The notes under the pieces: generated by a model
Told to the model about the DNA's origin: nothing
The model's database searches: none
Seen by the model: the letters and a program-made list of their open reading frames with translations, nothing else
From: Kiritimatiellia bacterium
GTDB lineage: Bacteria > Verrucomicrobiota > Kiritimatiellia > RFP12 > JAAYLN01
Assembly: GCA_028718445.1 (NCBI GenBank)
Contig: JAQULY010000002.1
Location: 1-36,847, forward strand
Direction of reading: 5' to 3'
DNA: 36,847 nucleotides
Shown here: piece by piece, positions 1 through 36,847 of the stretch
How the letters are laid out: each line of letters begins with the position of its first letter
Position numbering within the stretch: position 1 is the first letter of the stretch
Translations under genes and position numbers: made by a program

Positions 1-927
1 TTCGGCCTGCGCCTGCCCGGCTCCAGCCAGATCGCCTTCATCTCCATCGTGGGCCGGGAAATCAAGCCCCCGGCCTGCCACGTGCTGCTGGGCTGGGAGG
101 CGTTGAGCCGCTTCCGCCTGGCGCTGGCCACCGGCAAGTTCACGCTGCGGGACATGCTCGAGATACCGCAACTGCAGCTCGTCCTGGTTGACCGCCTGGC
201 GCTGCGGCCCGACGAGCGCGCGCTTCTGCGCGCGCTGGCACGCACCTATCGCGGCCCGCAGGCCTGGCCGGCTTTTCGCAGCCATCGCGTCGGTTTCTTG
301 CCCTGGATGGTGGACCAGGCCGAAGCGGACCAGCTGCTCTTCGCCGTCAACCAGGCCATGGGCGTGGCCCTGCGCAAGGAGGACCATCCAGAGATGCTGA
401 CCGCGCCCACGCCGGAGGCTTGCTGGGTGCGCGGCCAGGATGTGGACGGAGTGTGGCGCGAAAGCTGGTTGTCGCCGCCGCCGCGGAGCGTCGTCGCCGC
501 CGCCGTGGATGCCGACCGGGTCCGCGCTTTGGCGGCGCTGCCGGTCAAGTTCAGTCGTGTGCAGATAGATCTCTCGCTCAGCCGCGCCCTGATCGGCAAG
601 CGCGGCGCGCGTCCCGAAGCGTCCTACCTGCTGGTCGTGCTAGATGGCGAAAGCGGCATCTGCCTGGGCGCCGATATGCTCCAGTCGCTGGAGGGACTCG
701 ACGCCATGTGGACCTCGCTGCCCAACCGTGTGCTGGATATGCTCATCCAGGCCGGCGGCGCGGCGCGCGCGATCGAGGTGGCCAGCCAGGAGACGATGGC
801 GGCGCTGCGGCCATTGCTGGGCAAGCTGCCGATCAAGCTGACGTTGCGCGCGCGGCTGGACCAGTTGGAGGCCTTCCGCGAAAGCCTGAACAAGTTCTAC
901 GCGGGAAGCGAAGGGGAGGAGCAGTAG
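1..927 (+). CDS. Partial CDS, DUF7309/DUF6930-like protein (5' end outside window)
   Basis: The reading frame is open from the first base, so the gene begins before the window; the GTG at 49 is best read as an internal valine. At least 308 residues are seen. I do not recognise a function. The first visible residues ([16 protein letters not shown]) and the later segment [15 protein letters not shown] recall the DUF7309/DUF6930 pair of bacterial proteins of unknown function, but this is from memory and tentative. There is no signal peptide or membrane segment in the visible part. The stop codon lies two bases before the pdxJ start, and the pdxJ Shine-Dalgarno sequence (GGGGAGGAG) sits inside this gene's last codons, so the two are probably co-transcribed. 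Confidence 0.7.
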
Positions 928-929
928 CT

Positions 930-1646
930 ATGGACGCAATCAGACTGGGCGTGAATATTGACCACGTGGCGACGCTGCGGCAGGCGCGCGGCACGACGTA
1001 TCCCAGCGTGCTCGCGGCTGCCCTGGCGTGCGAGCGCGCCGGCGCGCATGGCATCACGGTGCACCTGCGTGAAGACCGGCGTCATATCCAGGACGACGAC
1101 GTGCGCCTGCTGCGTCACAGCATTGCCACGCGCCTCAACCTGGAGATGGCCAACTCCAAGGATGTCCTGGCCCGCGCACTGGAGGTCAAGCCACACGAAG
1201 TCTGCCTCGTGCCGGAACGCCGCGCGGAGTTGACCACCGAGGGCGGGCTGGATGCCGACGGGCAGCGGAGTACGCTGCGCGACACTGTCGCCGCGCTGCA
1301 AGGCGTAGGCACGGTCGTCAGCCTTTTCGTGGATCCGGAACCGCGGCAGATCGCCGCCGCCGCCGAACTCGGCGCGGAGTACGTAGAGCTGCATACCGGG
1401 GCCTATTGCCGGTATGCCGGCGCGGCCGCCGAGGGCGAGTTGCGGCGCCTGATGGACGCCGCGGAGCAAGCCCACGCCGCCGGCCTGGGCGTGAACGCCG
1501 GCCACGGGTTGACGCTCGAGAACGTCGGCCCGATCCTGCGTCTGCCCTGGCTCGACACCCTCAACATCGGCCACAGCATCGTCGCGCACGCCATCTTTGT
1601 GGGGTTGGAAGCCGCCGTTCGCGCCATGCTCGCAAAGCTGAAATAG
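930..1646 (+). CDS. pdxJ: Pyridoxine 5'-phosphate synthase PdxJ
   Basis: This enzyme condenses 3-amino-1-hydroxyacetone phosphate with 1-deoxyxylulose 5-phosphate to form pyridoxine 5'-phosphate, the ring-closing step of the DXP-dependent vitamin B6 pathway; it is cytosolic. The 238-residue length is normal for the family. Family motifs are visible in order: [12 protein letters not shown] at the N-terminus, [13 protein letters not shown] (substrate phosphate and catalytic region), VCLVPE with the conserved glutamate, ELHTGAY, NAGHGL and LNIGHSI in the C-terminal phosphate-binding part. The ATG at 930 is chosen because a strong GGGGAGGAG lies just upstream and the protein then starts three residues before the conserved RLGVNIDH. 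The longer frame extending back to 420 is an overlap artefact. Confidence 0.97.
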
Positions 1647-1655
1647 GGAACACCA

Positions 1656-2984
1656 ATGCTGGAGAAAACACTGCGGGCGGGAGTGTCGATGGCGGACATA
1701 TCGCCTGAGAAGGGCGTTGGCCTGGGCGGCTATCCGCATTTCGATCGCCTGAACACCGGCGTCCACGATCCCCTGATCGCGGCCGCCATCGTGTTGGACG
1801 ACGGCGCGACCAGAGTGGCGCTGGTGTGCCTGGATTTCCTGTTCATGTCGCGTCAGCACGTGCAGGCCATTCGTCAGCGCGCCGCCGCGGCCGCGGGCAT
1901 ACACGCCGATCACATCATGATTGCATGCTCGCACACGCACTCGGCGCCGTTTGCCGTGGAGTGGATCGATCCGGGCGCGCCGGGCGGCATCCGCATGCCG
2001 CATGCCGGTTACGTCGCCGCGCTGGAGGACAAACTCGTGGCGCTGATCCGGGACGCGGCGGCGCACCTGTTCGAGGCGCGCCTCGGCGTGAACATCGGCC
2101 ATTGCGGCAAGGAGGCGGGAGTGGGCGGAAACCGGCGCAGTCCCGACGGACCGGCCGATCCAGATGTCTGGACCCTGGGCGTTCAGGATGCCGCCGGCAA
2201 CTGGAAGGCCTGCCTGGTGCGTTACTCTCTGCACCCTACGATCATTCACGAGGAAAGCACGGTGGTGACGGCCGACTATCCCGCCTACGTTCGCAGTGAG
2301 CTGGCGCGCCGCTTTCCCGGCATGGTCCTGCTGTTTGCCCAGGGAACATCGGGCGACCAGAGCACGCGCTATTTCCGTCAGGGCCAGTCCTTCAGCGAAG
2401 CGGAGCGGATCGGAAGCGCCATCGGGCGCGCGGCGGGAGACACGTTGGCGAACCTGAAGTGCTCGGCGAACGTGCCCTTGAGCGTGCGGACGGCAAACGT
2501 GGACATTCCGTTACGCGAACTTCCCAGCGTGGCCGAGATGGAGCGGCGCGTGGATCGCGTGCGGGCGCGATGGCGCCAACTCCAGGAGGAAAAGGCGCCT
2601 TATCTGGACATTCAGAACGCCAACCTGGACATGCTGGGCGAGGAGGACATCCTGGCCTATGCCCGCGTGCGACAGTCGGGTAGAAGGCTCAGCAACATCG
2701 AGGGCGAGCTCCCGGCGGAAGTGCAGGTCATCGGCCTGGGCGATGCGCGGCTGGTGGCGCTGCCGGCTGAGGTGTTCCTGGAGTTCGGTCAGCGCATCCG
2801 GTCGGGTTCGCCCTATCCCAAAACGTGCGTGGTGACGTTGGCCAATGGATGCCTGCCCGGTTATGTGTATACGGCGGAGGCGGCCGCCGCCGGAGGCTAT
2901 GAGACCGGCGCGTCCATGATGACTACGCAGGCCGGCGAGGCGCTCGTAGCAGCCGCCCTGAAACTGCTGCGCGCCACGGCATGA
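1656..2984 (+). CDS. Neutral/alkaline ceramidase-family protein
   Basis: The 442-residue protein matches the N-terminal domain of neutral/alkaline non-lysosomal ceramidases: AGVSMADISPEKGVGLGGY at the start, then VCLDFLF, ACSHTHSAPF with the metal-binding histidines, and LLFAQGTSGDQS. Characterised members hydrolyse the amide bond of ceramide. In PVC bacteria many short relatives of unknown substrate occur, often among glycan-degrading genes, so the true substrate may be another lipid or sugar amide. It is shorter than full ceramidases (about 650-700 residues) and appears to lack the C-terminal immunoglobulin-like domain. No signal peptide is visible. It starts 10 bp after pdxJ, so it could be expressed from the same transcript. 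Confidence 0.85.
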   Translation: MLEKTLRAGVSMADISPEKGVGLGGYPHFDRLNTGVHDPLIAAAIVLDDGATRVALVCLDFLFMSRQHVQAIRQRAAAAAGIHADHIMIACSHTHSAPFAVEWIDPGAPGGIRMPHAGYVAALEDKLVALIRDAAAHLFEARLGVNIGHCGKEAGVGGNRRSPDGPADPDVWTLGVQDAAGNWKACLVRYSLHPTIIHEESTVVTADYPAYVRSELARRFPGMVLLFAQGTSGDQSTRYFRQGQSFSEAERIGSAIGRAAGDTLANLKCSANVPLSVRTANVDIPLRELPSVAEMERRVDRVRARWRQLQEEKAPYLDIQNANLDMLGEEDILAYARVRQSGRRLSNIEGELPAEVQVIGLGDARLVALPAEVFLEFGQRIRSGSPYPKTCVVTLANGCLPGYVYTAEAAAAGGYETGASMMTTQAGEALVAAALKLLRATA

Positions 2985-3003
2985 TGCGCCCGTAATCCTA
3001 TAG

Positions 3004-3038
3004 AGAGCAGTTCAACTGCTTCGCAGTTGAACTGCTCT
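3004..3038. repeat. Perfect palindrome, REP-type
   Basis: Two 16-bp arms (AGAGCAGTTCAACTGC and its complement) flank a TTC loop. It lies 20 bp after the ceramidase-family stop codon. It could act as a transcription terminator, although no T-run follows, and it belongs to a family of palindromes that fill the interval up to 3655. Confidence 0.85.
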
Positions 3039-3181
3039 TGTGTAAGTGCTTGCAGTACAGGCCGTTGCGCATACGCGAGGCTTTCGGGGAGCCTGCACCA
3101 AATTGGTGAATAGGCTGATTGGCGTTGTACGGGAGCGTCTGCCGGCTCGCGCCGTTGGCGCGTATTGTTCCGCAACGCCAT

Positions 3182-3275
3182 GAATCCCAAAGGGATTCCA
3201 TATGTTAGCCCAGGGTTGCGGCGCAACCGCAACCCTGGGCAAGCGTAATGCGCGTCGTCAACCCCAACGGGGTTG
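3182..3275. repeat. Cluster of three palindromes, REP-type
   Basis: Three back-to-back inverted repeats are seen: GAATCCC-AAA-GGGATTC (3182-3198), a 14-bp-arm repeat beginning GCCCAGGGTTGCGG (3208-3240) and CAACCCC-AAC-GGGGTTG (3259-3275). Each has a short loop. The same sequence types recur on the other side of the transposase relic, so the set brackets it. Confidence 0.85.
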
Positions 3276-3277
3276 CG

Positions 3278-3418
3278 TCAATCCCAGACATATCGCTCGT
3301 CCCAATGCAGGTTGTGTTTCCGCAGGAACGCCCGATATTCATCTTGAAACGTCTGCCTCGTGTGATGCTGCTCCTGTCCGGCACAGATGAAAAGGACTGC
3401 GGCATGTCTGCACCCCCA
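3278..3418 (-). pseudogene. C-terminal relic of a REP-associated tyrosine transposase (RAYT, Y1/IS200 type)
   Basis: Read on the minus strand, this stretch encodes 46 residues and a stop. The peptide contains AGQEQHHTRQTFQDEY followed by FLRKHNLHWDERYVWD at its end. The pattern GQEEHH...FQxEY...DERYVWD is a standard C-terminus of RAYT/IS200-like transposases. The catalytic HUH motif and the active-site tyrosine region are absent, and the frame is lost further upstream, so this is a fragment. RAYT proteins are thought to mobilise REP palindromes, and this one is bracketed by such palindromes, so the whole interval looks like a decayed REP element. Confidence 0.75.
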
Positions 3419-3424
3419 TTTGAC

Positions 3425-3520
3425 GCAACCCCGTTGGGGTTGCCAACGTTAATCACATCTACCCAGGGTAGCGGCTCCGCCGCAACCCTGGGCTATCGAG
3501 CGCAACGCCGTTGGCGTTGC
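3425..3520. repeat. Cluster of three palindromes, REP-type
   Basis: Inverted repeats GCAACCCC-GTT-GGGGTTGC (3425-3443), a 14-bp-arm repeat beginning CCCAGGGTAGCGGC with a TCC loop and one mismatch (3462-3492), and GCAACGCC-GTT-GGCGTTGC (3502-3520). They mirror the set at 3182-3275, and the CCCAGGG member is a diverged copy of the one at 3208-3240. Confidence 0.85.
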
Positions 3521-3612
3521 CGACGCCGGGAATGACCAACGTCCCATGCGCCTGCCCAATGTTCAAGAGACCCTTCATCCTATAGGGGGGTCGGCAGCCA
3601 AAAACAAGAACA

Positions 3613-3650
3613 GGTCGGGCTCGCGAAGCGCGCCCGAACTGCTCTTTCTA
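3613..3650. repeat. Inverted repeat with CGCGAAGCGCG core
   Basis: Arms GTCGGGCTCGCG and CGCGCCCGAAC flank AAG, followed by ACTGCTCTTTCT. A similar tail (GAATTGCTCTTTCCAGG) is present at 12079-12098 behind the GH95-like gene, so both may be fragments of one dispersed element. It lies 33 bp beyond the stop of the leftward DUF608/GH116-like gene and could limit read-through from either side. Confidence 0.6.
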
Positions 3651-3682
3651 GGGTAATGGGTCCGGAGATAGCGAGGCGCATG

Positions 3683-6250
3683 CTATCGGGAGCGCTTGAC
3701 GGCAAGGTCCAACCGCGCGCCGGCGGTCAGCCGGACGGCGGCGTCAAACACGACATCCAGTGCGCGGCCGTGGTCGTGGGCGCGCCACGTCACCGGCGCC
3801 GCACGACCATCGAGGCGCACACGGACGCGCGCCGGGGACCATGGCAGGCAGCCCAGTTCGAACGTGCTCAGCTTCAGTTCTCCGTATCGCCAGTCGAGAC
3901 AGGCGGTGAGAAGATCTCCCATCCGTCGCTGTCGGAAGAACCCCCACCCTTCCGCGCCCGTGACTAGGCAACCGAAGTCCGGCTCCGCCAAGCGCGGCGC
4001 CAGTCGCAGCAGCCCCCGTGGCGCATCGAGATGGAAGCCGCTGGCGGCCGTCAGCAGGCTCCATGAGGAGAGGCTGCGCGCGTAGAACTCGCCGCATTCG
4101 CGCTCGTTCCACGGCGAGCGCCGCTCGCCGCGGTGTCGCCGGCGAACATCTTCGGCGATGCCGAATCCTTCCCGGCGCCCGCGCCCGACCAGCAGCGCGG
4201 CGACGGTGTACTCGGAGCCGGGCCAGCATTCGCCGCGATAGGCGAGTGGCCAATGCCGAGCGCCGCCGCGTGGCCAGGTGCAGACAATGATCCCGTTCTC
4301 GTCGGCATCCGCAAAAGTTCGATCATAGGAGGCATGCCCGCGCAACGGGCGGCGACGGTTGTGGCGCAGGATGGCTCGCAGGGCGGCGGTCACCTTCCCC
4401 GGGGCATAGAGATCGCCCAGGTTCAGGAGGTCGGCCCACCACTGCCCCAGCAACTGGTCGGTGAGGCAGCCCCCGGTGTAATCGCGAATGCTCAGGTCGT
4501 CCGGGCGACCGGGCTGCCGGCCCTGAACGAAGTACTCGCCGTTGAACAGCTTGGCTTCCTGCAGCTTCCGACCCTTCAGGTAGAGTTTGTGCGCCCAGGC
4601 GGCCCGCGCCTCGTCGCCCATGCGCCTGGCGCTTTCCTCTACGGCCCGCAACGCAGCCAGGTAATAGGAGCCGATGAAGGTGTTGGGGCCCCAGAAGGCG
4701 CAGTCGAAGGTCGTGTACTGCCGGCCGTGCGGCACGCCCGTTTCCTTCGGATCGTACTTCCTCACGGCATGATCCATCGCCCGCAGCATGGCCGGATAGT
4801 GCCGGCGCAGGAACCGCGCGTCCGAATCTCGCAGGTGTTCGCGGTAGAGTTTCAGGATGCAGCCCAGGTGGCCGTCGAGGCTCTCGTGTGAAACCGGCCG
4901 GCGCCGGTCGCAGACCGGCGGCTGGTAATAGCGGTCTTCAATACGTCCGTCAGGGTACTGCTGCACGGTGAAGTCCGCTTCGCGCATGGTGCGCTCCAAG
5001 TCCGGGAACAGATGCGCCAGGGTCTGCTCGTAGTTCCACACATGCGTGCAGTTCATGGGGCAGGAGCCGGAGTCGCGGCTCGACCCCTCGAAGGCGTAGA
5101 TCCGCCCGTCCGCTCCCCTCATCACGGTGGTACTGGCGAGAATCGCCATGTTGGCGCTGACGGCGTCCAACGCGCCGTCGGGCAGCGTGGAGGCAAACAG
5201 CGTATCGCGGAACAGGCGCGTCGCGCGCTCCAGACGCGACCGATGGCGCGACACGTAGCCGGCCACCTCGTCCACCCCGCGAAAGCGGCGCCCGTAGGCG
5301 CGGCCCAGGAGGGTCCCCTCCTCCTGCTCGCGGGAGCAGCGCAGCGCTCCCCTCAGGTTAGGGAAATGCCAGCACAACGCGAGCGTCAACGTGCGTCGCT
5401 CGCCGGCCCTCAGGCGGAAAGGCGTGCCGAGCGCGCCGAACCAACCGTAGCCGGGCTTGCGCCGCTCGCGCGCATACATCCGCCGGGGATATGCCTCCAG
5501 ACCGGCGGTCTGCTCGAAATGCCTCCAGAAGTCATCCAAGTCCATCCACTCGAGGTACGGCACAGTCGTGACCGGACTGCCCAGGCTCAGCCACATCATG
5601 GCGCCATTGGCCAGGTCACCGGCGGGAATGCCCTCAGCCGCGAAGCGCAGCCCGGCATAGTCACGGGTGCGGACCGTGCGGTTCACCGCCATGGACGCGC
5701 GCGGATGGGCCAGACCGCCGTTGCCCACCGGATTGCAGCACAGCGACAGGAGCGTCCCTGTTAACGGACGCCGCGTCGGGTTATGCAGCGTGAAGTTGAA
5801 CAGCACCGCCGGCAGCCCGGAGTCTTCGCTGTTGTGCGGAATGAACGGCGAGAACGCCTCCAGTGCCACCTCCACCGGCAGGGACGGATCGCGATACTCG
5901 ATCCCGGCCAGCGGATAAGTTCCCCGGAACGCCGTCTCGCGCACGTGCGGAAAGAGACCCATGCCGCCATGACCGACGTCTTGCTGCAGCAGGTGCCCGG
6001 ACGGCCGGCTGTTCAACACGCGCGCCGTGGTCCGGCCTTCTTGGTCGCGGCAAGCCACCGCGAATAGATGCGGCACCTCGTATTCGTTGTTGATGACGTT
6101 GAACAGTTCCCAGCGCACCAGCTTGCCGTGTCCGGTGAGGCTGACGTTGCCGGCCCCAATTCCGCCCAGCGGCATGTAGCAGTTCGTCAGTTGCCGTCCG
6201 CTGTAAATGAAGTAGGGGCGTGCCCCTTGCTGCCCAAGCTGTCGATTCAT
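3683..6250 (-). CDS. DUF608 / GH116-like glycoside hydrolase
   Basis: The 855-residue protein resembles the GBA2-type (GH116) and DUF608 group. The N-terminal beta domain begins with MPLGGIGAGNVSL and GKLVRWELFN. An (alpha/alpha)6-barrel C-terminal half carries SCPMNCTHVWNYEQT (about 396-410), YTTFDCAFWGPNTF (about 512-525) and LTDQLLGQWW (about 597-605). In GH116 the acid/base is the aspartate of the (S/T)DQxxGQW motif, here D598; a candidate nucleophile is E388 in AFEG, but I cannot align this safely. The substrate is probably a beta-linked glycoside. No signal peptide is visible. The ATG at 6250 has AGGAG upstream. It starts 28 bp after the stop of the upstream barrel hydrolase and is probably the last gene of the unit headed by the GntR regulator. 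Confidence 0.8.
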   Translation of the reverse strand: MNRQLGQQGARPYFIYSGRQLTNCYMPLGGIGAGNVSLTGHGKLVRWELFNVINNEYEVPHLFAVACRDQEGRTTARVLNSRPSGHLLQQDVGHGGMGLFPHVRETAFRGTYPLAGIEYRDPSLPVEVALEAFSPFIPHNSEDSGLPAVLFNFTLHNPTRRPLTGTLLSLCCNPVGNGGLAHPRASMAVNRTVRTRDYAGLRFAAEGIPAGDLANGAMMWLSLGSPVTTVPYLEWMDLDDFWRHFEQTAGLEAYPRRMYARERRKPGYGWFGALGTPFRLRAGERRTLTLALCWHFPNLRGALRCSREQEEGTLLGRAYGRRFRGVDEVAGYVSRHRSRLERATRLFRDTLFASTLPDGALDAVSANMAILASTTVMRGADGRIYAFEGSSRDSGSCPMNCTHVWNYEQTLAHLFPDLERTMREADFTVQQYPDGRIEDRYYQPPVCDRRRPVSHESLDGHLGCILKLYREHLRDSDARFLRRHYPAMLRAMDHAVRKYDPKETGVPHGRQYTTFDCAFWGPNTFIGSYYLAALRAVEESARRMGDEARAAWAHKLYLKGRKLQEAKLFNGEYFVQGRQPGRPDDLSIRDYTGGCLTDQLLGQWWADLLNLGDLYAPGKVTAALRAILRHNRRRPLRGHASYDRTFADADENGIIVCTWPRGGARHWPLAYRGECWPGSEYTVAALLVGRGRREGFGIAEDVRRRHRGERRSPWNERECGEFYARSLSSWSLLTAASGFHLDAPRGLLRLAPRLAEPDFGCLVTGAEGWGFFRQRRMGDLLTACLDWRYGELKLSTFELGCLPWSPARVRVRLDGRAAPVTWRAHDHGRALDVVFDAAVRLTAGARLDLAVKRSR

Positions 6251-6278
6251 GCATGACTCCTGGAGACTGACTTCCGCC

Positions 6279-8225
6279 CTACTCGCCTCGCAGTTGTAGT
6301 TCGGCCAGGGCGGCGACGGCGCGACCGGGCAGCGTGAACTGAATGGCGCCGTTCTCGCGGCTGAAAGGCACGCGCACGACCTTGCCGCCGGGTTGCTGCA
6401 CCGTCACCCGGCGCACGCGCGCAGCATCCGCCGTGTGAACCATGATCGTATTGTCGGGCACGCGCCGGCCCGTGCTCCGCGACATCTCGCCTATCACACT
6501 CACCATCAGGGAGCCGTTGGCGCCACGGTACACGCTGCCCTTGAACCCGGTCGGCACAGCGACCGGTTTGGGATCGAACACCCAACGCCGCCGGTAGAGG
6601 CGCTGCACCAGCGGCAGGTACCGGTCGTAGAGACCCTTGGACGGCATCGCGGCCGGGTAGCTGGAGAATCCCGCGCCATACAGCAGGCAACGCTGGAACA
6701 TGAGTTCAATATCCCGGTCGGTGGTGTGATAAAGCAGGAAGAACATCGGCTTGGCCAGGCTGTAGTACTGCATCAGGTCGCATAGCCAGCCCGATCCCTC
6801 GGCCATAAAACCGTCTATGTACTTCATGATGCCGATGCTGAAGGGACCGTTGCCAATGATGACCTTCTTGGGGTGCAGCAGCGCCGACAGGTGTTCGAGG
6901 TGCGGGGCGTAAGTGTATCCCGTCATGTAGGCCGGCCGGTTGTTAAAGGCCGTCACTCCGTCGTCGTGGGCGGTGTCCAGGTAGTTGTAACAGGCCTGGT
7001 CCAGGAACACGCCGTCCATTTCCGGATAACGGCCGACCATACCGGCGATCTGCCGCCGGATATCCTGGCCGTACGGCAACGACGGATCGGAGTTCATCTG
7101 GTAGGTCTTGTAGAAGTCGTCGTAGATCAGGTCGCCGTACAGATCGCGAACGCACGACTCCGGGAAGGCCTTGCCCGGGCCGGTGACGGCGCCGTCGCCG
7201 CCGACCTGGATATAGGGCAGCGCCGCCGCGCCGACGGCGTGCAGGTTGCGGATGGTCCGCCGCACCATCTCGGGTGTGATCCACTTGGTGAACTGGTGCG
7301 GATGATGCCCTGTCTTCCACTGGGTAACGCTGTCTTCGGGGTGGTAATCGCCATAGGCGGGGAAGTGGCGGTGGATTTCGTGCCAACGCAACCCCAGCCG
7401 CGCCATGCTGCGCGCCTGCGCCAGGGAGACATCGCACTCGCCCGAGACGTGGCCGCCCCAGAGTTCGTGGATGCGCGTGGAACGAGGCTCGAAATACTCC
7501 CGGTATCGTTCGTAGAGACGCCCCAGCGTGGGCCGCCACGCGCCCTCGGCACCACGCATCAGCAGGCAGGCGTGCGCCGGCCTGCCCACGGAAAGGGCCA
7601 GCCGGTCGAACTCGACCATCAGGTCCGGCTCGCGGTACCCGCTGAGAAAACGCAGACGCGGGGTCTTGAATTCAAAGGGCATGTGCAGGGCCAGACCCAT
7701 ATCCTGCTGCTCGTGGTAGAAGACGGCTGCCGGCATCAGGATGCCGCTGGTGATCTCGCCGTATTCAAGGGCGATGGCGCCGAAACGGTGCGGCGCCGAT
7801 GGCATGTTGTCGCGCGCTGCCCACATCGCCACCGGGTACAGCGGCTGCGGCCAGGGAATACGGTAGCTGATCGCGCAGGAGCGGAACGGGCCGCGCGCCA
7901 GTTCGATCCGCGCCTTCCAGGCGATGTAGCCGTCATCCACGCGATACGTCTCAATCAGCCGCCACGGCGCGCCACGGAAGCTCTTCTCGACTGTCAACAC
8001 GCCGCCTGCCAAACCCGCAGTTACACGTTGCAGGTGGGCACGTCCGAACGACCGCTCCAGCACGTCATCGCGAACCACGACATCGCCCGGGAAGCGGCTC
8101 CAGACATGCTCCTGGCCGCGCGCAATCGTCAGCGACGCCAGACACCCCGTCCGCCGGTCAATATCCAGCACGATCTCGGCCCCACGGATCTTCCAGCCTG
8201 CAGCCGTCTGTTCGATACTTCTCAC
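6279..8225 (-). CDS. Putative TIM-barrel glycoside hydrolase, family unassigned
   Basis: The 648-residue protein has an N-terminal beta-sandwich-like part (about 1-230), a central barrel-like part with RWHEIHRHFPAYGDY, MDGVFLDQACYNYLD and YIDGFMAEGSG, and a small C-terminal beta domain. The acidic residues after strands (GVFLDQ, FMAEG) are what one would expect of a retaining hydrolase of clan GH-D or DUF6259 type, but I cannot name the family. The start is chosen as GTG at 8225: it overlaps the TGA of the regulator as GTGA and has AGGGAG seven bases upstream, which indicates translational coupling. The longer frame to 8267 would bury the regulator's end. No secretion signal is seen, so it may act on imported oligosaccharides. 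Confidence 0.75.
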   Translation of the reverse strand: MRSIEQTAAGWKIRGAEIVLDIDRRTGCLASLTIARGQEHVWSRFPGDVVVRDDVLERSFGRAHLQRVTAGLAGGVLTVEKSFRGAPWRLIETYRVDDGYIAWKARIELARGPFRSCAISYRIPWPQPLYPVAMWAARDNMPSAPHRFGAIALEYGEITSGILMPAAVFYHEQQDMGLALHMPFEFKTPRLRFLSGYREPDLMVEFDRLALSVGRPAHACLLMRGAEGAWRPTLGRLYERYREYFEPRSTRIHELWGGHVSGECDVSLAQARSMARLGLRWHEIHRHFPAYGDYHPEDSVTQWKTGHHPHQFTKWITPEMVRRTIRNLHAVGAAALPYIQVGGDGAVTGPGKAFPESCVRDLYGDLIYDDFYKTYQMNSDPSLPYGQDIRRQIAGMVGRYPEMDGVFLDQACYNYLDTAHDDGVTAFNNRPAYMTGYTYAPHLEHLSALLHPKKVIIGNGPFSIGIMKYIDGFMAEGSGWLCDLMQYYSLAKPMFFLLYHTTDRDIELMFQRCLLYGAGFSSYPAAMPSKGLYDRYLPLVQRLYRRRWVFDPKPVAVPTGFKGSVYRGANGSLMVSVIGEMSRSTGRRVPDNTIMVHTADAARVRRVTVQQPGGKVVRVPFSRENGAIQFTLPGRAVAALAELQLRGE

Positions 8226-9298
8226 GTCGTCGCTCCCTGAACCAGTTGTCCTTGTATGCACGGACACGTTTCCGGCGGCGTCTGACCGCGCACCAGCATA
8301 GTCATCAGTCTGACGGCCACGCGGGCCTGTTCAGCCGGATCGAACTCGTAGCGTGTCACGGGAAATTGATAAGGCAAGGGGATGCCCCGGTTGGCGGCCG
8401 TGACAAGGCGCAGATCCGCGGGCAGCGACAGTCTCCGTTCGGCGATCGCACGCAGCACTCCCCGGCAAAGCACATCGTCATCAACGTACACCCCGTCGGG
8501 CCGGCTGCCGGCTTCCCAGCACTGCTTGAATAGCTCCCACCCGACATCCTCGGTAGCATCGCCACACAATACCGGCATCCACTCTGAACGGGTCTCAAGC
8601 CCGATTCGACCGGCCAGATCGGCGACCCAGCGCCGGTTGGTCTCGGTCCCGGGAACCCACCGAGCCGGCCCCACGCCCAGAACCGCGACTGAGCGGCAAC
8701 CGGCGGTTTTCAGATGGCGGAAGCTCGCCTCGATCCCATGAATCCGGTCAAGCCAGACTTCGTTGGGCGCGGCCGTGGCCTGGCCTCCGCCCATCAACAC
8801 AACGGGAATACGGGCCTTGGTCAGGTTTGTCTGGATGTCCTGCAACGGATGGAACGTGAACACGCCCCGCAAGGCTCCTGGAACTGCGTGGCCCACGAGA
8901 TCGAGCATGGCGGAGAACTCGTCGCCGCCCGGTGCGTCCCGACCCACGCGCAGACTGGTCCGCCAGTGCGGGTTGGCCTCCGCAATCGCGGCGGTGAGCG
9001 CCGTAATCGTGAACTGATAATAGGGAAACGCCATGGCGTCGAGCAACTTGGGGCGCACCACGATGGCCATCTCGCCGGTAGCAGCCCGATCGGCGACAAA
9101 CACGCCCTTGCCCGGCCGCCGCAGAATCAAACCTTCGACTTGAAGCTGCTCGTAGGCCTTCTCGATGGTGCGCTGGCTGACCGTCAGGTTCCGCATCAAC
9201 TCCGAGACCGGAGGCAGCGGCACACCCACCGCCATCTGAGCTATCTGCTCTGAAAGCTGGCGGTGTACGGCAGCAACGCGAGGACTCTCCCTGGTCAT
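8222..9298 (-). CDS. GntR-family transcription regulator with LacI-type sensor domain
   Basis: The 358-residue protein has an N-terminal winged helix of GntR type (residues about 5-75: LPPVSELMRNLTVSQRTIEKAYE, then LRRPGKGVFV). A periplasmic-binding-protein-like sensor follows (about 78-350), with FTFHPLQDIQTNL, GGGQA and DGVYVDDDVLCRGV, as in GntR/LacI hybrids that bind sugars. It heads the unit with the two downstream hydrolases and probably controls them and the divergent GH95-like gene. The ATG at 9298 is preferred over the longer frame to 9343 because the longer version would run through the promoter. No Shine-Dalgarno precedes it, which agrees with a leaderless message. Confidence 0.85.
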   Translation of the reverse strand: MTRESPRVAAVHRQLSEQIAQMAVGVPLPPVSELMRNLTVSQRTIEKAYEQLQVEGLILRRPGKGVFVADRAATGEMAIVVRPKLLDAMAFPYYQFTITALTAAIAEANPHWRTSLRVGRDAPGGDEFSAMLDLVGHAVPGALRGVFTFHPLQDIQTNLTKARIPVVLMGGGQATAAPNEVWLDRIHGIEASFRHLKTAGCRSVAVLGVGPARWVPGTETNRRWVADLAGRIGLETRSEWMPVLCGDATEDVGWELFKQCWEAGSRPDGVYVDDDVLCRGVLRAIAERRLSLPADLRLVTAANRGIPLPYQFPVTRYEFDPAEQARVAVRLMTMLVRGQTPPETCPCIQGQLVQGATT

Positions 9299-9333
9299 AG
9301 GCGTATGATTATAGCAATATGGTCGCGCGTCAA
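9296..9333 (-). promoter_or_regulatory. Promoter of the GntR regulator, probably leaderless
   Basis: On the minus strand TTGACG is followed after 14 bases by TATAAT, which ends only nine bases before the ATG at 9298. Transcription from this -10 element would begin at or next to the start codon. The 18 bases from TATAAT to ATG match the site in front of the divergent gene at 15 positions. Confidence 0.6.
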
Positions 9334-9438
9334 GCGTATTCATGCCGCAGGCGCCAAATGCAGAAGGTCACGCGCTCCTAAATGGTCGTTTGTGGCCATC
9401 CAGGAATCGTGTGGACGCTGTTCTGCCTTCTTTCCGTG

Positions 9439-9476
9439 TTGACATATCAGCCCAGTGATACAATCATACTACTATG
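9439..9476 (+). promoter_or_regulatory. Promoter of the GH95-like gene, probably leaderless
   Basis: TTGACA (9439-9444), a 14-base spacer and TACAAT (9459-9464) are followed nine bases later by the ATG at 9474. Spacer and downstream sequence (AATCATAC, CTATG) are shared with the opposite promoter at 9296-9333. There is no Shine-Dalgarno sequence. Confidence 0.6.
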
Positions 9477-12047
9477 GACTGGAACAAGTTCGTCTCGCAA
9501 TACGACCTGATCTATGAAACCCCGCCAACGGACTGGCCCGATGGCTTCCTGCTGGGCAACGGGAGTCTGGGCGCCGTGTACTATGCGCCCGATGCGCTGT
9601 GCTGGCTGATCAACAAGGCGGACGTGCTGGATAACCGCGTGACCGAAGTGAAGCGGATCATGACGCCGGACGAGGCGGTGCGCATGATCAGGGAGGGAGC
9701 CGACAGTCAGACGCTCAACCACGAAGAGTATGGAACCCCGCCTCCCTCCGGCGTGGGGCCCAAGAGCTGCGGGCGGCTGACCATTGACCTGGGCGCCGGC
9801 CGCGCCTCCGGCTGGCATGGTGCGTTGCCTGCCATCCGCTCGCGGCTTGGTCTGTACGACGCCACACTGCATGTGGAGGTGGACAAGCATCTCTACCACC
9901 CCAGAGTGACATCGTTCGTGCGGGCCGAGGAGGACATGCTTGTGATCCGCGTGCGCGACGTCTCGCCCATGGTCAATCCCATCACCACGATCTACTTCTC
10001 GCGTCCCGAGGACATCCAGCTCGCGGAGCCGGAGCTGACCGTGGAACGGGGACGCTTGCTGCTGACCATGCCGTCAATGCCGGAGGCCTACCCCTACGTT
10101 ACGGCCATCGCCGTGATTCCGCGTCCCTCCAAGACCTATCGCGACACGTTCCTGCCGCGGATTCGCGAGAAGTACCGTGCGCCGGAGCTGGGCACGGCGG
10201 ATCTGCGCATGCAAGGCAAACTGGGCATCATCCGGGTCTCCGGTGATTTCGATCTGCTGCTGACGGTGGCCACGGCGCGGGACAACCCGGACCCGCGCGA
10301 CGAAGTCCACCGCCGGCTGGATCGCGCCACGGCCACGGGCCTTGAGCCCTTGCACGAGACTCACGCGGACTGGTGGGCTGAGTACTGGCGGAGGTCGTGG
10401 GTGGAACTCGGCGACAAGGCGCAGGAGCAGCTCTTCTATCTCTCGCTCTACGCCCTGGGCAGCACCTACCGTCGCGGCCCGATGCCGGGTATCCTGGGTC
10501 TGGTCTACGGACCGTGGCTCGGAAACGTCCAGACAAGTCCCTGGGGCGGCGGCTTGGCCAACGACCTGAACATCCAGTGCCCCTTTTTCCCGGTGCACGC
10601 ACTGAATCACAGCGAGTTGTTCGAGGCCTACCTGGACACCAGCGACCTGCTGCTGCCGGAATCCCGCCGGCTGGCGCGCGCGGTCTTCGGAGCGCGCGGC
10701 GCCCACGTGGCCTCTTACACCATCCTGGGCAACATGAGCTCCGGCCTGGGCGCTGTGCACTTCCTCTACATGGGCTCGTACCAGGCCCTGATGCACTGCC
10801 TGTGCTGGCGCTACCGGCGCGACGTGAAGCAACTGCGCGAGCGGCTCTACCCCTTCCTGAAGGAGATCCTGGCGTTCTACCTGGACATGCTGAGGAAAGG
10901 TCAGGACGGACGCTATCACCTGTGGCCGAGTTACGCCGTGGAACTCGAGATCATGGATTGCGGCGACGCGGTCCAGATCATGTCCATGCTCAAGGTGTGC
11001 CTGCAAACGGCGGTAGAGGCGGCGGAACTGATGGGTGTGGACGACGCCGAGGCCGCCCAATGGAAGGAGATCCTGGCGCACTTCCCCGACTACGCACAGG
11101 GCACTGACCAGCAAGGGCGGCGCGTCGTGGTGGACGGTGACGGCATCCCGGCCGATCACCATGTGGGACAGGCCGGTTGCCTGCATCCGGTCTATCCCTG
11201 CGGCGAAGTCGACGAGTTCGCAGCCCCGGACACGCTGGCCCTTTACCAGCGCACGCTCGACTCGGTATTGGACAAGACCGCCGAAACCGTCTACGCGGCG
11301 GAGCACGGGTTCTTCTACGAGAGCGCCTGGGCCTGCTTTTTCCGCGCCATGACCGCGTTGCGCCTGGGGCGCGCGGAGGATTTCTGGCGCCTGCATCTGC
11401 CCAGGCTCCTCAAGGCCCACGCCAAACCGAACGGCCTGATGAGCCATGACGCGACCTATCTGGTTGACCCCGCCGACAGCGAGGCCAACCTGGCGAACAT
11501 CCCGGACCGCTGTCTCGACGATGTTGGCGAGAAGATGCCGCTGTTCGAGCCGTGGTGCGGTCACTTCGGTTGCAGCACGCCCAACGCGCGCGCCAAACAA
11601 CTGATCGAGCCGCTGATCGAGGTTAACGGCGACTACCTCACGATGATGACCGAGACCATGCTGCAGAGCCATAACGGCGTCATCCGCGTCTTCCCCGCCT
11701 GGCCGAAGGAACGCGAGGCCCAGTTCGCCAACTGGGTGGCGGAAGGCGGCACGATCGTCTCGGCCCGCCACACCGGCGGTCAGGTGGCGTTCATCACGCT
11801 ACGACGCGGCGCGGGCGCCGCCGCCCTGCGGCGCGCGCACGTGAGGTCGCCGTGGACAGGCGAGGTCCTGGCGTGCGACCTGCCGGCTGAGGGTGCCATC
11901 ACGCTGACCGCCGTCGGCGTCCGCGCAGGCGCCGAAGCGCAGGAACCGCAACCGCCCGAGTCGGCCCGCCCCCGCGTGCTGGTGCCGCATCCGCGTTATC
12001 CGCTGTGGCTTGGGCGACCCGACTTCACGGTGCCGGCATCGAACTGA
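9474..12047 (+). CDS. GH95-like glycoside hydrolase
   Basis: The 857-residue protein has the layout of GH95 and related (alpha/alpha)6-barrel enzymes: an N-terminal beta-sandwich starting WPDGFLLGNGSLGAVYY (compare P.GNGRLGAMV in GH95), a barrel with WGGGLANDLNIQCPFFP and HLWPSYAVELE, and a C-terminal part with TETMLQSHNGVIRVFPAWP, which is very typical of GH95. Known GH95 members are alpha-L-fucosidases or alpha-L-galactosidases. Sequence around the usual GH95 catalytic Asn/Asp pair cannot be assigned by eye, so the sugar specificity is open. No signal peptide is visible. It is transcribed divergently from the GntR regulator and shares its promoter sequence, so it is probably co-regulated with the leftward unit. 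Confidence 0.75.
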   Translation: MDWNKFVSQYDLIYETPPTDWPDGFLLGNGSLGAVYYAPDALCWLINKADVLDNRVTEVKRIMTPDEAVRMIREGADSQTLNHEEYGTPPPSGVGPKSCGRLTIDLGAGRASGWHGALPAIRSRLGLYDATLHVEVDKHLYHPRVTSFVRAEEDMLVIRVRDVSPMVNPITTIYFSRPEDIQLAEPELTVERGRLLLTMPSMPEAYPYVTAIAVIPRPSKTYRDTFLPRIREKYRAPELGTADLRMQGKLGIIRVSGDFDLLLTVATARDNPDPRDEVHRRLDRATATGLEPLHETHADWWAEYWRRSWVELGDKAQEQLFYLSLYALGSTYRRGPMPGILGLVYGPWLGNVQTSPWGGGLANDLNIQCPFFPVHALNHSELFEAYLDTSDLLLPESRRLARAVFGARGAHVASYTILGNMSSGLGAVHFLYMGSYQALMHCLCWRYRRDVKQLRERLYPFLKEILAFYLDMLRKGQDGRYHLWPSYAVELEIMDCGDAVQIMSMLKVCLQTAVEAAELMGVDDAEAAQWKEILAHFPDYAQGTDQQGRRVVVDGDGIPADHHVGQAGCLHPVYPCGEVDEFAAPDTLALYQRTLDSVLDKTAETVYAAEHGFFYESAWACFFRAMTALRLGRAEDFWRLHLPRLLKAHAKPNGLMSHDATYLVDPADSEANLANIPDRCLDDVGEKMPLFEPWCGHFGCSTPNARAKQLIEPLIEVNGDYLTMMTETMLQSHNGVIRVFPAWPKEREAQFANWVAEGGTIVSARHTGGQVAFITLRRGAGAAALRRAHVRSPWTGEVLACDLPAEGAITLTAVGVRAGAEAQEPQPPESARPRVLVPHPRYPLWLGRPDFTVPASN

Positions 12048-12106
12048 GCCCGTCACGAGCATTATGGTCGCTGCGCGGTCGAATTGCTCTTTCCAGGTTG
12101 AATAAA

Positions 12107-12139
12107 CCGGTTGACACCGGTTGCGACTGGTTGTAGTCT
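12107..12139 (+). promoter_or_regulatory. Promoter with triple 10-bp-phased operator
   Basis: Three copies of C(C/T)GGTTG begin at 12107, 12117 and 12127, exactly 10 bp apart, so they lie on one face of the helix. The first two overlap the -35 element TTGACA (12111-12116); TAGTCT (12134-12139) is a possible -10 with a 17-bp spacer, seven bases before the ATG at 12147. The simplest reading is an autoregulatory operator for the regulator that follows. The interval before it (12048-12106) contains only a REP-like scrap. Confidence 0.55.
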
Positions 12140-12146
12140 GTGCTTC

Positions 12147-13688
12147 ATGAATGGGGGCACCAGACGCAGGACGAGGCGCAGCGAGGGGCGGCTGCTGGCC
12201 GACGACCCTGTCGAAGCCATCGAGCGGGCGGTTCTGCGGAGTGTCGAGGATGGCGGCTGCACGCCTCATCAGAAGATACGGTCCCGGCGTGAATTGGCCC
12301 GTCTGCTGAGCACAACCGAGTTCAGGGTACAGCAAGCCATCACGCGCCTGGGTAAGAAGGGGCTCGTTTACACGCGTCAGGGGAGCGGCATTTATGTCAG
12401 CGAGAAGGCTGGCGGAGCAACGGCCCCGGCAGCAGTTTCAGATGTGCCGGAGACGACGCCAACAACCGTCGAAGAGGCTCCATTCGACGCCGGGGCGTTT
12501 GCCTTCCATCACGTGCCCTCGCGCAAGACGTTACGGGTAACGATTCCTCTGGGCAACGATGAACGCCAACGCCGCATGTGGCAGCGGGCGCTGGATGCCT
12601 TCCATCGGGAATTCCCGTTCGTGGCGATCGAGCCGGACTTCAGCATGGCCGCGGCTAACGCTTCCGGAGATCTTCATTTCATGACGCTGGACGGGATGTA
12701 CCGGCACGATCAACCCGTTGTGCCGCTGGACGCGGCGCTCCTCGGTCAGGGCGGGTTGCGTCTCGACGGGTTGTGCGACGGGATCGAGGCGCTCGGGCGG
12801 ATTGTCCGCGGCCCGGCCGGTGCGCCGGGCGACACGTCCCCCACACCCGCGTTCAGCGGCATTCCAGTGATGCGAACCACGACGGTCTTAATGGCGAATC
12901 GCCGCGTCCTAGCCCGGTACGGACTGGCGAACGACCCGATCCTGGCCCGAACGACACCTGGCCGACCAGGGGCGGCAATACAGGATTTGTTCCGCCTGGG
13001 AAATGCCCTGGAGGAAAGAAGCGGCGGCCGCGTGACGGGCATGCACTACGTCGGCTTCCATCACTACGCCACGTTTCGCGGCATCGCTTTCCGCGAGCAG
13101 GGCAAGCGCTGCGTATTCGACCGTACCGCAATGGCTCGTTTCCTGGAGGACCTGCGGCCGCACCTGGACTATCGCCGTTCGCACATCGGCGGCGATCGCG
13201 CGGAGGATCTGTTCCTGCAGGACTCGCTCGGGATCCACTGCGCCTACCTGTTCCAGTACCGCCGACTGGCCCAGCGCATGGGCGACGCCGTGCGACTGCT
13301 CGCCCTCCCCCTGGAGGCGGGCGGGTTCGTCACCGAAGGCCTGTGGGTGGGCTGCACGCCGGCCGGGACCGAGAACGCCGAAGAAGCCGCGATTCTGCTG
13401 GGGTTCCTGGCATCCGAACGAGGACAGCGGCTGTTATTGGATGAGCACCCCGAATGGCTGTCGGTACAGCGGAAAGTTCTGGCGGAACAAAAGGCGGCAT
13501 CGCCCTTCCCCAACGGATCGGTGCTCTACGAGTTCGATCCGCGCAGCCAGTACACCCATGTGAGCGAGGACTTCTACCGGATTCACCTGCCCCGCATGGA
13601 GACGGAGGTGGCGAAGCTCTTCCTGGGAATACAGGACTTGGAGACGACGTTGGACAGGATGGAACGAGTGCCGGCGGAACCATCGTGA
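12147..13688 (+). CDS. GntR-type regulator fused to solute-binding-protein-like domain
   Basis: The 513-residue protein starts with a GntR winged helix (about 15-90: RSRRELARLLSTTEFRVQQA, then TRQGSGIYV). After a linker rich in Ala, Pro and Thr it continues with a domain resembling extracellular solute-binding proteins of sugar ABC transporters (about 120-500: TLRVTIPLGNDERQRRMW, ILLGFLASERGQRLLL). Such fusions are frequent in Lentisphaerae and relatives and presumably sense an oligosaccharide in the cytosol. The ATG at 12147 is chosen because upstream in-frame codons fall inside the promoter and operator repeats. It lies in front of the rightward series of hydrolase genes and is the obvious candidate for controlling them. 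Confidence 0.8.
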   Translation: MNGGTRRRTRRSEGRLLADDPVEAIERAVLRSVEDGGCTPHQKIRSRRELARLLSTTEFRVQQAITRLGKKGLVYTRQGSGIYVSEKAGGATAPAAVSDVPETTPTTVEEAPFDAGAFAFHHVPSRKTLRVTIPLGNDERQRRMWQRALDAFHREFPFVAIEPDFSMAAANASGDLHFMTLDGMYRHDQPVVPLDAALLGQGGLRLDGLCDGIEALGRIVRGPAGAPGDTSPTPAFSGIPVMRTTTVLMANRRVLARYGLANDPILARTTPGRPGAAIQDLFRLGNALEERSGGRVTGMHYVGFHHYATFRGIAFREQGKRCVFDRTAMARFLEDLRPHLDYRRSHIGGDRAEDLFLQDSLGIHCAYLFQYRRLAQRMGDAVRLLALPLEAGGFVTEGLWVGCTPAGTENAEEAAILLGFLASERGQRLLLDEHPEWLSVQRKVLAEQKAASPFPNGSVLYEFDPRSQYTHVSEDFYRIHLPRMETEVAKLFLGIQDLETTLDRMERVPAEPS

Positions 13689-13757
13689 TTCGTTAGTGCC
13701 TCATGGCCAAGGAAGAGCGATCAGAAAAACAAGTTGCTCAAGTAATGGAACCGAAAT

Positions 13758-13845
13758 GAACCGCAGATTGACGAATGATGAGTTGCGAATCATGAAGGGA
13801 ATAACTTCGACACTCTGCGGTTCAGTATTCGTCAATCTGCGGTTC
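13758..13845. repeat. Long inverted repeat between regulator and SUMF1 gene
   Basis: Two perfect 19-bp arms (first arm begins GAACCGCAGATTGACGAAT at 13758; second ends at 13845) enclose a 50-base loop that itself contains a further copy of CTGCGGTTC. The rest of the 13689-13911 gap holds no convincing gene. It may be a dispersed non-coding element; a transcription-attenuating hairpin is also possible. Confidence 0.75.
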
Positions 13846-13911
13846 GATTGGGTTGCGGGCGATAGCCCGCCTTGGTATCCCGCCAGAAACCTGCCGGGTA
13901 AGGAGTGGCGC

Positions 13912-14811
13912 ATGAACATGAAGACGATGCTCGCGGCGTGGATCGGCTGGGGCCCCGCCGCGCTCCTGCTGGCGTTTCCCGCCTTCGCGGGCGTCCCGGA
14001 GCGGACGAGCCCGGCGGACGGGGCCGTGCAAGTGTACGTGCCCGGCGGCGAGTTCACGATGGGGGTGGACGACCCCGAGGCGCCGATGGCGGACGAGCAG
14101 CGACCGCCGCACAAGGTGAGGCTGTCGCCGTTCTGGATGGACAAATACGAGGTCACCAACGAGCAGTACGCCAGGTTCCTGAACGCGCTGCTCGCGGAGA
14201 ACGGCACCAACTGGACCGATCGTCAGGCTTTCGAGTCGGTCCACGCGCGGGTGTTGCTCGAGCATCCACTCGGCGGTCTGGAGTACAACGCCAGGCAACG
14301 CCGCGTCACGGTGAAGCCGGGGCGCAACAGGCACCCGGTCATGCCGGTGTCGTGGCAGGCGGCCACGGAGTACGCGGACAGAATGGGACGACGGCTGCCG
14401 ACGGAAGCGGAATGGGAGTTCGCCGCACGCGGCACGGACGGCCGGCGTTATCCTTGGGGCAACGAGTGGCACGCCCGATGGACTAATGTGGGGACCCGCG
14501 CGCCGGCGGCCGTGGACGCGTTCCCTAAGGATGTCAGCCCGTTCGGGGTGATCGGCCTGGCCGGTAACATCCGGGAATGGATCCAGGATTGTTACGACAT
14601 CAATTTCTACGCGTCTTCGCCGAAGAACAACCCGGTGGCAGGTCCCGGCCCCGGCGCCTCCGGCTCCATGCGGGTCGTCCGCGGCGGCAGCTTCATGTTG
14701 ACCGAATGGGATGCTCGCACCACCAGCCGCTACCGCGGGATCGTGAGCGACAACCGACCACAGCCGGGGATGGGGATCCGAACCGTCGGGAACGCCGACG
14801 CGGCCAACTGA
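13912..14811 (+). CDS. Secreted SUMF1/FGE-domain protein, catalytic cysteines absent
   Basis: The 299-residue protein has a signal peptide (MNMKTMLAAW, hydrophobic run, AFAG) followed by a SUMF1/formylglycine-generating-enzyme fold: VPGGEFTMGVDD, PFWMDKYEVTNEQYARFL, PVSWQAATEYADRMGRRLP, AEWEFAARG, YPWGNEW, GNIREWIQD and RVVRGGSF. True sulfatase activators need a copper-binding cysteine pair in the final segment. Here that segment reads TEWDARTTSRYRG with no cysteine, so the protein is probably not a sulfatase activator, and no sulfatase gene is in the window. Related domains serve as binding modules or in other metalloenzymes. The start at 13912 has AAGGAG six bases upstream; the longer frame passes through the inverted repeat. 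Confidence 0.85.
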   Translation: MNMKTMLAAWIGWGPAALLLAFPAFAGVPERTSPADGAVQVYVPGGEFTMGVDDPEAPMADEQRPPHKVRLSPFWMDKYEVTNEQYARFLNALLAENGTNWTDRQAFESVHARVLLEHPLGGLEYNARQRRVTVKPGRNRHPVMPVSWQAATEYADRMGRRLPTEAEWEFAARGTDGRRYPWGNEWHARWTNVGTRAPAAVDAFPKDVSPFGVIGLAGNIREWIQDCYDINFYASSPKNNPVAGPGPGASGSMRVVRGGSFMLTEWDARTTSRYRGIVSDNRPQPGMGIRTVGNADAAN

Positions 14812-14829
14812 TGGCCCGGGCAAGCAGCC

Positions 14830-17800
14830 ATGAAAAAAACCTCGAGAAGCGTGTGGATAGCGTGCGCCTGTTCCGCCCTGCTGACCGCCGTGGCCGGCGC
14901 CGCCGACAGACCTCAGGTCACGCTGTATCTGCCCTTTGACGGAAACGTGGTCCCCCAAGTAGCGGCGGAGAAGACCGGGATCGCACCCGTCAAGCCCGGG
15001 AACCCCGCGCGCTATGCGGACGGTGTCAAGGGGCAGGCCGTCCTGCTGGGCGACAACTCGCTCGCCTGCCCAACGGCCGGCAATCTGACCGCCAGCCAGG
15101 GCGCGATCTGCTTCTGGGCCAAGCCCGTGGACTGGGACCCGCAACAGCCGGAAACGGTCTGGCGCGCGTTCTGGACCGTCAGCTCGCGGCTGTCGGGCGA
15201 AGGCCGCAACGACTGGATCAGCTTCTGGCGCTATCCGGAGAGCATGAGCAAGGCGTTCGACAGCGCAGGAGCCTACAACTTCGCGGCCCAGGCCGAGTCG
15301 CTGGACAACATGATCTTAGACATCAAGGACTGGCGCCGGGATGTCTGGCGGTTCTTCGCGATGACGTGGAACCGGGACGGCGACGTCAGGCTCTATCAGG
15401 ACGGACGCTGCACTGGCCGGAGAAAGCGCGCCCCCACGGCAATGTCGGCCAATCTCAACCATCTCCTGATCAACGGCGGCGGCTGCGCGCTGGACGACTT
15501 CAAGGTCTATGACGGGCCGCTTTCCGACGACGAGGTGACGCAGGCGTACCTCGCCCTGGCGGACGCTGCCAGGGACCGTAGCGCCCCCGGCGCCGCGCCC
15601 ACGGACGCGACTGTGATTCCATCGGGACCGCCGCGGTTGACGGCCAGTCCCCTGCCCGAGGCCCCCAAGGCCGATGGTTCGGACATGGACCCGGCGTGGT
15701 CCGGCTGCATCGAGGCGGGTGAGGTGCCGACCCACGGAGACCGTGCCTGGCCTGCCAACGAGACCGCGTTCCGCGTGGCCTACACGCCGCAGACGCTCTA
15801 TGTCCGGGTCCAGTGCGCAAGCCGTGGCGCCAAGCCCCGCGTGGCCGTGCGCGACCACGACGGACCGGTGTTTACCGACGATGCCATCGAGCTGTTCATC
15901 GAACCCGTGGCGGGAACGGGTCGCTTCTACCAGTTCGTCGCCAACGCCATCGGCGCGCGCTTCGAGGCGTTCGGCGCTGACGCAAGCTGGAACGGCGCCT
16001 GGGAAGCCATTCCCTCCGTGCAGGAGGGAAGCTGGACACTGACATTCGCGATCCCGTTTGCGACGCTCGGGATCGAGCCCGCCACGGGCATGACCGTCGG
16101 CTTCAACCTCGCCCGCGACGACAGACTCGGCAATCAACTCCAGAGTTGGGCCGACCTCGGTGGCGGCGCCTTCGCCAATCCCGGCCAGTTCGGACGCCTC
16201 GTGCTAGGCGCAAACGCGATCGGCGCCTCCGGGCTGGGCCGGGTATGCCGCGACCGAAGCGGTGTGGTTGTGCAGGGACAGGCCACCAACGCCACCGGCC
16301 GCCCGCAAAGTCTCCGCTGGCTGATGACCGGCACCGCCGGCGCGGAACCGTTCCGGTTCGAGCGGACACGCGAGTTGCCGCCGGGCGCTGCCTTGGACGT
16401 TGTACAGACCGCCGCCGTGACCGCCCCCGGCGCCTGGGTGGCCTGGCGAAGTCTGCTGGCGACGGGCGACACGATCCTCTATGCCTCCCCTGCCCTGCGC
16501 TGTCCGCTCCTGCGCCTGCCCGTGCTGGGCCGGGCGCAGGAACCGCTGGTCCTGAGCAATCCCTTCGTCCGCCTGGTGTTCGACGCCAACACCGGCCAAC
16601 TCCTTTCGCTGCGCCATCTCGCCACCGGCCACGAGCTGCTGGCCGGCCCGCCTGGCCCGCTGTTCCGCCTCGACACGGTCAACTTCCAGCGCCATCCGCT
16701 GCACTTCCGGGAGGATGACGTCGTTGCCCTGACGCCGGATCTCACGACCTTCCGATCGGCCGGAGTGGAGCCGGAGTTCGGAGCTCATGGGGATGCGGAT
16801 GCCGGCAAGCAAAAATCGAAAATCAAGAATCAAGAATCCGCCGATGCTCAGGTGCTGACCGTCGTGCATCAGTTCGAGCAGGGCGTCACCGTGACGGCGA
16901 CGGTTCGTTTGGACGCTGACGATCCGATCGCCAAGTGGGACATTGCGGTGACGAATGCCTTGCCGCGCCGACCGCGCGATGGCGTGATCGTACACCGGGT
17001 GAGCTATCCCATGCTTGCCGGCCTGAAGGCCGCGGATGCGGATGCCGATCAGGCGGCGGTCTTGCCGCTGAGCGCCGGGCGGCTGGTGCGCGAACCCGCC
17101 AGGAATCTGGTTGAGGCTCAGGATATGGGCGTTCCCGGCTGGACCTCCATGTCGTGGATGGATCTGTCCGGCCCGCAGGCCGGGTTGTATCTGGCGAGCC
17201 ACGACGTGCGGCCGGTCGTGCAGACGATTCTCAAGGCCAAAGGCGAAACCGGCGGAAGGGTCAGCTTCTCCGTCACGCGCTGGTCGGTGCTGTGGCCCGG
17301 GCATGCGTGGACGCCGCGGGCTTGTTCCGTGGGATTGCATGAGGGCGACTGGCATTGGAGCGCGGATCGTTATCGCGAATGGTACTATGCCACGGTCAAG
17401 CCGCGACCGACACCTGCATGGATTCTGGCCGAGGACGGCTGGATGTTCGAAGGCATGAACGATCGGAACACCTGCCAGGATCTGGCCCGCACCCTGACAA
17501 CCGCTCGGAACAAGGGCATCAACTACATCCAGAGCTGGCAGGCTCCCGGCCACTTCAATATCCCCGACATTTACGGCTGGTATCTGGCCAATGTCTACGG
17601 TGGCGGCGAACGGGACTTCATGGCAGCCATACGGGATGTGCATCGCCGCGGCGGGCGGGTTGGGTTCTACCTCAACATCGGCGACATGGAAGCGCGCATG
17701 GGGACCATCATGCATCAGCCCCAGTACCGCCAGAAGCTATCGGCCGACACAATCGAGCGCATGCCGGCGTCCGACCCGATCAGCGACGGGTGGCTGGAGT

Positions 17801-18828
17801 CGGCGGTCATGCAGCCGGACGGGAGCTACCGCATGGGCTGGCCCAGCGGCTATGACACCTGGTCGGGCTGCCTAGGCTCCGCCAAGGGCTGGGGACCGTG
17901 GTACTACTACAATGTCGTCACGAAGCACGCGCAACAGTATAAAGCCGACACTTGGTATGCCGACTGCCATCCGGGCTTGTCCGACGGCATGTGCTTCAGC
18001 CCCCATCACGCACACCCGTTCCCCGCCGCGCTCGGACAGATCACGTTGGACTTCGGCGAGCGCGTCGCGCGGAACGTGAGCAAGGATTTCGGCATGCTGG
18101 GGGAAGGCTTCTGCGACCGGTTCTTCACCTTCAATACGCACGCTCTATGGTGCATCTACGTGCAGGCCGAGGACAGCGAGCCGGCCATTTTCCGCTACAC
18201 GCATCCGCAGTTCCCGCTGTTCAGCGGCACGTGTTCATATACGTGGGGCGGCGCCTGCGCGCGCTACACCAAGCTGCTGGGACTCGACCGCGTCTCGTTC
18301 GCGGACCATATGCGTTACATGCTGCTTTACGGCATGCGCTTCGACACCTTCGCAGCCCCGCTCTATGGCGATCCGGCGAGCTGGGGGCCCGGCGAGCGGG
18401 AGGAGCGCGACATCATCGCCCTGCGTCGGTGCGTACATCAGGACCTTGAGGATGCGGATTTCCGGGACCAGATCGGCCTAGGCACGCCGCCGGCCAAGAC
18501 CCAGGCCCGGATCTTCGTGCGCCGCGATCGAACCGGCGGCCTCATCACCATTTTCGACGCGCGCCCCGAAGCCGAAAAGACGGCGTTTCCGCTCTCTCTC
18601 AGACTGGTGCCGCACGGGCTCGCCGGCATTTCCCGTGCGGAGCTTTGTCTGCCGGGAGGGACCACGCAGGCCTTACCGTCGCCGGCTGTCACCGGCTGCG
18701 AAGCCGTGTTCCAGATTCCGAAGACCGACGCGCGAATGATGATCGTGAGGTTCTGCGGCGCTGCGAGGTCTCGCGAGGATGCCCTGACGAGAGCGCTGAA
18801 ACCCGCACAAGAAGGAGCCGCCCCGTGA
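14830..18828 (+). CDS. Secreted LamG - CBM9 - barrel glycoside-hydrolase-like protein (DUF6259 type)
   Basis: This 1332-residue protein has a signal peptide (cleavage near AGAADRP). Domains in order: a LamG/concanavalin-like lectin domain (about 27-245: LYLPFDGN, GAICFWAKP, ALDDFKVYDGPLS), a CBM9-type carbohydrate-binding domain (about 270-455: TAFRVAYTPQTLYVRVQC, FTDDAIELFIEP), and a large beta-sandwich plus barrel region (about 570-1300) of the DUF6259 type, with GWMFEGMNDRNT, GGRVGFYLNIGD, DTWYADCHPG and FGMLGEGFCDR. The acidic YADC and GEGFCD positions are plausible catalytic sites, which is inference. It is probably exported and acts on an extracellular or periplasmic polysaccharide. It starts 18 bp after the SUMF1 gene, and its TGA overlaps the next gene's GTG. 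An odd low-complexity insertion lies at residues 659-671. Confidence 0.8.
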   Translation: MKKTSRSVWIACACSALLTAVAGAADRPQVTLYLPFDGNVVPQVAAEKTGIAPVKPGNPARYADGVKGQAVLLGDNSLACPTAGNLTASQGAICFWAKPVDWDPQQPETVWRAFWTVSSRLSGEGRNDWISFWRYPESMSKAFDSAGAYNFAAQAESLDNMILDIKDWRRDVWRFFAMTWNRDGDVRLYQDGRCTGRRKRAPTAMSANLNHLLINGGGCALDDFKVYDGPLSDDEVTQAYLALADAARDRSAPGAAPTDATVIPSGPPRLTASPLPEAPKADGSDMDPAWSGCIEAGEVPTHGDRAWPANETAFRVAYTPQTLYVRVQCASRGAKPRVAVRDHDGPVFTDDAIELFIEPVAGTGRFYQFVANAIGARFEAFGADASWNGAWEAIPSVQEGSWTLTFAIPFATLGIEPATGMTVGFNLARDDRLGNQLQSWADLGGGAFANPGQFGRLVLGANAIGASGLGRVCRDRSGVVVQGQATNATGRPQSLRWLMTGTAGAEPFRFERTRELPPGAALDVVQTAAVTAPGAWVAWRSLLATGDTILYASPALRCPLLRLPVLGRAQEPLVLSNPFVRLVFDANTGQLLSLRHLATGHELLAGPPGPLFRLDTVNFQRHPLHFREDDVVALTPDLTTFRSAGVEPEFGAHGDADAGKQKSKIKNQESADAQVLTVVHQFEQGVTVTATVRLDADDPIAKWDIAVTNALPRRPRDGVIVHRVSYPMLAGLKAADADADQAAVLPLSAGRLVREPARNLVEAQDMGVPGWTSMSWMDLSGPQAGLYLASHDVRPVVQTILKAKGETGGRVSFSVTRWSVLWPGHAWTPRACSVGLHEGDWHWSADRYREWYYATVKPRPTPAWILAEDGWMFEGMNDRNTCQDLARTLTTARNKGINYIQSWQAPGHFNIPDIYGWYLANVYGGGERDFMAAIRDVHRRGGRVGFYLNIGDMEARMGTIMHQPQYRQKLSADTIERMPASDPISDGWLESAVMQPDGSYRMGWPSGYDTWSGCLGSAKGWGPWYYYNVVTKHAQQYKADTWYADCHPGLSDGMCFSPHHAHPFPAALGQITLDFGERVARNVSKDFGMLGEGFCDRFFTFNTHALWCIYVQAEDSEPAIFRYTHPQFPLFSGTCSYTWGGACARYTKLLGLDRVSFADHMRYMLLYGMRFDTFAAPLYGDPASWGPGEREERDIIALRRCVHQDLEDADFRDQIGLGTPPAKTQARIFVRRDRTGGLITIFDARPEAEKTAFPLSLRLVPHGLAGISRAELCLPGGTTQALPSPAVTGCEAVFQIPKTDARMMIVRFCGAARSREDALTRALKPAQEGAAP
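16806..16840 (+). repeat. AT-rich in-frame insertion inside the barrel gene
   Basis: An A-rich stretch with internal repeats (AATCAAGAATCAAGAATCC) encodes KQKSKIKNQES in the middle of otherwise GC-rich codons. It keeps the frame and falls in a loop between beta strands. It resembles dispersed short spacer repeats rather than native coding sequence. Confidence 0.55.
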
Positions 18829-19910
18829 AGAAGCCCATGACCACTCACGAACGGATGCAGCGCATGCTCGAACATCGCGAGGCGGATCGCGTGCCCGTGT
18901 TCGACGGGCCGTGGGCCGCCACGTTGGAGCGCTGGCACCGGGAAGGCCTGCCGGAGGACGTCCATTATGCGGATTACTTCGGACTGGACCGTTTCGAGGG
19001 TCTCGGGCTTGACAGCTCACCCCGCTACGAGACGCGCGTTCTGGAGAAGACGGAGGAGTACACGATTTCCACGACGCCGTGGGGAACCACCCAGAAGAAC
19101 TGGACACATGCGGGCGGCGTGCCGGAGTATCTGGATTTCAAGGTCGTGAGCCCGGAAGCATGGCGCGCGGCCAAGGAGCGCATGATCCCCTCGCGGAATC
19201 GGATCGCCTGGGCCAAGCTGAAGGCCGATTACCGGCGCTGGCGCGAGTCCGGCGCGTGGGTGAGTCTGGGATTCTGCTTCGGCTTCGACCTGACGCACTC
19301 CGCCCTTGTGGGAACGGAACGGGTGCTGATGGCCATGGTTGGAGATCCCGAGTGGCTGGTGGACATGTTCAATCACCAACTGGACGTGTGTATCGCCCTG
19401 GCCGAGAGTGTGCTGGTCGAGGGCTACGTGTTCGACGACATCAACTGGTGCGATGACATGGGGTACAAGGGGAAGCCGTTCTTCTCTCCCGGCATGTATC
19501 GCGAATTGCTCAAGCCCGTCCACAAGCGGGCCGTCGAGTGGGCACACTCCAAGGGAATGAAGGCGAGGCTGCATTCCTGCGGCGATATCCATACGCTCGT
19601 TCCGGACTTGATCGAGATCGGGATAGACATGCTGAATCCGATTGAGGTCAAGGCCGGCATGGATCCGATTGCCCTGAAACGCCAATATGGCGACCGGTTG
19701 GCCTTCCACGGCGGCCTCAACGTACTCCTCTACGATCACCCCGAACAGTTCTGGGCGGAAATGCGCCGCGTCATTCCGGTGATGAAACAAGGCGGCGGTT
19801 ACCTGATCGGTTCCGACCATTCGGTACCGCAGTCGGTGAGCTTGGAGACATTCCGTGAGTTCGTGCGGCTGGCGAAGGAACTGGGTGCGTACGAGCGTGT
19901 CACGGACTAG
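18825..19910 (+). CDS. Uroporphyrinogen-decarboxylase-like (URO-D) methyltransferase
   Basis: The 361-residue protein belongs to the URO-D superfamily: TTHERMQRMLEHREADRVPV at the N-terminus, YRELLKPVHKRAVEWAHSKGM, LHSCGDIHTLVPDLIEIGID and GGYLIGSDHSVPQSV near the end. The HSCGD motif is typical of the corrinoid-methyltransferase branch (MtaA/CmuA-like, zinc-binding) and not of heme-pathway HemE. In PVC genomes such genes are often scattered among glycan-degrading clusters, and a role in demethylating methoxy groups is possible but unproven. The start is GTG at 18825, which overlaps the preceding TGA as GTGA and has AAGGAG eight bases upstream; ATG 18837 is the alternative. It is translationally coupled to the preceding hydrolase. 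Confidence 0.85.
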   Translation: MKKPMTTHERMQRMLEHREADRVPVFDGPWAATLERWHREGLPEDVHYADYFGLDRFEGLGLDSSPRYETRVLEKTEEYTISTTPWGTTQKNWTHAGGVPEYLDFKVVSPEAWRAAKERMIPSRNRIAWAKLKADYRRWRESGAWVSLGFCFGFDLTHSALVGTERVLMAMVGDPEWLVDMFNHQLDVCIALAESVLVEGYVFDDINWCDDMGYKGKPFFSPGMYRELLKPVHKRAVEWAHSKGMKARLHSCGDIHTLVPDLIEIGIDMLNPIEVKAGMDPIALKRQYGDRLAFHGGLNVLLYDHPEQFWAEMRRVIPVMKQGGGYLIGSDHSVPQSVSLETFREFVRLAKELGAYERVTD

Positions 19911-19925
19911 CCGCCCAACGGAGAC

Positions 19926-21629
19926 ATGATGACGACAGAATACCTGAACGTGAAGCGTTTCGGCGCAAAGGGCAATGGGAAGACGGACGATACGCGCGCG
20001 ATTCAGAAAGCGCTGGATGCCGCATCCGACGCCACCATCACCCGACAGGACACGGACGCCATTCCTTATGTTAAAGGCATCCCCGCCCAGTGCGGCTATC
20101 ACTACCATTCCACAGGTCCGGAAGTCTTCTTTCCGCACGGCCACTACATCGTCACCGCGCCGCTCCTGCCGCGCAAGGCCCTGGCCTTGCGCGGCGAAGG
20201 CTATCCCTGGATCGAACAGAGGGACCCCGAACAGGACCTCGTTTACTCCGAGGAATCCATTCGTCAGAACTTCACCGGCCTGGCTTTCCACGGCGGTCGC
20301 ATGCACCTGAACCTCGGCAACCGTAACGAGGATAACGGCCTGGTCCGCATCGAGGACTGCAAGTTCTACGGCAGCAAGGAAACGGCCATCCGGATGCGGG
20401 AAAACAGCAACTCGACGGAACTGCTGGTTCTGCGCTGCCAGATAGTGGGGTGTGAACAAGCGGTCGTTTCCTGCACCGACATCGTCCACATCCGGGAAGG
20501 CTGGATCGCCGGCGGCTGCAGCGGCGACGGCGCCCAGATCGTCAACCGCAACATGGCGTTCCTGAGCCTGGAGAACCTTTGCCTGGTGCCGATCGTGAAC
20601 GGATACGATCAGCGTTGGATCGACAACCACGGCAACGTCGTGTGCCGCAATGTCCGCTTCGGCGGCGAGGAGGCCGGCTTCACACCCATCGTCAACTTCA
20701 GTAAGTACAGCCCGCTTCTGCTGGGAAATATGGTCGTCATGGACAGTTGCTGGATGGTCTGCGGACTCGGCAACGCCAAGCGACCGTGCGCCATCTCCTG
20801 CGAGGAGATCCCCAATCTGATCGAGGTGCGCAACTGCAACCTGGCGGGCATTCCTCCCGTGATGGTATCGCCCAAAATCTCCCCGAAGACCTACTTCAAG
20901 GTCAACCCCGGCATGGCTACGTACCGGTTCGAAGGCAACACCGGCGAACTGGCCGATCGGATTCCGGCCATGCTCAGGAAACCGCTGCTCCATCGTCCGC
21001 CACGGGCGCCCGCGCTTTCGGAGAGTGCCACGCGCGCCGCGGTTCGGCGCGCCAGAGCGGACTGGCATGATCGCCGGACCGGATTGCCGGATGTGCCGTA
21101 CGCGTGTGACGGGCACAAGCAGAGGGTCGCGCGGGGCGATTACGTGGACCTGTTGCCGCCGCGCTGCAAGTGGGATCTCGGCGATCTGATGGACGGCACC
21201 GCCGAGCGTAACAGCCGTTACTTTGCCCTGGCGCAGGAACCGGACGGCATGTTGGTTGTGCGTCGGGTAGATGGCCTGGCCGAAGGCTGGCCGCATATCC
21301 TCGTGCGCAATGCGGAAGTTGACCTGGACCGGTATCCCTACCTGACTTGGAGCCTGATTCAGACCGGGTCGCCAGCGGGAGTGTCCGCGCGGGTGATTGA
21401 CCAGTCCAGCGGCAGGGCGCTGATGCTGGCGAGTTCGCAAGTCAAGAACGCGAGTTACTTCGCCTGCAACCTGCGCGCGCTGCTCAATAGCAGCGGCAAG
21501 CACACACTGAATATCAAACTGTATGTTTCCGGACAGTACTTCGAAGGCGGCTCCAGACGGCTGGAAGACCGCCGCGGAGCCAAGCCGGGAGAATTCGCGG
21601 TGATACGTTTCTTGCGAGCTGAGAAGTAG
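19926..21629 (+). CDS. Pectate-lyase-superfamily (right-handed beta-helix) protein
   Basis: The 567-residue protein opens with YLNVKRFGAKGNGKTDDT, the hallmark of the Pectate_lyase_3 / GH28-like beta-helix group (FGAkGDGxTDDTxAIQxAi). It continues with short repeated strands rich in N, G and C (GRMHLNLGNRNED, RIEDCKFYGSKE, EVRNCNLAG) that fit helix coils up to about residue 345. The last 170 residues form a separate domain I do not recognise. No signal peptide is visible, which is unusual for a polysaccharide lyase and suggests either cytosolic action on oligosaccharides or a missed N-terminus. GGAG precedes the ATG at 19926, and a second ATG follows directly. It lies 15 bp after the URO-D gene. 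Confidence 0.75.
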   Translation: MMTTEYLNVKRFGAKGNGKTDDTRAIQKALDAASDATITRQDTDAIPYVKGIPAQCGYHYHSTGPEVFFPHGHYIVTAPLLPRKALALRGEGYPWIEQRDPEQDLVYSEESIRQNFTGLAFHGGRMHLNLGNRNEDNGLVRIEDCKFYGSKETAIRMRENSNSTELLVLRCQIVGCEQAVVSCTDIVHIREGWIAGGCSGDGAQIVNRNMAFLSLENLCLVPIVNGYDQRWIDNHGNVVCRNVRFGGEEAGFTPIVNFSKYSPLLLGNMVVMDSCWMVCGLGNAKRPCAISCEEIPNLIEVRNCNLAGIPPVMVSPKISPKTYFKVNPGMATYRFEGNTGELADRIPAMLRKPLLHRPPRAPALSESATRAAVRRARADWHDRRTGLPDVPYACDGHKQRVARGDYVDLLPPRCKWDLGDLMDGTAERNSRYFALAQEPDGMLVVRRVDGLAEGWPHILVRNAEVDLDRYPYLTWSLIQTGSPAGVSARVIDQSSGRALMLASSQVKNASYFACNLRALLNSSGKHTLNIKLYVSGQYFEGGSRRLEDRRGAKPGEFAVIRFLRAEK

Positions 21630-21735
21630 ATCTGTGACGATTACCTGATAATATGGGAATGCCTATGCGGATTTCCCGAATCCTGTACCCTGAACCCCAA
21701 CCACTGAAACCTGAATCCTTTTCTCGGAGCCCATC
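21630..21735. other. Intergenic spacer with short degenerate repeats
   Basis: No gene is seen here. The part at 21679-21720 carries the recurring unit CCTGAA / CCTGTACC (GAATCCTGTACCCTGAACCC, GAAACCTGAATCC), a low-complexity spacer of the same flavour as the in-frame insertion at 16806-16840. The fucosidase Shine-Dalgarno (CGGAG) is at its end. Confidence 0.5.
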
Positions 21736-22935
21736 ATGAGAACAACAGAGACAACCAACACCAACCAATCCTGGTTCCGCGACGCCGCATTCGGCCTGTT
21801 CATCCATTGGGGTGTATACGCCGTGCCGGGCCGCGGAGAATGGCTCATGCTGCAGGAGCGCGTGCCCTTGGACGACTACGTGAAACTGGCGCATCGCTTC
21901 AATCCGAAACGTTACGATCCCCGTGCCTGGGCGGCGCTGGCCAAGGAAGCGGGCATGGGATATATGGTGTTGACCACGCGGCACCATGATGGGTATTGCC
22001 TCTTCGACACGAAGACCACCGACTTCAACTCGGTCAAGACGGCTGCCCGGCGCGACCTGGTCGGGGAGTATGCGGCCGCGTGCCGTGAAGCCGGCATCAA
22101 GGTCGGGTTCTACTATTCGCTGGAAGACTGGCGATTTCCCATGCGCGGCGGCATGCAGGCCGACATGGCGCGCTGGCGCGAGAAGGTGGCTCGCGTCCAT
22201 GCGCAACTGGAAGAGCTGATGACGCAATACGGGCGCGTGGATCTGCTCTGGTACGATGGGGGTTTCTGCCTCAACGATGACTGGACCACGTCTCCCAATC
22301 CCACGACCGCCGAGCACTGGGACGCCGCCAGTCTGGATGCGATGATCCGACGCCATCAGCCGCGGATCCTGATCAACGACCGCTCGCATCTGCCCGAGGA
22401 CTTCACCACCTGCGAGCAGCACATCACGGCGGCCCCGCCGGGACGGCTGTGGGAATCGTGCTGGACCATGAACAACCACTGGGGGTACTTCCCCTCGGAC
22501 CCGTTGTGGAAGCCGACCAAGCAACTGGTGCAGATGCTCACCGCCTGTGCCACTGGCGGGGGAAACCTCATGCTGAACGTGGGGCCCAAACCCGATGGCA
22601 CGATCCCGGCGGCCTGTGTCAGGCGCCTGCGCGAGATCGGGCGCTGGCTGAAGGTCAATGGGGAAGCCATCCATGGGGTCGAGCGATCGGACTTCAACAC
22701 CGGCACGGCCGGCTGCGCGTCGGAGCGCGGCCGGACCCTTTATGTGTTCGTCCACTGGTGGCCGGGAAGCGTCCTGACCCTGCCGAAGGTTGACTTCGAG
22801 GTGAAGTCCGCGCGGATTCTCGGGTGTCCGCGCAAGGTGGTGTTGGAGCGCCAAGGCGGGCGGCTGCTGCTCAAGAACCTGCCCCAGCAGGCCCCGGATC
22901 GCCTGACGACCACGATTGCGTTGGAACGGGTGTAA
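21736..22935 (+). CDS. GH29 alpha-L-fucosidase
   Basis: The 399-residue protein matches GH29 retaining alpha-L-fucosidases: FGLFIHWGVYAVPGRGEW with the fucose-binding histidine, YMVLTTRHHDGYCLFDTK, KVGFYYSLEDWR, then GRVDLLWYDGG, whose Asp174 is the expected nucleophile, and LMLNVGPKPDGTIP near the end of the barrel. It hydrolyses terminal alpha-linked L-fucose from oligosaccharides. It is shorter than enzymes with an extra C-terminal carbohydrate-binding domain, ending soon after a small beta domain. No signal peptide is seen, so it is probably intracellular and works on imported fragments. Its presence gives the best clue that the neighbouring regulated genes target a fucose-containing glycan. 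Confidence 0.9.
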   Translation: MRTTETTNTNQSWFRDAAFGLFIHWGVYAVPGRGEWLMLQERVPLDDYVKLAHRFNPKRYDPRAWAALAKEAGMGYMVLTTRHHDGYCLFDTKTTDFNSVKTAARRDLVGEYAAACREAGIKVGFYYSLEDWRFPMRGGMQADMARWREKVARVHAQLEELMTQYGRVDLLWYDGGFCLNDDWTTSPNPTTAEHWDAASLDAMIRRHQPRILINDRSHLPEDFTTCEQHITAAPPGRLWESCWTMNNHWGYFPSDPLWKPTKQLVQMLTACATGGGNLMLNVGPKPDGTIPAACVRRLREIGRWLKVNGEAIHGVERSDFNTGTAGCASERGRTLYVFVHWWPGSVLTLPKVDFEVKSARILGCPRKVVLERQGGRLLLKNLPQQAPDRLTTTIALERV

Positions 22936-22953
22936 GAGGTAGCGAGTAAGCAA

Positions 22954-24003
22954 ATGAAGGTACATGTTTTCGAGGGTGCGTCGCGCGAGATGGGGCGCCA
23001 GTACGGCGAGACCTTGGCTGACAGGATTCGGCGCAATCTGAGTATCCTGGTCTGGCGGGAGGGCTATGAGCCTCTGCCGCGCGGACAGGCCGACTTCGAG
23101 TCATGGATACGCGACCAGGAGCGATTGATCGGCGATCACTGGCCCTGGATGCTGGAGGAGATGCGGGGCATTGCGCAGGGCGTGGGCGTGGACTACGCGG
23201 ACATTCTGCTTCTGAATCTGCGCGCCTGGCAATTCAACTTCTATGGGGCCAAGCCTGAGGCGTGCGCCTGCTCCAGTCTGGCGATCACGCTGGACGACGG
23301 TACGGTGGCCGCCGCCGGCGCACTGGACGATCCGCCGGACCTCTATTGCGGGCCGGTGCTCTTCGCGACGCCTGGCGGGCACCGTTTGCTGACGTTCCCA
23401 ATCAGCGGAACGGTTTGGGGCAACCGCGGCATCAACAGTGCCGGGTTGACCGTGGGAATTTCCTCGCAGATCCTGCCGGGCCTTGCCCGTCTGCCGCATG
23501 CGGTCAACCAGGACCTGGCGACGCGCGCTATCTACCAGACCTGCACGACGGTGGACGATGTCCGTCGGTTCTGTCAGAAACACCCCTTCACAATGAATCT
23601 GGTGTGCGTGGACGCCCGGGGCGGCATCCTGTGCCTGCAACACACCGCTGCCGGACCATTCGAACTGCCGGTCACGGATGGGTGGTGCGCCTTGACCAAT
23701 CACGTGGCCGACGACGGCTTCCTGTATTGGCTTACGCAACATGGCGTGAAGGAGTTTCCCGAGTCGCCGACCACGCGCGCCCGGCGCGGGCGGTTGCTCG
23801 CGTTCGCGCGCGAACGCAATGGGCGCTGTTCCCCGGATGAGGTGCGCCAATTTCTCTGCCGGAGGGACGATACCGATCCGGGAACGATCCACAACCGAGG
23901 CACGCTGGCGCTGACCTACGCCAACCCGCAAGCCCATCCGCACCGTTGTTGGGTTGCCGGCCCCGGCGAGCCGCTCGAACCCGTGGACGTGCCGCCCGGG
24001 TGA
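22954..24003 (+). CDS. C45-family autoproteolytic acyltransferase/hydrolase-like protein
   Basis: The 349-residue protein resembles the C45 family (isopenicillin N acyltransferase relatives, Ntn-hydrolase fold): a start with FEGASREMGRQYGE, then GVDYADILLLNLRAW, and EACACSSLAI. One of those cysteines should be the N-terminal nucleophile released by self-cleavage (Cys of the CxS type). SGTVWGNRGINSAGLTVGISS and NLVCVDARGG follow. Family members cleave or form amide bonds of acylated amino acids or peptides; many are uncharacterised. Here it could deacylate N-acyl sugars or amino acids freed from the glycan, but that is inference. It is 18 bp after the fucosidase and is the last gene before the cassette array. 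Confidence 0.8.
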   Translation: MKVHVFEGASREMGRQYGETLADRIRRNLSILVWREGYEPLPRGQADFESWIRDQERLIGDHWPWMLEEMRGIAQGVGVDYADILLLNLRAWQFNFYGAKPEACACSSLAITLDDGTVAAAGALDDPPDLYCGPVLFATPGGHRLLTFPISGTVWGNRGINSAGLTVGISSQILPGLARLPHAVNQDLATRAIYQTCTTVDDVRRFCQKHPFTMNLVCVDARGGILCLQHTAAGPFELPVTDGWCALTNHVADDGFLYWLTQHGVKEFPESPTTRARRGRLLAFARERNGRCSPDEVRQFLCRRDDTDPGTIHNRGTLALTYANPQAHPHRCWVAGPGEPLEPVDVPPG

Positions 24004-24146
24004 CGGCCGTGACCGGCGCCGCACCCGCCAGGTCTCACCTTGTATTTTACGCCGCCCGGGTCGGCTTGCCGCATTTGCATCATGCCGGAGCCGCCGCTTC
24101 AAGGGCCAGACGATATCTCTGCATTTCCAATTTCCTTTGCGTTCGC

Positions 24147-24283
24147 CGAATAACGTCCGCATTCAGGTTCGAGTGACATAGACGGGGACGTAGAGAAGGA
24201 GCCAGAGACGATCCCACTGTTGGCCGCCAGCGTACACGTCACACTCAGCCCGAGCGCAACGCCTGCGACTTGTGTTGTTCGGC
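24147..24283 (-). repeat. Candidate long attC at the distal end of the array
   Basis: The right core GTTCGGC at 24277 abuts the stop codon of the next gene, as at the other sites. The left core is probably AATAAC followed by GT at 24149-24156. Inner pairing is poor, so the length (about 137 bp) is uncertain. The remaining spacer back to 24003 shows no gene. Confidence 0.4.
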
Positions 24284-24808
24284 CTATGTGTTTACTTGCA
24301 CGAAGATCAGCAGCCGCTGGCTCGGAGAGAAAAGCCACATGGCTGCATCACTATCGCGCTGCAAATCGTCAACTGTTATGTAAAGATCCTTGCTTACCAT
24401 GAGCTGCTTCAGGAACGGAGCAGCCTGAGTCGCTTCGGTCCAGCGGGAGAGGAAAGCTAGCGCTGAACTCGTCTTCTCGTCAAACGGGCGTGCCAGCCAA
24501 ATCCGGCTGCTTCGGATTCGGTTGTTTGAGAGTATCTTGAAGACAGAATCAGTCACCTCCACCTGATAGGCTTTCAGGATTGTTCCATCCCCGTGAAAGC
24601 TGTCGCGATCCGTCTTGTCGAGCAGGACTCTTTGGACGACGACGCCATCAATTGGGAAGAAAGGGGTTTCGGGTGGCCATTTCGCCAGCGTCCGGTGCTT
24701 TGCATGTATGGCGATGCCGGTGGGCGCTATTAGCGCCCACCAGAACAAACCTGACAACGAAAAGAAGACCAGCAGAACCTTGCCTAGGATCCTCAAGCAA
24801 CGTTTCAT
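24284..24808 (-). CDS. Hypothetical membrane-anchored protein (cassette gene)
   Basis: A protein of 174 residues that I do not recognise. A single N-terminal membrane segment (about 8-35, rich in L, F and W) precedes a soluble part of mixed composition ending in LLIFVQVNT, so it is probably an inner-membrane-anchored protein facing the periplasm. The ATG at 24808 is chosen because AGAAGAG precedes it; the longer frame would begin inside the attC site. It is the most distal cassette of the array and next to the chromosomal glycan genes. Confidence 0.7.
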   Translation of the reverse strand: MKRCLRILGKVLLVFFSLSGLFWWALIAPTGIAIHAKHRTLAKWPPETPFFPIDGVVVQRVLLDKTDRDSFHGDGTILKAYQVEVTDSVFKILSNNRIRSSRIWLARPFDEKTSSALAFLSRWTEATQAAPFLKQLMVSKDLYITVDDLQRDSDAAMWLFSPSQRLLIFVQVNT

Positions 24809-24821
24809 ACTCTTCTCTTTG

Positions 24822-24897
24822 GCCGAACGGTCGGCATGAGCCACTCGGTAAAACGCGCGGCGCGTTTCACCGAGTAGGCTCCGTGCCGTGGTTAGCC
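24822..24897 (-). repeat. attC site
   Basis: Cores GCCGAAC (24822-24828) and GTTAGCC (24891-24897) flank a strong hairpin: GGCA, GAGCC, ACTCGGT and AAACGCGC pair with GCGTTT, ACCGAGT, GGCTC and TGCC, with single-base bulges. It belongs to the metallophosphoesterase cassette. Confidence 0.85.
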
Positions 24898-24974
24898 GGT
24901 TCTCGTGCCACCGGTCGCATCATTCCGACGCGACGTCCCGATGGGCTGCCGGCACGAACTCGGGCTCGGGGCCG

Positions 24975-25712
24975 TCACTGGGGCCCGGGCCCGGCTGTCA
25001 CACCTGTGCGCTCTTGGATCCACCACTCGACGTGTGGCATGTCGGTAGCGCGCGCCGCCTGAATTGCCGCGTCTACGTCCGGGAGTGTCCTTCGCAGTTC
25101 GAGCCGCAACGTCCGATTGCGCCACTCCGCAACGGCATACTCCGCCCACGGAGGGTTCTTCGGGGCGCCCACGCTACCCGGGTTCAGAATCGTGATGTCT
25201 CGATGGCGCCTGAGCATCTGCGTATGTGTGTGCCCGACCGCGATCACAGACGCCGCACATCCACAGAGAAGCCGGTCAACGTCACCTTCTGCAGTGGTAG
25301 CGGAGATGCTCTCTTCATTCGAGCTCGGCGACGCATGGAAGCACGCAAGATCTGCGCTGCCGGTAGGCATGCCAAGGCACAGCTCCGCGGTATGCGGTAG
25401 TGTGCGAAGGTACGCCAGATGCTCAGCGCCTACCTGAGCAGCACCCCACGACTGAATATCGGCTATGCGCCTGCCTCGCTCATCCTTGACGTTCCGGGGT
25501 CGGGGCGATAGCAGCCATGCATCCATATTGCCCAAGACGATGGAACCATGGAGTTCCCGCAGCCGAGAGATCACTTGGCTCGGCTGTGGACCGGACGTTG
25601 CGAGATCGCCAAGGCAGACTATCTTGTCGATCTCCTCGTTCGCCAGCTCGGCGAGAACGGCCTCTAGAGCGACCAGATTCCCGTGAATGTCCGAGAGAAT
25701 CCCGATGCGCAC
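24975..25712 (-). CDS. Metallophosphoesterase of the YfcE/DUF899-independent calcineurin type (cassette gene)
   Basis: The 245-residue protein shows the calcineurin-like phosphoesterase motifs in order: ILSDIHGN (metal ligands D8 and H10), CLGDLATSGPQP (D36), LGNMDAWLL (N62), a histidine in the ACFHASPS segment, VGHTHTQML and LNPGSVGAP. It should be a soluble two-metal phosphodiesterase or phosphatase; the closest groups are YfcE-like phosphodiesterases and the Ap4A-type or 2',3'-cNMP enzymes, and the substrate cannot be read from sequence. The start is GTG at 25712, immediately before the conserved RIGILSD, with GGGGGTAG upstream. About 75 bases separate its stop from the attC. Confidence 0.88.
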   Translation of the reverse strand: MRIGILSDIHGNLVALEAVLAELANEEIDKIVCLGDLATSGPQPSQVISRLRELHGSIVLGNMDAWLLSPRPRNVKDERGRRIADIQSWGAAQVGAEHLAYLRTLPHTAELCLGMPTGSADLACFHASPSSNEESISATTAEGDVDRLLCGCAASVIAVGHTHTQMLRRHRDITILNPGSVGAPKNPPWAEYAVAEWRNRTLRLELRRTLPDVDAAIQAARATDMPHVEWWIQERTGVTAGPGPQ

Positions 25713-25729
25713 GTTGCTACCCCCTGTTC

Positions 25730-25800
25730 ATGCTGCGCCCATGCCCACCGGACTCGCACGCTATCGCTCTGGAGTGGCGGGGGACGCGCCCCAATTCGCT
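25730..25800 (-). repeat. Degenerate attC candidate
   Basis: A site is expected here between two cassettes. GCGCCC-type left arm and a right end CCCAATTCGC (ATT in place of GTT) can be paired only imperfectly. The HAD gene's stop codon lies inside it, as in other cassettes. Confidence 0.3.
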
Positions 25801-26387
25801 GTCTGTCTTTCTGTTTGCTGTCCGGAGCCTCGAGTGAGGACCTGCTCAGTGGCCTCGCGAATGCCGTCGACGACGATCGTCTGCACTGGGAGGTCTGCAC
25901 GATGCTTCATCCCATGGCCAGAAAGAAGATATATGCCCGTGGCTTCCACCCGCGTGGCAAGCTCGACATCATGAGGGTGATCCCCGATAACGAAGGAGCG
26001 TCGAAGGTCTATGCCGAACTCCCGTTCCGCCTTCTTCAGGAAGTAGGGGTTCGGTTTGATGCACTGGCAGTCGGAGTAACGTTGGTGAGGGCAGACGTAA
26101 GTTGCAGCAATCGGAGCACCATTGATCGCGAGGTACTTCTCGACGTAATCATTCACCCGCTGCACATCCTCGATGGTGATCGTGCCTTTGGCTACACCAG
26201 ATTGGTTCGTCACGACGAACAAAGCGAACTTCTCAGCCAGGCGACGAAGCGCTGGGACCGTATCTTTGAAAAACACCACTTGCGCCGGGTCCGATAGATC
26301 GCCGCGATCCTCGATAATGGTACCGTCACGGTCTAGGAACACGGCAGCGCGAGGATGTTCTTGTCGATTGCTTGCTTGGGTTGGCAT
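25761..26387 (-). CDS. HAD-IIIA phosphatase, GmhB-like (cassette gene)
   Basis: The 208-residue protein is a HAD-superfamily phosphatase of the histidinol-phosphatase / D,D-heptose 1,7-bisphosphate phosphatase group. Motif I is FLDRDGTI with D19 and D21, motif II is VVTNQSG, a zinc-binding loop has C-x-H with two further cysteines (CPHQRYSDCQC), followed by KPNP and motif IV IGDHPHDVELA. It should be soluble and remove a sugar phosphate, perhaps in LPS heptose synthesis, but a stray cassette copy could have another substrate. The ATG at 26387 has GGAGG six bases upstream. The final 23 or so residues (from RGSGQQTE) are probably encoded by the attC-derived region and are unlike the family end. 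Confidence 0.88.
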   Translation of the reverse strand: MPTQASNRQEHPRAAVFLDRDGTIIEDRGDLSDPAQVVFFKDTVPALRRLAEKFALFVVTNQSGVAKGTITIEDVQRVNDYVEKYLAINGAPIAATYVCPHQRYSDCQCIKPNPYFLKKAEREFGIDLRRSFVIGDHPHDVELATRVEATGIYLLSGHGMKHRADLPVQTIVVDGIREATEQVLTRGSGQQTERQTANWGASPATPER

Positions 26388-26398
26388 TATTGTCCTCC

Positions 26399-26468
26399 GG
26401 TTAACGTTGCCGTTGAAGGTTCGCCCGGAGCGCAGTGGAGGGCGATACCTTCCGACGGCTGGTTCGAA
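26399..26468 (-). repeat. attC site
   Basis: Cores GGTTAAC (26399-26405) and GTTCGAA (26462-26468). Arms GCCGT, GAAGGT and CGCCC pair with GGGCG, ACCTTC and ACGGC, with small bulges on one side. The stop of the next gene is six bases beyond. Confidence 0.85.
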
Positions 26469-26474
26469 CCTCTG

Positions 26475-26831
26475 TCATTTCAGCAATCGCCCCACGAGTT
26501 CCGAAAGGAACTCCTTCACCGAGTCGAGGTTCATTACATATCCGATGAGGAGAAGGGCAATCGAGTAGAGGACGAACAGTAGCCGCTTGGCGATGCGTAG
26601 CGCCCTTCTGTGCGGTCGCTTCTCCTCCAGGTACTCTGTTCCCGCTTGCCTAATGCCAGCGATGCAGGCGTTTCCGCATTCGTCCACGGAACCGATCACG
26701 AGCCCGCTATGAACAAGTTCACACGCGATCTCGTTGGCGAGTTGGTTGCCATGGTAGCCGAGGCCGGTCCCTTCGCGCACAGAAGATGCTTCGCGAAGAA
26801 TTTGACACCTGATCTGTTCCTCGTCAGTCAT
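26475..26831 (-). CDS. Winged-helix-like protein with C-terminal membrane anchor (cassette gene)
   Basis: A 118-residue protein. Residues 1-75 have the pattern of a small winged helix (QIRCQILREAS, GNQLANEIACELVHSGLVIG, IAGIRQAGTEYLEEKRP), similar to domains used for DNA or protein contacts. Residues about 86-107 form one membrane span (LLFVLYSIALLLIGYVM), followed by a short amphipathic tail. The function is unknown. The start at 26831 lies three bases from the attC, so its message has hardly any leader of its own and no Shine-Dalgarno is seen. The longer frame to 26915 crosses the attC and is rejected. Confidence 0.7.
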   Translation of the reverse strand: MTDEEQIRCQILREASSVREGTGLGYHGNQLANEIACELVHSGLVIGSVDECGNACIAGIRQAGTEYLEEKRPHRRALRIAKRLLFVLYSIALLLIGYVMNLDSVKEFLSELVGRLLK

Positions 26832-26833
26832 AG

Positions 26834-26894
26834 TTCGAACGCTCGGCCTCTGGGGCGGCGCGTTAGCGACGTACCCAGCAGGCCGTGGTTCGGC
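26834..26894 (-). repeat. attC site
   Basis: Cores TTCGAAC (26834-26840) and GTTCGGC (26888-26894). Outer arms CGGCCT and CTGGG pair with CCCAG and AGGCCG; the loop contains GCGTTAGCG. At 61 bp it is near the minimum size for attC. Confidence 0.8.
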
Positions 26895-26948
26895 CTGCAT
26901 TCCATTCTGACGCATGAGTGCCCTGATCCCTCATGCCCCTTGTCTGTA

Positions 26949-27383
26949 TCATCTGAAGAAGGGGCTATTCACCCGGGGAGTCTCGGGGTAAAAGACCCAC
27001 CGCCCTCGTCTTATGACAAAGCACAATCCCGAGTCACTTGTTTTGACAAAGGCCATTCTCTTGAAGTTCTGGCAGGAAACCGACCGTACGTCACCCATCG
27101 CGGACGAGGACGGGTAACCACGGCCGAACTTCTTGGCAATGTCAAAGCCGTAGGCCTCATTCATCAGTTGCGCGTGAGCCTCTGTATCATGTCTCCAGCC
27201 TTCTCTCATGGAGTCGAGAACCGATTCCGCAGTGCTGTACTTGGCCTTCATTTCTGCCGTGAAGTACTTCTCTTCGTACGGGTAGTCGCCCTCGCAAGGG
27301 GGCTTGAGTTCAAGCCAGCAGACGATGCCCGTGACCACAAGCACCAAGACGACCGTACCGACAATCCTGCCACCCCTCTTCAT
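26949..27383 (-). CDS. Hypothetical membrane-anchored protein (cassette gene)
   Basis: A 144-residue protein I do not recognise. An N-terminal membrane segment (about 8-25, GTVVLVLVVTGIVCWL) precedes a soluble domain with EEKYFTAEMKAKYSTAESVLDSMREGW, probably a short helical stretch, and a beta-rich end. It is likely an inner-membrane-anchored periplasmic protein. The ATG at 27383 has GGGGAGG seven bases upstream; the longer frame to 27458 would translate the attC hairpin. A spacer of about 55 bp lies between the stop and the attC. Confidence 0.7.
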   Translation of the reverse strand: MKRGGRIVGTVVLVLVVTGIVCWLELKPPCEGDYPYEEKYFTAEMKAKYSTAESVLDSMREGWRHDTEAHAQLMNEAYGFDIAKKFGRGYPSSSAMGDVRSVSCQNFKRMAFVKTSDSGLCFVIRRGRWVFYPETPRVNSPFFR

Positions 27384-27397
27384 TTCGTTCCTCCCCA

Positions 27398-27475
27398 GCC
27401 GAACGTTAACCTTGATGCGATGAGGAACCCGCGCCCGGCGCGGGTTCCGAAGTCGCATCCGAGGTTTGGTTCGCC
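27398..27475 (-). repeat. attC site, partly coding
   Basis: Cores GCCGAAC (27398-27404) and GTTCGCC (27469-27475). Arms AACC, GATGCGA and GGAACCCGCG pair with CGCGGGTTCC, TCGCATC and GGTT. The gene to the right reads into this site and stops inside it. Confidence 0.88.
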
Positions 27476-28167
27476 TTCTTGTATTCCTCGTCAGTCACCA
27501 TTGTTGCCCACCCTCGGTGCTCGTCGCCTCTACCAGGAGCCACCGTACGAAGTGTCATATCTGCACGCGGTACAATCGCCGCAAATGGAAGTCGGTGTGT
27601 TGCGTGGATGTTGTCATACAGATCAAGGTGGATGTGCCCATCTGAGCATCGCTCACAGAGGGTTCCTATTGCGCTGATGTAAGTGTGGCAGTCCTGCCGG
27701 AACTTCTTCCCCTTCCCGAACCTGTGTGTTCCGAAAGCGACAGGTTCGTCCGGTTCTTTCGGGAGATGGATGTCTATGGATTCGCAACCGTACATGGCCG
27801 CAAGTAACTCATATGGTTCGATTCCGTGGAATGGAGCGGGCCGCGCGTCGTAAAGGACCAGAATCCCGGGACATTTCCCCGCCGCCAAGTGCTTGATCTG
27901 CTGCCGCGCCGATTCAATCTCACGTCGGACGCGACGGCCGACTGTGTCACCCCACGTGACAATCTCTCCTGGCCCATGTTTTGCCTTCCACTCGGCAACG
28001 ACCTTCGCTTCCTCGCAATTTGGAGTCAGTTCTTTGATTTCTATGTACATCAAGGCCCCCCCGACAGTGATCTCGTAGTCGGGCGTCGGCGAACCGTCCG
28101 GAGACAGTCGCCGGAAGGCGATCTGCCCACGCTGACAGAAAACCTCAAATAGCGTCTCCGATTTCAT
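27406..28167 (-). CDS. Hypothetical protein with PD-(D/E)XK-nuclease-like N-terminus (cassette gene)
   Basis: A 253-residue soluble protein. Near the N-terminus E8, PD30YE and YIE43IK45 form the spacing E...D-x12-E-x-K of PD-(D/E)XK nuclease folds, with beta strands around them (DYEITVGGALMYIEIKEL). The middle part contains GILVLYDARPAPFHG, and a pair of cysteines in TLCERCSDG recalls a metal site. It may be a nuclease or a recombination-linked protein, but this rests on one motif. The ATG at 28167 is chosen (AGAAGAG upstream, just outside the attC); the longer frame to 28281 crosses the attC. The last 23 residues (from about ANQTSD) are encoded by the attC hairpin. Confidence 0.65.
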   Translation of the reverse strand: MKSETLFEVFCQRGQIAFRRLSPDGSPTPDYEITVGGALMYIEIKELTPNCEEAKVVAEWKAKHGPGEIVTWGDTVGRRVRREIESARQQIKHLAAGKCPGILVLYDARPAPFHGIEPYELLAAMYGCESIDIHLPKEPDEPVAFGTHRFGKGKKFRQDCHTYISAIGTLCERCSDGHIHLDLYDNIHATHRLPFAAIVPRADMTLRTVAPGRGDEHRGWATMVTDEEYKKANQTSDATSEPAPGAGSSSHQG

Positions 28168-28175
28168 CTCTTCTT

Positions 28176-28253
28176 GGCGAACGCTGAGCGTGACCCTCGG
28201 TTCAGCCGGCGTCCTCGCCGGGTGAACCGTAGTGGTCCACGCTCTTGTTCTGC
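28176..28253 (-). repeat. attC site of the RiPP cassette
   Basis: Cores GGCGAAC (28176-28182) and GTTCTGC (28247-28253). Arms GAGCGTG, ACC, CGGTTCA and CCGGCG pair with CGCCGG, TGAACCG, GGT and CACGCTC, giving one of the best hairpins in the array. The precursor-peptide stop codon lies seven bases to the right, so radical SAM gene, peptide and this site form one cassette. Confidence 0.9.
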
Positions 28254-28259
28254 CGTGCT

Positions 28260-28553
28260 TCAGTCCGTCCAGTCGCCCCATTCCCTATGATCGTCATATT
28301 CCGTATGTGTCGTATTGTCCGTGTGGTGAGGACTTTCGCTGTACTCGTGGTGCTCTTCGTATGGTACATCCGTGTGATCGCTATGCTCATCCCAGCCGTG
28401 CGGCGATAACGCCCTGATTCGCGGACAGCGCGCGAGAGCACGCCGAACATGCCGGTTCCCGATCCGGCTGAAGTCAACGGTAACACCCAAGCCGGGTAGT
28501 TTCGCAAGGCCTACAAGACGGTCACACTCGGCTCGTGTCTGTCTAGGTCTCAT
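28260..28553 (-). CDS. Candidate RiPP precursor peptide with twelve aromatic-X-acidic triplets
   Basis: A 97-residue peptide encoded directly behind a radical SAM/SPASM gene, overlapping it by 11 bases, with its own strong GGAGG seven bases before the ATG. Residues 1-52 look like a leader (basic, with LPGLGVTVDFSR). Residues 54-97 are built almost only of triplets aromatic-X-Asp/Glu starting at W54, H57, H60, Y65, H68, Y71, H77, H83, Y86, H89, W92 and W95, the last ending at the C-terminus. Three-residue cyclophane (triceptide) precursors carry such aromatic-X-X motifs, where a radical SAM enzyme joins the ring of residue 1 to the beta-carbon of residue 3. That this peptide is such a substrate is inference from motif and coupling. 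No protease or transporter is in the cassette. An acidic, metal-binding peptide without modification is the alternative. Confidence 0.8.
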   Translation of the reverse strand: MRPRQTRAECDRLVGLAKLPGLGVTVDFSRIGNRHVRRALARCPRIRALSPHGWDEHSDHTDVPYEEHHEYSESPHHTDNTTHTEYDDHREWGDWTD

Positions 28554-29652
28554 TCCCTACCTCCGCGTTTCTTAGTTCCTTTTGCAGTACTGCCCGTACG
28601 TGAGTGAATAACCGATGATACATGGGGCAGTACGGATCCTTGCCCAAGGCATCACCAGCCGTCCATGCGTTGTGCAGACACCCGCCTTTGCATTGGTCGC
28701 TGACCACGCAATCGCTGCATTCGAGGATGTTCTTCGCGTTGCGTCCCAGGAGGCGCTGGTGAACCGAAGAGCCGTAGGCGTCAGTGACGCCATTCGGCGT
28801 GTTTACGTTGCCCATCCACATAGACTTCACGCCGTCGAATCTCCCACAGGGATAGATATCCCCCAATGGTCCTACCGATACGTACCGCTCCCTGCAATTC
28901 CCCGCGTGGTTGCATCCGACTGAACATCCACTGGCCACGCTCCCAATGAAGTCGACAAACGGATCAACCGACACCATCGAGTCGCTCTGCATCCAGTAGT
29001 TGAAAAGGTCGTGAAGCGCTGCGGCAGCCTCGGTAGGATCGATGTCGTATTCGCCATGTCTTGCACGTCCACTTCGAATCAACGGATTTACCTTGAAACC
29101 GATACGTTCCTCATTGAAGAACTGCAGCACTTGCTTCATATCAGCGATGTTAGCTTTGGACAGTACGACGATAACGCCACCGCCAAGATGTCGCGTCCTG
29201 CTATTCCGCTCGCGCGTCATCCTGATTGCGCGCAGCGTGTCATTGAATGAGCTCGCCCCAGTCGCGTACGGTCGAGTGCGATCATTGATACGTTGAGGAC
29301 CGTCAAGGCTGAAGCCAAGCCGGAAATCGTCAACGTCGCTCACAAAATCGAGGAAGTCCGGGCCGAGGAGGGTGCCGTTCGTCTGAATCGCGTTGGTCAC
29401 GTGATAGCCGCGCTTCTTCAGGCTGGCGGTTATGTCGGCGACGAATTCAAAGAACGCGATGCCGCAAAGGAGCGGTTCGCCCCCATGCCAAATAAAGTGG
29501 GCACGGTGGTCATGCGAGTGGCGAGCGAAGCCTTCCATGACGTTGAGTGCAGTGCGTTCATCCATACGCCCCCGCTCGGCGCCGGGCTCAATGTAGCAGT
29601 AGCCGCAGCGTAGATTGCAGTCGTGAGTCGGTTTGGCTATGACAGTGATCAT
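28543..29652 (-). CDS. Radical SAM/SPASM peptide maturase (cassette gene)
   Basis: The 369-residue enzyme has the radical SAM cluster motif CNLRCGYC (C12, C16, C19) right at the N-terminus, FIWHGGEPLLCG (SAM-binding GGE), the IQTNGTLL strand and SLDGPQRINDRTRP. A C-terminal SPASM/twitch region with cysteine groups follows (GCSVGCNHAGNC, GDIYPCGRFDG, ECSDCVVSDQCKGGC, DPYCPMY) for two auxiliary 4Fe-4S clusters. This is the layout of anaerobic sulfatase maturases and of cyclophane-forming RiPP maturases such as GrrM, XyeB or FxsB. With a coupled triplet-rich peptide and no sulfatase nearby, the RiPP role is preferred. No RRE leader-binding domain is visible. It opens a two-gene cassette 17 bases from the upstream attC. 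Confidence 0.9.
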   Translation of the reverse strand: MITVIAKPTHDCNLRCGYCYIEPGAERGRMDERTALNVMEGFARHSHDHRAHFIWHGGEPLLCGIAFFEFVADITASLKKRGYHVTNAIQTNGTLLGPDFLDFVSDVDDFRLGFSLDGPQRINDRTRPYATGASSFNDTLRAIRMTRERNSRTRHLGGGVIVVLSKANIADMKQVLQFFNEERIGFKVNPLIRSGRARHGEYDIDPTEAAAALHDLFNYWMQSDSMVSVDPFVDFIGSVASGCSVGCNHAGNCRERYVSVGPLGDIYPCGRFDGVKSMWMGNVNTPNGVTDAYGSSVHQRLLGRNAKNILECSDCVVSDQCKGGCLHNAWTAGDALGKDPYCPMYHRLFTHVRAVLQKELRNAEVGNET

Positions 29653-29668
29653 TGTGTCTCATTCGTGG

Positions 29669-29731
29669 GCAGAACGTTCACGGCGCACCAACGGCTCGAT
29701 CAGCGCCGTTCGGTGTCGCCGCTGGTTAGGA
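29669..29731 (-). repeat. attC site
   Basis: Cores GCAGAAC (29669-29675) and GTTAGGA (29725-29731). Arms GGCG, CACC and ACGGC pair with GCCGTT, CGGTG and CGCC. The TAA stop of the neighbouring small gene (29726-29728) lies within the right core. Confidence 0.85.
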
Positions 29732-29914
29732 TTTCTTCTCTCTTATTGTAAACACAAAGGCAAGCAGACCAAAACAAATTGACAAAAGCAATGAACCCAA
29801 ACAAATCATATACCCACCTTCTTGTGCTGTCGGGGCATATGTCGTTGCCGATGCCAACACATAGATAATGGTCATAAATAACCATAAAACGCCAAATGTG
29901 TTTCGTGTTGTCAT
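29726..29914 (-). CDS. Small two-span membrane protein (cassette gene)
   Basis: A 62-residue protein with two membrane segments (about 7-26 and 35-57) joined by a short loop with TAQEGG, ending in the basic REKKS. It has no homologue I recognise. The ATG at 29914 is supported by AGGAG eight bases upstream; that AGGAG overlaps the core of the neighbouring attC. Its AT-rich codons differ from the GC-rich chromosome to the left. The stop codon is part of the next attC core. Confidence 0.65.
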   Translation of the reverse strand: MTTRNTFGVLWLFMTIIYVLASATTYAPTAQEGGYMICLGSLLLSICFGLLAFVFTIREKKS

Positions 29915-29922
29915 TGTTCTAC

Positions 29923-29992
29923 TCCTAACGTCACGCCTCAGTTTCGGTTTTGCCGCCGCGGCAAAACCGTAAACTGGAGGCGCTGGTTCGCA
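29923..29992 (-). repeat. attC site, partly coding
   Basis: Cores TCCTAAC (29923-29929) and GTTCGCA (29986-29992). Arms GCCTC, AGTTT and CGGTTTTGCC pair with GGCAAAACCG, AAACT and GGAGGC. This is the most regular hairpin of the array. The gene to the right reads into it and stops at 29938. Confidence 0.92.
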
Positions 29993-30237
29993 GTTTCTCT
30001 TCCTCCGTCCTTCTCAGGCTCATTGAGCCAAGGCTCCAGTGTTGCCCGATTCCTTGCCACAAATGACTGATCGACTTCCCTGATCGCCGCTGAATAGCCA
30101 GAGGCCACGTAGTAGCTTCCGCAGTCAACGCACTGCATCAGGAGTTCCTGGGTTTCTCCCAGTGTGCCCAAGTGCTTGATGGAAGCAGCTCCGTAGTTGA
30201 TGCGGTTGTCCTTCGTTCTGCAATTCCTGCAGCTCAT
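29938..30237 (-). CDS. Small zinc-ribbon-like protein (cassette gene)
   Basis: A 99-residue protein with two CxxC pairs, C3-R-N-C6 at the N-terminus and C36-V-D-C39, about 30 residues apart, which suggests a zinc ribbon. No catalytic motif or membrane span is seen and the function is unknown. AGGA lies upstream of the ATG at 30237. The last 18 or so residues (from about NQRLQF) are encoded by the attC hairpin, so they are probably not part of the folded domain. Confidence 0.6.
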   Translation of the reverse strand: MSCRNCRTKDNRINYGAASIKHLGTLGETQELLMQCVDCGSYYVASGYSAAIREVDQSFVARNRATLEPWLNEPEKDGGRETANQRLQFTVLPRRQNRN

Positions 30238-30250
30238 GCTCTGTTCCTGC

Positions 30251-30313
30251 TGCGAACGTTACGCCTCTCTCTGAGCGAGCTTGCGAGCGATAGAGTGAAG
30301 GCGGTTGTTCGCA
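30251..30313 (-). repeat. attC site
   Basis: Fully complementary cores TGCGAAC (30251-30257) and GTTCGCA (30307-30313). Inner arms ACGCCT, CTCT and GCGAGC pair less regularly with GAGCGAT, AGAG and AGGCGGT. The stop of the next gene is four bases away. Confidence 0.8.
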
Positions 30314-30316
30314 CTT

Positions 30317-30910
30317 TTATAGTCTAAATCGATATAGAAATACTTTGTTTTGGGTTTCATTGGCAATAAGCAAAAGAAAGCTGTCGTCCCCGGTTTTATA
30401 GATATGAACGGGCTCAATATCATAACCTCGTGCCTGATCGATAATCTTTTGTTCTAGGGAGTCGGTTCGCTTTGGGTCTATTTCATAGGGCTTAAATTCT
30501 CGGTTAGCTAAGACCTTATTAAAGTCCAAGGGATCAATTGAGAAAACAATGATCTCATAGCCACCAGCCATAGCGACATAGCCATGATCGTCAATGATCT
30601 TCACGCTCTCAGGAATGGGATCAAGAAGAAGCCGTTCGAACCTACCTGCTCCAGTATAAGTATAGTGTGTGCTAACACCAAGGTGGATCGACCAAGCTGT
30701 AATGCCGATAACGATTAGTGCATATCTGACCCACTCTGGACATCTACAAACCTTCAAGAGGAACCACAGCACCAGTGTACAGACAGCAGCTTGGATGAAA
30801 AAAACTGGAGCCGCAAAAAATGCAAAACCAGGGTCAAAGAGACTGTAGACTGCTCCTGGTACGCAGCACAAGGCGATGAGGATAAGTAACTTTTTGAATT
30901 TTGTTTTCAT
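30317..30910 (-). CDS. Hypothetical three-span membrane protein (cassette gene)
   Basis: A 197-residue protein with three hydrophobic segments (about 8-25, 33-53, 62-80), followed by a soluble domain of about 110 residues (LLLDPIPESVKIIDDHGY, FLLLIANETQNKVFLYRF). The function is unknown. The gene is clearly richer in A and T than the genes to its left and the SPase-like gene to its right, a sign of a separate origin. The ATG at 30910 is chosen because the longer frame to 30958 begins inside the attC. Confidence 0.7.
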   Translation of the reverse strand: MKTKFKKLLILIALCCVPGAVYSLFDPGFAFFAAPVFFIQAAVCTLVLWFLLKVCRCPEWVRYALIVIGITAWSIHLGVSTHYTYTGAGRFERLLLDPIPESVKIIDDHGYVAMAGGYEIIVFSIDPLDFNKVLANREFKPYEIDPKRTDSLEQKIIDQARGYDIEPVHIYKTGDDSFLLLIANETQNKVFLYRFRL

Positions 30911-30919
30911 TATATTTGT

Positions 30920-30982
30920 TGCGAACGCGAGAATTATGGTTTTGGCGCGTAGCGACAAATACCGTGCATTTTCTGGTTGGCA
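30920..30982 (-). repeat. attC site, fair
   Basis: Cores TGCGAAC (30920-30926) and GTTGGCA (30976-30982) match at six of seven positions. Inner pairing is weaker: AGAA, ATG and GGT with ACC, CAT and TTCT plus bulges. Position and length fit the neighbouring sites. Confidence 0.65.
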
Positions 30983-30986
30983 GATC

Positions 30987-31235
30987 CTATTTCATCTTGC
31001 CCACCGCATCAATGACTGCGAACACCCATCCGGCTCCGAGCAACACGACAAATCCGCTGAACAAGACGACCAGCGACCAGAAAACGGCTGGGTTCTGATC
31101 TCTTCGGCACACCCGTGTGGAGTCGGTGTGCCGGATTGCTCCGGTCGTGACCCCTTGGATCACTGTCTTGCCCAGGAACCATCCCAGCCCTCCGGTAACG
31201 GCTGTGACCACAATTAATCTGATGATCTGTATCAT
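30987..31235 (-). CDS. Small two-span membrane protein (cassette gene)
   Basis: An 82-residue protein with two membrane segments (about 5-22 and 51-75), a hydrophilic loop between them with RHTDSTRVCRRDQNP and a basic end. Its function is unknown. AGATGAG precedes the ATG at 31235. It starts 21 bases after the stop of the lipoprotein gene without any attC between, so both belong to one cassette and are probably translated from one message. Confidence 0.65.
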   Translation of the reverse strand: MIQIIRLIVVTAVTGGLGWFLGKTVIQGVTTGAIRHTDSTRVCRRDQNPAVFWSLVVLFSGFVVLLGAGWVFAVIDAVGKMK

Positions 31236-31256
31236 CTCATCTGTTCTTGTTCGAAA

Positions 31257-32249
31257 TCATAGTCTTATCTCAATGTGAATGTCGTCATCTTCGTCACGCT
31301 TCTGCTGATCGTCCTCCGTTGGGGAACGGTATGACAGAGGAACACGGGGGCGTTGTAGGGTCAGGAGCATGAGCGAGGTCGCGTAGACTCGGGTTTCATC
31401 TGCACTCATGCCCTTGATCTCCGGCATGTCGGGAACACCCATACTTTCGGGTGTCCACCAGCCGAGAGTCTTCCTCTGGACCTGCCTCTCCACAAGATCA
31501 GGATAGAATCGACGGTTCCATTCCTGCCAGTCTTTCCCCCCGACCTGATATAGGGCCAAGGAAAGAACGAAAGCCGTCTGTAGGGGTGTTGTCCCGTGAC
31601 GCCAGTTCGCCGGGTCTTGACGCCGAAGGCGCTCAAGATACGGCGCGAACTGCTCGCCGCCCACAGTCCACATCATCAGGAGCAATTGGGCCGCCTGACC
31701 GAGGAGAGTGCCATCGGCTTGTGCAGCATAGGTGGTCGTCAACTCGGAAAGCATCCGCTTTCCGGCGGCTGGGTCTGCGCCGGAGAGATAGAGGGCGTGC
31801 GCCGCGAAGATATTCCATGAAGATGGCGATCCTGTATCCAGCAATGCGTTCTCCTTGCGCACTGCATCAAGCAATATCGGAAGCCCTGTAAGACCGTAGG
31901 CCTCCGCAAGACACCATGTCAGCAGAGATCGATCAACCGGGGAGAGGTGGCTAGATTCTTGTGTTGCGCCAAGAAGTGCGCGAAGTCCGTTCTCGACGGT
32001 CTTGCCATAGTCGTTTGACGCTGGAGTCTCCCCGTGGGCTAGAAAGGCAAGCGTTGCTAGGCTCGTCAGAGCCATGCGGCGGTCATCGGTTCCCCAGTAT
32101 CCGTCAGCGCGCTGCGCGCGGGCGAGCCACGACAGACCTCTGCTTGAAGCCGACCATGTGCGGACAGTGCCTTCGGGAATTGGCATCCTATCAGATGTAC
32201 AGGACGAAGCGAGCGTGGCAATGATTAGGATTGGCAGTATCGTCTTCAT
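31257..32249 (-). CDS. Lipoprotein with prenyltransferase/squalene-cyclase-type repeats (cassette gene)
   Basis: A 330-residue protein with a lipoprotein signal (MKTILPILIIATLASSC, Cys17). The body is helical with repeats of the prenyltransferase/squalene-oxidase type: GLSWLARAQRADGYWGTDDRRMALTSLATLAFLAHG and ENGLRALLGATQ near the start. No catalytic DxDD motif is seen, so a binding role is more likely than cyclisation. The end has an acidic run (EDDQQKRDEDDDIHIEI). The ATG at 32249 is chosen for its signal peptide; the longer frame to 32300 would put residues before it. It shares its cassette with the small membrane protein at 30987. Confidence 0.7.
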   Translation of the reverse strand: MKTILPILIIATLASSCTSDRMPIPEGTVRTWSASSRGLSWLARAQRADGYWGTDDRRMALTSLATLAFLAHGETPASNDYGKTVENGLRALLGATQESSHLSPVDRSLLTWCLAEAYGLTGLPILLDAVRKENALLDTGSPSSWNIFAAHALYLSGADPAAGKRMLSELTTTYAAQADGTLLGQAAQLLLMMWTVGGEQFAPYLERLRRQDPANWRHGTTPLQTAFVLSLALYQVGGKDWQEWNRRFYPDLVERQVQRKTLGWWTPESMGVPDMPEIKGMSADETRVYATSLMLLTLQRPRVPLSYRSPTEDDQQKRDEDDDIHIEIRL

Positions 32250-32292
32250 TTCGAACGGGTGGGCGCCGGACGAAGTCAGCTCATTGTTGGCT
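32250..32292 (-). repeat. Degenerate attC candidate
   Basis: Cores TTCGAAC (32250-32256) and GTTGGCT (32286-32292) are present at the expected place, but only 43 bp apart and with little inner pairing. It may be a deleted attC, in which case this junction would no longer recombine. Confidence 0.35.
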
Positions 32293-32296
32293 TTCC

Positions 32297-33415
32297 TCAT
32301 TCTCCTTCAAGTGCGTTGACTCTTGTGAACGGCCAGTAGATGCGTGTTGCTCTGCCGATGATGTTCTTTTCCGGTACGGCACCCCAGTATCGACTGTCAC
32401 GACTGTTTTCGGTGTTGTCGCCAAGGACGAAGTACTCCTCGTGCCCCAGTGTTATCTCATCAGTGGGCTTCGACAGAAGACCACCGATAGAGGCAACGTG
32501 AACTGCAAGCTGGAATCCGGCGTAGCCGCCGGATAAGCTCGAGATGGTGTTGAATATCTCCGGCACGGTCACTTTCCGATCGTTCACGATCAGGAATGGT
32601 GGCTCGATCCTGATGCGCTCACCAGGAAGCCCGGCGACACGCTTGATGTAGAACGTATTGGGGGGAAGGCTTTCTATTCCGTCAGTACGGAAAACAACGA
32701 TGTCGCCTCGCTTCGGTTTGCTGAAGCGATACGATAGTCGTTCGACAAACAAGTGGTCTCCGGCGACCACTACACCCGACCAAAGTCTCTCCCCGGCGGA
32801 TACATGCTCCCCGGGTTGCTTAGTTGGCCGCGCGAAGCGCGGCAACTCATGTTGCTGGGAGCCGATCGCGTACACCCAGCGGAATGGCGTGTCCTGTGAG
32901 GGACGGGGCGCGGACAGCACACCGCTGGAACAGGCCTCAACCTCGACATACCGCTGGCCAGAAACAAGCCACTGAACCATGCCTGGCTTCTCTGAGGAAT
33001 CCGCGGGCACAGCGTGCCCGTGGATTCCGAAGATCGTTGGCTGCATTGCGCCATTCGGAACCTTGAACGGGTGAACGAACTGGCGCACAAGAAGACTCAA
33101 GCCGTTGTTCAGAACGACGGCCAAGACGATGACGGCAAGCCAGCCGAGAACCCCGATCCGTCGGACGGGTCGGTACGACTGTTTGAGCATCACCAACCAC
33201 AGAACCACGCTCGCGAGACCGAAGGCCACGCCGAGGATAAACGGGACAATGCCCGGCGTCGCGACAAGCAGAAGTGCGACAACGCCGCAGGCGAAGAGGC
33301 CGAAGTACCACTTCAGACCGGCGGCACACCTGCCGGAAAGAAGATGCGCGGAGCCGTGGAGCAGGAAGCCCAGCACCACGCCAACCCACTTGCGATATGG
33401 CGGTTTCTCGTTCAT
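32297..33415 (-). CDS. Signal-peptidase-I-like membrane protein with Ser-to-Ala at the nucleophile position (cassette gene)
   Basis: A 372-residue protein. Residues 1-115 form about four membrane spans; then come the SPase I boxes: FKVPNGAMQPT (box B, where the usual sequence is VPSGSMxPT), a long insertion, KRGDIVVFRTDG (box C), FYIKRVAGLPGE (box D with the catalytic lysine) and VLGDNTENSRDSRYWG (box E). All boxes are conserved except that the nucleophilic serine is A123 (codon GCA at 33047-33049). The enzyme may therefore be inactive, or use another residue. Two GC-rich palindromes lie inside the coding sequence in the insertion. TTG at 33418 is a possible alternative start; no Shine-Dalgarno precedes either. 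It follows copy 1 of the long direct repeat. Confidence 0.82.
   Translation of the reverse strand: MNEKPPYRKWVGVVLGFLLHGSAHLLSGRCAAGLKWYFGLFACGVVALLLVATPGIVPFILGVAFGLASVVLWLVMLKQSYRPVRRIGVLGWLAVIVLAVVLNNGLSLLVRQFVHPFKVPNGAMQPTIFGIHGHAVPADSSEKPGMVQWLVSGQRYVEVEACSSGVLSAPRPSQDTPFRWVYAIGSQQHELPRFARPTKQPGEHVSAGERLWSGVVVAGDHLFVERLSYRFSKPKRGDIVVFRTDGIESLPPNTFYIKRVAGLPGERIRIEPPFLIVNDRKVTVPEIFNTISSLSGGYAGFQLAVHVASIGGLLSKPTDEITLGHEEYFVLGDNTENSRDSRYWGAVPEKNIIGRATRIYWPFTRVNALEGE
32827..32843. repeat. Short palindrome inside the SPase-like gene
   Basis: GCCGCGC-GAA-GCGCGGC, encoding part of LPRFARPTK in the insertion between boxes B and C. It shares the CGCGAAGCGCG core with the element at 3613-3650. Confidence 0.7.
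32996..33028. repeat. 15-bp-arm palindrome inside the SPase-like gene
   Basis: GGAATCCGCGGGCAC (32996-33010) and GTGCCCGTGGATTCC (33014-33028) flank AGC, with one G/T wobble. It encodes HGHAVPADSS just after box B, where SPases normally have no such segment. Confidence 0.75.
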
Positions 33416-33431
33416 CAAATGGAGCCATCAA

Positions 33432-33796
33432 CATCTCAATATGCGTCAAACATAGCAGCAACAATAGCAGGTTGTGGGTGGGATAAGCGTCAAAGGGTGC
33501 GTTGATTTCCAGTGAGTAACGAGGCGGGGTTGGTGCATATCAGGAGTGCTATGGGGATCTGCTATGCGACAACGGCGTACCGGGTGGGCGCCGGTGGGTC
33601 TCGGATTGCGCGGTAATGAGAGGCTCCTTGGTGGTGAGGATAGGACCGGAAGATGTGAGGGTCAAGATGGAAAACGGCGCCATCGCCCGATGGGCTACGG
33701 CGCGGAAGGGCGGGCAGGGAGTAGGACGGCTTGGCCGGTATCGCAATGTCATCGGGCCGGCTTGCCCAACTGACGTTTCGCGGCGCCTTGGGGATG
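33432..33796. repeat. Long direct repeat, copy 1
   Basis: About 365 bp that recur at 35403-35767 in the same orientation, offset by 1971 bp, about 93% identical by eye. It ends 16 bases before the SPase-like start codon. The short open frames inside it exist on both strands in both copies, but the differences change residues in every frame, so I see no sign of coding. On the minus strand TTTGACGCATATTGAGATG near its end may hold promoter elements. Confidence 0.85.
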
Positions 33797-34007
33797 AAGG
33801 GAAGTGGCGGGGCAGATAGAGGGCAGGAGTCCGAATGGGGTGGCGTGACGGTGGATGACGGCTATTTGTTAGCTTCAGGGCTGACCCTGACGACCCTCGT
33901 GCCGTACTAGGCCGGCATCGAGGGCAAGGGGACGAAGGGGCAGAGATGGTTGATCGACGAAGAGGACACAGGGGGCCATTTTGGGAACGGAGGGGCTGTT
34001 GGGGGCG
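33797..34007. other. Non-coding spacer between repeat copy 1 and ankyrin gene
   Basis: No gene is seen. GGCCATTTTGGGAACGGAGG (33972-33991) and CTATTTGTTAGCTTCAGGG (33862-33880) each have a close match in the corresponding spacer of copy 2 (35848-35867; 35879-35897), so the duplicated unit is longer than the aligned 365 bp and has suffered insertions or deletions. GTTAGCG at the ankyrin stop codon could be an attC core, but I cannot find its partner. Confidence 0.5.
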
Positions 34008-34709
34008 TTAGCGGGAGTTTGCAGGGATGACCACTTGATGAGTGACCCCGCCGCCAACGCCTGGCCCCCGATATCCGATTGACACCTCACCGGTATTTCC
34101 ATTCTTCACTTTCTGCACCAGCTGCAGAGCCCAGTCTGGATACGGTGGATCTCCTCGACTACCAGGGCGGCAACCTACTGACACAAGGTATGCCGCCATC
34201 TCTCTATTATCACGCATAACCATATAATCAAGAGGTGTTCTGCGGAAATAATCTTCTCGGCTAATATCGACCCCACATGCCAGAGCGAACTCAATAATCG
34301 CAAGCGCCTTTTGTTGAGTCTGTGGAGACGATATCATGGAAGCCCAATCAATTAGTCCGCGACCACAGTCATCTACAGCATCAACCCTAGCACCATGCTT
34401 GTGGAGCGTCGCCACGCATTCAGGTGTAACAGCCTTTAGTATTGGAGTGCTTCCGTGGCCATTTCTGATCTCAATGTCGGCGCCCTGCGCGATCAGGAAA
34501 ACCATTGTCTCTTCATCGCCATGCAACGCGACCCAATGCAAGGCTGTATCGCCAAATTTGCCCCTAGCGTTCACGTCGTCACCACGCTTCACCAGTGCAC
34601 GTACCTTTTCTGCGTCGCCACGACACGCCGCATCAACCAGTTCCGTTTCGGGCCTACCACAGCCCACCGTCACAAGCACCATCACATTCAGTAGCAGCAA
34701 TCTCATCAT
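34008..34709 (-). CDS. Ankyrin-repeat lipoprotein (cassette gene)
   Basis: A 233-residue protein with a lipoprotein-type signal (MMRLLLLNVMVLVTVGC). Ankyrin repeats follow from about residue 22: LVDAACRGDAEKVRALVKRGDDVNARG, GDTALHWVALHGDEETMVFLIAQGADIE, GSTPILKAVTPECVATLHKHGARVD, and a longer unit with RRTPLDYMVMRDNREMAAYLV. Ankyrin repeats bind proteins; as a lipoprotein it would act in the periplasm or at the surface. No catalytic part is seen. The start at 34709 (or ATG 34706) is chosen for the signal; the longer frame to 34817 would translate the attC. The stop TAA is followed by CGCC as at other cassette ends. Confidence 0.78.
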   Translation of the reverse strand: MMRLLLLNVMVLVTVGCGRPETELVDAACRGDAEKVRALVKRGDDVNARGKFGDTALHWVALHGDEETMVFLIAQGADIEIRNGHGSTPILKAVTPECVATLHKHGARVDAVDDCGRGLIDWASMISSPQTQQKALAIIEFALACGVDISREDYFRRTPLDYMVMRDNREMAAYLVSVGCRPGSRGDPPYPDWALQLVQKVKNGNTGEVSIGYRGPGVGGGVTHQVVIPANSR

Positions 34710-34741
34710 CGTCCACCACGCGGTCCCACCATTGTCTCTCT

Positions 34742-34824
34742 GTCCCGCCACCTTCCCCTCTGCGCTCTCCGTCAACTCTTTCCAGGTCGCGGGCAAGTTG
34801 TACGTGAGGAGCGCCATGTTGGGA
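34742..34824 (-). repeat. attC site, fair
   Basis: The right core GTTGGGA (34818-34824) is four bases from the lipoprotein stop. The left core is degenerate: GTCCCGCC where GTCCCAAC would be complementary. Inner arms GCGCTC and CAACT pair with AGTTG and GAGCGC. Its right half resembles that of the site at 36719. Confidence 0.6.
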
Positions 34825-34827
34825 CTC

Positions 34828-35388
34828 CTATTTGTATCCTCCGGCTTTCAGGCAGAAGAATGCCTTGGTCGTCTGATTGCTGCACAATGGATTCGTTTCG
34901 AAGGAGACGTGCAGTTGGTACTTCTCTCCTGTTTCTGGCGTAAAGAGGGTGCCCGACGGGGCACCCGTCTTCTTGTCAAAGACGAGGTAGTAATAGGAGA
35001 CCCAAGTATCTCCACCTCCATACGCGCACGTCCAAGGGGCAATGTTCGTCCGGATGTTCCAGACGGTTTGTCCTTTGGAATCCGTGAGCTGCGCAGAAAT
35101 CACAGAGTCGTCCAAGAACGGCAATCTCTCGGAACCTTGCGCTGAAAGGTAAAGAGCATAGTCATCTTTGCAGGGTGGAACGTTGGAACATGTGTAGGTC
35201 CTGTCAAAATTGGACGAGATGGGGAAGGTGTCGAATGTCAAAGCAACGCCATCGATCCCCAGAAGAGGTCCTTTGACAAATTGGATCGTCCCATCTCCAT
35301 GATAGCGGGAGACTTCCTTCTGAAGATCACACGACATGAGGCAGCACGTCGAAGCGAGGACGAAAAGTGTTTTCGCGGTCCATTTCAT
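34828..35388 (-). CDS. Hypothetical lipoprotein (cassette gene)
   Basis: A 186-residue protein with a clear lipoprotein signal (MKWTAKTLFVLASTCCLMSC, lipobox LMSC, Cys20). The body is beta-rich with three further cysteine groups (YTCSNVPPC, PWTCAYGGGD, NPLCSNQ) that may form disulfides, which fits an extracytoplasmic protein. I do not recognise the family. It lies directly downstream (on the minus strand) of copy 2 of the long direct repeat, 14 bases from its end, as the SPase-like gene does with copy 1. Confidence 0.7.
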   Translation of the reverse strand: MKWTAKTLFVLASTCCLMSCDLQKEVSRYHGDGTIQFVKGPLLGIDGVALTFDTFPISSNFDRTYTCSNVPPCKDDYALYLSAQGSERLPFLDDSVISAQLTDSKGQTVWNIRTNIAPWTCAYGGGDTWVSYYYLVFDKKTGAPSGTLFTPETGEKYQLHVSFETNPLCSNQTTKAFFCLKAGGYK

Positions 35389-35402
35389 TATCTCTATTGT
35401 CC

Positions 35403-35767
35403 CATCTCAATATGCGTCACAAATAGCAGTGAAGATAGCAGGACGTGGGTGGGATAAGCGTCAAAGGGGGTGTTGATTTTCAGTGAGTTACGAGGCGGGG
35501 TTGGTGCATATCAGGAGTGCTATGGGGATCTGCTATGCGACAACGGCGTACTGGGTGGGCGCCGGCGGGTCTTGGATTGCGTGGTAATGAGAGGCTCCTT
35601 GGTGGTGAGGATAGAACCGGAAGATGTGAGGGTCAAGATGGAAAACGCCGCCATCGCCCGATGGGCTACGGCGTGGAAGGGCGGGCGGGGATTAGGACGG
35701 CTAGGCCGGTATCGCAATGTCATCGGGCCGGCTTGCGCAACTGACGTTTCGCGGCGCCTTTGGGGGT
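35403..35767. repeat. Long direct repeat, copy 2
   Basis: Second copy of the 365-bp repeat (see 33432-33796). Shared landmarks are CATCTCAATATGCGTCA at the left end, GGTGGGATAAGCGTCAAAG, CAGGAGTGCTATGGGGATC and CAACTGACGTTTCGCGGCG near the right end. The spacer from 35768 to 35968 shows no gene and contains further fragments shared with the spacer next to copy 1. Confidence 0.85.
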
Positions 35768-35968
35768 GGAGAGAAGGGGAGCGGGAATGGGGTGGAGCGA
35801 AAGGAAGGTGTCCCCGCCACCTAAGGGGTCGAAGGCGGAACAGGGGGCATTTTGGGAACGGAGGGGGCGTTCACGTCGCTATTTGCTATTTTCAGGGACG
35901 ACCCCGACGCCCCGAGGTTACGAGGTCGCGTGCATGGGCCTTGTTGTGCTTCTCTGCCTTCTTTCATC

Positions 35969-36289
35969 TCAGACCATGAGGAGGAGTAACAGTAGGTACG
36001 CCGCCAGCAAGCCGATCGGCAGCACTGGACTACCGGCCTCCTCTTTCGTGACAGCGACCCGCCAGGCGACACAGCCGACAACTACCGCCACGATCGCGGC
36101 GAGTTCGAGTGCATAGCCCGTTCGGAGATATCCATCGCTTGCTGTTCTCGCCACCGCCCGAAGCGCCTGGTCACCTGCAATTGCCTTGGCTCTCACCAAG
36201 GTGGCGCTGCCGTAGCACCACTTGGCCAGCCCTTCCATAGTGAGTGCCACTGCCAATGATACGCGGCAAGTTGTCCGTGGGCGTTTCAC
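35969..36289 (-). CDS. Hypothetical two-span membrane protein (cassette gene)
   Basis: A 106-residue protein whose first half is basic and helical (MEGLAKWCYGSATLVRAKA) and whose second half has two membrane spans (about 56-73 and 88-106), ending in LLLLLLMV. The function is unknown. The start is taken as GTG at 36289, ten bases from the attC; ATG 36241 (residue 17) is an alternative. The supporting evidence is the cassette position and hydrophobic pattern only. Confidence 0.5.
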   Translation of the reverse strand: MKRPRTTCRVSLAVALTMEGLAKWCYGSATLVRAKAIAGDQALRAVARTASDGYLRTGYALELAAIVAVVVGCVAWRVAVTKEEAGSPVLPIGLLAAYLLLLLLMV

Positions 36290-36299
36290 TTCATTCTTT

Positions 36300-36362
36300 G
36301 CACAACGTCCGGACTCTGCCTGAGCCGCGCTAGCGGCGATAGGCAGGAGGCCGTGGTTCGGA
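36300..36362 (-). repeat. attC site
   Basis: Cores GCACAAC (36300-36306) and GTTCGGA (36356-36362). Arms CGG, CTGCCT and GCCGC pair with GCGGC, AGGCAG and CCG; the loop is GCTA. The lipoprotein stop is two bases further right. Confidence 0.88.
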
Positions 36363-36364
36363 CC

Positions 36365-36709
36365 TCATTTCTGTTCCCCAATGATCTGCCGATCTTTCGT
36401 AATGTCGATCTCGGCATGGTTCCCGTATGCACCGCCGCCACCGGTCACATAGCCGAAGTTCGTTGTCATCGATGTGCCGTCAACCAGTCGGACATCAACC
36501 TGAAATCCGCTGTCATGCTTGACTGAGAAGCGTCCCGATTTCGATCCGGCGTCAGGAATGTCGCTGAAGCGATGACTCTCACCACACACGGTCACGAGGA
36601 CCTCTTGCGCGGTGACCCCCGAGTTGTTGGTGACGACCATCTCGTTTGACACCTTCGCGCATGACGCGAGGGCCAGACAGGCAACTAGCGTGACAAAGGT
36701 TCTTCTCAT
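36365..36709 (-). CDS. Hypothetical small lipoprotein (cassette gene)
   Basis: A 114-residue protein with a lipoprotein signal (MRRTFVTLVACLALASC, lipobox LASC, Cys17). The mature part is a single small beta-rich domain (VVTNNSGVTAQEVLVTVCG, FQVDVRLVDGTSMTTNFGYV). The family is not recognised. AGGAAGAG precedes the ATG at 36709. It fills its cassette almost completely: 9 bases from the attC on the start side and 2 bases on the stop side. Confidence 0.75.
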   Translation of the reverse strand: MRRTFVTLVACLALASCAKVSNEMVVTNNSGVTAQEVLVTVCGESHRFSDIPDAGSKSGRFSVKHDSGFQVDVRLVDGTSMTTNFGYVTGGGGAYGNHAEIDITKDRQIIGEQK

Positions 36710-36718
36710 CTCTTCCTG

Positions 36719-36789
36719 TCCGAACGTCCACGCTCTCCCTCACCTTGACCGTCCGCGGCAAGGTGTAGGTGAGTAGCGTGTTGTTGGGC
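36719..36789 (-). repeat. attC site
   Basis: Cores TCCGAAC (36719-36725) and GTTGGGC (36783-36789). Arms CACGCT and CTCACC (or CACCTTG) pair with GGTGAG (or CAAGGTG) and AGCGTG, so two pairing registers are possible. Confidence 0.85.
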
Positions 36790-36798
36790 CATCTTGCC

Positions 36799-36847
36799 TC
36801 ATTGCTGTGCCCGGAGTCCATCCCGCAGTTTCTCCGCAATCCGATCC
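36799..36847 (-). CDS. Partial CDS, C-terminal end of a further cassette gene
   Basis: On the minus strand the frame entering from the right edge reads DRIAEKLRDGLRAQQ and stops with TGA at 36799-36801, nine bases from the attC. The helical, charged composition and the position fit the end of a cassette gene, but only 15 residues are visible. Confidence 0.4.
   Translation of the reverse strand, partial: DRIAEKLRDGLRAQQ

Follow-up and report, generated by a model that had tools for sequence, protein, structure and literature searches.

The maturase and small peptide genes described here probably constitute a self-contained, two-gene, triceptide-like RiPP cassette, in which a precursor peptide is paired with a ring-forming radical SAM/SPASM maturase. 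They are found in the window, i.e., the entire 36,847-nucleotide stretch analyzed from a Kiritimatiellia bacterium; the cassette is integron-borne and its nearest relatives are archaeal. This reading is based on the gene pair itself, a homologous leader, the conservation of the triplet in homologs, an enzyme with the fold and cysteines of a peptide-modifying SPASM protein, the attC sites, and the position of the enzyme in the tree. A bolder, more tentative proposal is that of a new poly-cyclophane family, distributed in bacteria as well as small-genome archaea and disseminated on at least one occasion as an integron cassette. A single enzyme of this family would join Trp, His, or Tyr to Asp or Glu at up to 12-14 sites of one peptide, yielding a rigid, acidic, metal-ready ribbon. 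The features concerned are listed in Table 1.

Table 1. Positions of the features in the window, with the basis for each assignment.
Feature	Position	Strand	Basis
Radical SAM/SPASM peptide maturase, 369 aa	28543..29652	-	PF04055 6e-18, SPASM 0.0027
Precursor peptide, 97 aa	28260..28553	-	ORF list; leader HMM
Leader motif VTVDFSRIGNRHVRRALARC, residues 24-43, common to archaeal precursors	28425..28484	-	alignment, HMM
Core, residues 54-97 (44 codons)	28263..28394	-	shuffle test; homologs
GGAGG ribosome-binding site of the precursor, within the maturase gene	28560..28564	-	read from sequence
Integron cassette of 1493 bp, 93% coding, bounded by G^TT on both sides	28182..29674	-	attC sites, GTT core sites
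attC of the maturase/precursor cassette, starting right after the peptide stop codon	28174..28255	-	covariance model 48 bits; hairpin
attC of the adjacent cassette, setting the 5' boundary	29667..29733	-	covariance model 53 bits; hairpin
Cassette array, starting near 24.8 kb and reaching the end of the contig	24820..36791	-	hairpins and covariance model
Further attC sites in the array	24820-24899, 26397-26470 (weaker), 26832-26896, 27396-27477	-	
Further attC sites in the array	29921-29994, 30249-30315, 36298-36364, 36717-36791	-	
Nuclease-like ORF of the neighboring cassette, PDY...EIK like PD-(D/E)xK nucleases	27406..28167	-	by eye

The precursor peptide and its triplet core

The precursor gene comes after the maturase gene, on the same strand and with an 11 nt overlap. 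Its core contains 12 [W/H/Y]-x-[D/E] triplets (WDE, HSD, HTD, YEE, HHE, YSE, HTD, HTE, YDD, HRE, WGD, and WTD), with Asp and Glu equally frequent at position 3. The first-pass annotation had located this core correctly, and described it as twelve in-phase triplets. All twelve exist, but nine is the best count in any single frame, since a two-residue VP insert offsets these nine from W54, H57, and H60, which form another frame. SPH and NTT are in-frame triplets devoid of the motif, and the aromatic residues H69 and H76 lie off triplet position 1.

Shuffling the 44 core residues 100,000 times gave on average 4.2 non-overlapping motifs (maximum 10), versus 12 in the actual peptide, and 2.6 single-frame motifs (maximum 8), versus nine. 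The order of the core residues is, thus, not explained by their composition. At the scale of the window ORF, Asp or Glu is found at +2 from His, Tyr, or Trp in 12 of 16 cases, for 3.2 expected. With no tandem DNA repeat detected in the core, the triplet register cannot be attributed to a recent duplication. The AlphaFold model of the precursor alone (pLDDT 55) is uninformative, except that residues 34-41 may form a helix in the leader.

Upstream of the core, the leader roughly follows the consensus [IVL]-x-N-x-x-[LIV]-[RK]-[RK]-[AI]-[LIF], which reads ...RIGNRHVRRAL... in the window. The Asn (Asn33 in the window) is invariant across 11 aligned leaders, and two loci deviate from the consensus, L042 in its first residue and L132 in the basic pair. 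When 2832 ORF segments were ranked with a leader HMM built without the window, the window peptide came out on top, with an E-value of 7e-4 (2.9 for the next one), which supports precursor homology independently of the core.

Homologous pairs and conservation of the triplet

Homologs were collected from one scan of genome contigs, then from the phylum and two orders around the archaeal matches, all the homolog genomes being drafts. Among the matches listed, the closest relatives of the maturase originate from small-genome archaea (40-47% identity), and the enzyme of L032, in a genome labelled 'archaeon', is 46% identical over its full length and is followed by two small peptides. In at least eight archaeal loci (L032, L129, L130, L131, L132, L133, L140, and L158), the maturase directly precedes a triplet peptide with the same leader, L131 having two of them. 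The neighboring genes look archaeal; for example, the L133 pair adjoins a gene identified by eye as that of an elongation factor. The arrangement is the same in the Nitrospirae locus L042, while in Bacteroidales (L033, L036, L037, L038, and L121) and Ruminococcus (L041), triplet-rich peptides are located 5' of related enzymes.

No triplet peptide was found near the weaker archaeal relatives L134-L139 (32-34% identity), and the homologous maturase of L141 is followed by a different protein. The latter (173 aa, reverse complement 1663-2184) contains a leader-like VRNPILKELA stretch and an HTKHSK segment, with a basic residue where the acid stands in the triplets. No close relative of the maturase was found in 193 genomes of its own class, nor a second copy in its own phylum or class, where only weaker relatives appeared, those checked being sulfatase maturases. 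Viral contigs, searched with the maturase alone, yielded no relative. The plasmid search yielded enzymes that are only 25-30% identical, and the three loci examined (L029-L031) are devoid of such a peptide.

The register was assessed on ten homolog peptides, the window being left out. As the segments tested extend into the leader, the register signal is diluted by this choice rather than created by it. In the pooled homologs, Asp or Glu occupies the +2 position of His, Tyr, or Trp in 68 of 111 cases, versus 23.5 expected, a count reached in none of 5000 shuffles; acids are at chance level at +1, and depleted at +3. Their excess at -1 and +5 is due to the repetition of the triplets at a spacing of 3. 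For the Bacteroidales and Ruminococcus peptides, the +2 count is 30 of 43 (12.9 expected), and the L032b peptide, taken alone, has no motif excess. Position 2 accommodates 18 residue types in the homologs, in agreement with the earlier expectation that the triplet would be kept while this position varies; the refuting case set out in the first-pass annotation thus did not arise. Aromatic residues are spaced mostly by 3, but also by 4-6 residues, so conservation concerns the three-residue motif, rather than one unbroken frame. The window peptide has the longest unbroken run (five triplets), although L158 has a higher total number of motifs (14).

Other peptides of this kind were observed beside related enzymes. 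Bacteroidales precursors (L033 5228-5380, L036 5240-5395, L037 5224-5388, and L038 5122-5325) have a common YNDCHGDYYD core, with the radical SAM gene in 3'; those of them that were scanned (L033, L036, and L038) had no NCBIfam match. In Caldiserica, the tandem peptides of L040 (4679-4873 and 4874-5107), with Trp/Tyr triplets (WSDYNAWDNWDRN), are located 5' of a related radical SAM enzyme. Lachnospiraceae peptides (L044 209-379 and L059 5713-5877), also located 5' of related radical SAM enzymes, end with WGNHDDY[TS]HGY and contain a QNDEARSAL stretch resembling the leader motif. Finally, the protein encoded after the L131-type precursors in L144 (5655-6326) looks by eye like a C39-type cysteine peptidase, and is a possible leader protease.

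An integron cassette

The first-pass annotation had missed the archaeal relatives, and also the integron cassette: the pair fills exactly one cassette, which, apart from its attC, contains only the maturase and precursor genes. The maturase start is located 22 nt after the recombination point. R''/R' core sites and a hairpin were found in the attC on both sides of the cassette, and the hairpins of the array, with their AAC...GTT core sites, sit 3' of stop codons. Ten aligned attC sites all carry a C before GTT, although this was not a search criterion. A covariance model built from the window attC sites detected 30 sites elsewhere in the genome that were not used for training (E<0.01), several of which are clustered in one orientation, for example, on contigs C229 and C416. 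The host genome, a draft (86.7% complete, 5.6% contaminated), encodes integron integrases (TIGR02249, 425 and 354 bits, for a cut-off of 265). The window spans an entire contig, on which there is no integrase; the integrase contig C595 carries an attC that aligns with the window's sites.

The nuclease-like ORF of the neighboring cassette has no Pfam or NCBIfam match, and was ruled out as a third partner of the system by the attC that lies in between. Elsewhere in the array, segments 33546-33910 and 35470-35979 are near-identical, as recognized from their translations in the ORF list, and the product of ORF 32297-33418 (minus strand) looks by eye like a signal peptidase I.

The archaeal origin of the nearest kin suggests a lateral transfer of the maturase/precursor pair, probably by capture across domains, the nearest relatives being two-gene operons of small-genome archaea. 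No attC was found in the archaeal homolog loci with the window-trained covariance model. Ghaly et al. 2022 (PMC9668308) described archaeal integrons, as well as a bacterial integron capturing cassettes that bear archaeal attC, which makes a transfer between archaea and bacteria plausible.

The maturase and the competing explanations

The maturase contains the three radical SAM cysteines (12/16/19) and eight conserved auxiliary-cluster cysteines (247/253/269/312/315/321/325/342). A Foldseek search with its AlphaFold model (pLDDT 90) retrieved anSMEcpe first (TM 0.84), followed by ChlB, a peptide maturase, and 5why, which forms thioethers. anSMEcpe is the closest solved structure by sequence as well, and all of its radical SAM and auxiliary-cluster cysteines are found in the window enzyme. 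The best NCBIfam score is that of the dynobactin maturase DynA (NF041298), at 247 bits over the full length, for a cut-off of 450, while the XyeB, GrrM/OscB, FxsB, YhhB, and AmcB models gave 69, 93, 105, 123, and 96 bits (cut-offs 450, 310, 370, 445, and 425, respectively). The enzyme is, thus, below the curated cut-off of every known cyclophane maturase family. The gene pair and its homologs support the earlier proposal of a RiPP-type aromatic-x-acid core adjoining a cyclophane-type radical SAM/SPASM enzyme.

The likeness to the dynobactin maturase leaves room for His N-C bonds or other geometries. In the product of the dynobactin maturase, Trp and Asn are joined by an i/i+3 bond, and His and Tyr by a C-N bond (PMC11002830), and the related folds include thioether-forming enzymes. 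The pair could be a RiPP system with a chemistry other than three-residue carbon-carbon rings: bonds from His N to C-beta as in dynobactin, rings of larger size, or changes without crosslinking, such as epimerization or modification of Asp/Glu. This is less likely, as an acid conserved at exactly +2, with depletion at +3, corresponds to the triceptide geometry and not to i/i+3 rings.

The first-pass annotation had also evoked metal binding. His and acidic residues are dense in all members and Cys is present in several homolog cores, which would fit a His/Asp/Glu-rich metal-binding peptide, whose pairing with the maturase or triplet order would be incidental to any crosslinking. Such an explanation appears improbable, since composition alone does not produce the +2 register, and since a conserved leader, strict adjacency to a radical SAM/SPASM gene across genomes, and a sealed cassette point to a substrate and its enzyme.

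Least probable of all, an ordinary anaerobic sulfatase maturase with the peptide as a chance neighbor, for which anSMEcpe and the roughly 30% identity with such enzymes in same-order genomes could argue, was ruled out by family scores (169 bits against TIGR03942, for a cut-off of 349 and 360-384 bits for the genuine same-order ones), by Gly270, which replaces the putatively catalytic Asp that follows the equivalent auxiliary-cluster Cys of anSMEcpe (YPCD motif), and by the tree, where the enzyme groups with L032 (support 94/77) and with L129/L140 (support 89/91), and the sulfatase maturases of the same order fall elsewhere; the peptide is, moreover, kept beside the enzyme in other genomes.

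Proposed mechanism and significance

For the preferred reading, a triceptide-like pair, the maturase would recognize the conserved leader of the precursor, then work along the core. By analogy with triceptide enzymes (PMC11002830), it would take a hydrogen, probably from the beta carbon of Asp or Glu, and couple this carbon to the aromatic ring located two residues before, so that the ring of the first triplet residue (Trp, His, or Tyr) would be joined to the side chain of the third. Repeated along the core, this coupling could link as many as twelve three-residue rings into a chain. The resulting peptide would be rigid, acidic, and His-rich, perhaps metal-binding or antagonistic.

The cyclophane chemistry class is already known. 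New are the triplet density, the use of three aromatic residues with Asp and Glu in equal measure, the family of leaders, the occurrence in archaea, and the carriage by an integron cassette, none of which is reported in the open-licence papers found, although the primary triceptide papers may include similar examples. In that literature, no report of a RiPP maturase-precursor pair in an integron cassette was found. If the proposal is correct, a single small enzyme builds numerous strained rings out of three kinds of aromatic residue and two kinds of acid, with a substrate range that is broader and more repetitive than those of the maturases described in that literature, and the natural precursors collected here offer a direct test of what the maturase accepts. 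Archaea would also gain a radical SAM peptide family with a recognizable leader and core. A complete pair in a 1.5-kb cassette would be a portable peptide-making unit, which bears on how such chemistry travels between archaea and bacteria.

Comparison with known systems

Like the window pair, the triceptide enzymes (XncB, OscB, MscB, YxdB, HaaB, and YhhB) are radical SAM/SPASM maturases adjoining a small precursor, with aromatic-x-x core motifs that include Tyr-x-Asp, Trp-x-Asp, and His/Tyr mixtures (PMC11002830). Precedents comprise Tyr-x-Asp for YxdB, His-x-Ala for HaaB, Tyr/His-x-Arg for YhhB, and Trp-x-Asn/Asp rings for OscB (PMC11002830). Mixed aromatics, which had been considered unusual, are not entirely new, as YhhB already acts on Tyr and His, and XncB on Trp and Phe (PMC11002830). 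Nevertheless, none of the published precedents compared places Glu at position 3 or combines three types of aromatic residue in one substrate. The window family differs by its 12-14 motifs, by combining Trp, His, and Tyr in one core, by Glu being about as frequent as Asp at position 3, and by its own leader motif and archaeal distribution, in addition to maturase scores below the XyeB, GrrM/OscB, FxsB, YhhB, and AmcB cut-offs.

The dynobactin maturase, the best full-length model, also modifies Trp and His/Tyr, but its short ring region, as described in PMC11002830, has no counterpart to the repetitive triplet core. anSMEcpe shares the fold and all the cluster cysteines, whereas Gly270, the score below the family cut-off, and the separate position in the tree set the window maturase apart. 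Finally, as in chromosomal and archaeal integrons, the cassette is compact, with attC on both sides, genes in one direction, and integrases in the genome; it differs from chromosomal integron cassettes in that it carries a maturase-precursor pair.
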